Below, one piece after another: positions 1-64,000 of a stretch of 64,000 nt of DNA. The position numbers and the translations under genes were made by a program. Source of the DNA: Haloferax mucosum ATCC BAA-1512 (lineage in GTDB: Archaea > Halobacteriota > Halobacteria > Halobacteriales > Haloferacaceae); contig NZ_AOLN01000006.1 of NCBI RefSeq assembly GCF_000337815.1, positions 1 to 64,000 on the forward strand. The letters are read 5' to 3'. The notes beneath the pieces are model-generated. The model did no database searches. It was given only the letters and a program-made list of their open reading frames with translations, and was not told the origin of the DNA. Each line of letters begins with the position of its first letter. Position 1 is the first letter of the stretch.

Positions 1-1
1 G

Positions 2-357
2 GTTACAGACGAACCCTAGTTGGGTTGAAGCCTGACGTGCCATGTACCATGCTGTGGTCCCGGCGGTTACAGACGAACCCTAGTTGGGTTGAAGCGTCTA
101 GCAAACGATCCCCTAATCGGGCGATGGCTAGTTACAGACGAACCCTAGTTGGGTTGAAGCCTACGACCCAGTGCAGACAACTCTGTCCGTGCGTATGTTA
201 CAGACGAACCCTAGTTGGGTTGAAGCAGAGGCTCTTTGTGCTATTGTCTCCTTGGCTTCCGTGTTACAGACGAACCCTAGTTGGGTTGAAGCCGAGGTCG
301 CGTACTCCCACTTGTGGAGGTAATCGAGTTACAGACGAACCCTAGTTGGGTTGAAAC
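2..357 (+). CRISPR. CRISPR array, trailer end, six repeats (truncated at window start)
   Basis: Six copies of a 30-nt repeat starting GTTACAGACG and ending GGGTTGAAGC lie at 2-31, 66-95, 131-160, 197-226, 263-292 and 328-357. The five spacers are 34-36 nt and unrelated to each other. The first five repeats are identical; the last ends GAAAC instead of GAAGC, the degeneration expected at the leader-distal end. The repeat ending TTGAAGC gives the usual haloarchaeal type I-B 8-nt crRNA handle, so transcription is left to right and the leader, any newer spacers and probably the cas genes lie outside the window to the left. No cas gene is present here. Confidence 0.97.
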
Positions 358-515
358 AAGTTGTGCAGTGTCGCCCACTAGCCAGTCACTGACCCGGCGA
401 CTAGACACACAATTGGAGTCCCAAGATACTGAATGGAAAGTGTATGCTTCGGAAAGCGCACGCCAGCGTTCGACAAAAGACGGTATCTGCGAGGGGTGTT
501 CGTCTCCGGGTTCGC

Positions 516-761
516 TTAGACGCTTGCAGTAGTGCCACTGGACCCGACCTCGTCGCGCACGACGAAGTAGAGAATCCAGACGATGACACCGCCCAAGAAC
601 GCTCCGGTGCCCCACGCGAGCGCGTGCCTACTGTTTCGGCGCTTTGCGTCTCGGTAGACGAAGAAGGCCACGACTAACGGTACGGCGAGTAGTAGCCCGA
701 TAAAGAATAAAGCGAACAGTTCCGGGCCGCCGGGGACGCCTACTTGAAGGATAGACAGCAT
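516..761 (-). CDS. Small two-helix membrane protein
   Basis: Hypothetical protein of 81 residues. It begins MLSILQVGVPGGPEL and has two hydrophobic stretches, about residues 14-36 and 52-68, separated by a basic loop (YRDAKRRNSRH), so it probably spans the membrane twice with the loop inside. The C-terminus is short and charged. I recognise the general type (small haloarchaeal membrane protein starting with a GGPEL-like segment) but know no function. It stands alone, between the CRISPR trailer and the insertion element, and reads toward the array. About 250 bp upstream of it (762-1011) I see no gene. The start is the only ATG before the first helix. Confidence 0.75.
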   Translation of the reverse strand: MLSILQVGVPGGPELFALFFIGLLLAVPLVVAFFVYRDAKRRNSRHALAWGTGAFLGGVIVWILYFVVRDEVGSSGTTASV

Positions 762-1011
762 GCCGTCTGTTTTTCAGTTATATACACAAATAGCTTCGGT
801 TGGACGTCGGGAACTTGCGAATAAGAAGCTTTCTGGGAGGGAGACGCGTACGGGTGGACGAGCACTCCGATCGGTTTCAGGCGGTCCCGTCCGACCACAA
901 ACCGAACCTCACCTCGCGTCCGGGGACCCGTACGAGAACCGTCCGACAAAGCGCTTTCGGGCCACGGGAAGGCACGGAAGCACGGTCATACACGCGACGA
1001 ACGCGTGAACC

Positions 1012-1034
1012 GCCTCGGGGTCAATCCCCGAGGC
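1012..1034 (-). repeat. Hairpin 3' of tnpB (element end / guide-RNA 3' hairpin candidate)
   Basis: A perfect 9-bp stem, GCCTCGGGG against CCCCGAGGC, with a 5-nt loop. It starts 10 bp past the tnpB stop codon on the tnpB strand. In IS605-type elements the sequence at and after the tnpB 3' end is transcribed as the guide RNA and also forms the transposase-recognised end. That this hairpin plays either role is inference from position. Confidence 0.6.
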
Positions 1035-1044
1035 TTCCCGTGGT

Positions 1045-2227
1045 TTAGTCGGACACTCCCATCCGACCATCGGCCTGATGGCCTCGAACGGTCGGTTGGG
1101 TCACGGTCGGGGCGTCCACAGCCCCCGATGCCTGCCGTCGCACCTTCCGAACAACGGGAAGGCTGTTGAGAGCAGGCACATTCCAATCGAGTTTCTTGAT
1201 TCCTTTCACGGCGATATTGACGCTTGCACCACGGTCGCTGTGGTCTTGATGCTCGCAGGACTTGCACTTGAACCGCTTCTTGTTGCGATTCGCTCGCTCC
1301 GTATGTCCACACACCGGACACCGTTGGCTCGTATACGCAGGGTCAATCCACGCAGTTGGAATGCCCTCGAACGACGCCTTGTACGATGTATAGAACTGTA
1401 GGGCGCGGAACGGGAGATGGTGCAAGCGTCGATTCATCCGCGTACCGTAGTCGATACTGTCGCACATCGCTTTGAGGTCTTCAAAGACGATACACGGCCT
1501 CTCGAACTGACGGCTCCACTCCACGATGTGACGGCTCACCTTGTGGAGTCTGTCGCGGACGAACCGTTCTTCGCGCCCTTCAAGCGTATCGTGGATGCTG
1601 TCTTCCCCGCGTTCTGGACGCGCTTCCGCATCGTGAAGTAGCGATGGCGCTCGAACTTGATCTCGGGGAAGTCGATGACCAACGTGTCCTCAACGCCATT
1701 CTCGGAGAGTGCGGTGAGAGCCACGTTGTCCTCATTCACGTCCACGCCAACGACCGTCCGTGAGTCGTGCGTGTCCCCAACGGTCTGCTCGGTGTTGGTG
1801 ACGTTGACGTGTAACTCGGGATTCTCGTTGTGAAAGAGGGCTTCCGCCGTCCCAATCTTCCACTCGTCGCTTTCGAGTGCGGTCTTGAGAAGTCCGAGGT
1901 GAGCGTCACTCCCGTTGAGGACGCCCTTGACGTGCTGTACGGCTTCGCGCTGATCCGGAACGCCACGTCGCCATCGTCGTCGTAGTAGTTCTCCATCGCA
2001 CCGAGAGCCTTGGCGACAACGCGCTGAGTCGTGTTCTTCACGAGGGTGGCGTCGTCGGCCACGCGGTCAGGAATTGCGTCCCAGCCCACGCCGTCTTTGG
2101 CGAGACGGATGGCTTCGTTGTACACCGAGCGGGCTTCGAGCGTGGCGTCGTACAACAGACCCTCGTTGGCACTCCGTATGTCAAGTTGGAAGTCCAGCGT
2201 CTTGACGAGAGCCTGTGCGTCAGTCAT
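1045..2227 (-). pseudogene. tnpB: TnpB (IS1341-type) RNA-guided nuclease, frameshifted
   Basis: Joined across two frameshifts, this reads as a haloarchaeal TnpB. The N-terminal part (2227 to about 1938) begins MTDAQALVKTLDFQL. The frame then shifts near 1934-1940 into a part carrying the RuvC-I Asp (VVGVDVNEDNVAL), and again near 1604-1607 (a run of four C on the plus strand) into the C-terminal part with the RuvC-II Glu (IVFEDLKAM), the zinc finger CPVCGH...CKSC and RuvC-III Asp (HSDRGASVNIA). From recollection of intact relatives, about 30 residues also seem to be missing after ENYY. All three nuclease residues remain in the DNA, but no single frame joins them. It overlaps the DUF2080 gene by 4 nt. 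Confidence 0.85.
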
Positions 2228-2379
2228 TCTTCGTCTTGTTCGGTGGGTTCTGAGGTTCGGACGACTTTCACGTCAGCCCCACGCCATCGTTTGGGGACGG
2301 TGACGTGGGCACTGTTCCCGAACGGTTTGACTTCTCCGTCGAGAACTTCCTCGCCGTCGATTTTAAACTGATTCGCCAT
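2224..2379 (-). CDS. DUF2080 family transposon-associated AbrB-like protein
   Basis: A 51-residue protein starting MANQFKIDGEEV; an upstream in-frame ATG at 2406 is possible but would run through the palindrome. The core KPFGNSAHVTVPKRWRG has the look of an AbrB/MazE swapped-hairpin DNA-binding domain, and this family (DUF2080) is regularly found between tnpA and tnpB in haloarchaeal IS elements. Its stop overlaps the tnpB start (ATGA). It is the only intact gene in the element. Likely role, by inference: transcriptional repressor of the element acting at the palindrome just upstream. Confidence 0.75.
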   Translation of the reverse strand: MANQFKIDGEEVLDGEVKPFGNSAHVTVPKRWRGADVKVVRTSEPTEQDEE

Positions 2380-2385
2380 ACCTGC

Positions 2386-2404
2386 GTATATCCTTTGGAT
2401 ATAC
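2386..2404. promoter_or_regulatory. Palindrome in the tnpA / DUF2080 divergent promoter
   Basis: GTATATCC, three T, GGATATAC: a perfect 8-bp inverted repeat in the 53 bp between the divergent DUF2080 and tnpA starts. It is AT-rich enough to include TATA elements for both directions. Candidate operator for the AbrB-like protein; inference only. Confidence 0.45.
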
Positions 2405-2432
2405 ATAACTGTGTTGGTGGAGTGGTTTCGAT

Positions 2433-2881
2433 ATGGGTGAGAAGCGGTCGAACCACACGGTGTACAACGTCAACTACCACTTCGTGTGGTGCCCAAAGTC
2501 AAGCAAATCGAAGATTTGCGTACCTCGCGGGATCTCCGATCCCGCTCAGTATCGACACGCAATTCTCGAACCAATCGAGGATTCGCTGGAAGCGAGTTTC
2601 CGCGACGTGTGTGACCAGTACAATTACGATATACTGTCGCTCCACATCTCGCCCGACCACGTACACCTTTTCTTGTCAGCCTATCCGGAGTACTCACCGA
2701 GCGAGATTGTGCGGACGGTGAAGAACATCACGGCCGGGAGATGTGGGAACAGCACGAACCATTCTTGGAGGAGTACCTGTGGGGCGGTGGGTTTTGGGAG
2801 GAATCGTACTACGTGGGGACGGCAGGCGATGTTTCGACCGACACGATTGAGCAGTATATCGAGCGAACGGAACCTGTTTAG
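2433..2881 (+). pseudogene. tnpA: IS200-type Y1 (HUH) transposase TnpA, frameshifted
   Basis: The first frame from ATG 2433 gives the family pattern: YNVNYHFVWCPK near the N-terminus and the HUH metal site as ISPDHVHLFLS about 75 residues in. After VKNITA (about 2735) the frame shifts by one base. The rest continues in another frame as EMWEQHEPFLEEYLWGGG, then ESYYVGTAGDVSTDTI, ending ...YIERTEPV at the TAG of 2879-2881. The catalytic Tyr is probably in the ESYYVG segment, so it is cut off from the HUH site. Pseudogene unless the shift is a sequencing error. Confidence 0.85.
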
Positions 2882-2906
2882 CGGAGCGTACGGCTACGGC
2901 CTTCAC

Positions 2907-2927
2907 ACTCGGGGTCAAGCTCCGAGT
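2907..2927. repeat. Subterminal hairpin at the tnpA-side end of the IS
   Basis: ACTCGG and CCGAGT arms around a GGTCAAGCT loop (partly pairable), 25 bp past the tnpA stop and about 22 bp before the inferred element edge. It shares the CTCGGGGTCAA core with the hairpin at 1012-1034, as expected for two ends recognised by one transposase. Confidence 0.55.
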
Positions 2928-2949
2928 CACTCGGCCTGCTACGCCTGTA

Positions 2950-3175
2950 GATGATGCCCACCAGTCCAGTGACAAGACCGAACCGCTACAGCGGTGGCGA
3001 AAGCGACAGTGCGAGCACGCCGAAACCGGAGGCGGTCGTCACCGCACTGCCGAGCAATGCACTTCCGGTCCCGGTGAGTGCCGTAGACAGCGCGTTCGTA
3101 AGCGAGTCCCGCTGGGCGCGTTGGTCGATGAATCGTTCACTTGGACGATTTTTCTCCGCCGATTCGATGTCTGGT
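2950..3175 (-). pseudogene. C-terminal-region remnant of an RND/MMPL-family exporter
   Basis: Reading leftward from about 3175, one frame gives a piece with the signature of the late membrane segments of RND (MMPL/HAE3) transporters: ...SLTNALSTALTGTGSALLG, then SAVTTASGFGVLALSL, PPL, an amber codon at 2986-2988, and RFGLVTGLVGII. The family has Q or another residue where the stop stands, consistent with a CAG to TAG change. The similarity stops at 2950 where the IS element begins, and no continuation was found on the other side (below 1012). The N-terminal part is also absent. A truncated, dead gene. Confidence 0.65.
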
Positions 3176-3207
3176 TCAGTTGGCTTGTCCAGACCGGCCG
3201 TCTCTCG

Positions 3208-3708
3208 TCAGTCGTCGGACGGCGTGATTTGGCGCGAGAATCTCGCCTCAACCCCACGGTGAACCGTCACGAGACCGACCACACTCACCACGATAATCCC
3301 AACGTCCGCCGCCGTCGAGAGCAGACCCAAGGAAACGATAAGCGTCGTCGCACACGCAGGGGGATGAACAACACCCGTTTTCACCATTCCCCAACTCGTC
3401 ACGGCGACGGAGACGATGCCGCTGGTGACGAGCCGAAGGCCAGCCAGTGACGCGGGCGGCGGCGCAGTGAGTGTCACGCCCGACGCGAGGGCCGCGTACG
3501 CGAGGAACCCAACCACCGCGCCGACGAGGTGGCCACCGACGACGCGAGACGGGCGAGGGCCAGCGCCGCGGCGTTCAAACGCGAGGACGAACGCCGACGG
3601 GCCGAGACTCGGGAAGATGAAGGCTCTCCCGGTCGCCCACGCGACGATGCCGAGCGTGGCAAAGAGCAGACCGGCGGCGAGTCCGGTTTCGATACCGCGC
3701 CGTTGCAT
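3208..3708 (-). CDS. HPP family integral membrane protein
   Basis: 166 residues from the ATG at 3708 (MQRRGIETGLAAG); an in-frame start at 3861 would add an unlikely, unhydrophobic N-terminus. About four hydrophobic segments, with the family signature FPSLGPSAFVLAF near residues 29-41 and GVVHPPACATTLIV, which carries the HPP motif that names the family. HPP proteins are four-helix membrane proteins; some plant and cyanobacterial members have been linked to nitrite transport, but the substrate here is unknown. It is followed by the RND stump and reads toward the IS element. The full HPP domain appears present, so the gene itself looks intact. Confidence 0.85.
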   Translation of the reverse strand: MQRRGIETGLAAGLLFATLGIVAWATGRAFIFPSLGPSAFVLAFERRGAGPRPSRVVGGHLVGAVVGFLAYAALASGVTLTAPPPASLAGLRLVTSGIVSVAVTSWGMVKTGVVHPPACATTLIVSLGLLSTAADVGIIVVSVVGLVTVHRGVEARFSRQITPSDD

Positions 3709-3894
3709 ATCCGCACTCGACAGATACGCCGTGAAAACAGTGTCTAACTCGACTCGGCAGGCGGTCTCGAACGATGTCGGTGGGGACTGTACCGCCGACC
3801 AACACGAATTCGAATTCACGTGTCGGAACCACCATCCCCGCGACGGGGACGACTCCAACACCGTTACAGGACCGTCCAGAAGGCCAAGAACCGT

Positions 3895-4929
3895 TCAGAT
3901 CCAGCCTTCTTCGGCGAGGAGTTCGCCGTTGAGGACCGAGGCACCGGCCGCACCGCGAATCGTGTTGTGCGCGAGGCAGTTGTACTTCACGCCGCGGTCG
4001 GTCGCTTGGATGCCGCCGGCGGAAATCTGCATGCCGTCGCCGCGCTCACGGTCGAGACGTGGCTGTGGGCGGAAGTCGTCTTCGAAGACGTGGATGAGTT
4101 GCTCGGGCGCACTCGGGAGGTCGATACCGGGGTAGTCGCGCATCGCGGCCGCGACGTCTTCGGGCGACGCGTCTTCTTTGAGGTCGGCGAAGACGCTTTC
4201 GAGGTGGCCATCGAGCGTCGGAATTCGGTTACAGGAGGCGTTGACTTCGGCGTCGTGGAGCGCGAGTTCCGCACCGTCGAAGGTGCCGAGAAGCTTGCGC
4301 GATTCGGACTCCATCTTCGCTTCTTCGCCGCCGATGTGGGGGATGGCGTTGTCGATAATCTCCATCGAGGTGACGCCGTCGTAGCCCGCGCCGGAGACGG
4401 CTTGGAGAGTCGTCACGTGAACGCGGTCGAGACCGAACTGGTCGAGCGCGGCGAGCGTCGGAACCATCGTGATAGTCGAGCAGTTCGGGTTCTTCACGAG
4501 CGCGCCGTCCCACCCGCGTTCGTCGCGTTGGACTTCGATGAGGTCGAGGTGGCCGGGATTGATTTCCGGAATCGTCAACGGGACGTCGGGTGCCATGCGG
4601 TCGTTCGAGGAGTTCGAAGAGACGACGTAGCCCGCTTCGAGGAACTCGGGTTCGACCTCGGCGGCGACCGACGACGGGAGCGACGAAAAGAGCAGGTCGA
4701 TGTCGTCGGGGACGTCCGCGGGGTCGGTTCGACCGACCTCCATCTCGGCGACGTCGTTCGGTATCGGGGTATTGACGCGCCACTTCGCCGCGTCGCCGTA
4801 TCGCTTGCCCGCGCTCGATTCGCTCGCGGTTACGGCCGCCAGTTCGAACGTCGGGTGGTCTTCGAGAAGCTGGATGAATCGCTGTCCAACCGCACCGGTC
4901 GCACCGAGGATTCCGACTTGAAGTGCCAT
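3895..4929 (-). CDS. asd: Aspartate-semialdehyde dehydrogenase
   Basis: Reduces 4-phospho-L-aspartate to aspartate-semialdehyde with NADPH, the branch point to threonine, methionine and lysine. 344 residues from MALQVGILGATGAVGQR, with the N-terminal dinucleotide-binding GATGAVG motif and the active-site Cys in KNPNCSTITM around residue 157. Further conserved parts are SGAGYDG and NRIPTLDGH. An ATG 8 codons upstream would add MCHPTTWI; the shorter start is preferred because a TATA-like CCTTATG lies about 26 bp before it. Length is normal for the archaeal/fungal-type family. Divergent from pccA, with about 200 bp of shared upstream region. Confidence 0.95.
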   Translation of the reverse strand: MALQVGILGATGAVGQRFIQLLEDHPTFELAAVTASESSAGKRYGDAAKWRVNTPIPNDVAEMEVGRTDPADVPDDIDLLFSSLPSSVAAEVEPEFLEAGYVVSSNSSNDRMAPDVPLTIPEINPGHLDLIEVQRDERGWDGALVKNPNCSTITMVPTLAALDQFGLDRVHVTTLQAVSGAGYDGVTSMEIIDNAIPHIGGEEAKMESESRKLLGTFDGAELALHDAEVNASCNRIPTLDGHLESVFADLKEDASPEDVAAAMRDYPGIDLPSAPEQLIHVFEDDFRPQPRLDRERGDGMQISAGGIQATDRGVKYNCLAHNTIRGAAGASVLNGELLAEEGWI

Positions 4930-5126
4930 TATCCATGTCGTTGGGTGGCACACGCATAAGGCCGTTTGGGTTTGCTCCCATATCCACGGCAGTCCGCTCG
5001 TACGACCGGTTTTCGGGCGATTCCTTCATGGTCGAACACGTAAATCGTTGACTGTCGAATCATAAAACCGACGTGCGTTGGAGAAACCGATAGAATAACG
5101 TGTAGTTCCCTGAAAGACTACCGCAA

Positions 5127-6935
5127 ATGTTCAGCAAGGTTCTCGTCGCCAACCGAGGCGAGATCGCAGTGCGTGTCATGCGTGCATGCGAGGAGTTAGG
5201 AGTCCGAACTGTCGCGGTCTACAGCGAGGCCGACAAGCACGGCGGACACGTGCGCTACGCGGACGAGGCGTACAACATTGGTCCGGCCCGCGCGGCCGAC
5301 TCCTATCTTGACCACGAGTCGGTCATCGAAGCCGCCCGGAAGGCGGACGCAGACGCCATCCACCCGGGGTACGGTTTCCTCGCGGAGAACGCCGAATTCG
5401 CTCGGAAGGTCGAAGACACCGAGTTCAAGTGGGTCGGCCCGTCGGCCGACGCGATGGAGCGACTCGGCGAGAAGACGAAGGCGCGCGCGCTCATGCAGGA
5501 CGCCGACGTGCCGGTCGTCCCGGGGACGACCGAACCCGCCGAGTCCGCCGAGGACGTGAAAGCCGTCGCGGAAGACTACGGATATCCGGTCGCCATCAAG
5601 GCCGAAGGCGGCGGTGGCGGTCGCGGCCTGAAGGTCGTCCACTCCGAAGACGAGGTTGACGACCAGTTCGAGACGGCAAAACGCGAGGGCGAGGCGTACT
5701 TCGACAACGCCTCCGTCTACGTCGAAAAATACCTCGAATCGCCGCGCCACATCGAAGTCCAGATTCTCGCGGACGAACACGGCAACGTTCGCCACCTCGG
5801 CGAGCGCGACTGCTCGCTCCAGCGTCGCCACCAGAAGGTCATCGAGGAAGCGCCGTCGCCCGCCCTCTCCGACGACCTGCGCGAGCAGATCGGCGAGGCC
5901 GCTCGCCGCGGCGTCCGTGCCGCCGACTACCACAACGCCGGGACCGTGGAGTTCCTCGTCGAAGACGGCGAGTTCTACTTCATGGAGGTCAACACGCGGA
6001 TTCAGGTCGAACACACCGTCACCGAGGAAGTGACGGGTCTCGACGTGGTTAAATGGCAACTGCGCGTCGCCGCCGGCGAAGAACTCGACTTCTCGCAGGA
6101 CGACGTCGAAATCGACGGCCACTCGATGGAGTTCCGCATCAACGCGGAGGCTCCCGAAAAGGAGTTCGCGCCCGCGACCGGCACGCTTGCGACCTACGAC
6201 CCGCCGGGCGGCATCGGTATCCGCATGGACGACGCGGTCCGTCAAGGCGACGAAATCGGCGGCGACTACGACTCGATGATCGCCAAACTCATCGTCACCG
6301 GTTCGGACCGCGAGGAAGTTCTCGCTCGCGCCGAGCGCGCACTCGCCGAGTTCGACATCGAGGGACTCCGCACGGTCATCCCGTTCCACCGCCTCATGCT
6401 CACCGACGAGGCGTTCCGCGAGGGAAGCCACACGACCAAATACCTCGACGAAGTGCTCGACCCCGAGCGCATCGAGGCCGCGGTCGAGCGATGGTCGCCG
6501 GAAGCGGTCGCCGGCGACGGCGACGATGACGACGTGACAGAACGAACCTTCACCGTCGAGGTCAACGGCAAGCGCTTCGAGGTCAGTCTCGAAGAACGCG
6601 GCGCGCCTGCGATTCCGCTCGGCGGTGCGTCGGCGGCTTCCGCCGCCTCGTCCAACGCGTCCGGCCCGAGAAAGCGCCGTACCGACGGCGACGACGGTGG
6701 CCAACAGGTCATCGAAGGCGACGGTGAGTCCGTCACCGCCGAGATGCAGGGAACCATCCTCGCCGTCGAAGTCGAAGAGGGCGACGAGGTCGAACCGGGC
6801 GACACCGTCTGTATCCTCGAAGCGATGAAGATGGAAAACGACGTGGTCGCCGAGCGCGGCGGCACCGTCTCGCAAGTCCTCATCGGCGAAGGCGACAGCG
6901 TCGATATGGGCGACGTACTGCTCGTCCTCGAATAG
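5127..6935 (+). CDS. pccA: Propionyl/acetyl-CoA carboxylase, biotin carboxylase-BCCP subunit
   Basis: 602 residues combining biotin carboxylase and biotin carrier. The N-terminal domain begins [16 protein letters not shown]; the ATP-grasp glycine loop [12 protein letters not shown] lies near residue 158, and the catalytic region has [12 protein letters not shown]. The C-terminal 75 residues form the biotinyl domain, with the acceptor lysine in EAMKMEN near residue 567. With PccB and PccX (encoded about 10 kb away, opposite strand) it should carboxylate propionyl-CoA to methylmalonyl-CoA; a role on acetyl-CoA is also possible in haloarchaea. The biotin ligase gene follows 66 bp downstream, so substrate and modifying enzyme are likely co-expressed. 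A TATA-like CATAAAA lies about 60 bp upstream. Confidence 0.95.
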
Positions 6936-7001
6936 GCGGCCCGCGACGGCTCCCGAACAGGAACCACGAACCTCTTTCTTCGCGCCGTCGTAGCCGCCCT
7001 C

Positions 7002-7997
7002 ATGAGCGACACGCGACGCGCCCTTCTCGATGCACTCGCCGAGGGACCGGTCTCCGGTCCCGACCTCGCCGACCGCCTCGGCGTCTCCCGCGCCGCGGTC
7101 TGGAAGCACGTCGAATCTCTCCGTGACGACGGGTTCGAAGTCGAGAGCACGGCAGACGGCTACGCCATCACCGACGTTCCCGAGTACGGTGGTCCGGCAA
7201 TCGAGTTCGGATTGGACGCCGACTACGACGTAGAATTCCACGAGGCGCTCGCTTCGTCGAACGACCGCGCCCGTGAACTCGCCGCTGAGGGCGCGACCGA
7301 CGTGGCCGTTGTCGCCCGCGAGCAGATCGCAAGCAAGGGTCGAAAAGGCCGCGAGTGGTCCGCACCCGACGGCGGCGTCTGGATGAGCCTGCTCGTCAGG
7401 CCTGACGAACCACCAGCACACGCGCCGCTCTACACACTGGCGATGGCCGTCGCGGTCTGCGATGCGGCGCGCGAGGCGGGCGTCGATGCGAGTATCAAGT
7501 GGCCGAATGACGTTATCGTGAGCGGCACGCGAGACGGTGCTGAGAGCGACCGCGCAGTCGATTCCGGCGAGTCCGACCGCGGCTACAGAAAACTCTGCGG
7601 TATCCTCACCGAGATGGAAGGCGAGGCGGACCGCGTCTCGTGGTTGGTCATCGGACCCGGCACCAACGTCAATCTCGACCCCGAAACACTCCCCGAAGGC
7701 GCGACGAGCATCTCTGCTGAGGCCGGAGCGGTCGAACGCCGCGTGTTCGTCCAGCGGGTGCTCGAACGCTTCGACGAACTCCGAGCAGACCTCGACGGTG
7801 TGCTCCCGGCGTGGCGTGAGCGGGCGGACACGCTCGGGAGACACGTCCGAGTCCACACCGCGGGCGGCGTACTCGAAGGAAAAGCGGTGGACGTAGAGCA
7901 TCCCGGGACGCTCGTCGTCCAGACCAGCGAGGGCGAGACACGCGTCCACGCTGGCGACTGCGAACACCTGCGCCCGGCGACCGACGGCGGTCGCTGA
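7002..7997 (+). CDS. birA: Biotin--protein ligase with N-terminal HTH (BirA)
   Basis: Attaches biotin to the lysine of the BCCP domain and may also repress transcription. 331 residues. The first 60 hold a winged helix-turn-helix (DLADRLGVSRAAVWKHVESL). The catalytic domain has the biotin-binding GRKGREWSAPDGGVW near residue 112, IKWPNDV near 165 and a C-terminal SH3-like domain (GGVLEGKAVDVEHPGTLVV). An insert around residues 174-195 (rich in Asp, Ser and Arg) lengthens the usual loop after KWPNDV. It lies directly after pccA, its presumed main substrate. Confidence 0.93.
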   Translation: MSDTRRALLDALAEGPVSGPDLADRLGVSRAAVWKHVESLRDDGFEVESTADGYAITDVPEYGGPAIEFGLDADYDVEFHEALASSNDRARELAAEGATDVAVVAREQIASKGRKGREWSAPDGGVWMSLLVRPDEPPAHAPLYTLAMAVAVCDAAREAGVDASIKWPNDVIVSGTRDGAESDRAVDSGESDRGYRKLCGILTEMEGEADRVSWLVIGPGTNVNLDPETLPEGATSISAEAGAVERRVFVQRVLERFDELRADLDGVLPAWRERADTLGRHVRVHTAGGVLEGKAVDVEHPGTLVVQTSEGETRVHAGDCEHLRPATDGGR

Positions 7998-8005
7998 GCG
8001 CCCCC

Positions 8006-8560
8006 CTACCGCTCTCCGTCGGCGGGGGCTGTCGTGTCAGTTGTTGCGTCGGCGTCTACGGCCGACTCCGACGTGGAATCGACCGGAACCTCGATAGCGG
8101 GTCCGTCGCTGTCGTCTCGGTCGCCCGCGATACGGACGGTCAAGACGGGGACGTTCGACGCGCGGACGACTTTTTCGGCGACCGAGCCTAAGAGCAATCG
8201 GTCGATGCCACCTCGACCGTGGGTTCCCATCACGATGAGGTCGCAGTCGCCACGCTCGGCGAACTCGACGATTTCTCTGCTTGGCGAGCCTTCGAGGACG
8301 TGCGTCTCGACCGGGACGTTCTGTGCCTCGGCGGTTCGTCTGAGCAGTTCGAGAGCCGCCTCGGCGTCTGAGCGCAACAGGTCATCGACGCCTTCCCACG
8401 ACGACTCCATGGGCAGTCCGGCGAAGCTTCCGGCGTTTACCACGTACACTCCGTGTAACTCCGCGCCGTGAACCGCGGCGAGCGCGGCGGCGTGAACCGC
8501 GACGCGCTCAGAGCCGTCGGAGCCGTCGATGGGGACGATGATTCGGTCGTACAATACCAT
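8006..8560 (-). CDS. Universal stress protein (UspA) family
   Basis: 184 residues from MVLYDRIIVPIDGSDGSER; two other starts up to 15 bases upstream are possible. A single Usp domain with the ATP-binding pattern GTHGRGGIDRLLLGSVAEK followed by VVRASNVPVLTVR, so nucleotide binding is likely. The C-terminal 40 residues are a low-complexity Asp/Thr/Ser tail not seen in minimal Usp proteins. Convergent with birA (8 bp between stops). Probable soluble stress-response protein; ligand and trigger unknown. Confidence 0.9.
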   Translation of the reverse strand: MVLYDRIIVPIDGSDGSERVAVHAAALAAVHGAELHGVYVVNAGSFAGLPMESSWEGVDDLLRSDAEAALELLRRTAEAQNVPVETHVLEGSPSREIVEFAERGDCDLIVMGTHGRGGIDRLLLGSVAEKVVRASNVPVLTVRIAGDRDDSDGPAIEVPVDSTSESAVDADATTDTTAPADGER

Positions 8561-8772
8561 GACACGTGATAACATATTCTCGGCACTGGTAATAACACTT
8601 TGCTACGCGAAGAGTACTGCGAGAATAGGTTGGCTGAGAGACGGCCAGCAACCACATCGCTCACAGACATTCGACGGTAGAGACGGATTCCAACGCCCGA
8701 CTCACGACCGAAGCGGGGTTGGAGGGTAGAACTACCGCCTCACTAATTTCGCTTGGTGTGGTAGATTCAGTC

Positions 8773-9178
8773 ATGGTCCGAATAGTCGTCGCTCTCTTGG
8801 GTGTCGTCCTCGCACTGCTTCCAGGCCGGAGCCTGAAGGCCTACGAATCTCGCCATCGAGAACCGAGACGAGTGCGTCCGGCGTGCGTGGGTCGAACCCG
8901 CCGTCAGGGTGGAGGGTCTCGTCTTGCTCGTCGGAGGTCTGCTCGGTGGAACGCCCTTCGCCCGATTGCTCGATATTCTCGGTGCGGTCGGTGCAATCGC
9001 GCTCACCGTCCCGAGACGGTATCTCGCGTTCGGCGGCACACTCGGCTACCACGCTTCGTCGGATGTCGAGTGGAACAGCCAGTTCGTCGCGGTCGTACGA
9101 CTCCTTGGCGGGGTCGTTCTCCTGTCCGCGATTCGTTCACGCAACCGCCGTGGCGACGAGACAGAGACGGCTGAATAG
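8773..9178 (+). pseudogene. Small membrane protein gene with a frameshift
   Basis: From ATG 8773 the frame gives MVRIVVALLGVVLALLPGRS and KAYE, then runs out of sense near 8846-8852. Shifting one frame restores a continuous protein (LAIENRDECVRRAWVEPAVR, then VEGLVLLVGGLLGG...) ending at 9178 with a charged tail. Together they make about 134 residues with three hydrophobic segments. The second part alone could start at 8909 (89 residues), so a truncated protein might still be made. Function unknown. Either a recent inactivating indel or a sequence error. Confidence 0.6.
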
Positions 9179-9235
9179 ACGGAATCACCTCGGCGGCCGT
9201 GAGTAGCGACCGTCGCTTTCGGCGTCGCGCAGTGC

Positions 9236-10249
9236 TCAGAGATACACGTCTTTCACGTCGGCCAAGCCGGCGCGTCGGACGACGGCACGAACCACGTCTT
9301 GGACGCCCGCGAGGTTGTCCGTCTCGCCGTCGAGGACGAGTAGTTTCCCTTCACGACCTTCTTCGACGAGTCCGTAGTTCAGGCCCGCGATGTCTGCCCC
9401 GTTGACGGTCGCCATCCGGAGAACCGCGCTGGCGGACACGTCGGCGAGTTTCGCGGTGAACTCCATCTCGCGGAACATCGAGGGGCTGTTGAGCATCACG
9501 TTGTCCGTGCCGAGTGCGATTTTGGTCCGGTCTGCCAGTTCACGCACTGGCGGGACGCCGACACCGGTGACGAGATTCGACCGCGGACAGACGACGATCG
9601 GAATCTCGCTGTCTGCGACGCGTTCGAGGTGGAGCGGTTCGGGGTGGACCATGTGGACGAGAAAGTCCGGTTCGAGGTCTAACGCCGGGTTGATGTCGTG
9701 TGCGTCGCGCTCGCCGGCGTGGATACCGAACAGTTTGCCGGCTTCTGCGGTCGCGTTGCGGAGGGTTGCGAACTCGGCGTCGCGCGCGCCGGAGGCTCCG
9801 AACCCGTCGGCAATCTCCATTGCGTCCGCGGTCTCGCGTCCGAGGACGACCGCTTCGATGTCTCTCCCGTCGAGGGCCTGTCGGATGATACCGACGCCTT
9901 CGACCCCGCCCTCGCGGAATTCGAGACAGGTCGCCGTTCCCCCCTGTTCCATCAGTCGAAGCGACCGGTGCATCGCGGCGACTTTCTCTTCTGTGCTCGC
10001 CGCGCGGAGGAGTCGGTGTTTGAGACCGTCCGGCGGGGCGACTAACTCGTCCAAAGAGAGACCGCCGCCCGCTTCCTTGGCGATCGAGTCGCCGAGGTGC
10101 GTGTGTGCGTTGACGAACGCGGGAAGAATGATATCCGTCGAATCGGTCTCCACCTCCTCGATGGCGGTGATGATTCCATCTTCGACGACGACCCGCCCTT
10201 CGATCGGCTCGAAATCGCGGCCGCGGAGTACCGTGCCCTCGAGTTGCAT
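9236..10249 (-). CDS. Amidohydrolase-superfamily metal-dependent hydrolase
   Basis: 337 residues with the metal ligands of the amidohydrolase superfamily in order: HTH in FVNAHTHLGD near residue 48, His in GIHAGE, His in LVHMVHPE and Asp in LGTDNVMLNSP. The N-terminal beta-sandwich (GRVVVEDGIITAIEE) and the closing VRAVVRR region are typical of chlorohydrolase / S-adenosylhomocysteine deaminase-like enzymes. That suggests a deaminase or cyclic amide hydrolase acting on a purine- or pterin-like ring, but the exact substrate is not readable from sequence. It stands alone between the frameshifted membrane gene and the HD-domain pair. Confidence 0.85.
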   Translation of the reverse strand: MQLEGTVLRGRDFEPIEGRVVVEDGIITAIEEVETDSTDIILPAFVNAHTHLGDSIAKEAGGGLSLDELVAPPDGLKHRLLRAASTEEKVAAMHRSLRLMEQGGTATCLEFREGGVEGVGIIRQALDGRDIEAVVLGRETADAMEIADGFGASGARDAEFATLRNATAEAGKLFGIHAGERDAHDINPALDLEPDFLVHMVHPEPLHLERVADSEIPIVVCPRSNLVTGVGVPPVRELADRTKIALGTDNVMLNSPSMFREMEFTAKLADVSASAVLRMATVNGADIAGLNYGLVEEGREGKLLVLDGETDNLAGVQDVVRAVVRRAGLADVKDVYL

Positions 10250-10360
10250 CGGGTTCGAATCGGACGCCCCACGGCTTGAACCTCCCGTCTCGGGACGGCC
10301 CGTGCGGACGCCTAAATAGCAGACACGTGGCGAACTGCGCGCGCCCGAACGGCCGCGTCG

Positions 10361-11584
10361 CTATTCGAACTCGTCGAGTGTGGCGTTGAGACCGCTCCGA
10401 ACCTCGGCGACGAGCGCGCCCGAGATATCGAGACCGAGGACGTTTGCGGCCGCGCGGCCGACCCGTTCGGTCTCGTCTCTCGGCGCGTAGACGCCGAGTC
10501 GCCACTGCTGTTCCTGTGCGGTCCGGAGCGCGCCGACGAGCGGCGACTCGCGTTCTAACTGTCGCATCTCGCCGTTGACCATCACCCGCGACGACGACTC
10601 CGTCATCGACGGGCGCGAGGGAACGTCGAGGATGACGGATTCGGGGTCGACGTCGGCGGCGGCGGCGATGTCTCGCTCGAAGTCGGCTATCGCGTCGTGT
10701 TCGGCGTCGATGATGTCGTCGGGGACGTTCGGCAGTTCTGCCCAGACGGCGCGTTTGTACAGGTCGCGGGTGGCGAGCCGCTCGGCGAACTCGGCTGTCG
10801 AGGGGTTGAGTCGGAGCGCGACGAGTAAGTCGTAATCGTCCATGCGGCGGAGTTCGTGCGCGTCGATGTCCGGTTCCGCGAGCAGTCGTTCTGACGCCTG
10901 TCGGAGCATCGCTTTGGAGATGCGCGCGACGTGGTGCTGGTAGACGGTCGGATTCATCAGTGCGCGGGCGAGAAGCAGTGATTCGGCAGTCTGGACGTTC
11001 CCCTCGGCTAATACGAGTTCGCCATCGACGAAGGTAAGTTCACGAATCAGTCGCTCGTGGTCGATGGTGCCGTAAGGGACGCCGGTGTGGTGGGCGTCGC
11101 GCACGAGATAATCCATTCGGTCTACGTCCAGTTCGCCGGAGACGAGTTGGCCGAACTCGCCGTCACCCTCCACTAAGGCGGCGACGCGCTCGGGGTCTAA
11201 CCCTTCGGCATCGAGCGTCTCGCCGACGGTTCCGCGGGCGACTAACTCCTCGACGTCGTCGTGATACTTGCCAGTGTGGCGGTGTGTCACAGACTCGATG
11301 TTGTGGCTGTAGGGACCGTGCCCGACGTCGTGGAGGAGCGCCGCGGCCTCGATGTGGGCGGCGGCGTCGCCCTCGATGCCGAGATGTGAGAGGGCGCGCG
11401 AGGCGAGGTGATAGACCCCCAGACTGTGTTCGAACCGAGTGTGGTTCGCGGAGGGGTAGACGAGTTGGACCGTCCCCAACTGCTTGATGCGCCGGAGGCG
11501 TTGCATCTCCGGCGTGTCGAGGAGGGCTTCGGCCGCGCCCTCGACCTCGATGTGGTCGTGGACGCTGTCCTTGATGGTCGTCAT
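10361..11584 (-). CDS. HD-domain phosphohydrolase (dGTPase/SAMHD1-like), copy 1
   Basis: 407 residues from MTTIKDSVHDHIEV; an in-frame start 18 codons upstream adds only basic, non-conserved residues. The N-terminal HD domain shows [31 protein letters not shown] and the later Asp in [20 protein letters not shown], the layout of the COG1078 family. Relatives hydrolyse deoxynucleoside triphosphates or other nucleotides; the activity here is unproven. The C-terminal third (VPSRPSMTESSSRVMVNGEM...) is a variable domain. The neighbour at 11683 is a close paralogue in the same orientation, 98 bp upstream. Confidence 0.9.
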   Translation of the reverse strand: MTTIKDSVHDHIEVEGAAEALLDTPEMQRLRRIKQLGTVQLVYPSANHTRFEHSLGVYHLASRALSHLGIEGDAAAHIEAAALLHDVGHGPYSHNIESVTHRHTGKYHDDVEELVARGTVGETLDAEGLDPERVAALVEGDGEFGQLVSGELDVDRMDYLVRDAHHTGVPYGTIDHERLIRELTFVDGELVLAEGNVQTAESLLLARALMNPTVYQHHVARISKAMLRQASERLLAEPDIDAHELRRMDDYDLLVALRLNPSTAEFAERLATRDLYKRAVWAELPNVPDDIIDAEHDAIADFERDIAAAADVDPESVILDVPSRPSMTESSSRVMVNGEMRQLERESPLVGALRTAQEQQWRLGVYAPRDETERVGRAAANVLGLDISGALVAEVRSGLNATLDEFE

Positions 11585-11682
11585 CGTCTGGAATCGACCG
11601 GCATCGGGTAAAAATGGTCGGGCGAGGTGTGAGTGCATCTCTCTCCTGACGACCGTCTCGGCGGACTCCCCCCCGCTGGCGA

Positions 11683-12855
11683 CTACACCGGCGCAGTCAC
11701 GCGCATCGGAAGCCCGAGCACGTCAACCGCGGCGGCCGCAACTTCGTCTCGGACTGCCTCGGGTGCGTAGACGCCGAGTCGCCACTGGGTTCGCTCTGCC
11801 GACCGGAGCGCGCCGACGAGTTCGGACGCGTCTTCGAGTCGCCGGACGACGCCGTTGACGACGACCCGCGACCGCGATTCCTTGATACGGGGCCGCGAGG
11901 GGGCGTCGACGATGACGGATTCGGGGGCAACGTCGGCGACGGCGGCAATCTCGCGTTCGGTCTCGCGCGTCGCCTCGAACCCGAGTTCGACGACATCCGC
12001 GGGAACCGAGTCGATGGGTGCCCAGACGGCGCGTTTGTACAGGTCGCGGCGCTCGATGCGCACGCCAAGTTCGGGTACGCGGTCACAGAGGGCGACGAGC
12101 AGGTCGTGGTCGGCCATCCGAACGAACTCCTCGATTGGGAGACCGTCGTTGACGAGGCGTTCCGAAGCCCGTTCTAACATCGCGCCGGCGATACGAGAGA
12201 CGTGATGTCGGTAGACGGTCGCGTTCATGAGTGCGCGGGCGAGAAGCAGTGATTCGGCAGTCTGGACGTTCCCCTCGGCTAACACGAGTTCGCCGTCTCG
12301 GTACCGGAGTTCGCGGACGAGTCGCCCGTGGTCGATGGTGCCGTAGGGGACGCCGGTGTGATGGGCGTCGCGCACGAGGTAATCCATCCGGTCTACGTCC
12401 AGTTCGCCGGAGACGAGTTGGCCGAGACCGCCCGCGCCATCGACGATTTCGGCGACACGGGTTGGGTCCAACCCGTGCGACGTGAGGATGTCGCCGACGA
12501 CGGTTCCGTCGAGCAGGTGGTAGATTTCGTCGTGGTCGCGGCCGGTCCGACGTCGAATGAGGTCTTCGGTCTGGTGGCCGTAGGGACCGTGGCCGATGTC
12601 GTGGAGCAAGGCGGCGGCGCGGACGTGGGCGGCGCGGTCACCCTCGATACCGAGATGCGAGAGGGCGCGCGAGGCGAGGTGATAGACGCCTAGACTGTGT
12701 TCGAATCGAGTGTGGCTCGCGGAAGGATACACGAGCCGAACCGTCGAGAGTTGCTTGATGTGTCGAAGTCGCTGGAACGCGGGCGTATCGACGAGTGCCG
12801 CGGCCACAGGGTCGAGCGAGATGTAGTCGTGGACGCTGTCCTTGACGGCGGTCAT
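11683..12855 (-). CDS. HD-domain phosphohydrolase (dGTPase/SAMHD1-like), copy 2
   Basis: 390 residues from [16 protein letters not shown]. Same domain order as the downstream gene, with long identical blocks such as [20 protein letters not shown] and [20 protein letters not shown]. The HD signature reads [14 protein letters not shown]. The middle and C-terminal parts diverge more ([21 protein letters not shown] against DIDAHELRRMDDYDLLVAL). A tandem duplication with both copies intact. Divergent from cofD, with 123 bp between starts. Substrate unknown. Confidence 0.9.
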
Positions 12856-12978
12856 ATCGGCAGTTGTACAACTGGCGTCAAATACCCGAGCATTCACCGC
12901 GAGGGCGACGCGCGCTCCCCGCAGTCAGTCGTCTCCGGTGAAGGAACTTTCAAACCGCCACTCGCCGTACGCCGGAGC

Positions 12979-13971
12979 ATGGTCACGTTCCTCGCTGGGG
13001 GTACGGGCACCCCCAAACTCCTCGACGGTGCCGCGGAGGTGTTCGACCCCGCCGAGACGACCGTCGTCGCCAACACCGGTGACGACGTGGAACTCGGCGG
13101 CCACCTCGTCTGTCCCGACGTGGATACGGTCCTCTTTTCGGGCGGCGGCGTCCTCGACACCGACAGATGGTGGGGCATCGCCGACGACACCACAGCAACC
13201 GACGACGAACTCCACCGCCTCGCCGACGCGGCCGGTCTCGAATCCGGCCCGCGGTTCCTCCCCGCCGAGGCGCAGACAGCCGGACGCGACATCGCCCGCT
13301 GGCGGCGCTTTTCGGGCGTCGCGGAGTTCATGGAAATCGGTGACCGCGACCGCGCGGTTCACATCACTCGAACGTCGCTTCTCGACGAAGGGAACTCGCT
13401 CACCGAGGTCACGGAGACGCTCGCGGACGCGTTCGGTCTCGACGTGTCGCTTCTGCCTATGAGCGACGACCCCGTTTCGACGCTCATCAACACCGACGAG
13501 GGAACGATGCACTTTCAGGAGTACTGGGTCCACCACCGGGCCGAGCCCGCCGTCCGCGACGTCGAATTCCGCGGCGCTGACGACGCGCGCATCACCGACG
13601 CCGTCGCCGACGCCCTCGCAGACCCTGTCGTCGTCGGCCCGTCAAATCCCGTCACGAGTATTGGCCCGATGCTCGCGCTCGACGACTTCGCCGACGCCCT
13701 CGCGGACACTCCGGTCGTCGCCGTCTCGCCGTTCGTCGAGGAGACCGTCTTTTCGGGACCGGCCGCCGACCTCATGGCCGGTGTCGGCTACGACCCCTCG
13801 ACCGCTGGCGTCGCCGACGCGTACCCGTTCGCGGACGCGTTCGTTCTCGACGACGAGGACGGCACCGACCTCGACAGACCGGCCGTCAGAACTGACACCC
13901 GAATCGACGGGGCGGAAGACGCCGCTCGCGTCGCCAGCGCCGTTGCTGACGCGCTCTCGGAGGTCGCGTGA
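12979..13971 (+). CDS. cofD: 2-phospho-L-lactate transferase (F420 biosynthesis)
   Basis: Joins the phospholactyl (or related) moiety to the deazaflavin FO to give F420-0. 330 residues from [20 protein letters not shown], where the GGTGTPKLL motif binds the substrate diphosphate. Further family marks are [20 protein letters not shown] near residue 31 and [13 protein letters not shown] near 220. Longer in-frame starts overlap the divergent HD gene and are not supported. The next gene starts inside its stop codon, making this the first gene of a tight four-gene cluster. Confidence 0.95.
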
Positions 13972-14750
13972 TGTTCTCGCCGCGCGTCGCAACCGCGAGC
14001 CTCAGCGGTGAATCTGACGCCGCGTGGGCGCAGGCGGCCGCCCCGCACGTCGGCGCGGTCTTCCTCGGCGGTATCGCGCTCGACGACACGTCCCGAGCGG
14101 CCGCCAGCGAACTCGTCGCCCGCGGGCGCTCCGAGTTCCTTCCGGACGACCCGTTCGCGTTCCTCGACGACCAACTCGCCGCGCTGGACGGCAAAGACCT
14201 GTTCGTCGCCGTCAACGTCCGAGCCACGGCCTCCGAGCCGATTCGTCGAGCCGCCACGCTGTGTGCCGACCATGGTGCAGGAATCGAACTGAACGCCCAC
14301 TGCCGACAGGAGGAACTCCGCGCCGTCGGTTGCGGCGAGACGCTCCTCCGCGACGCCGACAGACTGACTGCATACGTCGACGCGGCCGTCGACTCGGGCA
14401 CTCCCGTCGGAGTCAAGGTCCGCGCCGAAGTCGAGGGCGTTGACCTCCCGTCGCTCGCAACGCGAGTTGCCGACGCCGGGGCGGACTGGCTCCACATCGA
14501 CGCGATGGACACGGAATCCGTCGTCGCCGACGTCGCCGACGCCGGGACGGACCTCTTTCTCGTCGCCAACAACGGCGTTCGGGACCGAGAGACAACCCGA
14601 GAGTACCTCGAATACGGCGCTGACGCAGTGAGCGTCGGTCGGCCGAGCGACAACCCCTCCGTCCTCCACCGGGTCAGGACCGCCGTTGACGACTGGTTCG
14701 CCGGCAATCGCACCGGGACACCACGGTCCGACGACGAGGTGTTCGTCTGA
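13971..14750 (+). CDS. tRNA-dihydrouridine synthase-like TIM-barrel protein
   Basis: 259 residues from ATG 13971; a GTG one codon earlier is also possible. Resembles dihydrouridine synthases in the barrel core: GAGIELNAHCRQEELRAVG, GETLLRDADRLTAYV, GVKVRAEVEGVD, then ADWLHIDAMD and NNGVRDRETTREYLEYGADAVSVGR near the phosphate site. The catalytic Cys region is NAHC rather than the usual NMGCP, and the C-terminal tRNA-binding domain of true Dus enzymes is missing. Probably a flavoprotein of unknown substrate rather than a tRNA enzyme. Overlaps cofD by one base and the next gene by one base. Confidence 0.75.
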   Translation: MFSPRVATASLSGESDAAWAQAAAPHVGAVFLGGIALDDTSRAAASELVARGRSEFLPDDPFAFLDDQLAALDGKDLFVAVNVRATASEPIRRAATLCADHGAGIELNAHCRQEELRAVGCGETLLRDADRLTAYVDAAVDSGTPVGVKVRAEVEGVDLPSLATRVADAGADWLHIDAMDTESVVADVADAGTDLFLVANNGVRDRETTREYLEYGADAVSVGRPSDNPSVLHRVRTAVDDWFAGNRTGTPRSDDEVFV

Positions 14751-15607
14751 TGGCACCAACGCCGGTCACCGACCGCGGATTCGGTCCCGCCCGCCACGCG
14801 GAACTCGCGCTGTTGCTCGAAGTCGCTGGGACTCCGAAACCGGGAAACGTAGACCGCCGCCACGACCTCCCGGACCTCCACTTCGAGCACTTCCTGACCG
14901 GCGCTGTCGGGTCAGCCGAGGGACTCAGTCTCGCTGAATCGGGCGCACCAGTCGGTACGGCGTTCGAGACCGCGGTCGCCGGAATGAGCAGACAGGGCGG
15001 CGGAAACACGCAGTTTGGCTGTCTCCTGCTTCTCGTCCCGCTCGTCGAGGCGGCCGCCGCGGGCGAACTCTCTCCCAACGGTGCGGCCGACGTCGCGGAA
15101 GCGACCACCATCGACGACGCGGTGAATTTCTACCGGGCGTTCGAGCACGTTGACGTGGCCGTCGGCGACGCGCCCGACGCCGCCGCCGACCTCGACGTTC
15201 GACGCGGCGGCGACGCCGAACCGGCGCTCAGAGACCGCGGATACACGCTGTACGACGTGATGGAACTCAGCGCCGACCGTGACGCCAACGCCCGCGAGTG
15301 GACCGGGGGGTTCGCCCGAACCTTCCGCGCGGCCGACGCGATACGTGCTGACGACGGCCCGGTGACAGACCGCGTGGCACGGGCGTTTCTCGACCTGCTC
15401 GCCGAGGAACCCGACACGCTCGTCGTGACGACCCACGGCGAGTCGGTCGCCCGCGACGTGATGGCCCGCGCCGCCGACGCTTCGACGCTCGCCGAAGCCG
15501 GCGAACTCGCCGCGGACTTCGTCGCAGACGGCATCAATCCGGGAACGACCGCCGATATCGTCTGCGCGGCGACGTTCGTCGCGCTTGAGCGGGGGGTGCC
15601 GCTGTGA
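14750..15607 (+). CDS. Triphosphoribosyl-dephospho-CoA synthase family (CitG-like)
   Basis: 285 residues. Family marks: EVAGTPKPGNVDRRHDLPDL near the N-terminus, FLTGAVGSAEGL, GGGNTQFGCLLLLVPL around residue 83 and the C-terminal DGINPGTTADIV. In bacteria CitG/MdcB makes the prosthetic-group precursor of citrate lyase or malonate decarboxylase from ATP and dephospho-CoA. Neither enzyme is encoded nearby and I know of neither in haloarchaea, so the true substrate is likely different. Start and stop overlap both neighbours (1 nt and 4 nt), so it is translationally coupled to the cofD cluster. Confidence 0.85.
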   Translation: MAPTPVTDRGFGPARHAELALLLEVAGTPKPGNVDRRHDLPDLHFEHFLTGAVGSAEGLSLAESGAPVGTAFETAVAGMSRQGGGNTQFGCLLLLVPLVEAAAAGELSPNGAADVAEATTIDDAVNFYRAFEHVDVAVGDAPDAAADLDVRRGGDAEPALRDRGYTLYDVMELSADRDANAREWTGGFARTFRAADAIRADDGPVTDRVARAFLDLLAEEPDTLVVTTHGESVARDVMARAADASTLAEAGELAADFVADGINPGTTADIVCAATFVALERGVPL

Positions 15608-16272
15608 GCGACGAGCAACTCGGCCCGACCGAGACGTCCGACACCTGCACCGACTGGCCCGTCGAACTCCGCGGTGTTACCGAGTCTGTCGTCGCCACGC
15701 TCGGCCCGAACGACCTGTGGAACTTCGCGGCACTCGGGCTTCACGCGTCCGACCCCGACGCGTCGGCAGACGACACGGATAGTGTCACCGCGACGACGTG
15801 GGGGAACACCCGAACGCGAAGAAACTTCCACAGACAGGGCGGCGGCGTCGTCCAGTTCGTCACCGACCCGCGGGACTTCGTCGCGGCCGCGATGACGATT
15901 ACCGAGTCCGAGTCGCCGGTCTTCGACTCGGCCGACGCGTGGGTCGAAGTCGAGGTATCGATGGTCGATTCGGGTGAAGACGGCGGGACGCGGTGGGAGA
16001 CGTGGGAACTGACCCCCGTCGAAGCCGGGATTACGCAGACCCGCCCGTACACCATCAACCGCGGGTTCGGAGCCGTCATCGACGCGACGGTCGCCGCCTC
16101 CCGACTCGACGTTCCCGCATTCGACACCGACGAACTGCTCTCTCGACTCGTCTACTTCGCGGAGACGGTCGAGAAGTGCGGCGGCCCGAAAGAGCGCGAA
16201 GCGTTCGCACGAATCGACGAGTTGACCGGTTGGCGCGAGCGGGCGTCGGAGCGACGGAACGAATCGTTTTAG
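15604..16272 (+). CDS. DUF447 family protein
   Basis: 222 residues from a GTG overlapping the CitG-like stop by 4 nt. Sequence marks: VTESVVATLGPNDLWNFAALG, TTWGNTRTRRNFHRQGGGVVQF, VTDPRDFVAAAM and TQTRPYTINRGFGAVIDATVAASRLDV. This matches the archaeal DUF447 family, which I recall as a flavin-reductase-like split barrel that would bind FMN or a deazaflavin. Biochemical role unknown. It is the last gene of the cofD / Dus-like / CitG-like cluster; rps17e follows after 24 bp. Confidence 0.8.
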   Translation: MSDEQLGPTETSDTCTDWPVELRGVTESVVATLGPNDLWNFAALGLHASDPDASADDTDSVTATTWGNTRTRRNFHRQGGGVVQFVTDPRDFVAAAMTITESESPVFDSADAWVEVEVSMVDSGEDGGTRWETWELTPVEAGITQTRPYTINRGFGAVIDATVAASRLDVPAFDTDELLSRLVYFAETVEKCGGPKEREAFARIDELTGWRERASERRNESF

Positions 16273-16296
16273 TGTTCGTCCGGGGAAATCTCCGAC

Positions 16297-16485
16297 ATGG
16301 CAATCAAGCCCAAGTACGTCAAGCAGCTTGGTAACACCCTGCTGGAGCGTTACCCGCAGGCGTTCAACACGGATTTCGAGACGAACAAAGACAGCGTCGA
16401 GCAACTGACCACCGTCGAATCGAAGGGCGTCCGCAACCGCATCGCCGGCTACATCACCCGCAAGAAGGGCGGCCAGACCGCGTAA
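16297..16485 (+). CDS. rps17e: 30S ribosomal protein S17e
   Basis: 62 residues, MAIKPKYVKQLGNTLLERYP..., ending in a basic tail (TRKKGGQTA). Full length for the archaeal form, which is about half the eukaryotic eS17. A small-subunit protein found in Archaea and Eukarya only. It lies 24 bp after the DUF447 gene and may be partly co-transcribed with it, though a separate promoter is likely given the expression it needs. Confidence 0.96.
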   Translation: MAIKPKYVKQLGNTLLERYPQAFNTDFETNKDSVEQLTTVESKGVRNRIAGYITRKKGGQTA

Positions 16486-16612
16486 TTACGAAGCAGACGA
16501 TTCTCTCTGCGATTCATCTTCTCACCGTGTCCGAGAGCGGACGCGCTTTTCGACCCTGCCGACCACTCGCACGTTAGATACCGTTTAGTCGCTCGTCGCG
16601 TGATGCTCAGCT

Positions 16613-17269
16613 ATGCGCGTTATCGGCCACCGTGGTTGCCCCGCTATCGCCCCCGAGAACACCCTCGCCGCCTTCACCGCCGCCGCCGACCGACTCGACT
16701 GGGTCGAACTCGACGTTCGGCGGTGCGCCAGCGGCGAACTCGTCGTCTTCCACGACGAGACGCTCGACCGCCTCTCCGACGAGACTGGCCCCGTCGCAGA
16801 AACCCCGCTTTCGGACCTCCGCACAGTGCGAATCGACGGCACCGACGAGGCGATTCCGACGCTCGCCGACGTGTTCGAGGCGCTTCCGGACCGCGTCGCC
16901 GTCAACGTCGAACTGAAAGAACGCGGTCTCGCGTTGGACCTCGGTTCCATCGTCGCCGACGTGCCGAACGAGGTGTTGGTTTCGTCGTTCGACGGAGACG
17001 CGCTCCGTGACGTGTGCGAGGCGACCGACCTCCCGGTCGCGTTTCTCTTTGCGACCGACTGGGAGGACTCGCTCGACATCGCCGCCGACCTCGGTTGTAG
17101 GACCATCCACCCGTACTACGAACTGCTCACTGCGGACCGCATCGCCGAGGCACACGACGCGGGGTTCGAGGTCAACACGTGGACGGTCCCCGACCGCGAG
17201 GCGGTCACGGAACTCCGTGAGCGGGGTGTCGATGGCGTCGTTATCGACGACCCAGCGTTCGCGGAGTGA
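16613..17269 (+). CDS. ugpQ: Glycerophosphodiester phosphodiesterase
   Basis: 218 residues of the GDPD TIM-barrel family, starting MRVIGHRGCPAIAPENTLAAF with the HRG active-site motif at the N-terminus, then VELDVRRCASGELVVFHDETLDR carrying the metal ligands (E, D and H), and NVELKER. The end NTWTVPDREAVTELRERGVDGV is the usual closing strand. Splits glycerophosphodiesters into glycerol phosphate and an alcohol; no signal peptide, so cytoplasmic. Convergent with the small membrane gene at 17287. Confidence 0.93.
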   Translation: MRVIGHRGCPAIAPENTLAAFTAAADRLDWVELDVRRCASGELVVFHDETLDRLSDETGPVAETPLSDLRTVRIDGTDEAIPTLADVFEALPDRVAVNVELKERGLALDLGSIVADVPNEVLVSSFDGDALRDVCEATDLPVAFLFATDWEDSLDIAADLGCRTIHPYYELLTADRIAEAHDAGFEVNTWTVPDREAVTELRERGVDGVVIDDPAFAE

Positions 17270-17286
17270 ACTACTGGCACTAACTA

Positions 17287-17586
17287 TCAAAACCGAGCGT
17301 CGCCGCGGAACGCCTGAAACGCCGTCTGGTCCCGTTTCACGCCGAGCGCGAACGAGGCGAAGCCGACGACGATACACCCCCCGACGGCGACATTCGGAAG
17401 GGCGCTGTTGGGGAGGTAGCCGTTCGTTATCCCGAGTTCGACGCAGGTGCCGACGAAGACGGCGGCGAGCGCCGCGGAGACGAAGTCGGGTTCCCCCTCG
17501 TCGGCGTAGTGTGCGGCGACCGCGACGACGGCGAAGCCAGTGAGACCGACGTTGAGAAACAGCCAGACGGGCGGGGGTTGGACCAT
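17287..17586 (-). CDS. Small membrane protein, about three helices
   Basis: 99 residues. Hydrophobic stretches around residues 7-25, 35-50 and 65-82, ending in a charged tail. No family recognised. Starts MVQPPPVWLFLNVG. Lies 63 bp downstream of pccX on the same strand, so it may be a distal member of the pccB-pccX transcript, or simply a separate housekeeping membrane protein. Confidence 0.7.
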   Translation of the reverse strand: MVQPPPVWLFLNVGLTGFAVVAVAAHYADEGEPDFVSAALAAVFVGTCVELGITNGYLPNSALPNVAVGGCIVVGFASFALGVKRDQTAFQAFRGDARF

Positions 17587-17649
17587 TGGTGGACGGTCAA
17601 ACGTCGGACGAAGGCGTAAGTGTTCGGCTCGAGGTATCGTCGAATCGAC

Positions 17650-17916
17650 TCAGAACCGGTCAACACGCCCCGACGCGGCCCACGCGTCGGTCGGTGCGCC
17701 CGAGGGAACGCGACGGGCACAGCCCGTCACCGAGTCGAGGCGGCCGGCGTACTGCCAGCGCTTGTCGGTCCACGTCTCTCCGTCGTCCGCGGCGGCGGCC
17801 GCCGCGGCGACTGTCTGGTCGTGGATATGCGCGCCGACGGCCGCGACGATGGCCGCCGCTTCTTCCGGGTCCGCGTCGTCGGGAATCGACAGTCCCGAAA
17901 GCAGGTCGTCGGTCAT
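17650..17916 (-). CDS. pccX: Propionyl-CoA carboxylase small subunit PccX
   Basis: 88 residues from the ATG overlapping the pccB stop (ATGA). The N-terminal half is acidic and Ala-rich ([20 protein letters not shown]), followed by [17 protein letters not shown], the short epsilon-like pattern seen in the third subunit of the Haloferax mediterranei enzyme, which was reported to be required for activity there. It is easily missed because longer frames cover it. Translational coupling to pccB fits a fixed stoichiometry. Confidence 0.85.
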
Positions 17917-19463
17917 AGCGGGATGTTGCCGTGTTTCTTGTCGGGTTGGGACTTCCGCTTCGATTTCAGCATCCGAAGGTCCGCGATGAGACGACGCCGG
18001 GTCTCGCCGGGTTCGATAACGTCGTCGATGAAGCCGCGGTCGGCCGCAGTGTACGGGTTTGCGAACTCCTCGCGGTACTCCTCGATGAGTTCGTCGCGGC
18101 GTTCGTCGGGGTCGTCGGCCGCTTCGAGTTCGTTCCGGTAGAGGATGTTGACCGCGCCTTGCGGTCCCATCACGGCGATTTCGGCGGTCGGCCACGCGTA
18201 GTTCACGTCCGCGCCGAGGTGCTTCGACGCCATCACGTCGTACGCGCCGCCGTAGGCCTTGCGCGTGATGACCGTCATGAGCGGGACCGTCGCCTCGGAG
18301 TAGGCGTACAGGAGCTTCGCGCCGTGGCGGATGATGCCGTTGTGTTCTTGGTCGGTTCCGGGGAGGAAGCCGGGCACGTCCACGAACGACAGAACCGGGA
18401 CGTTGAACGAATCGCAGAAGCGAATGAACCGCGCGGCCTTCTCGGAGGCCTCGATGTCGAGCGTCCCGGCGTTCATGCGCGGCTGGTTGGCGACGATACC
18501 GACCGAGTGGCCGTCGAGACGACCGAAGCCGACGACGATGTTCTTTGCGAAGTCCTCTTGGACGCCGAAAAAGGACCCTTCGTCGAGCACGCCGTCGAGC
18601 ACGTCGTGGATGTCGTAGGGCTTCCGTGGCTGGTCGGGAACGACCTCCGCGAGTTGGTCATCGACGCGGTCGGGTTCGTCCCACGGTTCGACTCGCGGCG
18701 GGTCCTCGACGTTGTTCTGCGGGAGGTACGAAAGCAAGTGGCGAATGTCGTCGAGCGCCTGCTCTTCGGTGTCAGTAGCGAAGTGGGCCACCCCGCTCGT
18801 CGAGGTGTGAGTCGTCGCACCGCCGAGTTCGTCGAAGGTGACCTCCTCGCCCGTGACCGTCTTGATGACGTCCGGACCGGTGATGAACATGTGACTCGTG
18901 TCGCGGACCATGAAGGTGAAGTCCGTCAGCGCGGGAGAGTACACTGCACCGCCGGCACAGGGTCCCATAATCGCCGAGATTTGGGGGATGACGCCCGACG
19001 CCTCGGTGTTGCGGCGGAAGATTTCGCCGAAGCCGCCGAGGGACTGGACGCCCTCTTGAATCCGGGCACCGGCGGAGTCGTTCAGGCCGATGACCGGCGC
19101 GCCGACTTCCATCGCCTTGTCCATCACTTTACAGATTTTCTCGGCGAACACCTCACCGAGCGACCCACCGAAGACGGTGAAGTCGTGGGCAAAGACGAAG
19201 ACGGTTCGACCGTCTACCTTGCCGTAGCCGGTGACGACGCCGTCGCCCGGAAGTTTCGTCTCTTCCATCCCGAACTTGTGGTTCCGGTGGGTTCGGAACT
19301 GGTCGAATTCTCGAAACGTTCCGTCGTCGAGGAAGTAGTCGATGCGCTCGCGGGCGGTCATCTTGCCCTTGTCGTGTTGGGAGGCGATTCGGTCTTCGCC
19401 CCCGCCTTTCAGCGCTTCCTCGCGTTTCTCGCGGAGTTCGTCGATCCGGTCTTCCATCGTCAT
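17913..19463 (-). CDS. pccB: Propionyl-CoA carboxylase, carboxyltransferase subunit
   Basis: 516 residues of the acyl-CoA carboxyltransferase family. Transfers CO2 from carboxybiotin on PccA to propionyl-CoA. Marks: [38 protein letters not shown] with the first oxyanion-hole region, [16 protein letters not shown], and the second crotonase half with [20 protein letters not shown] and [16 protein letters not shown]. The start is [15 protein letters not shown]; a second ATG two codons in is equally possible. A TATA-like TTTATACG lies about 90 bp upstream. pccX follows with a 4-nt overlap. Confidence 0.96.
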
Positions 19464-19702
19464 GCCAGACCACCTTCGCTCATTGAAACATCGGTCCGCA
19501 GTCCGGGGTCAAAGGAGTTCCGCAATCCGGCAACCCTTACTTCGACAGTTGACGTATAAACACCCGAACAATCATCACAATTGAGCGGCGCGAACGCGGT
19601 CGCACCGGGGGTCGTCGTAGTGGGGGGTCAGGAGAAGGGCGACGAAGCAAAAACAGAGCGCGTCGGACGGACGACGGACTCGAAGGGGCCAGAGTCGCCG
19701 GC

Positions 19703-21121
19703 TCAGACCACCGAATTCGGCTGGCGGAGACCGAGGAACGCGGCGACGCTCGCAACGACGGTGAGGCCTACAGTCGGCCAAAACCCGATGTTGGTATCCA
19801 CACCGAAGTGCGTCAAGAGCGTGAAGACGAGAAACAGCGGGAGGACGACGCCGACGGCGAAGAGCCACGGTGTGCCGAGACGGCGACCGAGACTGCCCGC
19901 TCCCGAGGAGAACTCCTCGATTGCGTCGCGGCCCATCACCCAGCCGACGAAAAGCAGGAAGGCAACGAGACCCGTGGTCAGGAGGATGTTCACGAGCGTC
20001 CCGGCGACGAAGCTGAAGATACCGGGGTTGAACGCGCAGACCGTCCCGGTTACGGCCACGATGCCAGCCATCCCGAGGACGGCGGCCCGCCGCGAGACGC
20101 CGTATTCGTCCACGAGGAACGCGACCGGGATTTCGAGCATGCTGATGGAACTCGACAGCGCCGCGAGCGTCACGACGGCGAAGAACGTCGTGGCGATGAG
20201 CGTTCCCGCGGGGAGTTGCGAGAATGCGCCCGCGAGACCGACGAACAGTGCGCCGGGACCGGTCCCGGTCGCGGTCGGGTCGATGCCCTGCGAGAACAGA
20301 AGCGGGAAGACAACGAGACCGGTGATGACGCCGACACTGGTGTTGAGAACGGCGATGGCGCTTCCGTCGAGGGGGAGCGACCGGTCTTCGCCGAGATACG
20401 ACGAGTAGGTAACCATCGTTCCCGCACCGAGCGAGAGCGTAAAGAGCGCCTGACCGGCGGCCGGGCCGAGGATAGCAAAGAAGTTCTCGGTGATGACGGA
20501 GGGGTCAAAACGGAGGAAGAAGGCGTATCCGGCGGCCGCGTTCGGTTGCGTCGCGGCCCACCCCGCGAGCGCGAGTAGGAGCACGAGCACTGCGGGCATC
20601 ATCACTTTGGTGCCGAGTTCGATGCCCTTGCGGATGCCTGCGAGGACGATGAGTCCGGTCAGTCCGAGGAAGAGGAGATGAAAGAGTGCGGCATCGGTGC
20701 CAGCGGAGACGCCGCCGAAGTACTGTCCGGGATTAGTGAAATACGCCGGATTACCGCCGAGGACGGCGGCCCCGCTTTCGAGGAGGTACCGCAGAATCCA
20801 CCCACCGACGACGCTGTAAAACGAGAGCAGTGATAGACCAGTGATAACAGAAAACGCGCCGACGAAGCCCCACCGTTTCGACCCCGAGAGTTCCCGTAGT
20901 GCGCCGACTGGCGATTTATTCGCTCGCCGACCGATGACGAACTCGCCGAGGAGCCCGGGAACACCGACGAGGAGGACGATGCCGAGGTAGACGACGAGGA
21001 ACGCGCTCCCCCCGTTTTCGGCGGTCTGCCACGGGAACCGCCAGATGTTCCCGAGTCCGACCGCACTGCCGACGGCGGCAAGGATGAACCCAAGCCGTGT
21101 TGCCCATGTTTCTCGTGCCAT
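19703..21121 (-). CDS. SNF-family sodium-dependent transporter, copy 1
   Basis: 472 residues from MARETWATRLGFILAAVGSA; an ATG 7 codons earlier (MGCQWVS) is less likely. About 11-12 membrane helices with the NSS signature GSAVGLGNIWRFPW in helix 1 and the sodium-site region SSSISMLEIPVAFLVDEYG in the middle. These are LeuT-fold symporters that bring in amino acids or similar solutes with Na+; substrate not predictable here. A related copy follows in the same orientation, 172 bp upstream. Confidence 0.93.
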   Translation of the reverse strand: MARETWATRLGFILAAVGSAVGLGNIWRFPWQTAENGGSAFLVVYLGIVLLVGVPGLLGEFVIGRRANKSPVGALRELSGSKRWGFVGAFSVITGLSLLSFYSVVGGWILRYLLESGAAVLGGNPAYFTNPGQYFGGVSAGTDAALFHLLFLGLTGLIVLAGIRKGIELGTKVMMPAVLVLLLALAGWAATQPNAAAGYAFFLRFDPSVITENFFAILGPAAGQALFTLSLGAGTMVTYSSYLGEDRSLPLDGSAIAVLNTSVGVITGLVVFPLLFSQGIDPTATGTGPGALFVGLAGAFSQLPAGTLIATTFFAVVTLAALSSSISMLEIPVAFLVDEYGVSRRAAVLGMAGIVAVTGTVCAFNPGIFSFVAGTLVNILLTTGLVAFLLFVGWVMGRDAIEEFSSGAGSLGRRLGTPWLFAVGVVLPLFLVFTLLTHFGVDTNIGFWPTVGLTVVASVAAFLGLRQPNSVV

Positions 21122-21293
21122 TGACACCCATTGACAGCCCATGATTAAAATGACTTTCGAACCGACGAAACGTCACCCGAGAAATTTAACGGTTTTAGGT
21201 GTTGTGTATCCAAAAAACACCGTCAATTATTCAGAAATAATCTGTCACCACTAACGATTCCTAAGCAGTCGAAAAACGTGATTGTTCGCCGTT

Positions 21294-22640
21294 TCAGACC
21301 GGAAGCGGCGGCGGGACAATAGCCGGGTCGCTACCGACGAACAACGTTTCGAGGCCGAGTGCCAGCGTCGCCACGACCGCCACGATAACGAGCGTGCGGG
21401 CGATCCAGAGCCACGTGAGACCGACGCCTTCGCCGAGTCCGCTTCCCTTCAGCAGTTCATCGACTGCCGGAGCGCCGTAGACCCACGCCGCGAAGACGAG
21501 GATGCCGAGCACCGAGAGGGGAAGCAGAAGTTTGTACGCGAGAGTGTCGAACCAGCCGAGCCACGCCGAGTCGAGCGCCGATGGGACGCCCAAGAGGAAG
21601 ATGAAGCTTCCGAGGCCGACTGCCATCTGCGGGCGACTCACGTCGTAGTTGTCGATGGCCCACGAGACGACCACCTCGAGGAGGCTGATTGCGGACGACA
21701 GCGCCGCGATGAGGACCACCGCGAAGAAGACCAGACCGATGATTTGGCCGCCTGGGATGTCGCCGAACGCGCCAGCGACGCTGATGAACACCGCACCCGC
21801 GCCGCTCGTGTTGGGGTCGATACCCTGTGCGAACAGGAGCGGAAGCACGACGAGACCGGCGAGGATGCCGACGAAACTGTTCAGGAAGACGATGGTGATA
21901 CCGTCGCCGAACAGGCTCTGGTCGCCGTCGATATAGGACGCGTAGGTAATCATCGCGCCCATGCCGAGCGACAGCGAGAAGAACGCCTGCCCGACGGCGA
22001 ACGGAACGATGTCACCGAAGTTCTCTGCGAGCGCGTTGAAGTCGGGCGAGAGGAAGTAGGCGTACCCCTCAGACGCGCCGGGGAGCGTGAAGGCGAACAC
22101 GGCGAGGATGCCGAGGATGACGATGATACTCGGAACCATCAGTTTGGTCGCCTTCTCGATGCCGTCTTCGATACCGGCCGCGACGATACCGACGACGAGC
22201 ACCATGAAGACGGCGTGAAGTCCGAGCGCTTCCACGCCGGCCGACACCTGACCGAAGTACTCTGCCGGTGCGGCGAAGTACGCGCCGGTCAGACTCCCAC
22301 CGATGTATCTGAGGACCCACCCGCCGACGACGCTGTAGTACGAGAGAATCCAAAAGCCGGTGAACAACCCGAGTGCGCCGACGACTCGCCACTCTTTGTA
22401 TCCGAGTTTCTCGAAGGCGCTGATGGTGTTGAGGTTGGTTTTCCGTCCGATAACGAACTCGGCGAGGATGGCCGGAAGGCCGATGCCGAGTGCCGCGATG
22501 AGGTAGAGAATCAGGAAGGACGCCCCGCCGAACTGGGCGGTCTTGAATGGGAATTGCCAAATGTTCCCGAGACCGACCGCGCTACCGACAGCGGCGAGAA
22601 TGAAACCCGCCCTGGTTGCCCACGTTTCACGTTCGCTCAT
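21294..22640 (-). CDS. SNF-family sodium-dependent transporter, copy 2
   Basis: 448 residues from MSERETWATRAGFILAAVGS. Helix 1 carries GSAVGLGNIWQFPFKTAQFG and the middle has SSAISLLEVVVSWAIDNY, matching its neighbour at 19703. Sequence identity is clear in the first four helices and looser later, so this is an older duplication or a pair with different substrates. Upstream the 236 bp to the SDR gene are AT-rich and hold no gene; a promoter for this transporter must lie there. Confidence 0.93.
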   Translation of the reverse strand: MSERETWATRAGFILAAVGSAVGLGNIWQFPFKTAQFGGASFLILYLIAALGIGLPAILAEFVIGRKTNLNTISAFEKLGYKEWRVVGALGLFTGFWILSYYSVVGGWVLRYIGGSLTGAYFAAPAEYFGQVSAGVEALGLHAVFMVLVVGIVAAGIEDGIEKATKLMVPSIIVILGILAVFAFTLPGASEGYAYFLSPDFNALAENFGDIVPFAVGQAFFSLSLGMGAMITYASYIDGDQSLFGDGITIVFLNSFVGILAGLVVLPLLFAQGIDPNTSGAGAVFISVAGAFGDIPGGQIIGLVFFAVVLIAALSSAISLLEVVVSWAIDNYDVSRPQMAVGLGSFIFLLGVPSALDSAWLGWFDTLAYKLLLPLSVLGILVFAAWVYGAPAVDELLKGSGLGEGVGLTWLWIARTLVIVAVVATLALGLETLFVGSDPAIVPPPLPV

Positions 22641-22876
22641 ATCTATCACCCTCTTGCTGATGTGGGTGTGATAAATGATGCGGTATGCAGTCGCATATCG
22701 GAGGAAAAATCAACACATTTCTTCAACCCACTATATATGTTAGTACGTTCGTCCGAATATAGATGTGATATATCCTCTATTTTCTAACGGGTGTCGTGTT
22801 TGTGATTCGTTCACTTGGGCCGTAAAAATTTGCGCGCGCCAAAACGCAGTGCCCGCTCGACGCGGTACGTTTCGTC

Positions 22877-23584
22877 TCAGGCCTCGCCGTAGACGGGGAC
22901 TGCGGCACCGCTCGTCACCGACGTGGCATCCGAACAGAGAACCAGAACCGTCCGGGCGATTTCCTCGGGCGCAACCCACGCGCCGAAGTCGGCGTCCGGC
23001 ATCATCTCGCGGTTCATCGGCGTGTCGATAACGCTCGGCATCACCGCGTTCGCGCGCACGACGCCGAGGTTCTCCTCGGCAATCGTCTCTGTCAGTAGCC
23101 GGACACCGGCTTTCGACGCGCGATAGATACCGTCGCCTTCGCCGCCTCCGAGCGACGAGCGGGCGGAGACGCTCACGATTGCTCCGCCCGTCTCGCGGAG
23201 GTGTGGAATCGCGTGTTTCGACGCGAGAAACATCGTCTTGAGGTTGACGCCGAAGAGGAAATCGAACGTCTCCGCGTCGGTTTCGTCGATTGGCGTGCCG
23301 CCGCGCCACGTGCCGGCGATGTTGGCGAGGTGGTCGATTCGGCCGAAGTCAGAGATAACGGCATCCACGACGCGAGCGACGTCGTCTTCGTCGGTGAAAT
23401 CGCCCTCGTAAAAGCGAACCCTATCTGCGTCGAAAAAGTCATCTTCGTCGTCCGGTTCAACCACGTCTGCGGCCGCGACCGACGCCCCCGACTCGTGGAA
23501 TGCGCGGGCGATTGCGCCGCCGAGCGCTCCGCTCGCACCGGTTACGACTGCGACCGTTCCATCGTAGTCAAATGATACGTCCAT
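22877..23584 (-). CDS. Short-chain dehydrogenase/reductase
   Basis: 235 residues from MDVSFDYDGTVAVVTGASGA; a start 35 codons upstream would add an unconserved basic stretch. NAD(P) binding as TGASGALGGAIA near residue 15, NIAGTW replacing the usual NNAG, catalytic Ser in SVSARSS and YRASK as the YxxxK pair. Acidic residues after the second strand (ADVVEPDDEDD) favour NAD over NADP. Substrate unknown. The quinone oxidoreductase gene lies upstream on the same strand. Confidence 0.9.
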   Translation of the reverse strand: MDVSFDYDGTVAVVTGASGALGGAIARAFHESGASVAAADVVEPDDEDDFFDADRVRFYEGDFTDEDDVARVVDAVISDFGRIDHLANIAGTWRGGTPIDETDAETFDFLFGVNLKTMFLASKHAIPHLRETGGAIVSVSARSSLGGGEGDGIYRASKAGVRLLTETIAEENLGVVRANAVMPSVIDTPMNREMMPDADFGAWVAPEEIARTVLVLCSDATSVTSGAAVPVYGEA

Positions 23585-23697
23585 GTGTGCTGTTCGTACG
23601 CATGCAACATAATTCGGTCGCGGGAGGCACCTTCCGTCGGTCGGACCGGTACTCTCCTCTCGTTTCGTCTCTATCGCTCCGTCTTTCAACCGACCGC

Positions 23698-24663
23698 TCA
23701 GGGTGTGATGACCAACTTTCCGAGGAAACTATCTTCCATGACCGCTCGGTGAGCCTCGCCCGCTTCGTCGAGGTCGTACGTTCGCGCGATGTCGATTTCG
23801 AGGTCGCCCGCGTCCAGCAAGCGTGCCAATTCGCGGAGCGGAACGGCGAGTTCGGGCGTGTTGAACATGCTCATCAGCGTGATATTCAGGTCCTTGCCGC
23901 GAGCGGCCGACGAACGTTCGAAGCCGACCTGCGGGTCGTTCTCGCCGATGCCGACGACGCGGCCGCCGGTAGCGGCGACTTCGGCGTCGAACTGGAGGTA
24001 CTCGTCGAGTCGGTGGTCGAGGGTCAACTCGACGCCGTCTCCCTCGGCGGCCGCTAGCACGGCCTCGGCGAGGTCGTCGCGTTCATAATCGAAGACGACG
24101 TCCGCACCGAGTTCGGCGACGCGTTCGTGGTATTCTGGGGCCGCCGTGGTGATGACGTGCGCGCCCGCCGCGTCCGCGAGTTGGACCGCGGCGTGGCCGA
24201 CGCCGCCGGACCCGCCGTGAATCAACACCGTCTCACCGAGTTGCATCTCGCCGTGGTCGATGAGCGCCCGCCACGCGGTCACGCCGGCGACGCCCGCGCC
24301 ACCCGCCGCAACGAGGTCGGTACCGCCGGCGAGTGGTGCGACGCGGTCGGTCGGGACGGCCGCGAACTCGGCGTAGCCGCCGTAGTGGTCCTTGCCGATT
24401 CCGGTCCCGATGACCGAGTCACCCGCCTCGAACTCGGTTACGCCCGGACCGACTGCCGTGACCGTTCCCGCCACGTCAACGCCCGGAATCATCGGCATGG
24501 CGAAGGGTTGGTACGACCCGCTTCGGAAGTACGTATCCACGGGGTTGACCCCGGCGGCGGCGACTTCGACGAGGACCTCGCCGGCGGTCGGTTCGGGCGT
24601 GTCGATGTCGTCTACTCGGAGTACGTCACGTCCACCGTGTTCGTGGAATCTGACTGCTCGCAT
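23698..24663 (-). CDS. NADPH:quinone oxidoreductase / zeta-crystallin-type MDR enzyme
   Basis: 321 residues, medium-chain dehydrogenase/reductase fold without the zinc ligands of alcohol dehydrogenases. Starts MRAVRFHEHGGRDVLRVDD, with AAGVNPVDTYFRSG, then the nucleotide-binding loop HGGSGGVGHAAVQLADAAG near residue 149. Probably reduces quinones or enones with NADPH. A distinctive acidic segment surrounds GVELTLDHRLDEYLQFD. The start is supported by the conserved N-terminal strand. Reads leftward; no obvious operon partner apart from the SDR gene 113 bp downstream. Confidence 0.92.
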   Translation of the reverse strand: MRAVRFHEHGGRDVLRVDDIDTPEPTAGEVLVEVAAAGVNPVDTYFRSGSYQPFAMPMIPGVDVAGTVTAVGPGVTEFEAGDSVIGTGIGKDHYGGYAEFAAVPTDRVAPLAGGTDLVAAGGAGVAGVTAWRALIDHGEMQLGETVLIHGGSGGVGHAAVQLADAAGAHVITTAAPEYHERVAELGADVVFDYERDDLAEAVLAAAEGDGVELTLDHRLDEYLQFDAEVAATGGRVVGIGENDPQVGFERSSAARGKDLNITLMSMFNTPELAVPLRELARLLDAGDLEIDIARTYDLDEAGEAHRAVMEDSFLGKLVITP

Positions 24664-24707
24664 GATTACAGAGAAGTTCTTATCCTACTACGTATTTTGC
24701 CTCCAGT

Positions 24708-24884
24708 ATGGACCGAAATCTTGCGCCATGGCAAGGACGCGGTGGTCCAATGTACCTGTCTGAAAGGGAGTTATTGTCTCGGTTGTCTACAGAGGGAATT
24801 TCGACACCCGAAGACCTTGCAAACGGTAGGTACAGAGAGAACGTTATTAGAAACGGTTTTAGAATTAGACTCGCTCGTCGCTAA
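24708..24884 (+). CDS. Possible 58-residue hypothetical protein
   Basis: ATG 24708 opens 58 codons: MDRNLAPWQGRGGPMYLSE, then RELLSRLSTEGISTPEDLAN and a basic end. Codon composition is less biased than in the neighbours and the region is AT-rich, so this may be a small regulatory protein, a remnant, or chance. It is divergent from the quinone oxidoreductase and overlaps the small minus-strand ORF at its 3' end. Confidence 0.35.
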   Translation: MDRNLAPWQGRGGPMYLSERELLSRLSTEGISTPEDLANGRYRENVIRNGFRIRLARR

Positions 24885-24969
24885 TTTCGCCGGGAGAGCC
24901 CATCGCCACGTACTTGTCGTGGTTCTTCTCGATATTTTCACTGATCAGGCTCAGTGTATCTTGGTTCAT
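24865..24969 (-). CDS. Possible 34-residue hypothetical protein
   Basis: MNQDTLSLISENIEKNHDKY, then VAMGSPGEISDERV and TAA. Acidic, no Cys, no helix-turn-helix or membrane segment. It ends inside the 3' end of the plus-strand small ORF and starts just beside a perfect inverted repeat, which might be its operator or promoter region. Only weakly supported by composition. Confidence 0.25.
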   Translation of the reverse strand: MNQDTLSLISENIEKNHDKYVAMGSPGEISDERV

Positions 24970-24971
24970 TG

Positions 24972-24995
24972 CTGTTGCATTGTAGAATGCAACAG
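24972..24995. promoter_or_regulatory. Perfect inverted repeat CTGTTGCATT-GTAG-AATGCAACAG
   Basis: Two perfect 10-nt arms with a 4-nt spacer, in the AT-rich gap upstream of sucC and 2 bp before the small minus-strand ORF start. It could bind a dimeric regulator or form a hairpin. No T-tract follows on either strand, so a terminator is less likely. Confidence 0.5.
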
Positions 24996-25057
24996 GTCAA
25001 AGAGTCTTCCCATCAGATTTGGCATCGTCCAGTCGTTCCTGAACGAAGATGAATGGG

Positions 25058-25064
25058 ATTTAAG
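25058..25064 (+). promoter_or_regulatory. TATA box for sucCD
   Basis: ATTTAAG centred about 26 bp before ATG 25087 and 32 bp before ATG 25093. With the usual archaeal spacing transcription would start at 25087-25088, giving a leaderless or nearly leaderless transcript. Confidence 0.55.
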
Positions 25065-25092
25065 CGCGTGCCTTCCCCTCCCACGCATGGTA

Positions 25093-26238
25093 ATGAAGCT
25101 TCACGAATACCAGGCGAAGGAGATCTTCGCAGAGGCTGGGATTCCGGTGCCAGAGTCCCACCTCGCGTCGTCCGTAGATGAGGTCATGGAGGCGGTCGAT
25201 GAGATTGGATACCCCGCCGCTATCAAGGCGCAGGTACACGTCGGTGGGCGTGGTAAGGCCGGTGGCATCAAAATCGCCACAGACGAAGCCGAGGCCCGAC
25301 AGGCCGCCGAGGACATCCTCGGAATGGACCTCAAGGGCTACACGGTGGGGAAAGTCCTCGTCGAGGCCGGCGTTGACTTCGAAAACGAACTGTACGTCGG
25401 TATCACGATGGACCGAAACGAGGGCAAGCCCGTCGCAATGGTCTCGACAGAGGGTGGCGTCAACATCGAGGAAGTCGCAGAAGAGACGCCCGAAGCCATC
25501 GCGCGCGAGCACATCGACCCCGCGTTCGGCCTGCACCCCTACCAGGCTCGTAAAATCGTCTTCGAGGCGGGCATCCCCCGCGACGTGGCCTTCGACGTGG
25601 CCTCGTTCCTCTCGACACTCTACGACCTCTACGAGGCCAACGACGCGTCCGACATCGAAATCAACCCCGTCATGATTACCTCGGACCGCGACGTGGTGGC
25701 CGCTGACGCCGTCATGAACATTGACGACGACGCGCTCTTCCGCCACGACGACCTCGCGGCGATGGAAGAAGACTCCTACGAGGACGAACTCGAAGCCAAA
25801 GCCGGCGAGTACGGCTTCGACTACGTCCGTCTGTCGGGTAACGTCGGTATCATCGGCAACGGTGCCGGGCTGGTCATGACGACGCTCGACCTCGTGGACT
25901 ACTACGGTGGCACGCCCGCCAACTTCCTCGACATCGGCGGCGGTGCCAAAGCAGAGCGCGTGGCCAACGCGCTGGACATGGTCTTCTCGGACGAGAACGT
26001 CGATTCCGTCGTCTTCAACATCTTCGGCGGCATCACCCGCGGCGACGAGGTTGCCAAGGGTATCAACGAAGCGCTCGAAAGCTTCGACGAGATTCCGAAG
26101 CCGGTCGTCGTCCGCCTCGCGGGCACGAACGCCGAGGAGGGGATGGAGATTCTGAACACGGACCTCGTACAGGTCGAAGGGACGCTGGAAGACGCAGTCC
26201 AGCGTGCCGTCGAGAACGCACAGGAGGTGTCCCAATGA
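25093..26238 (+). CDS. sucC: Succinyl-CoA synthetase (ADP/GDP-forming), beta subunit
   Basis: 381 residues starting [20 protein letters not shown]; an ATG two codons upstream would add MV and would match a leaderless transcript. ATP-grasp nucleotide domain with [16 protein letters not shown] near residue 46 and metal-binding DIEINPVMI near 190; C-terminal CoA-ligase domain with [15 protein letters not shown] and [16 protein letters not shown]. Makes succinate and ATP/GTP from succinyl-CoA in the citric acid cycle. Overlaps sucD by 4 nt. Confidence 0.96.
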
Positions 26239-27104
26239 GCATTTTCGTTGACGACGACACGCGGGTAGTTGTACAGGGTATCACCGGTGGGGAAGGCAAG
26301 TTCCACACCCGACAGATGGTGGAGTACGGCACGAACGTCGTCGCCGGAACGTCGCCCGGAAAGGGAGGACAGGACGTTGACGGCATCCCCGTCTACGACA
26401 CCGTCTCCGAGGCCGTCGAAAAGGAAGACGCCAACGCCTCCGTCGTGTTCGTCCCGCCGGCGTTCGCCGCCGACGCCATCTTCGAGGCGCTCGATACGGA
26501 CCTCGACCTCGTCGTCGCCATCACGGAAGGCGTCCCGACGCAGGACATGGCCAAGGTCAACAAGCGCCTGTCGGAGACCGATACACGTCTCATCGGTCCC
26601 AACTGTCCGGGCATCATCACGCCCGGTGAGGCCAAACTCGGCATCCTCCCCGGAAACATCTTCGAGGAGGGTAACGTCGGTCTCGTCTCGCGCTCCGGAA
26701 CCCTGACCTATCAGGTCGTCTCGAATCTGACCGAGCGCGGTATCGGCCAGACCACCGCCATCGGTATCGGCGGCGACCCAATCATCGGCACGTCGTTCGT
26801 AGACGCCCTCGAAGCGTTCGAGAACGACCCCGACACGCACGCGGTCGTCATGTGCGGTGAAATCGGCGGCGAAGACGAAGAGCAGGCGGCGAAGTTCATC
26901 GCCGAGAACATGGACACGCCCGTCGCTGGCTTCATCGCGGGCCGAACGGCACCGCCGGGCAAGCGCATGGGTCACGCCGGCGCTATCGTCTCCGGGTCCG
27001 GCACCGGCACCGCAGAGTCGAAGATTTCCGCCCTCAACGACGCGGGCGTCCCCGTGGGCGACACCCCGAACGAAGTCGCCGACCACATCGAAGACTTCCT
27101 CTAA
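26235..27104 (+). CDS. sucD: Succinyl-CoA synthetase, alpha subunit
   Basis: 289 residues. Starts [20 protein letters not shown], with the CoA-binding Rossmann core ([20 protein letters not shown]). The phosphorylated active-site His is in [13 protein letters not shown] near residue 246. [17 protein letters not shown] is the family signature. Partner of SucC in the heterotetramer. Convergent with the zinc-ribbon gene; only 12 bp separate the stops. Confidence 0.97.
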
Positions 27105-27116
27105 GTCTTCGCTCTC

Positions 27117-27416
27117 TCACTTTTCGTTTACGCGCGTCCCACAGAGTCTACAACGACCGCTCCCGGACGCGTTCGGCGCGCCGCACGCTTCGCAGACGAC
27201 CACCCGTTGGCGCGATTTTTCCTGTGCACGGTGGAGGAACGTCGTCGGGTCCAGCGACGTCCCTGTCGGGCCTGCGTCCTCGTCGAGCCTGTCGAGGACG
27301 CGTTCGACGAGCGCACCGTCCCGCATAGCGTCGAGTACGCGAACGAAGCCGACGAACATGAGCGACGGCGCGAGGATACAGAATCCCGCAACAAGAAGGC
27401 GGAAGCCAATCTCCAT
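27117..27416 (-). CDS. Membrane protein with C-terminal zinc ribbon
   Basis: 99 residues. One N-terminal membrane helix, residues 6-27 (LLVAGFCILAPSLMFVGF), a charged linker and a C-terminal zinc ribbon with two Cys pairs in VCEACGAPNASGSGRCRLCG. Such short anchored zinc-ribbon proteins are common in haloarchaea and of unknown function. Full-length with a plausible ATG start. Confidence 0.8.
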   Translation of the reverse strand: MEIGFRLLVAGFCILAPSLMFVGFVRVLDAMRDGALVERVLDRLDEDAGPTGTSLDPTTFLHRAQEKSRQRVVVCEACGAPNASGSGRCRLCGTRVNEK

Positions 27417-27549
27417 GTGGCTTGCTAGCTCTACACAACTATGTGGTTGACGCTCGTCTTCTGGAAGTCGTTTTCTATAGTAGCGACCTTCCGCCGAGAG
27501 GACTGCTATACGATACCAATATTATCTGAGATGATATTCGGGGACGCGG

Positions 27550-27556
27550 ATTTATA
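27550..27556 (+). promoter_or_regulatory. TATA box for the transducer gene
   Basis: ATTTATA, centred about 29 bp before ATG 27582, so the mRNA should be leaderless or carry only a few bases of leader. Confidence 0.5.
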
Positions 27557-27581
27557 GACGTTATTCCGGTCGGTTCATTTA

Positions 27582-29849
27582 ATGGTCGATAATATCGTTG
27601 AAGAGGCCGAAGAACGGCTTCCTGACGCGATTACAGAGAGCTACATGCGTCGGCTCGTCGCCGCGATGCTTCTCGTTTCTGTCCTCGTTTCTGGTGTCGG
27701 AATCGTTCAGTATCAACAGACGGCATCGAGCATCGACGAAGACGCCCGCGCCGACCTCCTCACCGAGGCCGAACGCGAGGCGTTACAGGTGGACTCGTGG
27801 TTCGAAGAACACGAGCGTCTCGCCAGCATCGTCGCCGCCGACCCATCTGTTGGCAGTACTATGGAAGACCGGTCTTCGACGGCGCTCGCACAGGCGAAAT
27901 CCGACATGCCGTCGGATGTCGTGGCGCTCCACTTCGTCAACACCGAAACGACCGAGGTCCTCGGTTCGTCCGAGGACGGGACCGTCGGCACGACACTCTT
28001 CGAGAGCGGCACGCTCCCGCTCCCTGAACGCGCCGACCTCTCCGACGACGGCGTCGAACGAACCACCGTCTTCGTCAAAGACGGGGTTGCCTACATGGGC
28101 TTTGTCGCCCCGCTTCCGTCCATCAAACCCCGCGCAGTCGTTCTCGTCGCCGAGGCGTCGTCTCTCGGCTCTGCACTCGACGGGAGTCGTCTCGAAGGAG
28201 GATTCACGCAACTCGTGACCGAAAACGGGACCGTCTTGTACGACGGCGGCGGTGGCGCGTCGAACGTCGCGTACCCCGCGGCAGACGCCACATCCCTTGA
28301 CGGCGCTTTCGCTGGCGAGACGGGCGTGGCTCGACTCTCGCCGGTCGAAGGATTCGTCTCCTCGCCGCACGTCGTCGCGTACGTGCCGGTTCGCGGCGGT
28401 GACGTGCTTCTCCTGCACGCCCCCGCGAGCAGTGTCTTTTCGCTCTCGCGGAGCGTCGGCTTCCAGATTGCCACGCTTCTGTTTCTCTTTATTGTCGGTC
28501 TCGGTGCGTTCGCGTTCATCATCCGCGGAAACACGGCGATACCCCTCGTCAACCTCGCATCGACCGTCTCCGAACTCCGCAACGGCGACCTCGACGTCGA
28601 ACTCGAAACGACCCGCGACGACGAGTTCGGACAGGTCGTCCGCGGCATCGACAACCTCCGGAACGACCTTCGAGACCAACGCGCCGATGCCCGCGAGTAC
28701 AGCGACGCTATGGCTCGCGCCGCCGACGGCGACCTCTCCGTTCGACTCCCGACCGACTCGAATAGCCGCGATATGACGCTCGTCGCCGAGGGTTACAACG
28801 AGATGATGGACGACATCGAACAGACCGTCGGAACCGTCAAAGCGTTCGGCGAGGACGTCACACGCCTCGCCGACCGCGTCGCATCGCGCGCCGAGGACGT
28901 GTCCACCGCGAGCGAGGAGGTCTCGGGGTCCATCCAGCAGATTTCCGAGGGTGCCAGCGAACAGACAGAGAGCCTGCTGGCCGCGGCCAACGAGATAAAC
29001 GACCTCTCGGCGTCGATTCAACAGATCGCCTCGTCGGCCGACGAACTCGTACGTCTGACCGAGGAAGCGGAAGCACGCTCGCGTGACGGCCAGTCCGCCG
29101 CGACCGACGCGCTCGGCGATATCGACGCGGTTCGCGCCGAGACCGAAGCGACCGTCAGCGAGGTCAACGAACTCGACGAGCGCCTCGAACAGATCGAACA
29201 GATTGTCGAGGTTATCACGGAGATTGCGGAACAGACGGACATCCTCGCGCTCAACGCGAACATCGAGGCGGCCCGGGCGGGCGAGGCCGGCGAAGGCTTC
29301 GCCGTCGTCTCCAACGAAGTCAAGCAGTTGGCACAGGAGACGAAATCCTCCGCGGCGGACATCGAAACGCTCGTCGAAGAGATCGAGAGCCAACGCGACG
29401 CCGTCATCACTCGAATCGAACGGATGCGCGCGCAGGTCGAAGAGAGCGCGACCTCCGTCGATGAGGCGCTTGCGTCCTTCGACGGCATCGTCGAGCGGGT
29501 CGAAGAGACGACCGCGAGCGTCCACGAGATTTCGGACGCGACGAGCAGTCAGGCCGACTCCTCACAGGAGGTGCTGTCGATGACCGACGAGATTGCAGGT
29601 ATCTCCGAGGAGACCACCGCCGAAGCACAGACCGTCTCCGCGGCCGCAGAACAGCAAACCGCCGCGCTCGACGGCGTGAATCAGGACATCCGCGAGCTTT
29701 CGACGAACGTCAACCACCTCGACGACCTCCTCGACGCGTTCGAGGTCGGAACCGACGGCGGAAGCCAGTCACAGACACAGCACTCGGAATCAACCGCTGA
29801 CCACCCCGACGAACACGGCGAACAGGTACAATCGCCGGCGGACGACTGA
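27582..29849 (+). CDS. Methyl-accepting chemotaxis-type transducer with extracellular sensor domain
   Basis: 755 residues. TM1 at about 24-45, an extracellular sensing domain to about 290 (probably Cache-like), TM2 at about 292-315, HAMP to about 365, a second HAMP-like stretch, and a long coiled-coil signalling domain from about 430. The hairpin tip is conserved: [20 protein letters not shown] followed by [20 protein letters not shown] near residues 545-590, the CheA/CheW contact site. The C-terminal tail is polar and Gln/Ser-rich. Signals to the chemotaxis kinase in response to an unknown ligand. A CBS gene follows 2 bp after the stop. Confidence 0.93.
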
Positions 29850-29851
29850 CG

Positions 29852-30289
29852 ATGCACGTCGCCGAGATTATGACCGAGGAGGTGGCGACCGCCGATGCGA
29901 AAGACAGTCTCGCCGACTGCGCGCGGACGATGCTCAGCGAGGGCGCGGGTAGTGTCGTCGTCGTCGATGGCGACCGCCCCATCGGTATCGTCACCGAATC
30001 CGACATCCTCCGGGCCGGCATCGAGGCGGACGAACCGCTCTCTGCGCTTCCGGTTCGCGCGAACATGTCGAGTCCCATCAAGTGGGTCCGTCCGGGGTTG
30101 TCAACTCGCGTCGCCGCAGAAAAGATGCGCGAGGAGCGCGTGAAGAAACTCGTCGTGGTCGAAGACATGGAGATGGTCGGTATCGTGACGGTGACCGACA
30201 TCGTGTTCCGCCTCTCGGACGTCGCACAGGACATCGGCGACGTCGTCGGACTCCGAGAAAAGTGGGACTCCGACCGCCGGTTCAGATAG
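29852..30289 (+). CDS. Paired CBS-domain protein
   Basis: 145 residues, two CBS motifs back to back: MHVAEIMTEEVATADAKDSL with VVVDGDRPIGIVTESDILRA, and VRANMSSPIKWVRPG with VVVEDMEMVGIVTVTDIVFR. CBS pairs bind adenosyl nucleotides or S-adenosylmethionine. Starts 2 bp after the transducer stop, so probably co-transcribed with it. That could tie an energy-state readout to taxis, but no direct link is known. Confidence 0.92.
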   Translation: MHVAEIMTEEVATADAKDSLADCARTMLSEGAGSVVVVDGDRPIGIVTESDILRAGIEADEPLSALPVRANMSSPIKWVRPGLSTRVAAEKMREERVKKLVVVEDMEMVGIVTVTDIVFRLSDVAQDIGDVVGLREKWDSDRRFR

Positions 30290-30345
30290 GTGCCAGTCAC
30301 TTTCGCCGAAGAATTCATACGAGTCTCTCGTCTCTACAGTGTCAC

Positions 30346-30825
30346 GTGGAGAAGCAAATAGCGTCGATTCGAGACCGCATCCGGTCGGGTCTCGAACACG
30401 CGGTGGCGGCAGACCACACCCCGCACGAGATCGCCGCGAGCTTTGCGTTCGGCGTGTTCGTCGTGGCGATGCCGACCGCGGGAACCGCGTTCGCGCTGTT
30501 CGCACTCGTCGCGTACTTCGTCGAGCGCGCGAACAAGCTTGCACTCGCCGCCACGCTCGTCGTGTTCAACCCACCGGTCAAGTGGGCCGTCTACGGCGCG
30601 AGTTTCTGGCTCGGGTCGTATCTCCTCGGCCCAGTCCCCGGTGTCTCGGCCGCCGACGTGTCTCTCGACGCCGGGTTCGACATCGTGCTTCGCCAACTGC
30701 TCGGGAATACGGTTCTCGCCGTCGTGCTCGCCATCGTCGGCTACGGTCTCGTCCTGCAACTCGTGTCCGTCTACTGTAACCGGTCCGAACGACTCGGCGC
30801 GATTCGCGCTCCGGCCGACGACTGA
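30346..30825 (+). CDS. DUF2062 family membrane protein
   Basis: 159 residues from GTG 30346; the ATG-initiated longer frames upstream overlap the CBS gene. The DUF2062 pattern is clear: SFAFGVFVVAMPTAGTAFAL followed by FNPPVKWAVYGASFWLGSYL, with about three membrane helices. Function unknown; the domain is found alone or fused to glycosyltransferases in bacteria. Follows the CBS gene by 56 bp. Confidence 0.8.
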   Translation: MEKQIASIRDRIRSGLEHAVAADHTPHEIAASFAFGVFVVAMPTAGTAFALFALVAYFVERANKLALAATLVVFNPPVKWAVYGASFWLGSYLLGPVPGVSAADVSLDAGFDIVLRQLLGNTVLAVVLAIVGYGLVLQLVSVYCNRSERLGAIRAPADD

Positions 30826-30976
30826 GCGACGCTAGCGTCCGGTCGGCAACCGCGTCACCCGCCTTCGAGAAACACCGGGGGAGCCACAGACTGTTCGGAA
30901 CCACTCGGCGGGGGGTACTCTGTGGTCAGGGCACCGCAGTCACCGAAACGTCGTTCGCAGGGCCGCCGTCGGGATG

Positions 30977-33139
30977 TCAATCGGTGTATGTCTTGAACTC
31001 GTAGCCCCACGTCACGTTGTTCGACCCTCGTGGCGGGGGGCTATCGTACGTCACCGAGACGGTATCCGCCCCCTTGTCGGAGACGTAGAAGGCTCCGGCG
31101 GCGTCGGCGCTTTCGGCCCACACGTGGGCGAGTTCCGCGTTGCCGTCGAGTTCGTGCGGAATCTCGAACCGTACTGTACCGTCGCCGCTGGTCGTATAGG
31201 TTCCTGACACTGCAGTCTGATAGCCGAAGTTCTCCCGTACTACGTTCGACTCGCCGTCGCTATCGAGACCGGACGCGAGGTCGTTGCCGACGAACTTGCA
31301 GTCCGTCGAGTCGATTTCGTTGATATCGGCACCGCTGGTGTTGACGAACTGGTTCTGTGCGACGACGACACCGGCCGTTCGGTACACGAGTACCGCGTCG
31401 TTGTCACCGTTGACGACGGTGTTCCCCGTGACGAGTCCGCCCCCGCGGACGAGCAGGCCGCGGTCGGTGAACGTCCTGAAATCGTTGTTCGATACGAGGT
31501 TCCGTCGGCCGCCGACGGCGACGACGTAGGAACCGTCTGTGTTGGAGACGGCGTTTCCGAGCACGCGAACCGTTCCCGAAACCTCGCTTGCGAGGAGTGC
31601 GACACCGGCCACGTCGTCGATTCGGTTGTTCGAGAACTCGAGATCGGTGATTTCGCTAGCGCCCAGTTCTTCGATGATGACGGCGTTGGTTCCGCAAGAC
31701 CGCATCTCGTTTCCGGTGATTGTGATGTTGTCAACAACGTGTCCGTCGGGGATGCGAAATCGGAACACGTTCGAGTCAACGTTGCTGAAGTCACACCCGG
31801 ATATCGTGAGCGAATCGATGGTCGAGATGTTGTCGTAGAAGTCGATTCCTCGACCCGCAATCTTCCGGAAGTGGCACCCATCGACGACCAGCATCTCGGG
31901 GTCGCCGCGGTTCTTGATGGCGTCGCTTGAGAGTCCCCGAAACTCGCAGTCTCGGACGATGGTCGATTCCGCGCCGGATATGATACTCCCGTTCGCGTTC
32001 ACGAAGCGGTTGCCGTCGAACTGAACTACGCCGCCCACGTGCACGTCGGCGTCGTTACGGTAGTACTCGTTCGATTGGAACGTGATGAGCCGAGGCAGAC
32101 CGTCCTCGCGGTTGCCACCGACAGTCGTCCCGTGGTTTCGAAGCTGGTGGAAGACGCTGTTTCGAACGTGGATGTTCCGGACCGCGTCGACGAGCGAAAC
32201 ACCGTACCCGACGCCGCCACCGTCGTAGCCGATGTCGTACATCTCACAGTTCGAGACGGCAGAGAAGACCGTCGAGATGTAGGCGACACCGGCGTAGCCG
32301 AGGTCGTGCATCTTGCAGTTCTCGACGAACACGCGGTTCGCATACGTTGCCGTGACACCCGACCGGTAGGCGTTCTGGTCGCTCCCGATGAACTCCATGT
32401 CGCGCACGACGACGTCTGAGACGGCGTCCAATCCGTGAACGACCGCGTCGTCCGAGGTACGATAGAAGTCGAGTAATCCACCTTCGGAGACTCTGAGGCG
32501 GTCGCTCTCTCCATCGACGGCGGACAACTGATGAATCTCCCCGTAGGGCTGGTTTCGGTAGGCTGTCGTCCGGTCGGAGGTTATCAGCACTAACTGCCCC
32601 TCATCGAACTGCGATGCGTCCACCACGGAGACGGAGTCGTCCCCCTCTTCGAGGTCCGCGGTGATTCGCGTCTCATAACCCCGCTCACCAGAGACCGAGA
32701 ACGCGACGTTCCCCGCGACTTCGATGGTCGTCTGGGTGCCCATCCCTTCGACTATCGTGCCCGAATCGAGTTCGATTTGCTCGGTCGCGACGTAGTGGCC
32801 GTCGTCGATAGCGAGTTTCGAGACGCCAGTGGCAACCGCAGACTGGACGACCGTCGAGAAGTCGTCGTCGCTGGCGATGACTTCGTCGCCGCCGTCTGCA
32901 TGAATGGTGCCGTCGTCGTCTTTCCAGATGACGACATCCACGTTTCGAGACTCCGTAAGCAGGTGGTCGGTCTGTACGAGGGAGCCACGAAACGTCTCTT
33001 CGACTGTTGCGTCTTCGGCCTGTGAGCCGGTTGTCTCCCCCACCTGATTCGGTTCCCGTCTACCAGTGCCACCTCCCACGAATGCAGACCCAGTGAGTTC
33101 GAGCACCTCTCTCCGCAAGAACTCAAGTGTGTTAGTCAT
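30977..33139 (-). CDS. Right-handed parallel beta-helix protein, probably cell-surface
   Basis: 720 residues. From about 90 to 640 the protein is a run of beta-helix turns (NITITGNEM, DLEFSNNRIDD, TVRVLGNAVSN, LVTGNTVVNGD and similar), the pectate-lyase-like fold used for carbohydrate binding or cleavage. The C-terminal 90 residues are a separate beta-rich domain. The N-terminus has a twin-arginine-like RREVLELTGSAFVGG, but the hydrophobic part that should follow is short. Secretion by Tat is therefore likely but not certain. No catalytic residues can be assigned. It lies in the AT-rich surface island with the DUF1616 and GT-C-like genes. A TATA-like CATTAAATA lies about 30 bp upstream. Confidence 0.8.
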   Translation of the reverse strand: MTNTLEFLRREVLELTGSAFVGGGTGRREPNQVGETTGSQAEDATVEETFRGSLVQTDHLLTESRNVDVVIWKDDDGTIHADGGDEVIASDDDFSTVVQSAVATGVSKLAIDDGHYVATEQIELDSGTIVEGMGTQTTIEVAGNVAFSVSGERGYETRITADLEEGDDSVSVVDASQFDEGQLVLITSDRTTAYRNQPYGEIHQLSAVDGESDRLRVSEGGLLDFYRTSDDAVVHGLDAVSDVVVRDMEFIGSDQNAYRSGVTATYANRVFVENCKMHDLGYAGVAYISTVFSAVSNCEMYDIGYDGGGVGYGVSLVDAVRNIHVRNSVFHQLRNHGTTVGGNREDGLPRLITFQSNEYYRNDADVHVGGVVQFDGNRFVNANGSIISGAESTIVRDCEFRGLSSDAIKNRGDPEMLVVDGCHFRKIAGRGIDFYDNISTIDSLTISGCDFSNVDSNVFRFRIPDGHVVDNITITGNEMRSCGTNAVIIEELGASEITDLEFSNNRIDDVAGVALLASEVSGTVRVLGNAVSNTDGSYVVAVGGRRNLVSNNDFRTFTDRGLLVRGGGLVTGNTVVNGDNDAVLVYRTAGVVVAQNQFVNTSGADINEIDSTDCKFVGNDLASGLDSDGESNVVRENFGYQTAVSGTYTTSGDGTVRFEIPHELDGNAELAHVWAESADAAGAFYVSDKGADTVSVTYDSPPPRGSNNVTWGYEFKTYTD

Positions 33140-33258
33140 AGTCTAGGTAATGTGGCATAGAATGTCAATGTATTTAATGGAGTAATTAAGTACTATATAT
33201 GAATCTCTATTTGGTCCGGAACGAACCGCCGTTGACCCGAGCGAAAAGACAGAGCGTG

Positions 33259-34293
33259 CTAGTTCCCGCGAACAGATATCCAGAGTCTGAGCGACTGGTC
33301 AGCGTTCGCACGGGTCGGGTTCGTCGGTGGGTCTCCCGTGTAGAGGAGATACACCACTCGCGCGTTAGTCGCCGGCTGGTTCGGTTCGAGGCGGTGGCGG
33401 ATGCGGGCGGTTTCACCGGGAGCAACGTCTTCTTCGAACGTCCCCAATCGACGCTCTGAGACGACCTGCGCCTCGTTCGGCGTTCGGTTGACACGCTGGT
33501 ACTTCGAGATGACGGTGTAGTTGTGCGGCTCACCCTCTTGGTTAGTCAACGTGACAACGACGGAACGCGACTCACCGACGGTGAAGTTCTGCGGAACGCT
33601 GTTGACGGTGTACGCTCCGGTTTCGTTCTCTCCGACGAGGTAGAACTCGGTGAACTCCTGTCCCGCAGTTTCTGACACAACCAGCGTTCCCGCACTCACA
33701 ACGACGGCGACGAGTGCGACGACCACGAGCAGGTTCAAGACGACGTGACGGTGATTCGTCGCTCCATCGCTCTCGAAGCCGAACGGTGACGACGCGGTGA
33801 CGACGAATTGGCTCTTAAGATGGTCGAAGGCGGGTGCGACGGCGACACCGCCCCGCTGTTCCGGGGGTAGTTGTGCCCGGCGGCCGAACGCAACGAGGAA
33901 GCACGTGCACGTCGCAACCGCGATGGAACCGAGTATCGGGAGAGGCTCCAATCCGAACGGTGTGAATTCGAGGACGAGAACGACGGAACCCACGAGGGCC
34001 GCACTGGCGATAGGCGTGAGCGCGGCTCGCTCCGCCGTAGAGATGATACCACCAGACGCAACCGATGCGGACGGACTCGTTTGCGCCTCGTTCTTCCTGT
34101 CGGAATCCGTGCGACGCTCGGGATACAGCGCGGCGATCAGTCCGTATCCGGGGACGAATGTCAGAAACGGGAGGACGACCCCTGCCCGCACTGGTGTCGG
34201 AGCGTCGGCGAAGACGACCAATGCCGAGACGAGGAGCGTTAGATAGATACCGAATACGATGTCGAGTGTCCACCGGCTAACTAGATTCGTCAT
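33259..34293 (-). CDS. DUF1616 family membrane protein
   Basis: 344 residues. Four predicted helices in the N-terminal half (residues 10-30, 33-53, about 90-115 and about 118-135) and one near 175-200. An extracellular beta-domain follows with GENETGAYTVNSVPQNFTVG, ESRSVVVTLTNQEGEPHNYT and ends RLWISVRGN. Family DUF1616 (archaeal and some bacterial). Often encoded with polysaccharide and glycosylation genes, which fits the neighbours, but no reaction is known. Long acidic and Ser-rich linker near residues 65-85. Confidence 0.85.
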   Translation of the reverse strand: MTNLVSRWTLDIVFGIYLTLLVSALVVFADAPTPVRAGVVLPFLTFVPGYGLIAALYPERRTDSDRKNEAQTSPSASVASGGIISTAERAALTPIASAALVGSVVLVLEFTPFGLEPLPILGSIAVATCTCFLVAFGRRAQLPPEQRGGVAVAPAFDHLKSQFVVTASSPFGFESDGATNHRHVVLNLLVVVALVAVVVSAGTLVVSETAGQEFTEFYLVGENETGAYTVNSVPQNFTVGESRSVVVTLTNQEGEPHNYTVISKYQRVNRTPNEAQVVSERRLGTFEEDVAPGETARIRHRLEPNQPATNARVVYLLYTGDPPTNPTRANADQSLRLWISVRGN

Positions 34294-34314
34294 CTGTCAT
34301 GACCGGCAAGTTCT

Positions 34315-34323
34315 CGATAAATA
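34315..34323 (-). promoter_or_regulatory. TATA box of the DUF1616 gene
   Basis: On the minus strand TATTTATCG, centred about 26 bp before the ATG at 34293. This implies a leaderless transcript and supports that start. Confidence 0.5.
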
Positions 34324-34621
34324 ATCCTTTCTACCAACCATGTGTGAAATCCACATCAGTGGAACGACACTCGGATAGAGAGCCACGCTACCGATTATTT
34401 ACAAAGTAATATTTGACGCCGACAACCCGTTCTTGTTTAAACCATTTTCAAATGAACTATGAAATTTACTATGAATATCTCTGTATTTTGTATCCATTCA
34501 TACGTATGGTGTTATCTTATTGATTGATTTACATCATCGGAATTTAATAAATAACCAATATATTAAACCCGATAGAATTAAGCAAGTGTGCGTTGGCAAA
34601 CATCTATACACTACTCTATCG
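34324..34621. other. AT-rich intergenic region, no gene seen
   Basis: About 300 bp clearly richer in A+T than the rest of the window, between the divergent DUF1616 and GT-C-like genes. Short frames in it have no coding character. Several TATA-like stretches (TTTAAAC near 34436, ATTAAAC near 34562) are present, so the exact promoter of the GT-C-like gene cannot be chosen. Confidence 0.5.
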
Positions 34622-36538
34622 ATGCCGAACTTACCTAACAGAGAGCGCATCTCGAAGTGGCTCGAACACAGACAACTCGACCGCGTCGCCGCCACTCTCG
34701 CGTTCGTCTTCGCCCTCCTTACCCTCCCGCTTCGCTTCGTCGTCCCACACATCTACACGACGACACTGCCCGTTACACTCGCCGTCGCCGCGGGCGTCTA
34801 CCTCTGGACGACGAGACGCGAGGGCGAACTGGATTATCCGTTCCCGACGGTGTCCCAGACCGGCGGCGCGGTACTTGAGTCGCTCGTCCTCTTCGGCGTA
34901 GCCGGACTGTTCTCGATCGGTGCCGTCTGGGGTGAGCGGGCGACTGCCTTCTTCTACCTCGCCAGCGTCGTCGGCGCGCTCGTGTTGGTGCAAATCGTAT
35001 TCGTCTCGGACCGGGCGCTTCGGCCGGGGGTCGTCCTCGTCGAACTGCTCGCTCTCTCGACTGCGGTTCGGTTCGTGGGGCTGTTCTCGGTCGCCGGATT
35101 CGTCGGCATCGACGTGTGGACCCACATGGAGTTCGTCGAGACCATTCGCAGTCAGGGAACGCTCAGCGTGCTGGAGACGAAGTACATCGCCGCGCCGTTG
35201 TACCACCTGCTCGTCAGTGCGGTCGCCGACACGGCGGGCGTCTCGCTTCGCAATGCGCTTTATGTCTCCGTCGGTGCCGTCGCGGTGTTCGCGTCGGTGT
35301 TCGTCTACTTCGGCGCGCGGCGCTTTCTCACTTCGCGCTGGGCGCTCTTTGCGACAGCGCTTTTTATGCTGAGTTCGCAGGTCGTGCGCTGGGGACTCAA
35401 CCTCAAACCGACCAGTCTCGGGTTGGCGTTTTTCGTCCCCGCGATGGTCGTCCTCGTCCGAGTCTTACAGGATGATTTTCACGTGCACGACGTACTGCTG
35501 TTTTGCTTTTTTGCGGTCGCTATCACGGTCACCAACCAGGTGGCCGCATTTATTCTTCTCACGGTCGTCGGCGTCGCGCTCCTCACCCAACTCGTCGCCA
35601 CGAGCGACCGGTTCGTACCCAGTTCGCAACCGACGAACACGGTAGGACTCTTCGCGTTCACCGGGGGCGTCATCACCTTCGACTGGAGTCTCACCCCGTA
35701 CGGTGAGGGAACCTTTACGTCGGTCATGCTCCGACGACTCCGCGACACGCTGTTCGGCGGGGCGGACCGAGCGCTGGAGGTGTCGAGTTCGAAGAATGTC
35801 GCCTCGACCGCCGGAAGCGCGGACACGGCCTTCGTCGAGAAGATAATCGCATACATCGACGTCTTCGGATTCCTGCTGTTGCTCTGTCTCGCCGGGGTCG
35901 GCGGTCTCTATCTCCTGCGACGGCAACAGCGAAGCCACGCCGGAATCTTCCACCTCGGTACCATCTCGTTCATGGCGCTTTTCGTTCTCGTGCTCCCGAT
36001 TCTCGGATTGAGCCTGTTCCTCCCCGGACGCTGGTACGCCTTTATGTACGTCCCGATGGTCGTCGGCGGCGCGCTCGGCGTCCGCCACGCCGTCTACCAC
36101 CTCGACCCGCGGGTGACCGCCGCCGCGCTCGTCCTGTTGGCCGTCGCCGCCCCTGGAATCATGCTGGTCGCCGGACCGGCGACGCCGGACAACCCGGTCT
36201 TCGACTCGAAGCAACAGCGATACGCCTTCACTGAGTCGGAAGTCGATGCCGTCCAGACTATCGGGGACGTCACGAACGAGGAGACGCCACCGATATTCAC
36301 CGACGCTCCCTACACGGCTGTCTTCAGGCGAACCGGTGCTCACCTCGCCGCGCAGATGACGGTTCCACCCGGCGAGTCCGCGACGGACGACCTCGTCGTC
36401 TACCGGTCGTACCAGACCTCTGGTGCGCCCCTACACACCGACTCGGCCCGGCTTGCGTCCGTCTCGCGCAGTCAGGTCTGCGGGCCAGCGCGGAACAAAC
36501 TATATTCGAACGAAGACGTACTGTTGTGTCAGTACTGA
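34622..36538 (+). CDS. Large polytopic membrane protein, GT-C glycosyltransferase-like
   Basis: 638 residues from MPNLPNRERISKWLEHRQLD; the longer frame begins in AT-rich non-coding sequence. About 13 membrane helices, then a C-terminal soluble part of about 100 residues. The loop after helix 6 has GIDVWTHMEFVETI, like the acidic first-loop motif of GT-C enzymes, and KYIAAPLYHLLVSAVADTAG. By architecture a lipid-phosphosugar-dependent transferase or related flippase/polymerase; substrate unknown. Encoded beside DUF1616 and beta-helix genes in what looks like a surface-glycan island. Confidence 0.7.
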   Translation: MPNLPNRERISKWLEHRQLDRVAATLAFVFALLTLPLRFVVPHIYTTTLPVTLAVAAGVYLWTTRREGELDYPFPTVSQTGGAVLESLVLFGVAGLFSIGAVWGERATAFFYLASVVGALVLVQIVFVSDRALRPGVVLVELLALSTAVRFVGLFSVAGFVGIDVWTHMEFVETIRSQGTLSVLETKYIAAPLYHLLVSAVADTAGVSLRNALYVSVGAVAVFASVFVYFGARRFLTSRWALFATALFMLSSQVVRWGLNLKPTSLGLAFFVPAMVVLVRVLQDDFHVHDVLLFCFFAVAITVTNQVAAFILLTVVGVALLTQLVATSDRFVPSSQPTNTVGLFAFTGGVITFDWSLTPYGEGTFTSVMLRRLRDTLFGGADRALEVSSSKNVASTAGSADTAFVEKIIAYIDVFGFLLLLCLAGVGGLYLLRRQQRSHAGIFHLGTISFMALFVLVLPILGLSLFLPGRWYAFMYVPMVVGGALGVRHAVYHLDPRVTAAALVLLAVAAPGIMLVAGPATPDNPVFDSKQQRYAFTESEVDAVQTIGDVTNEETPPIFTDAPYTAVFRRTGAHLAAQMTVPPGESATDDLVVYRSYQTSGAPLHTDSARLASVSRSQVCGPARNKLYSNEDVLLCQY

Positions 36539-36830
36539 GATTCTCCCGCGCGGCGAGGACGATAAGCGTCAGTGACTGTTTCGACTGGCCATCTTCGAAC
36601 GTGCGGAGCGCCTGGATAACCTCGTAGCAGAGGCAGATGAACGTCGTGAGGATGAAAACAGGAGGCAAGAATCAGGAGCTCCGGGCCGACTGGAATCTGG
36701 AGGGACTGCATACCCGTAGTTGTCTCTCAACAGACGCACTGACTGAGCTGTGCCATCGGTTCCGCATTCCGTATCCCGACGGATACACACCCCGCCCACG
36801 TCGAGCGAAACTGCGAAGTGTCAGAAGGCG
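36539..36830. other. Intergenic region with possible decayed membrane gene
   Basis: No intact gene. On the minus strand, starting at about 36711, MQSLQIPVGPELLILA appears and, one frame over, VFILTTFICLCYEVIQALRT. Together they look like a small membrane protein broken by a shift, but no convincing stop follows and the continuation overlaps the GT-C-like gene. Not called as a gene. Confidence 0.35.
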
Positions 36831-36892
36831 GGTTAAGGCAGATTTGGACCTCACTCGCAACGTTTCGCGTTGCTCGTGGGTTCAAATCTGCC
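36831..36892 (-). repeat. Decayed tRNA-Val 3'-end copy with long inverted repeat
   Basis: On the minus strand the end of this element reads CCAAATCTGCCTTAACCCGC, closely matching the T-arm, acceptor stem and trailer of the two intact tRNA-Val genes just to the right (CAAATCTGCCCCAACCCA). The left part GGCAGATTTGGACC (36837-36850) also pairs with GGTTCAAATCTGCC (36879-36892), making a long imperfect hairpin with a TTTCG loop at 36863-36867. Probably a tRNA-derived relic, for example an old integration scar; not a functional tRNA. Confidence 0.6.
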
Positions 36893-36961
36893 GTGGTTGC
36901 GTCACACGACACAGATGCAAGTGACACAGAGGTCTCTCGCGGTCGTTGCGTCGAAGAGAAG

Positions 36962-37036
36962 TGGGTTGGGGCAGATTTGAACTGCCGGCCTCCTCCATGT
37001 CAAGGAGGTGTCATAACCAGACTAGACCACCAACCC
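36962..37036 (-). tRNA. tRNA-Val (anticodon GAC)
   Basis: 75 nt, ending at discriminator A; CCA not encoded. The acceptor stem GGGTTGG pairs with CCAACCC. The anticodon arm CCTCC-TTGACAT-GGAGG gives GAC. The T-arm is GGCAG-TTCAAAT-CTGCC. Identical to the next copy, 46 bp upstream on the same strand. Confidence 0.95.
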
Positions 37037-37082
37037 GATGTGTTGCTGACATCGACCGAACTCCAAAACGTGGGAAGAGAAG

Positions 37083-37157
37083 TGGGTTGGGGCAGATTTG
37101 AACTGCCGGCCTCCTCCATGTCAAGGAGGTGTCATAACCAGACTAGACCACCAACCC
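37083..37157 (-). tRNA. tRNA-Val (anticodon GAC), second identical copy
   Basis: Same 75-nt sequence as the gene at 36962-37036. Both copies are followed by ACTTCTCTTC, so the duplicated unit includes the trailer. The leading copy in transcription is this one. Confidence 0.95.
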
Positions 37158-37337
37158 GGTTACGGTGCTTCCCACGTCCGTTCGGACGTATCTCTCCGTT
37201 ATCCGGGGTTACAATTTAAGCTTTCGAATCGGACCACGTGCGGCGATTCACAGCACAGCACGGCCTCACCGGCTAAGGCTCCAGATTGAGGTCCAAGAGG
37301 CGTGCGCGGAGCCGGCGATTTTCGCCGCCCCGACATG

Positions 37338-37384
37338 CTTAAGTCAGTGTACGAATTTGTACATCACGTCTCGAATACGTACAC
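37338..37384 (+). promoter_or_regulatory. Candidate trp promoter and operator
   Basis: A TATA-like CTTAAG (37338-37343) lies about 56 bp before the trpD start, placing transcription near 37366-37370. Directly after it is TGTAC-GAATTT-GTACA (37348-37363), a perfect inverted repeat with a 6-bp spacer. A third half-site CGTACAC (37378-37384) is the reverse complement of GTGTACG at 37347. The half-site resembles the TGTACA box of the methanogen regulator TrpY, so tryptophan-responsive repression is plausible; the protein that binds here is unknown. Confidence 0.55.
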
Positions 37385-37396
37385 TGGTGATTACTA

Positions 37397-38392
37397 ATGC
37401 AAGGTTATATCGAACGCGTCACTGGCGGGTCAGACCTCACCGTCGATGAGGCACGGGAGGCCGCACAAACCATCTTCGACGGTGCGACAGCGGCACAGAT
37501 CGGCGCGCTGTTGACCGGACTTCGCGCGAAGGGGGAGACGGAAGCCGAAATCGCCGGCTTCGCGCAAGGCATGCGCGACGCCGCGTTGACTATCGAACCG
37601 TCTCGCGGCCCGCTCGTAGACACCTGCGGCACCGGCGGCGACGACTACGACACCATCAACGTCTCGACGACCAGCGCGCTCGTCGCCGCCGGGGCGGGCG
37701 CGGCGGTCGCAAAACACGGGAACTACTCTGTCTCTTCGTCTTCCGGAAGTGCCGACGTGCTCGACGTCGCCGGTGTGAACGTCGAAGCCGAACCCGAAGC
37801 CGTCGAACGGTGTATCGACGACAACGGTCTCGGGTTCATGCTCGCACCCGTCTTCCATCCCGCGATGAAGGCCGTCATCGGCCCGCGGAAAGAACTCGGT
37901 ATGCGCACGATTTTCAACGTTCTCGGCCCGCTGACGAACCCCGCCGGGGCCGACGCACAAGTGCTCGGCGTCTACGACTCCGACCTCGTGCCGATAGTCG
38001 CCCGCGCGCTCTCTCATATGCCCGTCGAGCGCGCGCTCGTCGTCCACGGCTCTGGCATGGACGAAATTGCGCTCCACGACGCCACGACGGTCGCCGAAGT
38101 CACCGACGACGAGATTCTAGAGTACACGCTTACGCCGGCCGACCTCGGTCTCGAACAGGCCCCAATCGAGGCTGTCGCCGGCGGCACGCCAAAAGAGAAC
38201 GCCCGCGACCTCGAAGGTATCCTGACCGGCGACGTAACCGGTCCGAAACGTGATCTCATCCTCGCCAACGCAGGGGCCGCGGTCTACGTGGCCGGTCTCG
38301 CGGACTCGCTCGAAGCGGGCGTCGATGTCGCCCGCGACGCCATCGACACCGGCGCGGCGAAAGCCAAACTCGACGCGCTCCGGGAGGCGTGA
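37397..38392 (+). CDS. trpD: Anthranilate phosphoribosyltransferase
   Basis: 331 residues. Second step of tryptophan synthesis: anthranilate plus PRPP to phosphoribosyl-anthranilate. Marks: the PRPP loop DTCGTGGDDYDTINVSTTSA near residue 74, KHGNYSVSSSSGSADVL, and the conserved GPRKELGMRTIFNVLGPLTN. First gene of trpDFEG, read through a candidate operator just upstream. trpF starts 1 bp after its stop. Confidence 0.96.
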   Translation: MQGYIERVTGGSDLTVDEAREAAQTIFDGATAAQIGALLTGLRAKGETEAEIAGFAQGMRDAALTIEPSRGPLVDTCGTGGDDYDTINVSTTSALVAAGAGAAVAKHGNYSVSSSSGSADVLDVAGVNVEAEPEAVERCIDDNGLGFMLAPVFHPAMKAVIGPRKELGMRTIFNVLGPLTNPAGADAQVLGVYDSDLVPIVARALSHMPVERALVVHGSGMDEIALHDATTVAEVTDDEILEYTLTPADLGLEQAPIEAVAGGTPKENARDLEGILTGDVTGPKRDLILANAGAAVYVAGLADSLEAGVDVARDAIDTGAAKAKLDALREA

Positions 38393-38393
38393 G

Positions 38394-39065
38394 ATGGTCC
38401 GCGTGAAAGTGTGCGGCGTCACCCGTGAATCGGACCTCGAAGCCGTTGCCGCCGCGGGCGCGGACGCAATCGGCGCTATCTGTGACGTCCCAGTCGAGAC
38501 ACCCCGGGAAGTTACCCCCGACCGCGCCCGCGAACTGTTCGACGTCGCACCGCCGTTCCTCTCGACGACTCTCGTCACGATGCCAACGTCGGTCGAACAG
38601 GCGCGCGACCTCGTCCGCGACGTACAACCCGACGTGCTCCAACTCCACGCTGACTTCTCGGCCGACGAACTCGCCGCGGTCCGCGCCGAGGGCGTTCGGG
38701 CCGTTCCCGTCGTCGAAGCGACCAACGTCGAACGTGCACGCGCGCTCGCCCCCGCCGTGGACGCCATTCTCGTAGACACGCCCTCCGAGTCGGGTGCCGG
38801 CGGAACCGGGCAGACACACGACTGGGACGCTTCTCGGACGCTCGCGGCGGCCGTCGACGTGCCAGTGGTACTCGCCGGAGGCTTGACCCCGGCGAACGTC
38901 GCCGCGGCGGTTCGAACAGTCGAACCGTACGGCGTCGATGTCGCAAGCGGCGTCGAAGCGGCCGGCGGGGTCAAAGACCACGACGCGGTTCGCGCGTTCG
39001 TCGCCGAAGCGACGACCGCACACGAGAGTCCCGAGGACCACGACGAACACGAGGTGGTCGCGTGA
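38394..39065 (+). CDS. trpF: Phosphoribosylanthranilate isomerase
   Basis: 223 residues of the TIM-barrel TrpF family. Starts MVRVKVCGVTRESDLEAVAA, with the catalytic Cys in KVCGVT and catalytic Asp in ILVDTPSESGAGGTG; phosphate binding in LAGGLTPANVAAAV and GVDVASGVE. Third step of tryptophan synthesis. The His-rich acidic tail (HESPEDHDEHEVVA) is unusual and overlaps the GTG start of trpE by 4 nt. Confidence 0.95.
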   Translation: MVRVKVCGVTRESDLEAVAAAGADAIGAICDVPVETPREVTPDRARELFDVAPPFLSTTLVTMPTSVEQARDLVRDVQPDVLQLHADFSADELAAVRAEGVRAVPVVEATNVERARALAPAVDAILVDTPSESGAGGTGQTHDWDASRTLAAAVDVPVVLAGGLTPANVAAAVRTVEPYGVDVASGVEAAGGVKDHDAVRAFVAEATTAHESPEDHDEHEVVA

Positions 39066-40681
39066 CGCGCCCCGAGACCTCGCGCGACGAGTTCGTCGAA
39101 CTTGTCACCGACGCCACCGACCGAAGCACGTCGGCCCAGCGGTCCCGTGTCGGTGACGGTGCCGAACCAGTGGTGACACACCTCAGTTCAGCGCTCGACG
39201 TAGCTGTAGACCCGCTTGCCGCGTACACCGCGCTCGCCGACCGAAGCGACTACGGCTTTCTCTTGGAGAGCGCCGAGAAGGTCTCTTCGAGCGACCCGCA
39301 GGGCGCGTTTTCGTCGCAGACGACGACCGCGGACTCCCACGCACGCTTTTCGTTCGTCGGCTACGACCCCGAGGCAGTCGTGACGGTCGGCCCGGACGGC
39401 GTCTCGGTTTCCGACCTCGGTGGTCCCGCGTCCGAGTTCGTCACGGAACCCGACGGCGACGTGCTCGACTCCCTCCGCGGCGCACTCCCCGACCTGCCGC
39501 GCGTCAACTTCCCCGAAACCGACCGCCAGACGCTCACCGGCGGACTGGTCGGATTCCTCGCCTACGAGGCCGTCTACGACCTCTGGTTGGACGAAGTCGG
39601 CCGCGAACGCCCTGACACGGACGACCCGGACGCCGAGTTCGTACTCACGACGCGAACGCTCGCGTTCGACCACCGCGACGGAACCGTCCGACTGGTCTGT
39701 ACGCCCGTCGTCCGCCCCGAAGACGACCCTGGAGTAGTCTACGATTCGGTCGTCGCGGAGGCCGAGCGGGTCGCAGAAACGCTGTCCGCCGCTGACGAGC
39801 CATCGCCCGGCGGGTTCGAGCGAACCGGCGAGGAGGCCGGGTCGCGCGAATCGTACGAGGCCGCAGTTCGGAAAGCCAAAGAGCACGTCCGCGACGGCGA
39901 CATCTACCAGGGTGTTCTCTCTCGAACCCGAACACTCCGCGGACAGGTTGACCCCGTCGGCCTGTACGCCTCACTCCGCGATGTTAACCCGTCGCCGTAC
40001 ATGTTCCTGCTCAGACACGGCAACCGGCACGTCATCGGTGCCAGCCCCGAAACACTCGTCTCTGTCCGCGGCGACCGCGTCGCCGTCAACCCCATCGCGG
40101 GGACGTGCCGGCGCGGAAGCGGCCCGGTCGAAGACCGCCGACTCGCCGGTGAACTCCTCGCAGACTCGAAAGAACGCGCCGAACACACCATGCTGGTTGA
40201 CCTCGGTCGCAACGACGTTCGGCGGGTCTCGCAACCCGGGAGCGTTCGCGTCGATGACTTCATGAGCATCATCAAATACAGCCACGTCCAGCACATCGAA
40301 TCGACCGTCACGGGGACGCTCGACGCCGACGCGGATTCGTTCGACGCTACGCGCGCGACATTCCCCGCAGGAACCCTCACCGGCGCACCGAAAGTTCGTG
40401 CGATGGAGATAATCGACGACCTCGAAGACGAACCGCGCGGCGTCTACGGCGGCGGCGTCGGCTACTACTCGTGGACCGGCGACGCAGACATGGCAATCGT
40501 CATCCGGACCGCGACGGTCGAATCCGACGGCACCGAAGACGTGGTCACGGTCCGAGCCGGTGCGGGTATCGTCGCCGATTCCGACCCCGCATCAGAGTAC
40601 GACGAGACCGAACAGAAGATGGGCGGCGTGCTCGACGCGATTCGTCGCATCGAGTACGAACCCACGGCGGTGCGGCGATGA
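39062..40681 (+). CDS. trpE: Anthranilate synthase component I
   Basis: 539 residues from GTG 39062. Converts chorismate and ammonia (from TrpG) to anthranilate. The C-terminal chorismate-binding domain is clear: KEHVRDGDIYQGVLSRTRTL, NPIAGTCRRGSGPVEDRRLA, HTMLVDLGRNDVRRV, FPAGTLTGAPKVRAMEII and VRAGAGIVADSDPASEYDET. The N-terminal feedback domain has FLLESAEKVSS, where the LLES motif marks the tryptophan site. Overlaps trpG by 4 nt. Confidence 0.96.
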   Translation: MTRPETSRDEFVELVTDATDRSTSAQRSRVGDGAEPVVTHLSSALDVAVDPLAAYTALADRSDYGFLLESAEKVSSSDPQGAFSSQTTTADSHARFSFVGYDPEAVVTVGPDGVSVSDLGGPASEFVTEPDGDVLDSLRGALPDLPRVNFPETDRQTLTGGLVGFLAYEAVYDLWLDEVGRERPDTDDPDAEFVLTTRTLAFDHRDGTVRLVCTPVVRPEDDPGVVYDSVVAEAERVAETLSAADEPSPGGFERTGEEAGSRESYEAAVRKAKEHVRDGDIYQGVLSRTRTLRGQVDPVGLYASLRDVNPSPYMFLLRHGNRHVIGASPETLVSVRGDRVAVNPIAGTCRRGSGPVEDRRLAGELLADSKERAEHTMLVDLGRNDVRRVSQPGSVRVDDFMSIIKYSHVQHIESTVTGTLDADADSFDATRATFPAGTLTGAPKVRAMEIIDDLEDEPRGVYGGGVGYYSWTGDADMAIVIRTATVESDGTEDVVTVRAGAGIVADSDPASEYDETEQKMGGVLDAIRRIEYEPTAVRR

Positions 40682-41292
40682 CGCGTCTCGTCATCGTCGA
40701 TAACTTCGACTCGTTCACGTACAATCTCGTCGAGTACTTCTCAGAACAGACTGTCGGCGGCGGCCCGCTCGACATCGAAGTCAGGAAGAACACCGCGTCA
40801 CTGGACGAAATCCGCGCGCTCGACCCCGACGCCATCGTCATCTCGCCGGGACCGGGCCATCCGGAAAACGACCGTGACATCGGCGTGACGAATGACGTTC
40901 TCACCGAACTGTCGCCGGAAACCCCGACGCTCGGCGTCTGTCTCGGTCTCGAAGCCGCGGTGTACGCTTACGGTGGGACCATCGGCCACGCGCCGGAGCC
41001 AACCCACGGGAAAGCCTTTCCCGTTGCCCACGACGGGGCCGGAGTCTTTTCGGGACTCGACGACGAGTTCCCAGCCGGTCGGTACCACTCGCTCGTCGCA
41101 ACCGAGGTTCCCGACTGCTTTTCGGTGTCGGCGACGACCGACCACGACGGCGAATCGCTCGTCATGGGCGTTCGACACCGTGAGTACCCTATCGAGTGCG
41201 TCCAGTTCCACCCCGAGAGCGTGCTCACCGGGTCGGGACACGGCGTCGTCAGAAACTTTCTTTCGGCGGTCGCCGGGTTCGACGTGGCGTGA
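40678..41292 (+). CDS. trpG: Anthranilate synthase component II (glutamine amidotransferase)
   Basis: 204 residues. Supplies ammonia to TrpE. Class I glutamine amidotransferase with IVDNFDSFTYNLVEYF, SPGPGHPEND, nucleophile Cys in LGVCLGLEAAVYAYGG (the family usually has CLGHQ; here GLE), and the His-Glu pair in VQFHPESVLTGSG. The active-site triad is therefore intact. Last gene of trpDFEG, and translationally coupled to trpE. Confidence 0.95.
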   Translation: MTRLVIVDNFDSFTYNLVEYFSEQTVGGGPLDIEVRKNTASLDEIRALDPDAIVISPGPGHPENDRDIGVTNDVLTELSPETPTLGVCLGLEAAVYAYGGTIGHAPEPTHGKAFPVAHDGAGVFSGLDDEFPAGRYHSLVATEVPDCFSVSATTDHDGESLVMGVRHREYPIECVQFHPESVLTGSGHGVVRNFLSAVAGFDVA

Positions 41293-41398
41293 GGTGATCA
41301 CGGTCACGGTGGTTCGGCCCGCGAATATCGCCGAACGCTAAACTCACATCATCGAACGCTAACTCGCCCGAAACTCGCCGAGAGAGACACGCCGGTTT

Positions 41399-41611
41399 TC
41401 AGAGCACGTTGATGCCGAAAAACGAGAGCAACAGCAACGCACCGACGATAATTGCGGCAATCGTGACGAGTCGCCACGCGACTTTCAGTACGAGACGACC
41501 CACGAGAACGACGACGGCAATCGCCACAAGTACCAGCAGAATTTGGCCGAGTTGCCCGGACAGAAGCCCGCCGAGCTGGAGCGGTGTAACCGCGAGTGGG
41601 GAAAGTACCAT
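41399..41611 (-). CDS. Small two-helix membrane protein
   Basis: 70 residues from MVLSPLAVTPLQLGGLLSGQ; longer frames start in promoter sequence. Two hydrophobic helices, about 24-41 and 48-66, split by a short basic turn (GRLVLKVAWRLV). No Cys or known motif. Convergent with trpG. Unknown function. Confidence 0.7.
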   Translation of the reverse strand: MVLSPLAVTPLQLGGLLSGQLGQILLVLVAIAVVVLVGRLVLKVAWRLVTIAAIIVGALLLLSFFGINVL

Positions 41612-42079
41612 ACACCGATATGACACCGGTGGGAAGAATAAGCTTGTGGGGGGATGTTCCAACCAGTGTGGAGTGCCGACTATCCGGGGTGAAACGAACG
41701 ATTTCAGCGTCATCTAAATCGGTCGTAACCACAACATACGAATTCTGATAGTTTTGTGGGTTCCGACGTTCGTGTGTTGCTTTATATTTGACGGTGCAAC
41801 ACGAGAAACATCACCATGCGACTGCTTCGAGCGCTGTTCATCCCCCCTCACATTCTACTGGATATCACGGCCACGTCTTGCGATTTTTCCGAATAGAATT
41901 CTACTTTCACTCCGCTCTGGCTACCGTTATGTGACCCGCCTTCGTTTTAGGAAGATGTGCACTTCGGGTCGGGCACTGCACTCGAATACATTTGAACTAA
42001 ATGTGATATATTCGGGCCTGAAACGCGCCTGAGACCGAAGCCTTAACCGACCACATCACACACACCAACACCGTTACCA
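41612..42079. other. AT-rich intergenic region before nrdJ, no gene seen
   Basis: About 470 bp without a convincing coding frame; a 26-codon frame from 41816 is too short to call. Contains GTGTTGC (41773-41779) and GCAACAC, an inverted repeat spanning about 29 bp that shares the TGTTGC half-site with the repeat at 24972. The region close to nrdJ has a TATA-like CTTAACC near 42042, suiting a transcript that starts near 42068. No cobalamin riboswitch was recognised. Confidence 0.45.
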
Positions 42080-42148
42080 ATGAGCGGAATTACCGGACAT
42101 TATCGACGCAACCTCACCCGAACACGCCACGGGTGGGAGGGACAGTAA
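42080..42148 (+). CDS. 22-codon ORF immediately upstream of nrdJ
   Basis: MSGITGHYRRNLTRTRHGWE followed by GQ and TAA, whose last base abuts the nrdJ ATG with no gap. Strongly basic, unlike the acidic proteome. Lies just after the presumed transcription start, so it would be the first frame read on the nrdJ mRNA. Either a leader peptide that governs nrdJ translation or a small conserved protein. Confidence 0.4.
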   Translation: MSGITGHYRRNLTRTRHGWEGQ

Positions 42149-45100
42149 ATGAGCGACGCAGAACTCTCTACGGACGAACTCGTTCTGCCGGTCAAGCGAA
42201 CCGAAGGCGACACGCTCGCCGAGCGGATGACTGGCAACGCGTACAACAATATTCTCCCCGCGCGGTACCTGCGTAAGGACGCCGACGGCGAACTCGTCGA
42301 GACGCAGGAGGACCTCTTCCCCCGCGTCGCAAAGAATATCGCTCTCGCGGAGGCCGTCTTCGAGGCCGAAAAACGCGGCATCGAGATTACCGTCACGCCG
42401 GACCTCATCAAGCCCGGCCACCCCCGCCGCGACGAACTCGCCGAAGAAGTCTTTGGAAAGGGTACGACCGCAGACGACGCGGACGCAGAGACGACGCTTT
42501 CTGTCTACAACGTCAACAAGTTCGCCTACGACACGCTCGTTCCCGAACTCCCAGAGGGGATTCGCACGGCCGTCGTCGAGAAACGAGAGACGTTCCAGGA
42601 CATGATGGAACAGCTCTCCTTTATGCCGAACTCGCCGACCCTGATGAACGCTGGCGACGAACTCCAGCAACTCTCGGCGTGTTTCGTCGATTCTCCCGGC
42701 GACGACATCACTGACATCCACCAGACGGCGAAGGAGGCCGCAGAGGTCTTCCAGTCCGGCGGTGGCATGGGTTACGCATTCTGGAAGCTTCGCCCCTACG
42801 GTGACGCAGTCGGCTCGACCGGCGGTATCGCCTCCGGGCCAATCACGTTCATGCGGACGTTCGACCAGATGTGTGAGACCATCGCACAGGGCGGCGCGCG
42901 CCGCGGTGCGCAGATGGGCGTTATGCGCGTCAGCCACCCCGACGTCATCCAGTTCCTCCACGCGAAGAACAAGGACGTTTCGCTGGCGCACACGCTCCGT
43001 CTCAACGACCCCGACGACTTCACGCACACCAAGTTCGCCGACGCGCTCGAAGAGGCGCGCGAACTCATCGACGAGGACGGTCGCGTCCCCAAGCACCTCC
43101 GTAATGCCGTCGAAGGCCACCTCTCGAACTTCAACATCTCGGTCGGTATCACCGACGACTTCATGGAGGCGCTCTACAACGACGAGGAGTTCATCTTCAC
43201 GAACCCCCGCACCGAAGAGCCGCACATCGCGTCGCCGCAGACCAAGGAAATCTACGACCTGTTCGGTCTCGGCGAGTACGTCGAAGTCGGCGAAATCCTG
43301 TCTGTTCCCGCCGCCAAACTCTGGGACCAGATTATCGACGGCGCGTGGGAGAACGGCGAACCCGGCGTCGTCTACCTCGAACGCGCGAACAAACAGCACT
43401 CCTTCGACGTCGAGAAACACCCCGACCACCGCATCCTCGCAACGAATCCGTGTGGCGAACAGCCGCTCGAAGAGTACGAGGCGTGTAACCTCGGTCACAT
43501 CAACCTCTCGACGCTCGTCGACATGGACGCGCCCGACTGGCGCGTCTGGTACGACCGCCACGGCGACGAGTACGACGATATCTCGGACGCAATCGACGCC
43601 TTCCTCGAAGACGCTATCGACTGGGACGCGTTCGACCACCGTATCGAAAACGGCACGCGCTTCCTCGAAAACGTCGTCACGATGTCGGACTTCCCGGTCG
43701 AAAAGATCGAACAGAAGGTCCGCGAACTCCGGAAGATCGGCCTCGGCATCATGGGTCTCGCACAGCTCTACATCCAGCTCGGCGTCCGCTACGGCTCCGA
43801 CGAGGGTAACGAGATGGCGCGCCAGCTCATGACCCACATCAACCACCAGTCCAAGTGGGCCTCGCACGAACTCGCCGAAGAACGCGGCTCGTTCGAGGCG
43901 TGGGACGACTCCAAGTACGCGAACCCGACCGAGTACCGCGAGTGGTTCGAACACCACACCGGCGAGTCCGCCGACGACTGGGAAGACGGCTTCCCCATCC
44001 GCAACCACAACACGACGACCATCGCGCCGACGGGCACCACCTCGATGGTGTCGAACACCACCGGTGGCTGTGAGCCAATTTACAACGTCGCCTACTACAA
44101 GAACGTCTCCGACGACGTGCAGGGCGACGAGATGCTCGTCGAGTTCGACGACTACTTCCTCCGTGTGCTGGAGTCCAACGACATCGACGTCGAGGAAGTC
44201 AAACTCGAAGCACAAGAGCAGATGGCCGCAAACGAGTTCGACGGCGTCGAAGGTCTCTCGACGGTTCCGGACGCTATCGGCGAACTGTTCGTCGTCACGT
44301 CCGACCTCACCGGTCTCGAACACGCAGGCGTCCAGTGCGCCCTCCAGAAGGGCGTTGACTCCGCCATCTCGAAGACCTGTAACTTCCCGAACTCCGCCAG
44401 CAAGGCGGACATGGACGAGGTCTACCGCTACATCTACGACCACGGGGGTAAGGGCGTCACCGTCTACCGTGACGGCACCCGTTCGAAGCAGGTCCTCACC
44501 ACGCGCGCGAAGAACACTGAGTTCTCCGACGACGAAGAAGCCGCTGAGGCAATCGTCTCGCAGATTCGAGATGTCTTCGGCGACGTGGATGCCTTCCTCG
44601 AATCCGAGGAAGCCTCCGACCTGATTGGCGACGAACTCGAACTCGCCTTCGCCGACTCGCCCAGCGAAGTCGGTAAGAAGCGCCCCCGACCGGACGTGCT
44701 CTACGGCGTCACCCAGCGCATCGACACCGGCTACGGGAAGCTCTACGTCAACATCAACGAAGACGAAGAGGGCGAACCGTTCGAACTGTTCGCCAACATC
44801 GGCAACTCCGGCGGCTTCACCGCCTCCTTTACCGAGGCGCTCGCAAAGACCGTCTCCACCGCGCTCCGCTCGGGTGTTGACCCGGAAGAGATTGCGGACG
44901 AACTGAAGGGTATCCGTAGTCCGAAGGTCGCTTGGGACAAAGGCGAGCAGATCAACTCCATCCCGGACGCTATGGGCACCGCGATGCGCCGGTATCTCGA
45001 CGGCGATATCGACAAGGGCTACCCACAGCAGAAGAACCTGACCGAAGTCGAAGCCGAGACCGCGGTCGCCGAAGACACCAATACCGATACCGACGGTGGT

Positions 45101-45256
45101 GTCGCCGTTGACAAAGGCTCCGACGAGAACTCGGATGCCGTTGCCGACCTCCTTGCGGCGGGCGAAAGCCCCGAGTGCCCTGAGTGTGGAGAGATGGACC
45201 TCTACTACTCTGAGGGCTGTAAGACCTGTCAGAACTGCGGCTGGTCCGAGTGCTGA
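42149..45256 (+). CDS. nrdJ: Ribonucleoside-diphosphate reductase, adenosylcobalamin-dependent (class II)
   Basis: 1035 residues. Makes deoxyribonucleotides using a B12-derived radical, so needs neither oxygen nor a second subunit. Active-site loop NPCGEQPLEEYEACNLGHI begins at Asn 433, with Cys 435 and Glu 437. The first redox Cys is in QLSACFVDSPGDD near residue 178. Further family blocks: SGGGMGYAFWKLRPYG, GGARRGAQMG and TIAPTGTTSMVSNTTGGCEP. The C-terminus (about 1007-1035) has six Cys (ECPECGEMDLYYSEGCKTC, QNCGWSEC), the tail that re-reduces the active site and can bind zinc. No intein. The start follows the stop of the 22-codon ORF directly. Confidence 0.97.
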   Translation: MSDAELSTDELVLPVKRTEGDTLAERMTGNAYNNILPARYLRKDADGELVETQEDLFPRVAKNIALAEAVFEAEKRGIEITVTPDLIKPGHPRRDELAEEVFGKGTTADDADAETTLSVYNVNKFAYDTLVPELPEGIRTAVVEKRETFQDMMEQLSFMPNSPTLMNAGDELQQLSACFVDSPGDDITDIHQTAKEAAEVFQSGGGMGYAFWKLRPYGDAVGSTGGIASGPITFMRTFDQMCETIAQGGARRGAQMGVMRVSHPDVIQFLHAKNKDVSLAHTLRLNDPDDFTHTKFADALEEARELIDEDGRVPKHLRNAVEGHLSNFNISVGITDDFMEALYNDEEFIFTNPRTEEPHIASPQTKEIYDLFGLGEYVEVGEILSVPAAKLWDQIIDGAWENGEPGVVYLERANKQHSFDVEKHPDHRILATNPCGEQPLEEYEACNLGHINLSTLVDMDAPDWRVWYDRHGDEYDDISDAIDAFLEDAIDWDAFDHRIENGTRFLENVVTMSDFPVEKIEQKVRELRKIGLGIMGLAQLYIQLGVRYGSDEGNEMARQLMTHINHQSKWASHELAEERGSFEAWDDSKYANPTEYREWFEHHTGESADDWEDGFPIRNHNTTTIAPTGTTSMVSNTTGGCEPIYNVAYYKNVSDDVQGDEMLVEFDDYFLRVLESNDIDVEEVKLEAQEQMAANEFDGVEGLSTVPDAIGELFVVTSDLTGLEHAGVQCALQKGVDSAISKTCNFPNSASKADMDEVYRYIYDHGGKGVTVYRDGTRSKQVLTTRAKNTEFSDDEEAAEAIVSQIRDVFGDVDAFLESEEASDLIGDELELAFADSPSEVGKKRPRPDVLYGVTQRIDTGYGKLYVNINEDEEGEPFELFANIGNSGGFTASFTEALAKTVSTALRSGVDPEEIADELKGIRSPKVAWDKGEQINSIPDAMGTAMRRYLDGDIDKGYPQQKNLTEVEAETAVAEDTNTDTDGGVAVDKGSDENSDAVADLLAAGESPECPECGEMDLYYSEGCKTCQNCGWSEC

Positions 45257-45879
45257 CGGCACGCTAATCGCGTATTGACCGACCGCGGGACGCGCTCCCG
45301 CTTTTCCGCTCTCATCTTCTATTATAACAACACCCTGCAGTTACTGCGACGTATCTCGACTTCCGAGGACGTTGTAGCGATTAGTCGAGGAGACTCGACG
45401 GACTGTCAGCGAGGAGTGCGAATCGACGCTTCCGATGGCTTCGGAAACGACAGACACGACTGAACAATTTTGAACGCAGTGGACACCGAGACCGTCCCTC
45501 AGTAGTCACACCCCCAGCGAAGGTGAGGACTCTCCAGCGTCCAGCCTCCAGCCGGAGGTGCCACCCAGTAAGCACCTCAGTTTCGTATCTCCTGTGGCAT
45601 ACAGAGCGGCTAACGCTGTAGGGGAACTGTGCCCTTCACCGATTATTCGGCCGTATCACGGTCTCCAGAACCGCCTTCGGCGATCCGATATTCGGGTCGT
45701 TTTGAGACGACGATAACCAGTTGTGTTCGTCGTTTCAGTGGGATACCACTCAGAATAGCATCTGCTATCCAGGCGCGCGTGCTGTCGATGTGGCTGATTG
45801 CGCGTAGCGACGCTACCGAGTCAGTAATCACAGACTTGGTTGCGGCACCAGCGAGCGCTGTCGCTCCCTGTCAAGCGTC
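45257..45879. other. Intergenic region with a weak minus-strand ORF
   Basis: About 620 bp without a clear gene. On the minus strand 45643-45831 reads from GTG as MITDSVASLRAISHIDSTRA..., ending ...VVSKRPEYRIAEGGSGDRDT and AE, and the same frame extends upstream to a stop near 45875. It has coding-like composition, but no family was recognised and no clear start. It may be the tail of a decayed gene downstream of the S-layer gene. The remaining part, 45257-45642, shows no coding signal. Confidence 0.4.
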
Positions 45880-45912
45880 GAAAGAAAGGAAAAAGGCCGG
45901 GAAGGGTCCCGG
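45880..45912 (-). terminator. Terminator of the S-layer gene
   Basis: On the minus strand CCGGGA-CCCT-TCCCGG followed by CCTTTTTCCTTTCTTTC. A 6-bp GC stem and a U-rich tail, 16 bp past the stop codon. This looks like an intrinsic terminator, fitting a gene expected to be highly expressed. Confidence 0.7.
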
Positions 45913-45928
45913 TGGTTAGTTAGTGGAG

Positions 45929-48643
45929 TTAGTCGCGACGGACTGCGAGGAGCGCAGCGGCGACGAGAGCGACGAGAGCGACAACAACGCCGAATCCAGG
46001 CGTGGAGCCCGTGGTGGTCTCCTCCGTGGTGTTCGACGTAGTCGTCGTGGTCTCGGTCGTCGTGGTCTCAGTCGTCGTTGGCTCTTCAGTCGTCGTGGTG
46101 TCCGTTCCGTTGTCCTCAGTCGTCGTGGTCTCCGTCTGGACCTCTTCGAGGACGTTGCCGTCGACCGTCTCGTCAGGTGCGACGCCGCCGTCGGCGGTCA
46201 CTTCGAACGTGTCACCGACGCTCTGTTCCGAGAAGTCGAAGCTGGCGGAGAACGTACCGTCTTCCTGCACGTAGACCGTGGCGGTCTTGAGGAATTTCGG
46301 CTGCGTGTCGCCAGAGGACTCGGCCTTGAGCGTAACTTCCGTACCGGGCGCGACGTTGGAGGAACCAGAGATAACCTGGTCCTCAGCGTTCGTCACGTTG
46401 ACCTCGTCGTTGTCGGAGACATCGAACGTATGCTCGGCTTCGACGTGGCTGTAGGAATTCACTGCCGACGAGTTATCGTCAACGAGTGCGAGACTGCTCT
46501 GGACTTCCTTTTTCTCGACCATCTTGAACTCGACGTTGTACTCGTCGTCGTCTTCGACGTCAACGTTGTTCGCCGAGGTTCGCTCACTGTTGGTGAGCAC
46601 ACCGTTGTCGTTGGAGTCACGGTATGCTTCGATGTCGTTGGAGTCGAACACGACGAAGTACGTGTTGTTGTCGCCATCAGCAACGACAGATGCGTTGTTA
46701 GCGACGTCGAGGATCTTGGGGTCGCGGTTCGGTCCAGGGTTGGACTGGTTGACGGTCAGGCGGTAGGAGTCACCGAATCCGTTACCGGAGTCGAAGAAGT
46801 TCGGCGTCTCGTCGTCCTGGGCACCGACAGTACCTTCGAGACCAGCGGCCTCGATCTGGACAATAACCTTGTCCTCGTAGGCAATCTTCTGGTCCTGCGT
46901 CAGGTTCGAGTTGTCGAGTGCGTCGTTGACTTCTTCGAGGTCCGTGAGGGGCTCGTTAGACGGAGCCGTCCACGTTTGGACGTTCGTGACGCCAGCCTCG
47001 TTGAGGGTGAGCTGAGCGACGTTCTCTGCGTCCGAAGGCGAGTCGCCCGTGCGGACCTCAAGGTCGTAGGTACCCGTGTCGATGAGTTCGCTGGTGCTGA
47101 CGGTGACTTCCGTCGTGCCGTCGTTACCAGAGAGGATGTCGTCGTCGCTATCCTCAACATCGAAGACGTTGTTCTGCGGGTTGTTCGTTACCGTGGACTT
47201 GGAACTGTCCCAGAGGAGAGTGACCGTACCGTCGTCGTTACCGTCTTCGACGGTGACGTTTGCGGCGTAACCCTGGTCAGGGGTACCGACAGAAACCGTT
47301 GCGATGTCGGTGTTTTCGAGCGTGACCGGGATGGCGACGACGTCGCCGCGGTCATCCTCGATGACGGAGTTGTTGAAGTCCGTCTTACCTTCGCCAGCCT
47401 TGGTCACGGTGATGGTGTCGGACTCGACGGTGACACCGGATGCGGTGTCAACAACTTCGACAGTGTAGTCGCCGACGTCGAGGTCGAGCGATTCAGTGTC
47501 GAATTCGAAGTCGTATTCACCCTGACCGCTGAGTTCTGCGGAGACAGAGTCTTCTTCGTCACCGTCGTCGTCGAGGAGGTTAACGTCGATTTCACGGTTG
47601 CCTGCGCGTGCAGAGGCCGTGCCCTCGATGATGTCTTCGTTGGTGACGTTCAGGTCTTCAAGCGCAACGGAGAGGTTGAGGTTGAGGACCTTGACCTTGC
47701 TGTCGTCGTCAGAAGCGATGGTGACGTTGTAGCGCTCACCGACGGCACGCTTCTGGGTGTCGAACGTGAAGACCTCGGAGGTCTGACCGGTGGAACCCGA
47801 GAACGAGTAACCTTCGTTGTCGTCCTGTCCTTCGTCGGATTCGACTTCGACAGGCGTGTTGAGGTCACCGTTCGTCAGAGCGACGATTTCGCCCTTGTAG
47901 GCGTCGGTGACGCCCGAGCCACTCTCGGTGATGGTGACGGTTGCGACGGAAACAGTCGCGTTGTTGTCGTCGTCGAGACCGTCGCCGATTTCGGTGCTGG
48001 AGGTGTCTTCGACACCTTCGAGGTTGACAACGATGTCACCAGTGTAGAGGTCGGTCGTCTGAACGACAACCTGACCGGGGTTCGGCTGGTTCGTGGACGA
48101 GACGACAGCACCCGTGACTTTCTCGTCGTCCTGGTAGACTTCGATGTTGCTCAGGGTAGAGTCGTCCATCTCCTCGGTGAAGGAGAGCTCAAGAACGTCG
48201 TCTCCGTTCGCGTCCGTGTAGTGGACGGCGGATTCGAGTTCAGGAGCTTCGTTGTCGTCGATGGTGAGCGAGGAGCCAGCCATCGTCGTCGCTTCGGACG
48301 AAGCCGTGATGTTGGTCACGACACCGACGTCGTAGTTACCGCCAGCGACGCCGCTGACGTCAACTTCCTCTTCGAGATTGGTGGCGCCACCGAGGGACGT
48401 ATTTTCTGTAGACGGTTCGCTCGAATCGAATGCGTCGTTGCCGTTGACGTCAAGGAACGCGGTAGCGTTACCTTCGTCGCCAGCAAGCGTCGCGGAGACA
48501 GTTGCCGTGTCGCCAGACACAGAACCGCTCACACTGGACGCATCTGCAGCAGCACTACCCGTAAACGCGATGGACCCGGCGAAGACCGAGAAGACCATCA
48601 GCGCAGCGAGGAGTACCGCGCGGATTTGCTTATTGCGTGTCAT
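45929..48643 (-). CDS. S-layer-type surface glycoprotein with PGF C-terminal anchor
   Basis: 904 residues from MTRNKQIRAVLLAALMVFSV; an in-frame ATG 11 codons upstream would precede the signal peptide and is less likely. Signal peptide to about residue 34 (FTGSAAADA). Then a very acidic beta-rich body with repeated segments and many Asn-X-Ser/Thr sites. The last part is a Thr/Glu-rich stretch (TTTTEEPTTTETTTTETTTT), probably O-glycosylated, then PGFGVVVALVALVAAALLAV and RRD, the archaeosortase signal for proteolysis and lipid attachment. Architecture is that of the Haloferax S-layer glycoprotein, but the body differs clearly from the H. volcanii csg sequence I recall. The main S-layer protein of this strain or an accessory one. 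Confidence 0.88.
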   Translation of the reverse strand: MTRNKQIRAVLLAALMVFSVFAGSIAFTGSAAADASSVSGSVSGDTATVSATLAGDEGNATAFLDVNGNDAFDSSEPSTENTSLGGATNLEEEVDVSGVAGGNYDVGVVTNITASSEATTMAGSSLTIDDNEAPELESAVHYTDANGDDVLELSFTEEMDDSTLSNIEVYQDDEKVTGAVVSSTNQPNPGQVVVQTTDLYTGDIVVNLEGVEDTSSTEIGDGLDDDNNATVSVATVTITESGSGVTDAYKGEIVALTNGDLNTPVEVESDEGQDDNEGYSFSGSTGQTSEVFTFDTQKRAVGERYNVTIASDDDSKVKVLNLNLSVALEDLNVTNEDIIEGTASARAGNREIDVNLLDDDGDEEDSVSAELSGQGEYDFEFDTESLDLDVGDYTVEVVDTASGVTVESDTITVTKAGEGKTDFNNSVIEDDRGDVVAIPVTLENTDIATVSVGTPDQGYAANVTVEDGNDDGTVTLLWDSSKSTVTNNPQNNVFDVEDSDDDILSGNDGTTEVTVSTSELIDTGTYDLEVRTGDSPSDAENVAQLTLNEAGVTNVQTWTAPSNEPLTDLEEVNDALDNSNLTQDQKIAYEDKVIVQIEAAGLEGTVGAQDDETPNFFDSGNGFGDSYRLTVNQSNPGPNRDPKILDVANNASVVADGDNNTYFVVFDSNDIEAYRDSNDNGVLTNSERTSANNVDVEDDDEYNVEFKMVEKKEVQSSLALVDDNSSAVNSYSHVEAEHTFDVSDNDEVNVTNAEDQVISGSSNVAPGTEVTLKAESSGDTQPKFLKTATVYVQEDGTFSASFDFSEQSVGDTFEVTADGGVAPDETVDGNVLEEVQTETTTTEDNGTDTTTTEEPTTTETTTTETTTTTSNTTEETTTGSTPGFGVVVALVALVAAALLAVRRD

Positions 48644-48787
48644 TGTTGATTTGATGGGTGTTGCAGTCGGGGACATCGTTTTCGTCAGTCCTCGGACGGA
48701 ACCAAGCCGGGCAGAACCCGGGCCGAGGCGAGGTACTCACGAATGTCTCCATGGGCAGGGGTACAGTTTCACCTGTTGGGCGTTCCC

Positions 48788-48799
48788 GGTAAATACTTT
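48788..48799 (-). promoter_or_regulatory. Promoter of the S-layer gene
   Basis: On the minus strand AAAGTATTTACC, a TATA-like box. Transcription would start near 48765, leaving a leader of about 120 nt before the ATG. A long leader of about that size is known for haloarchaeal S-layer mRNA and contrasts with the leaderless genes elsewhere. Confidence 0.5.
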
Positions 48800-49208
48800 G
48801 TGTGATTGAAGCGTTTTAGAAACGTTAGCATTCGTGTAATACAGCCGCCGAACTCGGCATATGGTCCACAAAGCATTTGTAGCGTTACAGATGAGTATCT
48901 AGTGCGTGCGCACGCCACCTTGGGTAGGAACGGCGTCCCCGGTTCTCCGGGGGCGTTTTCGTTCTCGAAGTAACTAACCCCTGAGCCACTGCTGTCGGAT
49001 AATGATATGTGCTTCTTTCGCGCGTGACGCACGCGTAGGCCACCGCGTTGTGTTAATGGAAGACCGGCGAATAGAGAACCCGAACAAACGTGTCAAAAAT
49101 TTATTAGAGGCCGTAACGGTGTATCTACACTCTACTCTTAAATAGCATATAAACAGTATATTAAGTGCCTAAACTGAGCTGGAAATACCACATTAATTTG
49201 TCACGTAC
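48800..49208. other. Intergenic region between S-layer and pilin genes
   Basis: About 400 bp without a supported gene. It holds a perfect 12-bp palindrome GCGTGCGCACGC (48904-48915) followed by a GC-rich imperfect hairpin, then an AT-rich stretch (49090-49200) with several TATA-like sequences such as TCTTAAATAG near 49136. Regulatory sequence for both surface genes is the likeliest content. Confidence 0.45.
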
Positions 49209-49344
49209 ATTTAAGTTACCCCGGGGATACCAGTCGGGTGGACACACCGTGACGGGTGCCGGGCAGGGAGCTGGCTGAAACGCGCACCAGCACTGCGCGC
49301 CAGCCTAGTTCGGCGGCAACACCGTCCGGGTGTCGGACACAAGT
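49209..49344 (+). promoter_or_regulatory. Pilin promoter and structured leader
   Basis: ATTTAAG (49209-49215) places transcription near 49238-49241, about 105 nt before the first pilin. The leader can fold: CTGGCTG pairs with CAGCC around two GCGC blocks, and GTCCGGGTGTCGGAC forms a second hairpin before the start. A leader this long and structured is unusual among these genes and suggests post-transcriptional control. Confidence 0.5.
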
Positions 49345-49779
49345 ATGCAACTCAAACATCTCTTCACGGAAGACCGTGCAGTCAGCCCAGTCATCGGGGT
49401 CATCCTGATGGTTGCGATTACCGTTATCCTCGCGGCCGTCATCGGAACCTTCGTCCTCGGACTCGGTGACCAGGTGAGCGAAACGGCACCGCAAGCGAGT
49501 TTTGCGTTCGATTACGATGGCAGTGAATTGACTATCACCCACGAAAGTGGCGAACAGATCGACGGGGGTCTTGTCACTGTCACTGGAGATGTCAACGTCT
49601 CCGATCCGAATAATAAGTGGTCCGACCTCGGTGCGAGCCAAATATCGGCGGGAGAGTCTGTAATCATCCAAAGTTCGGGTGATGACGCGTTCACTGAAGG
49701 CGAGACTGTCCGTGTTGTTTGGACCTCCGAAAGCGGCAGTACGTCGTCCACGCTCCAGAAGTGGACCTACAGCGGATAA
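49345..49779 (+). CDS. Type IV pilin (PilA family), first of three
   Basis: 144 residues from [20 protein letters not shown]. Short basic-acidic leader, then the haloarchaeal PilA hydrophobic domain ([20 protein letters not shown] followed by [10 protein letters not shown]). The prepilin peptidase should cut just before AVSPV. The remainder is a small beta-rich head ending in [19 protein letters not shown]. Pilins of this type build adhesion pili in Haloferax. The stop overlaps the next pilin start by 1 nt. Confidence 0.9.
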
Positions 49780-50252
49780 TGAACTTCAAGCAACTCCTCG
49801 CTGACGACGACGCGGTTTCCCCCGTTATCGGGGTCATCCTGATGGTTGCGATTACCGTCATCCTCGCCGCCGTCATCGGCACGTTCGTCCTCGGTCTCGG
49901 CGACCAAGTCGGCAACACCGCACCCCAGGCGAGTTTCACCTTCGACTACGAAGATGGCTCACCGAACGACAACCTAACTGTCACCCACGAAAGTGGAACC
50001 GCTATCGACGGTGAACGTCTCAACCTCAGTTCGACGACGGACTTCGATTTCATCACGTCGGGCACGCCCGATGGAACGACAAACGACTCGAAGACGTTCG
50101 CCGCCATGGGAGTCTCCGGAGATGTGACGGCAGGAACGTCTGTGCAGGTCGGAGACAACGACTTCGATAGCGCAACCTTCCGTATCGTCTGGACCTCCGA
50201 AAGTGGCAGTAACTCCGCCACCTTGCAGAAGTGGTCCGGACCCGACGCCTAA
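49779..50252 (+). CDS. Type IV pilin (PilA family), second of three
   Basis: 157 residues from [20 protein letters not shown]. Same H-domain as its neighbours and the same C-terminal motif ([18 protein letters not shown]). The head differs and has a Gly/Thr-rich middle. Translationally coupled to the first pilin (TAATG overlap). The processing site before AVSPV is intact. Confidence 0.9.
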
Positions 50253-50355
50253 CGACGAATCAATCTTCACGCAATTGTTTTCTTTGGACGTCAGAATTCC
50301 CGGTAGCTTTAGGTCCAGTCAAACTGAACATTCATTGGAGCTGACATTCATACCA

Positions 50356-50835
50356 ATGAGATTCAAACAGTTACTCACGGACGACGACGCAGTCTCGCCG
50401 GTCATCGGAGTCATTCTGATGGTCGCAATCACAGTTATCCTCGCCGCTGTTATCGGGACGTTTGTGCTCGGTCTCGGACAGCAAACGGCAACGGCACCCC
50501 AGGCGAGTTTCAGTTTCGATTACAATCAGAGTGGTGACGACTTCCTCAACATCACCCACGAAAGCGGCGACCAGATTAACTCTGATCGACTCAACGTTAC
50601 GGCGGGCGTCAAAATCTACGGTACCGCGGAAGCTGACGCTAGCAACGCCGCCGAAACCCGAACGTGGACCGCTCTGAACGGCGGGTCGGAAGTCGATGTG
50701 AAAGCAGGCACGTCACTCACAATCAAGCCTGAAAGTGGGAGTTCGCTCCACAATCAGGTCGTTCGCATCGTTTGGAATTCCGAGTCCGGTGAGAATTCCG
50801 CGACGCTCCGGAAATGGAGCGGTCCAAAGGCGTAA
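50356..50835 (+). CDS. Type IV pilin (PilA family), third of three
   Basis: 159 residues from [20 protein letters not shown], with GLGQQTATAPQASFSFDYNQ after the H-domain and WNSESGENSATLRKWSG at the end. Starts 103 bp after the second pilin, with its own possible control region, so it may be made separately. Longer in-frame starts upstream are not conserved. Part of the pilin cluster. Confidence 0.9.
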   Translation: MRFKQLLTDDDAVSPVIGVILMVAITVILAAVIGTFVLGLGQQTATAPQASFSFDYNQSGDDFLNITHESGDQINSDRLNVTAGVKIYGTAEADASNAAETRTWTALNGGSEVDVKAGTSLTIKPESGSSLHNQVVRIVWNSESGENSATLRKWSGPKA

Positions 50836-50855
50836 CTCACCGAAGGCTGTTTTTT
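50836..50855 (+). terminator. T-tract after the third pilin
   Basis: Six T at 50850-50855, 15 bp past the stop, with a weak upstream stem. Likely transcription end of the pilin cluster. Confidence 0.4.
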
Positions 50856-50883
50856 AAGCGGTGCTAAGAAAAGCGGGTCGAGT

Positions 50884-51072
50884 CTAGACCGGGCGTCCGC
50901 CTTCGGACGTCCCGACCATCCACGTTCCGAGCGTGAGCGCGAGCGCTCCGGGGATGAGTGCGTAGGTCAACGACGGTTCGCTACCCGGGAGCGACCCCGG
51001 CATCATGCCGACCGTCCCGATAATCATCAGCACCAACCCGACCATGGCCTTGCGCGAACTGAGCAGTCCCAT
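50884..51072 (-). CDS. Small two-helix membrane protein
   Basis: 62 residues, MGLLSSRKAMVGLVLMIIGT and on, with two hydrophobic helices (about 10-26 and 35-54) joined by a short loop with PGSLPGSEPS. Unknown function, no family recognised. Convergent with the third pilin. Confidence 0.7.
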   Translation of the reverse strand: MGLLSSRKAMVGLVLMIIGTVGMMPGSLPGSEPSLTYALIPGALALTLGTWMVGTSEGGRPV

Positions 51073-51119
51073 ATCTACCGCTCCGGAAGCGTTCGATATG
51101 GAACTTGCGCTTTCGATTG

Positions 51120-51686
51120 CTACGCGGATTCGTACGTTTGTTCACCTGCGGGGATGACTACGTCGAGCCAGTTTTCTTCCGGCGGTAACGGACAGTCGAA
51201 CGTGTCCGTAAACGCACAGAACGGGTTGTACGCGAGGTTGAAATCGACGACGACGTCGTCCAATTCGTCGAGCGACGCGTCGGGCGTGAGTTCCATGTAG
51301 CGACCGCCGTTGTACGTCTGTTGTCCGGTCGTCTTGTCACGGAACGGAACGAAAAGCGTCTGCGAATCGTCGTGTTCCTGCCGGTACGCACCGAGTTCGA
51401 GATCGGTCCCGCGCAGTTCGAAGTGGAACGTCGCAACGCGGAGATACCGAACTTCACGGCCCGTCGAAGTGTCCATCACGACCGGTTCGGGGTCGTCGTG
51501 GGTCTCGACCGAGGCGGTCACGCGGTAGTCCGGGTCCGGGTCGAAATAGTCCAGCCCGTCGAACGAGTCTCGCTCTGCCGGCGGAATCGGCGACTGCGGG
51601 TGGGTGTCGAAAAAGTCGTCTTTTTCCGCCCGTTTCTCCCGGAGTTCGGCGACGTATGTCTCGGGGTCGAACGCGTCGTCGGTCAT
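51120..51686 (-). CDS. DUF1684 family protein
   Basis: 188 residues. DUF1684 marks: AEKDDFFDTHPQSPIPPAER near the N-terminus, VPFRDKTTGQQTYNGGRYME, and the closing VDFNLAYNPFCAFTDTFDCP followed by PPEENWLDVVIPAGE. Full length, soluble, with no signal peptide. Function unknown; found in bacteria and haloarchaea. The start at MTDDAFDPE is the only suitable ATG. Same strand as the aldo/keto reductase, 48 bp downstream of it. Confidence 0.9.
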   Translation of the reverse strand: MTDDAFDPETYVAELREKRAEKDDFFDTHPQSPIPPAERDSFDGLDYFDPDPDYRVTASVETHDDPEPVVMDTSTGREVRYLRVATFHFELRGTDLELGAYRQEHDDSQTLFVPFRDKTTGQQTYNGGRYMELTPDASLDELDDVVVDFNLAYNPFCAFTDTFDCPLPPEENWLDVVIPAGEQTYESA

Positions 51687-51734
51687 GGCCGAAGATATCC
51701 GCCGGCGACACCTACACCTGACGGTTCGACGTGT

Positions 51735-52718
51735 TCACTGGGAACGGTGCCGTTTGGCGGCCGAAATGCGTTCGAACTGGTCGTCGGTGAGGTCGATATC
51801 GGCCGCGACGATGTCCTCTTTGAGCTGGGCAACCGTCCGCGCGCCGATGATCGGTGCGGTGACTTGCGGGTGGTGTCTGAGCCACGCGAGACTCACCTGT
51901 GCGGGTGACGCATCGACTTCGGCCGCGACGGTCTCGATGACGTCGAGCGTGTCGAAGTTCGTGGGAGTGAGATACGAGTCGGCGAAGTGCTGGTCGTTTG
52001 CGGCACGGGAGTCCTCGGGCGGGCGTTCGTTGCGCGTGTACTTTCCGGTGAGGAACCCGCCGGCCAGCGGCGACCACGGAATGATGCCGAGGTCGTAGTC
52101 GGCGCACATATCGAGGTAGTTTCCTTCGATTTCGCGGTTGACCGCGTTGTACCGGGGTTGTGCGAGCCGGAAGGGTTCGTAGCCGCGTTTGTCTGCGAGT
52201 TCGTTGGCTTTGACGACCTTCCACGCGTTGGGTTCGAGCGTTGACGTGCCGAGATAGTTCACTTTCCCGTCGCGGACGAACCCATCGAGCGTTCGCATGA
52301 ACTCCTCGACGGGCGTGTCGTCGTCCCAGCGGTGGATATACAGGAGGTCCACGTAATCAGTGCCGAGTCGGTCGAGAATGAGGTCGATTTGGCGACGGAG
52401 GTGCTTCCGGTTGAGTCCCCGACCGTTCGCGTCCTCGCGGGTCGGCCAGAAAATCTTCGACGCGATGACGAAGTCCTCTCGGTCACGGTCAGAAAGCCAG
52501 TCACCGATGAACGTCTCGCTCGCTCCGTCGCCGTACATATCTGCGGTATCGATGAAATTCCCACCGGCGGCGGCGTACGCATCGAGAAGTTCGTGTGCTC
52601 GTTCGGCTCCGACCTCGACGAAACCACCGTCATTCTGCCGACCGAACCGCCACGTTCCGAAGGCGATCTCGGAAACTTTCGTTCCGGTCCGTCCCAGTGG
52701 AACCATCTCCAGCGACAT
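51735..52718 (-). CDS. Aldo/keto reductase
   Basis: 327 residues from MSLEMVPLGRTGTKVSEIAF; a start 17 codons earlier is not conserved. Active-site tetrad visible as Asp and Tyr in FIDTADMYGDGASE, Lys in FVIASKIFWPT and His in LLYIHRWDDDTPVEE. The C-terminal segment has GARTVAQLKEDIVAADIDLT for NADP binding. Reduces aldehydes or ketones with NADPH; substrate unknown. Confidence 0.93.
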   Translation of the reverse strand: MSLEMVPLGRTGTKVSEIAFGTWRFGRQNDGGFVEVGAERAHELLDAYAAAGGNFIDTADMYGDGASETFIGDWLSDRDREDFVIASKIFWPTREDANGRGLNRKHLRRQIDLILDRLGTDYVDLLYIHRWDDDTPVEEFMRTLDGFVRDGKVNYLGTSTLEPNAWKVVKANELADKRGYEPFRLAQPRYNAVNREIEGNYLDMCADYDLGIIPWSPLAGGFLTGKYTRNERPPEDSRAANDQHFADSYLTPTNFDTLDVIETVAAEVDASPAQVSLAWLRHHPQVTAPIIGARTVAQLKEDIVAADIDLTDDQFERISAAKRHRSQ

Positions 52719-52903
52719 ACAAAATTCGACGACCGGACCAGTGGTAAAGGCCCTCGATTTACCGATCACTCATATAATCTATTGTCTCGCACGCAGGCGA
52801 AGGAGAAAAGAGAGGGAGGGAAAGAAGAAATACCGATAGCAACCGAGACCGGAATCGAGGAGGGGCTGTAACGGATGTGGAGGGCAGGACACCGCAATCG
52901 ACT

Positions 52904-53200
52904 CTACGAGCGCGCGTAGTCGTGGCCGATGACGAGCGCGACCACGTTCAGTGTGACGAGCGCGACGAAGACGGTCAGTTCGTTTCCGGAGAGGTTCGCA
53001 GACAGCGTCACTGTCTCGGAGAGTCCACCGACCAACAGCGGAAGGTAGAGAAACGGCAGTGCGACTGCGGCCCAGAAGCCGACAAATCTGACTGGTGCGG
53101 TAACGAGGCGAAGCCCGGTACTGAGTTGCTGTTCGTCCGTGACCTTCTCTCGGAGCTGAGAGAGGCGTTCACGTGGGACCGTAGATGAGGAGTTCGACAT
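52904..53200 (-). CDS. Hypothetical membrane protein
   Basis: 98 residues from MSNSSSTVPRERLSQLREKV. Two hydrophobic helices (about 40-58 and 75-92) near the C-terminus and a polar N-terminal third. A start 26 codons upstream is in-frame but not convincing. Unknown family. Isolated gene. Confidence 0.65.
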   Translation of the reverse strand: MSNSSSTVPRERLSQLREKVTDEQQLSTGLRLVTAPVRFVGFWAAVALPFLYLPLLVGGLSETVTLSANLSGNELTVFVALVTLNVVALVIGHDYARS

Positions 53201-53677
53201 TTGGGGGACACCTACACCTACTGTATAGATACGAGGGGTCATAATTACACACGAGAATTCGATTCGTTTCATCCTCATTTACCTGTTACAATCTGCTAAA
53301 CGTGAACGTTTATTATCTTCTCAAAAACCGTTTAACACTTTAAAACATCTTTTAACTCTTTTATTCATGATAACAATCTGAATTATTAGAACGTCACGAA
53401 ACCCTGACTACCCCGTGTCACTGTGGTACTTATCTGCCATGAATCACGGCCGAGCTGAGCGTCGGTACCGTCGATACACTCGGCAAGTTGTATCGGGCAC
53501 GGTGCCAGGCATGCGACGACAGATTTGGTGAACTGGGGTGCAAACCAAGGGAAATCGAAGCGGGTCTGTCTCCAGCAAATCGCAGACCAACTTGCGAGAC
53601 CTCGCTTGCTCGTCTGTAGACGTCGTAGACGTTGGTCGTTCCGTAGGGATTTATTCGCCGACAACGACTGTCGAACG
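53201..53677. other. Intergenic region, no gene seen
   Basis: About 480 bp. The first part is AT-rich with several TATA-like stretches (TTTATTATC, ACTTTAAAAC, CTTTTATTC) and no coding signal. From 53386 on, an open minus-strand frame exists, but its composition is not that of a gene and it overlaps the next gene. Possible relic of an old insertion; not assigned. Confidence 0.4.
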
Positions 53678-53959
53678 ATGCCCGATCTCAATCGCGTCGC
53701 AAAGCGCATGTACAACATCCATCCGAACAGCATGCATCTCGTCGTCGGCGAGGAACTCGAAGGAGCGTTCACACTGGAGAGCGCCGAGTTCTTCCAGACG
53801 GAGTTTCAAGCAGAGGGAAAACGAGACGGCGACGACGCAACGTATCGGTTTGCAACGACCGAGGACAACGAACGCGTCATCGTTGGACGGCAACCCTCGG
53901 GAGAAAACGGATGGACGATGGTCGGCGAAGTCGTCTCAGTCGAGCGAATCGACGACTAA
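53678..53959 (+). CDS. Hypothetical haloarchaeal protein, about 93 residues
   Basis: 93 residues starting MPDLNRVAKRMYNIHPNSMH, with VVGEELEGAFTLESAEFFQT and VGRQPSGENGWTMVGEVVSV. Small, soluble, highly charged, one domain. Composition and codon use fit a real gene. Function unknown. Convergent with the DMT exporter gene, 3 bp apart. Confidence 0.7.
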   Translation: MPDLNRVAKRMYNIHPNSMHLVVGEELEGAFTLESAEFFQTEFQAEGKRDGDDATYRFATTEDNERVIVGRQPSGENGWTMVGEVVSVERIDD

Positions 53960-53962
53960 CGG

Positions 53963-54898
53963 TCAGTCGGACGTCGAAACCTCGTTGCCGAAGCGATACC
54001 GGAGTTCGTCCTGAATCGCCCGGCGTTTCAACAGTACGAAGCCGACGAAGATGAGAGCGAATCCAATCGCCGTGGTTGCATTCGGGACCTCTTGGAGAAA
54101 CACCCACCCAGACAGCGCCGCGAAAATGGGCGCGATATACGAGACGAGGTTGATCTCGATGGGGCCGAGTCGCTCCAGCAGGTCGAAGTAGATGAGAAAC
54201 CCGAGTGCACTCGCCGCGAGCGACAGATACGCGAGCGCGGCGACCGACTCCAGATTGATGCTCACCGCCGCGAACGACTCGTTGAGTCCGGCGGAAAGGA
54301 CGTGCATCAGTACTGCACCACCGAGCATCGACCACGCCTCCATGGTCTCTATCGGCATCTCGGAATCCACGCGGCGGGTGAGAACCGAACCGAGTGCGAA
54401 CGCCGCCGCCGCACCGAAGATGAGAAGTTTTGCGACGGTTCCGCCGGCGAGCAGGTTACTCGGGTCGAGTTCGGAGAGCACCGCGACCCCGACGAGTCCG
54501 AGGAGAAGTCCGGCCACGCCGAGCGGTGTCAGACGCTCGCTCGGAAGCAACAAGCGGGCGAATCCGGTCGTCAAAACCGGGCTGAGACTCACGAGCACGG
54601 CCGCGGCGGCGCTCGTGACGGCCGGGTCGGTTTCGCCGATAAACAAGAGCGCGTGATAGCTTGCGATGAGAAAGACCGCCCCGATGGCGATTTCTGTCCA
54701 CTCCGCTCGGCCACCCGGGATGGGAGAATCAGTCGCGTAAACCGCGTACACGAGCATTATCACGCCCGCAACGTCGTATCGGAGCGCGGCAAAGAGAACC
54801 GGCGGAAAGTGCGCCAATCCGGCCTTGATTGCCATGAACGCGGAACCCCAAACGGCGGCGAGAACGACGAATAGCCCGAGGTTGCGATACCGTGTCAC
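53963..54898 (-). CDS. EamA/DMT-family exporter
   Basis: 311 residues with two EamA repeats, ten membrane helices. First repeat starts LFVVLAAVWGSAFMAIKAGL, second near LLIFGAAAAFALGSVLTRRV. The loop SYIAPIFAALSGWVFLQE near the end is typical of RhaT/EamA transporters. Exports amino acids, purines or drugs; substrate not predictable. Start MTRYRNLGLF fits. Confidence 0.92.
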   Translation of the reverse strand: MTRYRNLGLFVVLAAVWGSAFMAIKAGLAHFPPVLFAALRYDVAGVIMLVYAVYATDSPIPGGRAEWTEIAIGAVFLIASYHALLFIGETDPAVTSAAAAVLVSLSPVLTTGFARLLLPSERLTPLGVAGLLLGLVGVAVLSELDPSNLLAGGTVAKLLIFGAAAAFALGSVLTRRVDSEMPIETMEAWSMLGGAVLMHVLSAGLNESFAAVSINLESVAALAYLSLAASALGFLIYFDLLERLGPIEINLVSYIAPIFAALSGWVFLQEVPNATTAIGFALIFVGFVLLKRRAIQDELRYRFGNEVSTSD

Positions 54899-55175
54899 AG
54901 CGGTGGTGCGCTCGCCGGGAGCCTGAACGTTTCGTTACGGGGCTGTTTCGCCGGAGTCGCCACGGGGTGCGGCGCGTCACCGACGGCCGGGCGTCGCGTC
55001 TCACACGGACTCTCGAAGTGGTCGTCTGTGGGACCGAGTTCGACGGTATTCCTGAGATACAGCGCCGCGACCCGGCCACATCTTTACTTCTCTATATATT
55101 GTTCCATAATACCATAGTGCCGTCCCCACGCTAACACGGGGTACGCTTATTAACTCCCATCGCCGAACGTCTTGT

Positions 55176-55808
55176 ATGGCCGTGACCGGCCGTCCTAACC
55201 TCAGGGACTTGTTCGACGAGTCGCCGACGCCCCACATCGCACACCCACCGCGGACGCACCAACGTCACTTCTACGTCGCAACCGACGGGTCGTACCGTCC
55301 GAACGGTGGCGGTCTCGGTGTCGTTATAGAGACCCGCGACGGCGAGCGCGTCGCCCGTATCGCACTCTCAGATATCGCTCCGGACAACAATGTCTCGGAG
55401 TATCGAGCGCTCCATCTCGGACTGGACGTGCTCGCACACCGAGCACCACCGGGGTCCCGCGTCGGAGTGTTGGTTGACCACGACGAGTTGGCGGCGAACG
55501 TCAACAACGCGGTTCTCGCTGGTGACCACCCCGATTGGAAGTCGCCGAAGCGCATCATCGTCCCCGCCGGAAGCGAACACCACTGGCGCGGGATTCAAGC
55601 GCGCATCGCCGGCTTCGAAGAACTTCGTGCCGCCCGAATCGACAGCCGGGAGAACCCCGCACACCCGCTTGCGAACGCACCGGACGAGTACGAGCACGTC
55701 AACAGACAGCCGAACCGCTGTGTGATTCCCGAGCCACCCGAGTTCGAAACGGAAGCCGACGCGAGCTACCTTCCGCCGTCCCGGTTCGAAGGTCGAGCGA
55801 GCGACTGA
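55176..55808 (+). CDS. rnhA: Ribonuclease H-like protein (RNase HI type)
   Basis: 210 residues. The N-terminal 30 are a leader rich in Pro and His. The RNase HI core follows: Asp in YVATDGSYRPNGGGLGVVIE, Glu in NNVSEYRALHLGLD and Asp in RVGVLVDHDELAANVNN. A C-terminal Asp or His may complete the site (for example around SEHHWRGIQARIAG). Cuts the RNA strand in RNA-DNA hybrids. The C-terminal acidic tail is variable. This type is found in haloarchaea. Stand-alone gene. Confidence 0.85.
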   Translation: MAVTGRPNLRDLFDESPTPHIAHPPRTHQRHFYVATDGSYRPNGGGLGVVIETRDGERVARIALSDIAPDNNVSEYRALHLGLDVLAHRAPPGSRVGVLVDHDELAANVNNAVLAGDHPDWKSPKRIIVPAGSEHHWRGIQARIAGFEELRAARIDSRENPAHPLANAPDEYEHVNRQPNRCVIPEPPEFETEADASYLPPSRFEGRASD

Positions 55809-55814
55809 GCGCCG

Positions 55815-56591
55815 TCAGAACCCTGCTCCCCGGCTCACCAGTCGGAGACCGATAAGCGTGAGCAATCCCATCGTCCCCGCTTTTTGATACCGACTCGGAA
55901 TCCGGGGTCGAACTCTGCGGCCGACGCTCACACCGACGAGTCCCGGTATCGCGGCGACCGCGGACAACAACAGGACCTCGTTGCTTTCGAACAACCCGAG
56001 TGTCGCGGCTACGACGACGCGAACGACCGAGATGCCGAGGAAAATCATCGCCGTGACACCAACGAACGTCGATCGGTCTAGTCCGAGACTTCGCAGGTAC
56101 GCGATTACTTGCATGCCGACGTTGCTCGCGCCGAAGACGAGACCGGAGACGAGTCCTAGTCCCGCTTTCATCGCCGTCCCGTCCGTGAAACACCACGCTC
56201 GGAGGCGGGCTTCTCCCGGTACGGCAACCAACGACTGGGAGAACATGACGTAACCGAGAACGAAACCGCCGAGTGCCAGCGTCAACGGCTCGGTCGGGAC
56301 CACCGAGAGGAGTTGCATCCCCACGAGAGTTCCGACGAGCGCCGCGCCCACGTACGGCCAGAAGCGACGGACGCAGGCCGACAGACTCTCGCGGTCGAGT
56401 TCGCGCACGAGCGCGGCGTTCCCCGCGAGTATCGGGAGTATCATCACGACGACCGCGGTCTGTGGTCCCACCGTCGCGGCGAGAAGCGCCGTTCCGACGA
56501 CGGCGAACCCGAACCCGTTGACGCCGGTGACGAATCCGCCGAACGCGACGACACCGAACAGAACCGCACCGGTGGCGAGTGTGACCTCCAT
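55815..56591 (-). CDS. TauE/SafE-family membrane permease
   Basis: 258 residues from MEVTLATGAVLFGVVAFGGF, two repeats of four helices, with the family signature FVTGVNGFGFAVVGTALLAA near residue 20 and LVSGLVFGASNVGMQVIAYL in the second half. Transports sulfur-containing or other organic anions in known members; substrate here is open. Convergent with the RNase H gene, 6 bp apart. Confidence 0.9.
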   Translation of the reverse strand: MEVTLATGAVLFGVVAFGGFVTGVNGFGFAVVGTALLAATVGPQTAVVVMILPILAGNAALVRELDRESLSACVRRFWPYVGAALVGTLVGMQLLSVVPTEPLTLALGGFVLGYVMFSQSLVAVPGEARLRAWCFTDGTAMKAGLGLVSGLVFGASNVGMQVIAYLRSLGLDRSTFVGVTAMIFLGISVVRVVVAATLGLFESNEVLLLSAVAAIPGLVGVSVGRRVRPRIPSRYQKAGTMGLLTLIGLRLVSRGAGF

Positions 56592-56710
56592 GCGACGGGC
56601 CTCGCAGGCAGGGCGCTTCAAGATACGTCACGCGTGCGTTTTCGATGCACCGACGTGTCTCTCGTCCCGCCGTCAAAAAGTTGACAACGAGGTGCCGCCA
56701 CAGCCACGAT

Positions 56711-57397
56711 ATGGACGCGACAGGTGTCGTCGAATCGGCTGACCCACGGAGACACGGGCTGTCGCCGCTCGGCGCGACACTCAGATGTCGGGTGCGACGA
56801 CTCACCGTCAGCAGTCTCCTCGTCGCGGTCGTCGTTTTCGCCGTTGTCCGCGACCCCAGTACCCTGTCGCCGACCGCGGGAATCCGAACTGACGCCCTCG
56901 CTGTGCAGTCGCCGGTGTTCCTCGTCCGCCTCGAACTGACCGCTCTCGCGGGTGCCCTCGGCGGCGGCGCGCACCTCGTCTTGCTAACCGGCCGCGACGC
57001 CGCGGTCACGCTCCGCGCGGCCGCCAGACACCTCGTCGCGGCGGCGGTGGCGTTCGCTATCTGTGGCGCGCTGACGTGGCTCGCCGCCCCGAGCGTGGGC
57101 GGCGTTCTCACCAGCGCCGGATGGGTCACTTTCGGGTCTCCGCGGGCGGTTCTCGAATTCGAACTGTTCTTCCCGGTCGTGGTCGGTCTCGGAGCGGCTA
57201 CCGCACCCCTCCTTGTCGGGTTCGGTCGGGCCGGCGCGCTTCCGAATCGCCTCGGCGAACGAACCAAAGGGGTGGCGCTCTTGTTCACGGTGGCTTTCGC
57301 CGCGTTCTTCTCGCCACCGGACCCGGCGACGTTCGCACTCTACGCGATGCCGCCACTGACCGGTCTCGCAGTCGCTATCGCGTGGACCGAGTTTTGA
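56711..57397 (+). CDS. Degenerate TatC-like membrane protein
   Basis: 228 residues from MDATGVVESADPRRHGLSPL. About six helices laid out as in TatC: an N-terminal LRCRVRRLTVSSLLVAVVVF, then SPVFLVRLELTALAGALG where TatC has its helix-2 start, and the closing PLLVGFGRAGALPNRLG with FFSPPDPATFALYAMPPLTG, which matches the TatC PDP end segment. The conserved Glu region after helix 2 (FxxPGLxxxE in TatC) is not seen, and the loops are short. So probably not a working twin-arginine translocase core; it may be a paralogue with a new role. Divergent from the TauE/SafE gene (120 bp). Confidence 0.65.
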   Translation: MDATGVVESADPRRHGLSPLGATLRCRVRRLTVSSLLVAVVVFAVVRDPSTLSPTAGIRTDALAVQSPVFLVRLELTALAGALGGGAHLVLLTGRDAAVTLRAAARHLVAAAVAFAICGALTWLAAPSVGGVLTSAGWVTFGSPRAVLEFELFFPVVVGLGAATAPLLVGFGRAGALPNRLGERTKGVALLFTVAFAAFFSPPDPATFALYAMPPLTGLAVAIAWTEF

Positions 57398-57482
57398 TAC
57401 GAATCCCCTAACTTGGCGCACTCTGGCGGTGGAAAAATCCCACCGCCTCGCTCCGGTCACCCTCACCGCAAAAACCTGGACT

Positions 57483-57509
57483 AAAAAAGGTCCTCTCCGC
57501 TCGGGACCT
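57483..57509 (-). terminator. Terminator of the malic enzyme gene
   Basis: On the minus strand AGGTCC-CGAGCGGAGA-GGACC followed by six T. The first arm begins within the stop codon. Good intrinsic-type terminator. Confidence 0.65.
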
Positions 57510-59763
57510 ATTCCTGCTGTGCGTCTACGACCGCAGTCGCCGCGAGGTTGACGATATCTTTCACTTCATCGCCGCGCTGGAGGACGTGGACGGGTTTGTC
57601 CATGCCGACGAGCATCGGGCCGATGGCCTCCGCACCGCCGAGGCGTTGGAGCAGTTTGTAGCCGATGTTCCCCGCTTCGAGATTCGGGAAGATGAGGACG
57701 TTTGCCGGGTCGTCGAGTTCGGCGAAGTCGTAGGTGCCTTCGAGAATATCCTCGACGAGGGCGGTGTCTGCCTGCATCTCACCGTCAACGGGGAAGTCAA
57801 CGTCGGGGTCGTTCTGGAGTATGTCGGCCGCGGCGCGGGGCTTTGCGGTTCCCTCGTTGCGGACGCTCCCGAAGTTGGAATACGAGAGAAGGGCGGCGCG
57901 AGGCTCGACGTTGAACCGCCGAGCCAACTCGGCCGTGTGCTTCGTGATTTCCGCGAGAACCTCCTCGTCGGGGTCGAGGTTGACTGTCGTATCGGCACAG
58001 AAGACGACGCGGTTCTTGAACGTCATCATGTAGACGCCAGCCGCGTAGTTCGCGTCTTCGGCCGTACCGATGACTTGGAGCGGCGGGCGAAGTCCGCCGG
58101 GGTAGTGGTGGGTCAGCCCCGTGAGCATCGCGTCGGCGTCACCGATTTCGACCATGATGCTGGCGAAGTAGTTCGAATCGCGCCGGATGAGTTCGCTCGC
58201 CTCGGATTCGGTGATTCCCTTGCGCTTTCTGAGCTCGTACAGGCGATCGACGTAGTGGTCCCACTCGCCGTCGCGCGGGTTGGCGATAGTTGGGTCGAAG
58301 TCGAGACCGAGTTCTTCGGCCTTGCGAAGGATGCTGGTGGTGTTTCCGACGAGAATTGGTTCGGCGATGCCTTCCTCCTGCATCTGGTAGGCGGCGCGAA
58401 TCATCTTCTCGTTCGACCCCTCGGCGAGCGCGACACGCTTGGGGTCGGATTTCGCCTTGTTGAGGACGACGCGCATCATCTCGCGCGATTTGCCGAGGCG
58501 CGCTTCGAGACGCTCGCGGTACTCGTTCATGTCGAGGCGCTCGCGGGCCGCACCGGAGGTCATCGCCGCCTGTGCGACCGCCGGTGCGACTTCGAACAGC
58601 ACGCGGGGGTCGAGAGGTTTGGGGATGAGGTAGTCGGGACCGAATTGGAGCGGGTGGTCGCCGTAGGCTTTGACGACCGCGTCGGGCACGTCCTGTCGGG
58701 CGAGTTCCGCGAGGGCTTCGGCGGCGGCACGTTTCATCGCCTCGTTGATTTCGGTCGCGCGCACGTCGAGCGCGCCGCGGAAGATAAACGGGAAGCCGAG
58801 CACGTTGTTCACCTGATTCGGATAGTCAGAGCGCCCGGTCGCCATGATGACGGTGTCGTCGCGGGCGTCTTTGGCGTCCTCGTAGGTGATTTCGGGGTCC
58901 GGGTTGGCCATCGCAAAGATGATGGGATTGTCAGCCATCGACCGGACCATCTCCTGACTCACGATACCACCGACAGACAGCCCGACGAACACGTCCGCTC
59001 CCGCCATCGCGTCTTCGAGCGACCCGTCATCGACGGGTTGGGCGAACTCGGCTTTGTACGTGTTGACGTCGCCCGCTTCGACGCGCGACTGGGTGATGAT
59101 ACCCGACGAGTCGCACATCGTGATGTTTTCTTTCTTCGCGCCGAGCGAGACGTAGAATCGCGCCGTTGCGAGCGCAGACGCGCCCGCACCGGAAAAGACG
59201 ATTTCGAGGTCGTCGAGGTCCTTTTTGACGATGTCGGCGGCGTTGAGAAGCGCCGCACCGGAGATAATCGCGGTCCCGTGTTGGTCGTCGTGGAACACGG
59301 GAATATCCATCTGCTCGCGGAGTTGGTGCTCGATTTCGAAGCACTCGGGAGCTTTGATATCTTCGAGGTTGATACCGCCGAACGTCGGCTCCATCGCCTT
59401 CGTCGCGGCGACGAACTCGTCTACGTCGGTGATGTCGAGTTCGACGTCGAACACGTCGATATCGGCGAAGCGTTTGAACAGTACGCCCTTACCCTCCATG
59501 ACCGGTTTCGACGCCTGCGCCCCGATGTCACCGAGACCGAGCACAGCCGTCCCGTTGGAGACGACGCCCACGAGGTTGCCCTTGGCGGTGTACTCGTACG
59601 CCGCGTCGTCGTCTTCGTCGATGTCGAGACACGGTGCCGCTACGCCGGGCGAGTATGCGAGACTCAGGTCGCGTTGTGTGTTCGTCGGCTTCGTCGTCGC
59701 TATCTCGATTTTGCCCGGCGGGTCCCGCCGGTGATATTCTCGTGAGTCGTCGTCTAATCCCAT
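57508..59763 (-). CDS. maeB: Malic enzyme fused to phosphotransacetylase-like domain
   Basis: 751 residues. The N-terminal 420 form NAD(P)-dependent malic enzyme: [56 protein letters not shown] near residue 160 and [18 protein letters not shown] for nucleotide. The C-terminal 320 resemble phosphate acetyltransferase ([37 protein letters not shown]), probably regulatory rather than catalytic. Oxidatively decarboxylates malate to pyruvate. Full length for the fused type. Confidence 0.95.
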
Positions 59764-59893
59764 GATTCACACCTCCTCGTCCGGGGGCAAAAAACTATCC
59801 AACGCCGTCGAACTCAATATTCGACAGTAGTCGAATCGTCGGCTGACGGCGGCGAGGTGGTGACGCCGGTTCGGGACTGCAACGAGACAAAAA

Positions 59894-61006
59894 TTACTCC
59901 GTTTCGATGTGAAGAATTTCGGGCCGTTCGAGTTCGATAGAGCCGTCGTCACTCGTGATTGTTCGGGTTGGCCACCGGCCGGTCGTGGTCAGCACTTCGG
60001 TCTCGTCGGTCCCGACGAGCACCGTGTCCTCGCTCTTTGCGCCCTCGATAGTCGGATTGTAGGCGTAGCCCATCGGCGCGTGAACCGCGTCGTCCGCGTC
60101 GGGAGCGGCGAACCACTCGCGGCCGGCGAATCCAGCGGCACCGCCTTGGTGATGATTCAGCCACTCGTCGGAGTTGTCAACGTCGTCGTACGCGTCGCGG
60201 ATGGCGTCGAAGACCTCACCTGCCGTGCCACCGTCGGCCGCGACTCGCTTCGTCGCCGCGAGCGCCTCGACTTCGACTCGCATCGTCTTTTCGTGACGCG
60301 ATTCGAGCCAGTCGGGTGCGTCGAAGGCGACGGTTCGCGTACAACTCGCGTAGAGACCGTCGCGCTGGGCCGTCACGGAGACGAGCGCGTAGTCGCCGAG
60401 TTGCTCGTCGGTCGGGGTGTAGTGTCGGTACTGCTGTGCCCGACGAGCGCCGCCGACGAGGGAAACGGGCGTCTCGATGCCCATCGCGTGGAGCGTCACG
60501 CGAAGCCCCGACGCGGCCTCGTGTTCCGTATCGTGCGGTTCGAGTTCTCGACACACCCGCTCGACGGCGCTCGCAACGTCGCGGCCGAGTTCGCGGTACG
60601 CCTCGATATCGGACTCGGTGAGTGGCTGGCGAACCGTCGATGCGTCCACGTCGTTGAAGCCGGGGACATCGAAATCCGCGGCCGCGGGCGTCGGCGAGAC
60701 CGACGCGACGCCGGACGCGAGAGAGCCTTCGTACCACTGGTAGCGATGTATCCGAACGCCCTCGTGCGGCACTTCCTCGTGGAGGAGGCGCGTCGCTTCG
60801 ATGTTGTCAGTGACGACGTGGAACTCATCACCGTCGTACCCGGCGGCCGCGACGCCGACGGGCGCATCGCGGTCCACGACATTGTCGCCGCCGAGAAGCC
60901 ACGCGAAGGAGTTCGGGCGGGCGAACCAGACCGCCTCGACGTCGTGCGTTTCGAGGTACGTGTCGAGTCGGTCGGCCCGAGATGCGAGTCGCTCGTCTAT
61001 GTCCAT
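59894..61006 (-). CDS. M24 family (pita-bread fold) protein with altered metal site
   Basis: 370 residues from MDIDERLASRADRLDTYLET; an upstream in-frame ATG adds 22 unconserved residues. Creatinase-like N-domain, then the pita-bread fold. Where M24 peptidases have DAG and SDxTR with two metal-binding Asp, this protein has ALVSVTAQRDGLYASCTRTV, so both Asp seem replaced (Ser/Val and Cys). The later His (NHHQGG) is present; the Glu sites are unclear (NPTIEGAKSEDTVLV). Either a metal-independent member such as creatinase, or a binding protein. Convergent with nothing; isolated. Confidence 0.75.
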   Translation of the reverse strand: MDIDERLASRADRLDTYLETHDVEAVWFARPNSFAWLLGGDNVVDRDAPVGVAAAGYDGDEFHVVTDNIEATRLLHEEVPHEGVRIHRYQWYEGSLASGVASVSPTPAAADFDVPGFNDVDASTVRQPLTESDIEAYRELGRDVASAVERVCRELEPHDTEHEAASGLRVTLHAMGIETPVSLVGGARRAQQYRHYTPTDEQLGDYALVSVTAQRDGLYASCTRTVAFDAPDWLESRHEKTMRVEVEALAATKRVAADGGTAGEVFDAIRDAYDDVDNSDEWLNHHQGGAAGFAGREWFAAPDADDAVHAPMGYAYNPTIEGAKSEDTVLVGTDETEVLTTTGRWPTRTITSDDGSIELERPEILHIETE

Positions 61007-61143
61007 ATTCGGTCGTCCGACTGCACCGACTTGAATTGGACGGCTCAGCCGACGTGCCGACGAGGGCAACAACGATAATATCGCTGACGCCTTCGACGGA
61101 CGTACCTACGAGGTATAAGTTTGCGCGGGCCTGACTCCCGCAT

Positions 61144-61977
61144 ATGACACCTCGGCTTCGCCGCCTCCTCGCGGGGTCCGCCGTGCTGACCGGGATTCTG
61201 ATGGTACTCGGGGTTTACACCGCCGCCGCGGGTGCCGGACTCACGTGTGCCGGTCGCTGGCCCTTCTGCGACGGTTTCCTCGGACTGTTTCCGGCCAACT
61301 GGGGCAGTTTCATCGAGTGGTTCCACCGCCTCGTCGCCATGATTACCGGCTTCGTCATCCTCGGGACGACCATCAAAGCGTGGCGTGAGGGCGTCTCGAA
61401 GCGCGTCCGCTACGCGCTCGTCGTCGCAACCGCAATCCTCCCGTTCCAAATCGTCCTCGGCGCACTCACCGTCACCGAGTACGAGTGGGTCATCCTCACC
61501 GCCCACTACGTCGTCGCCACGTCGATATTCACGGCAGTCGTCGCCGCCGCCGCGTGGGGTCTCTCCGACCGCGGAATTCCCCGCACCGCCGACGCGGTCA
61601 AACTGGCACTCGTCGGGATGCCTATTATGCTCGTCCTCGCTCCCCACATGTTCGTCTCGTTCGGCCCGCTGACGCAGACCATCTACTACGTCGTTGGTCT
61701 CGCAACCTATGGCTCGTTAGTCGCCGCAACGCTGTGGGCGAGCACCGCACACGGGGCGCAAGCCGACTCCTACGGCCGACTCAAATACGCGCTCGCACCT
61801 GCAAGCGGTATCGTCGTCGCCTTGCTTATCGCCGGTCGGCAGGTGTACCTCCCATCACTGCAACTGGCCCACCTCGGTGGGACGCTCATCGCACTCGTTC
61901 TCGTCGTTGGCGCGACGGTCATCGTCCGGAGTGGCCTTCCGGTTCCACAGACCGGCGTGAGAAACGACGCGGACTGA
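61144..61977 (+). CDS. ctaA: Heme A synthase (CtaA/COX15)
   Basis: 277 residues, about eight helices. Converts heme O to heme A for cytochrome oxidase. Heme-binding His in WFHRLVAMITGFVI near residue 60, LTAHYVVATSIF near 119, and later LAPHMFVSF and LQLAHLGGTL. The first extracytoplasmic loop has a Cys pair (LTCAGRWPFCDG), typical of the group with redox Cys. Short leader upstream; TATA-like TATAAG near 61116. Confidence 0.92.
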   Translation: MTPRLRRLLAGSAVLTGILMVLGVYTAAAGAGLTCAGRWPFCDGFLGLFPANWGSFIEWFHRLVAMITGFVILGTTIKAWREGVSKRVRYALVVATAILPFQIVLGALTVTEYEWVILTAHYVVATSIFTAVVAAAAWGLSDRGIPRTADAVKLALVGMPIMLVLAPHMFVSFGPLTQTIYYVVGLATYGSLVAATLWASTAHGAQADSYGRLKYALAPASGIVVALLIAGRQVYLPSLQLAHLGGTLIALVLVVGATVIVRSGLPVPQTGVRNDAD

Positions 61978-62185
61978 GTTTTCGGCCGACGTTCGTTTTT
62001 GTAGGCGCGTTCTGTCCGTTCCGTCCGACCTTCGAATCAACAATCGACGTGGATTTGGTAGTCATACACAGCCAAATCATTTATGTTGCAACATGTCCGA
62101 GATATAACCGAATTTCTATCGTTTCAATTTATTCCCTGGCAATTTTCACCAAAATCGACGTGAATTGAGAATTCGACCGAAGAAG

Positions 62186-62194
62186 TGTTATATG
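62186..62194 (+). promoter_or_regulatory. TATA box of the amino-acid ABC operon
   Basis: TGTTATATG, centred about 28 bp before ATG 62219. Implies a leaderless transcript and supports that start. A palindrome ATGTTGCAACAT sits further upstream at about 62083-62094. Confidence 0.5.
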
Positions 62195-62218
62195 GGGATG
62201 TGCTACCTGTGGCTTGTT

Positions 62219-63022
62219 ATGAAACGACGTACCTACCTCAAGGGAACCGCAGGGGCCACGGCCGCGTTCACGCTGGCCGGTTGTCTCGGCGGTGGCGGCA
62301 GTGAGATTACCATCGGGTCGGACATCCCATACCGGCCATTCGAGTACAGGACGACCGAGGACGAACTCATCGGCTTCGACGTTGACATCGCACAGGCCGT
62401 CTTCACCGACGAACTCGGTTACGAGCACGAGTTCCAGCAGACGAGCTTCGACACCATCATCCGCTCGCTCAACAACGGGAACTTCCGCGTCATCATGTCC
62501 GCGATAACCATCACCGACGACCGCGCAGAGGAGATTGACTTCTCCGACCCGTATTTCACGGCGTACCAGACGGCTATCGTCCTGAACAGCAGTGACATCT
62601 CCTCGAAGGAGGACCTCCGAGGCGTCGCCGTCGGCGTCCAGAAGGGGACGACCGGCGAGAGCGCCGCGACGGGCCTCAAAGAAGAGTTCGACGGCGACCT
62701 GACGATTCAGAGCTACGACCAGGTAACCGGCGCGTTCGACGCGCTCCGGAACAACCAGGTCAGCGCGGTCATCAACGACAACACCGTCAACGCGGAGTTC
62801 GCCGAGCAAAGCGACAACGTCCGGTTCCTCGAAGGGACCGGTGCCGCCGAAGAGCAGGGCAAAGAAAACGCTCCACCGTATCTCACCTTCACCGTCGAGG
62901 AGTACGGCATCGGCTTCCGGAAAGATGACGACGAACTCCGCGAGGAGGTCAACGGCGCACTGCAGACGATCCGCGACAACGGGACGTACGACGAGATCTA
63001 CTCCAAGTACTTCTCTGGATAA
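62219..63022 (+). CDS. Polar amino-acid ABC transporter, substrate-binding lipoprotein
   Basis: 267 residues. Tat-type lipoprotein start: MKRRTYLKGTAGATAAFTLA then GC, with RR at 3-4 and the lipobox Cys at residue 22. The mature protein is a type II periplasmic-binding fold: GSDIPYRPFEYRTTEDELIG, NGNFRVIMSAITITDDRAEE and GVQKGTTGESAATGL. Binds polar or charged amino acids outside the membrane. The permease follows 49 bp downstream. Confidence 0.93.
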   Translation: MKRRTYLKGTAGATAAFTLAGCLGGGGSEITIGSDIPYRPFEYRTTEDELIGFDVDIAQAVFTDELGYEHEFQQTSFDTIIRSLNNGNFRVIMSAITITDDRAEEIDFSDPYFTAYQTAIVLNSSDISSKEDLRGVAVGVQKGTTGESAATGLKEEFDGDLTIQSYDQVTGAFDALRNNQVSAVINDNTVNAEFAEQSDNVRFLEGTGAAEEQGKENAPPYLTFTVEEYGIGFRKDDDELREEVNGALQTIRDNGTYDEIYSKYFSG

Positions 63023-63071
63023 GCCAAATCAGACGCACTCTTTTATCCTACCACTGTGAGAAACTCTACCA

Positions 63072-63905
63072 ATGGCTGAATCTTACTCCGAGGGACGAAC
63101 CAGAGACGGAGAGTACCAAGAGCAGTTTTTGAACGACAAAACACTCAGGCGGCTGGGCGCGACCATCGCTGGGCTATTTACGCTCGGAGTCGGTGGGTTG
63201 GTCGCGGTAATCATCTTCACGCAGGTCGATTTCGACCTCTTCAGGGAGATCATCTACCCGCAGTTCGTCGAGGCGTTCCTGCGGGTGCTCGGTATCGTCC
63301 TCGTCGGGAGTCTGTTGTCCGTCACCGCGGGCGTCATCGTCGGTCTCGGCAGGGTGTCGAACACGAGATTCACGAACGCCGTCGCAACGGGCTACGTCGA
63401 GTTCTTCCGGGGCACGCCGCTTTTGTTCCAGTTACTCGTCATCTTCACCGGCATTCCGGCGTTCTGGCCGCCCGGTCAATTCCCCATCTCCGAATGGGCG
63501 ATTCCGACCGCGATCATCGGTCTGACGCTCAACCACGCCGCCTACGTCGGCGAGGCCGTCCGCGGCGGCATCGACGCCGTTCCGGACGGACAGATGGAAG
63601 CCGCCCGCTCGCTCGGGATGTCCTACGTGCAGGGTATGCGCGAGGTCGTCCTCCCGCAGGCGTGGCGTAACGCGCTCGCCGCCATCGGCAACGACCAGGT
63701 CATCCTCGTGAAAGACACCTCGCTCCTGACGGTCATCGCCGTTCCGGAGCTCATCAGCGCGTTCCGCAACGTCAACTCGGCCACGTTCGACCCGTGGACG
63801 CCGATTATTCTCGTCGCCATCGCGTACCTCATGATTACGATTCCGCTCGGGAAAGTCGTCAGCCACCTCGAAACCCGCTCGGACTGGGGAGGTGACCGCC
63901 GATGA
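63072..63905 (+). CDS. Polar amino-acid ABC transporter, permease
   Basis: 277 residues. His/Glu/Gln/Arg permease type: TM near residues 30-53, then the inner core with YVEFFRGTPLLFQLLVIFTG, EAVRGGIDAVPDGQMEAARS (the EAA loop) and VVLPQAWRNALAAIGND. About five helices. Overlaps the ATPase start by 4 nt. Confidence 0.94.
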   Translation: MAESYSEGRTRDGEYQEQFLNDKTLRRLGATIAGLFTLGVGGLVAVIIFTQVDFDLFREIIYPQFVEAFLRVLGIVLVGSLLSVTAGVIVGLGRVSNTRFTNAVATGYVEFFRGTPLLFQLLVIFTGIPAFWPPGQFPISEWAIPTAIIGLTLNHAAYVGEAVRGGIDAVPDGQMEAARSLGMSYVQGMREVVLPQAWRNALAAIGNDQVILVKDTSLLTVIAVPELISAFRNVNSATFDPWTPIILVAIAYLMITIPLGKVVSHLETRSDWGGDRR

Positions 63906-64000
63906 GTCTCCTCGAATTCGACGAGGTGGACAAGTACTTCGGCGAGACGCACGTCCTGAAAGACGTCGGTTTGAACGTCGAGGAAGGAGAGGTGTGTGTC
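63902..64000 (+). CDS. Polar amino-acid ABC transporter, ATP-binding subunit (partial)
   Basis: The first 33 codons before the window ends: MSLLEFDEVDKYFGETHVLK followed by DVGLNVEEGEVCV, the start of an ABC ATPase, ending just before the Walker A loop. Third gene of the transporter operon; the rest is outside. Confidence 0.92.
   Translation, partial: MSLLEFDEVDKYFGETHVLKDVGLNVEEGEVCV

Follow-up and report, generated by a model that had tools for sequence, protein, structure and literature searches.

The 64,000-nucleotide stretch of Haloferax mucosum DNA analysed here (the window) carries four plus-strand open reading frames in the order cofD, Dus-like, CitG-like and DUF447, as follows.

12979..13971, + strand: cofD, 2-phospho-L-lactate transferase of F420 synthesis, 330 aa (TIGR01819 equivalog)
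13971..14750, + strand: Dus-like TIM-barrel protein, MJ0144-like, 259 aa (PF01207; TIGR00736 below its cut-off)
14750..15607, + strand: CitG-like protein, 285 aa (PF01874; under the CitG/MdcB equivalog cut-offs)
15604..16272, + strand: DUF447, split-barrel protein of FMN-binding type as judged by fold, 222 aa (PF04289 and PF20766)

The junctions overlap by 1, 1 and 4 nt, in agreement with a sequence-only reading of this DNA that had noted overlaps of 1–4 nt throughout and proposed that all four genes serve one undescribed, F420-linked cofactor pathway. Two HD-domain paralogues lie upstream of the operon on the opposite strand, and a gene for ribosomal protein S17e lies downstream. In a family scan, CofD reached 382.8 bits against the TIGR01819 equivalog (cut-off, 257.45); it is an ordinary F420 enzyme, as that reading had assumed.

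The remaining three proteins are less readily named. The CitG-like protein belongs to PF01874 (207.7 bits), the family of the CitG/MdcB triphosphoribosyl-dephospho-CoA synthases, and its AlphaFold model (pLDDT 94) matches the fold of 3h9p—itself only a putative CitG-family member by annotation. Against the equivalogs TIGR03125, TIGR03132 and NF002315, however, it scored only 14.9, 19.0 and 16.9 bits, with cut-offs of 272–282 (near 280 for the CitG/MdcB comparison, at 14.9 and 19.0 bits); judged by these scores, it is not a CitG/MdcB enzyme. The DUF447 protein exceeded the cut-offs for both of its domains (N-terminal PF04289, 66.7 bits against 24; C-terminal PF20766, 60.8 bits against 24.8), and its AlphaFold model (pLDDT 92) is structurally closest to 2iml, 2nr4, 2ptf and 3b5m. 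The first three, from Archaeoglobus and methanogens, share family as well as fold with the Haloferax protein and are described in the PDB as FMN-bound, although the entries give no function. By its predicted fold, DUF447 is thus an FMN-type split barrel, and its earlier assignment as a split-barrel flavin binder holds at that level. Two further leads on this family were discarded: a candidate bacterial DUF447 from Chromatiales (L172) is instead a flavin reductase beside an LLM oxidoreductase, and a published link between DUF447 and cannulae (PMC13140500) looked unsupported.

The Dus-like protein matched PF01207 at 42.5 bits and the MJ0144 family TIGR00736 at 123.5 bits, under the cut-off of 218.7, and remained at 21–24 bits, again below cut-off, against the Dus equivalogs (DusA–C). 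Its NAHC motif occupies residues 108–111. C111 is invariant in 14 aligned sequences, and so are K149, R151 and H175, with C111, K149 and H175 being of catalytic type. The same alignment showed that the haloarchaeal proteins stop after the barrel, with no C-terminal tRNA-binding domain, bearing out the earlier description on both points. Methanogen-type forms are longer, and the extension at L100—a single non-haloarchaeal archaeal locus—is a methanogenesis-marker-9 domain. The MJ0144-like family and the haloarchaeal form therefore have the NAHCRQ motif, K149 and H175 in common, but the latter lacks the marker-9 domain and falls short of the family cut-off.

We then examined how far the cluster extends across archaea. 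DUF447 is present, with open frames, in 142 of 145 haloarchaea, the exceptions being genomes G001, G007 and G018. CitG–DUF447 adjacency is general in methanogens, where CitG often has the Dus-like gene as its immediate upstream neighbour and cofD usually sits at another site, and L100 reproduces the Haloferax order cofD–Dus–CitG–DUF447 exactly. These three observations confirm that the four-gene operon is real and more than a product of chance, and its conservation reaches far past Haloferax. The four genes are not inherited as one, however. Among 27 haloarchaea tested, the CitG-like gene is absent from exactly the three genomes that lack DUF447, all of which retain cofD and the Dus-like gene side by side. 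In two others (G002 and G128), cofD, the CitG-like gene and DUF447 are present and the Dus-like gene was not detected. Moreover, an insertion in Natrinema splits cofD–Dus from CitG–DUF447. Since the two pairs segregate apart across genomes, CitG–DUF447 is the stable unit of the cluster, and the proposal of a single pathway for all four genes does not survive.

Judged by co-loss in haloarchaea, the Dus-like gene lies outside the CitG/DUF447 unit, and this independent segregation makes both an RNA and a small-molecule substrate possible. One may tentatively picture the Dus-like protein as acting alone, a TIM-barrel flavoenzyme on either kind of substrate, whose link would be with F420 and not with the methanopterin-type module considered below. 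Its persistence beside cofD after the loss of CitG and DUF447 favours this picture, as do its invariant catalytic-type residues and the marker-9 domain of the L100 form; its position immediately before CitG in many methanogens argues for a link to CitG as well, rather than to F420 only.

The distribution of a third gene gives the CitG–DUF447 unit a biochemical context. TIGR00144, the beta-RFAP synthase family that catalyses the first committed step of methanopterin synthesis, was matched in 24 of the 27 haloarchaea, mostly above cut-off; no RFAP synthase was found in the other three, which are again G001, G007 and G018. In the genome studied here the homologue is encoded away from the operon; the H. 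volcanii counterpart is HVO_2628, with HVO_1937 and HVO_2479 being mer and cofD of that species. A tree built from Mch and CofD groups G018 with the other members of its genus and puts G001/G007 at a different position, so that the module was lost twice, independently, in haloarchaea. Among named controls, M. jannaschii, H. volcanii, S. acidocaldarius and M. acetivorans each possess DUF447, the CitG-like gene and RFAP synthase—S. acidocaldarius with no match to cofD or the Dus-like gene—and E. coli has a CitG match with neither DUF447 nor RFAP synthase. The wider phylum holds exceptions: CitG is missing from four draft genomes, one genome (G212) keeps CitG with no RFAP synthase, and several methanogens give weak RFAP synthase matches only, making the association imperfect there. 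The haloarchaeal synthases share with methanopterin biosynthesis in methanogens (RFAP synthase of MTH0830 type) the TIGR00144 family, the PRPP loops HVGLGSGTQ and RGG.SGIGVA, and R26, a residue that influences p-aminobenzoate binding (PMC6787355). They differ in carrying N at D19 and RLYGG for RVDGG, and they miss the cut-off of equivalog NF040726. At L100, a flavoprotein/ferredoxin gene with two 4Fe-4S motifs comes next after the four genes, and then a TIGR00284 gene for a dihydropteroate synthase (DHPS)-like enzyme.

Bacterial genomes show the same association. DUF447 occurs in 95 of 99 Planctomycetia, and in a 25-genome subset all 21 DUF447-positive genomes also have CitG and RFAP synthase. 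The four DUF447-less genomes, counted as genomes and not as independent losses, contain neither CitG nor a complete RFAP synthase (G315 retains an 82-residue fragment). DUF447 lies immediately upstream of RFAP synthase at 15/15 planctomycete loci read; in Rhodopirellula, overlapping genes encode a PabA/TrpG-like protein, DUF447 and RFAP synthase, and no pathway neighbours were recognised at the CitG locus. On proteobacterial plasmids, the CitG-like gene follows mch and a RimK-type ligase gene inside regions annotated as methanopterin/methylofuran islands, and in Aquabacterium and Phyllobacterium DUF447 adjoins DUF6513 and a flavoprotein within such islands. This order resembles the mch-orf5-orf7-fae-orf17 and orf19-orf20-afpA arrangements of Methylosinus (PMC3615186), by analogy with which the CitG-like protein would correspond to Orf7 and DUF447 to Orf19. 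Compared with the H4MPT/methylofuran islands of methylotrophs (Aquabacterium, Phyllobacterium and Azospirillum plasmids), haloarchaea have RFAP synthase and the CitG-like gene in common, and DUF447 with the first two genera. In the islands these genes neighbour mch, mtd, fhc and fae and accompany formaldehyde oxidation, whereas the haloarchaeal module is paired with F420 and Mer in a setting of retained folate genes and no TIGR00284 enzyme.

The co-loss with RFAP synthase, the planctomycete linkage and the membership in bacterial islands together make it very probable that the CitG-like and DUF447 proteins belong to one module with the beta-RFAP synthase homologue in the biosynthesis of a methanopterin-type coenzyme. 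Triphosphoribosyl-CoA, the product earlier suggested for the CitG-like protein, is accordingly unlikely and was rejected: the CitG/MdcB cut-offs are failed and the gene co-occurs with beta-RFAP synthase.

The exchange of methanopterin for folate in archaea is classically illustrated by the haloarchaea. Pfeiffer and Dyall-Smith describe them as folate users lacking methanopterin-specific enzymes and treat Mer and Mch as folate enzymes (PMC8305020). Our searches are partly in line with this view, since a FolC–FolP fusion for folate is present in haloarchaea and the methanopterin-type TIGR00284 enzyme is absent from them (matches of at most 18–26 bits; cut-off, 256.65). Mch, retained in all genomes including the three that lack the module, was therefore rejected as a module partner. 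Mer, the F420-dependent methylene-pterin reductase, behaves differently: 17 haloarchaea gave scores of 293–332 bits, but G001, G007 and G018 lack it, and G018 contains nothing beyond second-tier paralogues at about 133 bits. The mer gene adjoins cofE in each of the three haloarchaeal genomes read for it (G000, G002 and G128), and in G002 the RFAP synthase gene lies about 2 kb from cofE–mer. A plasmid of Halobellus limi goes further, with npdG, an F420 reductase gene, divergent from a run encoding Mer, DUF447, RFAP synthase, MetE N and MetE C, in which the domains were confirmed. Split MetE is the only methionine synthase in most halophilic archaea, with methyl-folate or other methyl pterins as predicted donor (PMC7857596). 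Searches with E. coli and Halobellus queries did not find MetE in the first 1.2 of 2.09 Mb (58%) of G007; as the E. coli query detects the Halobellus protein at 2e-34, this portion of the genome supports, but does not prove, loss of split MetE. H. salinarum, which is unable to synthesise methionine (PMC5241448), would be expected to lack Mer, split MetE and the three module genes.

On this basis, we propose—with a probability of roughly 0.6—that haloarchaea make a methanopterin-like methyl carrier beside folate, reduced by F420H2 via Mer and used for methionine. The F420 link of the sequence-only reading is supported by the co-loss of Mer with CitG and DUF447, while its four-gene route and CoA product fall away. 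Whether one-carbon metabolism is divided in full, with folate serving purines, thymidylate and serine and a methanopterin-type pterin carrying methyl groups from Mer to split MetE, we rate as an even bet.

The module itself is observed as co-inheritance, operon linkage and family membership; for its reactions and product we infer the following scheme. Methanopterin contains a ribitol that bears an alpha-linked ribose phosphate, and CitG attaches a triphosphoribosyl group derived from ATP, adenine being released. RFAP synthase would couple an aromatic acid with PRPP. DUF447, as an FMN protein, would then catalyse a reductive step, which may open the ribofuranose ring to give ribitol, and the CitG-like protein would transfer a triphosphoribosyl (or phosphoribosyl) group from ATP onto the aryl-pentitol, releasing adenine as CitG does. 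FMN-dependent reduction by DUF447 and ribosyl transfer to a pentitol by the CitG-like protein are, by analogy, the simplest assignments. The product in haloarchaea may be a second, methanopterin-like pterin or the aryl-riboside part of one. Mer, with F420H2, would load a methyl group onto it, and split MetE would use that group for methionine; the role of F420H2 as reductant of Mer could explain why cofD is clustered here. The joining of pterin and arylamine would be a step with no assigned methanopterin-type enzyme, given the absence of TIGR00284 and the presence of the FolC–FolP folate fusion.

Several observations count against the proposal of a second carrier, namely the missing TIGR00284 enzyme, the FolC–FolP fusion, the assignment to folate in published chemistry and annotation (PMC8305020), the NF040726 score, the D19 to N exchange, the restriction of the MetE search to 58% of one module-less genome and the imperfect association with RFAP synthase in methanogens. 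Some of them would suit a different account, which we consider improbable though worth weighing, in which Mer and split MetE use ordinary methyl-tetrahydrofolate while RFAP synthase, the CitG-like protein and DUF447 make a different cofactor, lost by coincidence in the same, possibly amino-acid-auxotrophic, lineages. The folate assignment of Mer and Mch, the FolC–FolP fusion, the survival of Mch after module loss and the small number of independent losses (just two in haloarchaea) all speak for such a coincidence, but the Halobellus limi run, in which the two MetE parts follow Mer, DUF447 and RFAP synthase, and the proximity of RFAP synthase to cofE–mer in G002 argue against it. Very unlikely is the notion that the module has survived from a methanogenic ancestor by inertia and yields no coenzyme: the disappearance of the TIGR00284 enzyme would fit, but DUF447 is kept with open frames in nearly all haloarchaea, conserved motifs are retained and module loss is all-or-none. 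Least plausible of all is that the four genes together build a single new nucleotide-type cofactor linked to F420, with triphosphoribosyl-CoA formed by CitG and then reduced by Dus, for against the identical gene order at L100 stand the separate segregation of the two pairs, the S. acidocaldarius gene set and the low CitG/MdcB scores.

The pathway is not entirely new, as its genes are members of methanopterin-type islands, and in this respect the earlier label of an undescribed pathway does not fully hold; what does seem new is the use of the module in folate-using haloarchaea. No paper in the open-access literature searched links these haloarchaeal genes to methanopterin or methionine. If our proposal is true, the methanopterin-to-folate swap in haloarchaea was only partial, and haloarchaeal Mer would have to be assigned a different substrate and split MetE a different methyl donor. 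To our knowledge, the middle steps of the methanopterin-type pathway have so far had no assigned enzymes; the CitG-like and DUF447 proteins, two widespread unassigned families, would gain a role in it. Because Haloferax volcanii is genetically tractable, these steps would become accessible there rather than in a strict anaerobe.

The cofD, Dus-like, CitG-like and DUF447 operon of the window is bordered by the following genes:

10361-11638, - strand, HD-domain (HD_assoc_2) paralogue 1, divergent from cofD
11683-12897, - strand, HD-domain (HD_assoc_2) paralogue 2, divergent from cofD
16297-16485, + strand, ribosomal protein S17e, 3' of DUF447

Outside Haloarchaea, a member of the HD_assoc_2 family also lies close to cofD in three loci (L097, L099 and L108), and the order DUF447 then S17e is common to the window and Natrinema (L342). 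We also observed that cofD is adjoined by a second CofD-like protein, scoring below the equivalog cut-off, in genomes G147, G208 and G212.

Two features stand out in L100, a non-haloarchaeal locus with the same four-gene order:

7574-8680, Dus-like barrel fused to a methanogenesis-marker-9 domain (TIGR03277)
10897-11562, PHP-domain protein near DUF447 and the DHPS-like gene

The Dus-like proteins of other methanogen-type loci are similar in length to that of L100, with a matching C-terminal region. The PHP-domain protein, conserved near the same two genes in L097, L103 and L108 as well, is a candidate phosphatase of the methanopterin-type pathway.

A role in cannulae formation has been proposed for DUF447 proteins (PMC13140500); the predicted FMN fold, together with co-inheritance and co-loss with the CitG-like protein and RFAP synthase, argue against it. 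In three genomes of a single family, f28 (G208, G216 and G232), the CitG-like protein is present and RFAP synthase matches are weak only; the first step is possibly divergent or replaced there. Finally, a Halobellus limi plasmid carries Mer, DUF447, RFAP synthase and split MetE as a single gene run, with npdG divergent (L341, NZ_CP031312.1 18369-24005)—apparently a methyl-branch cassette.
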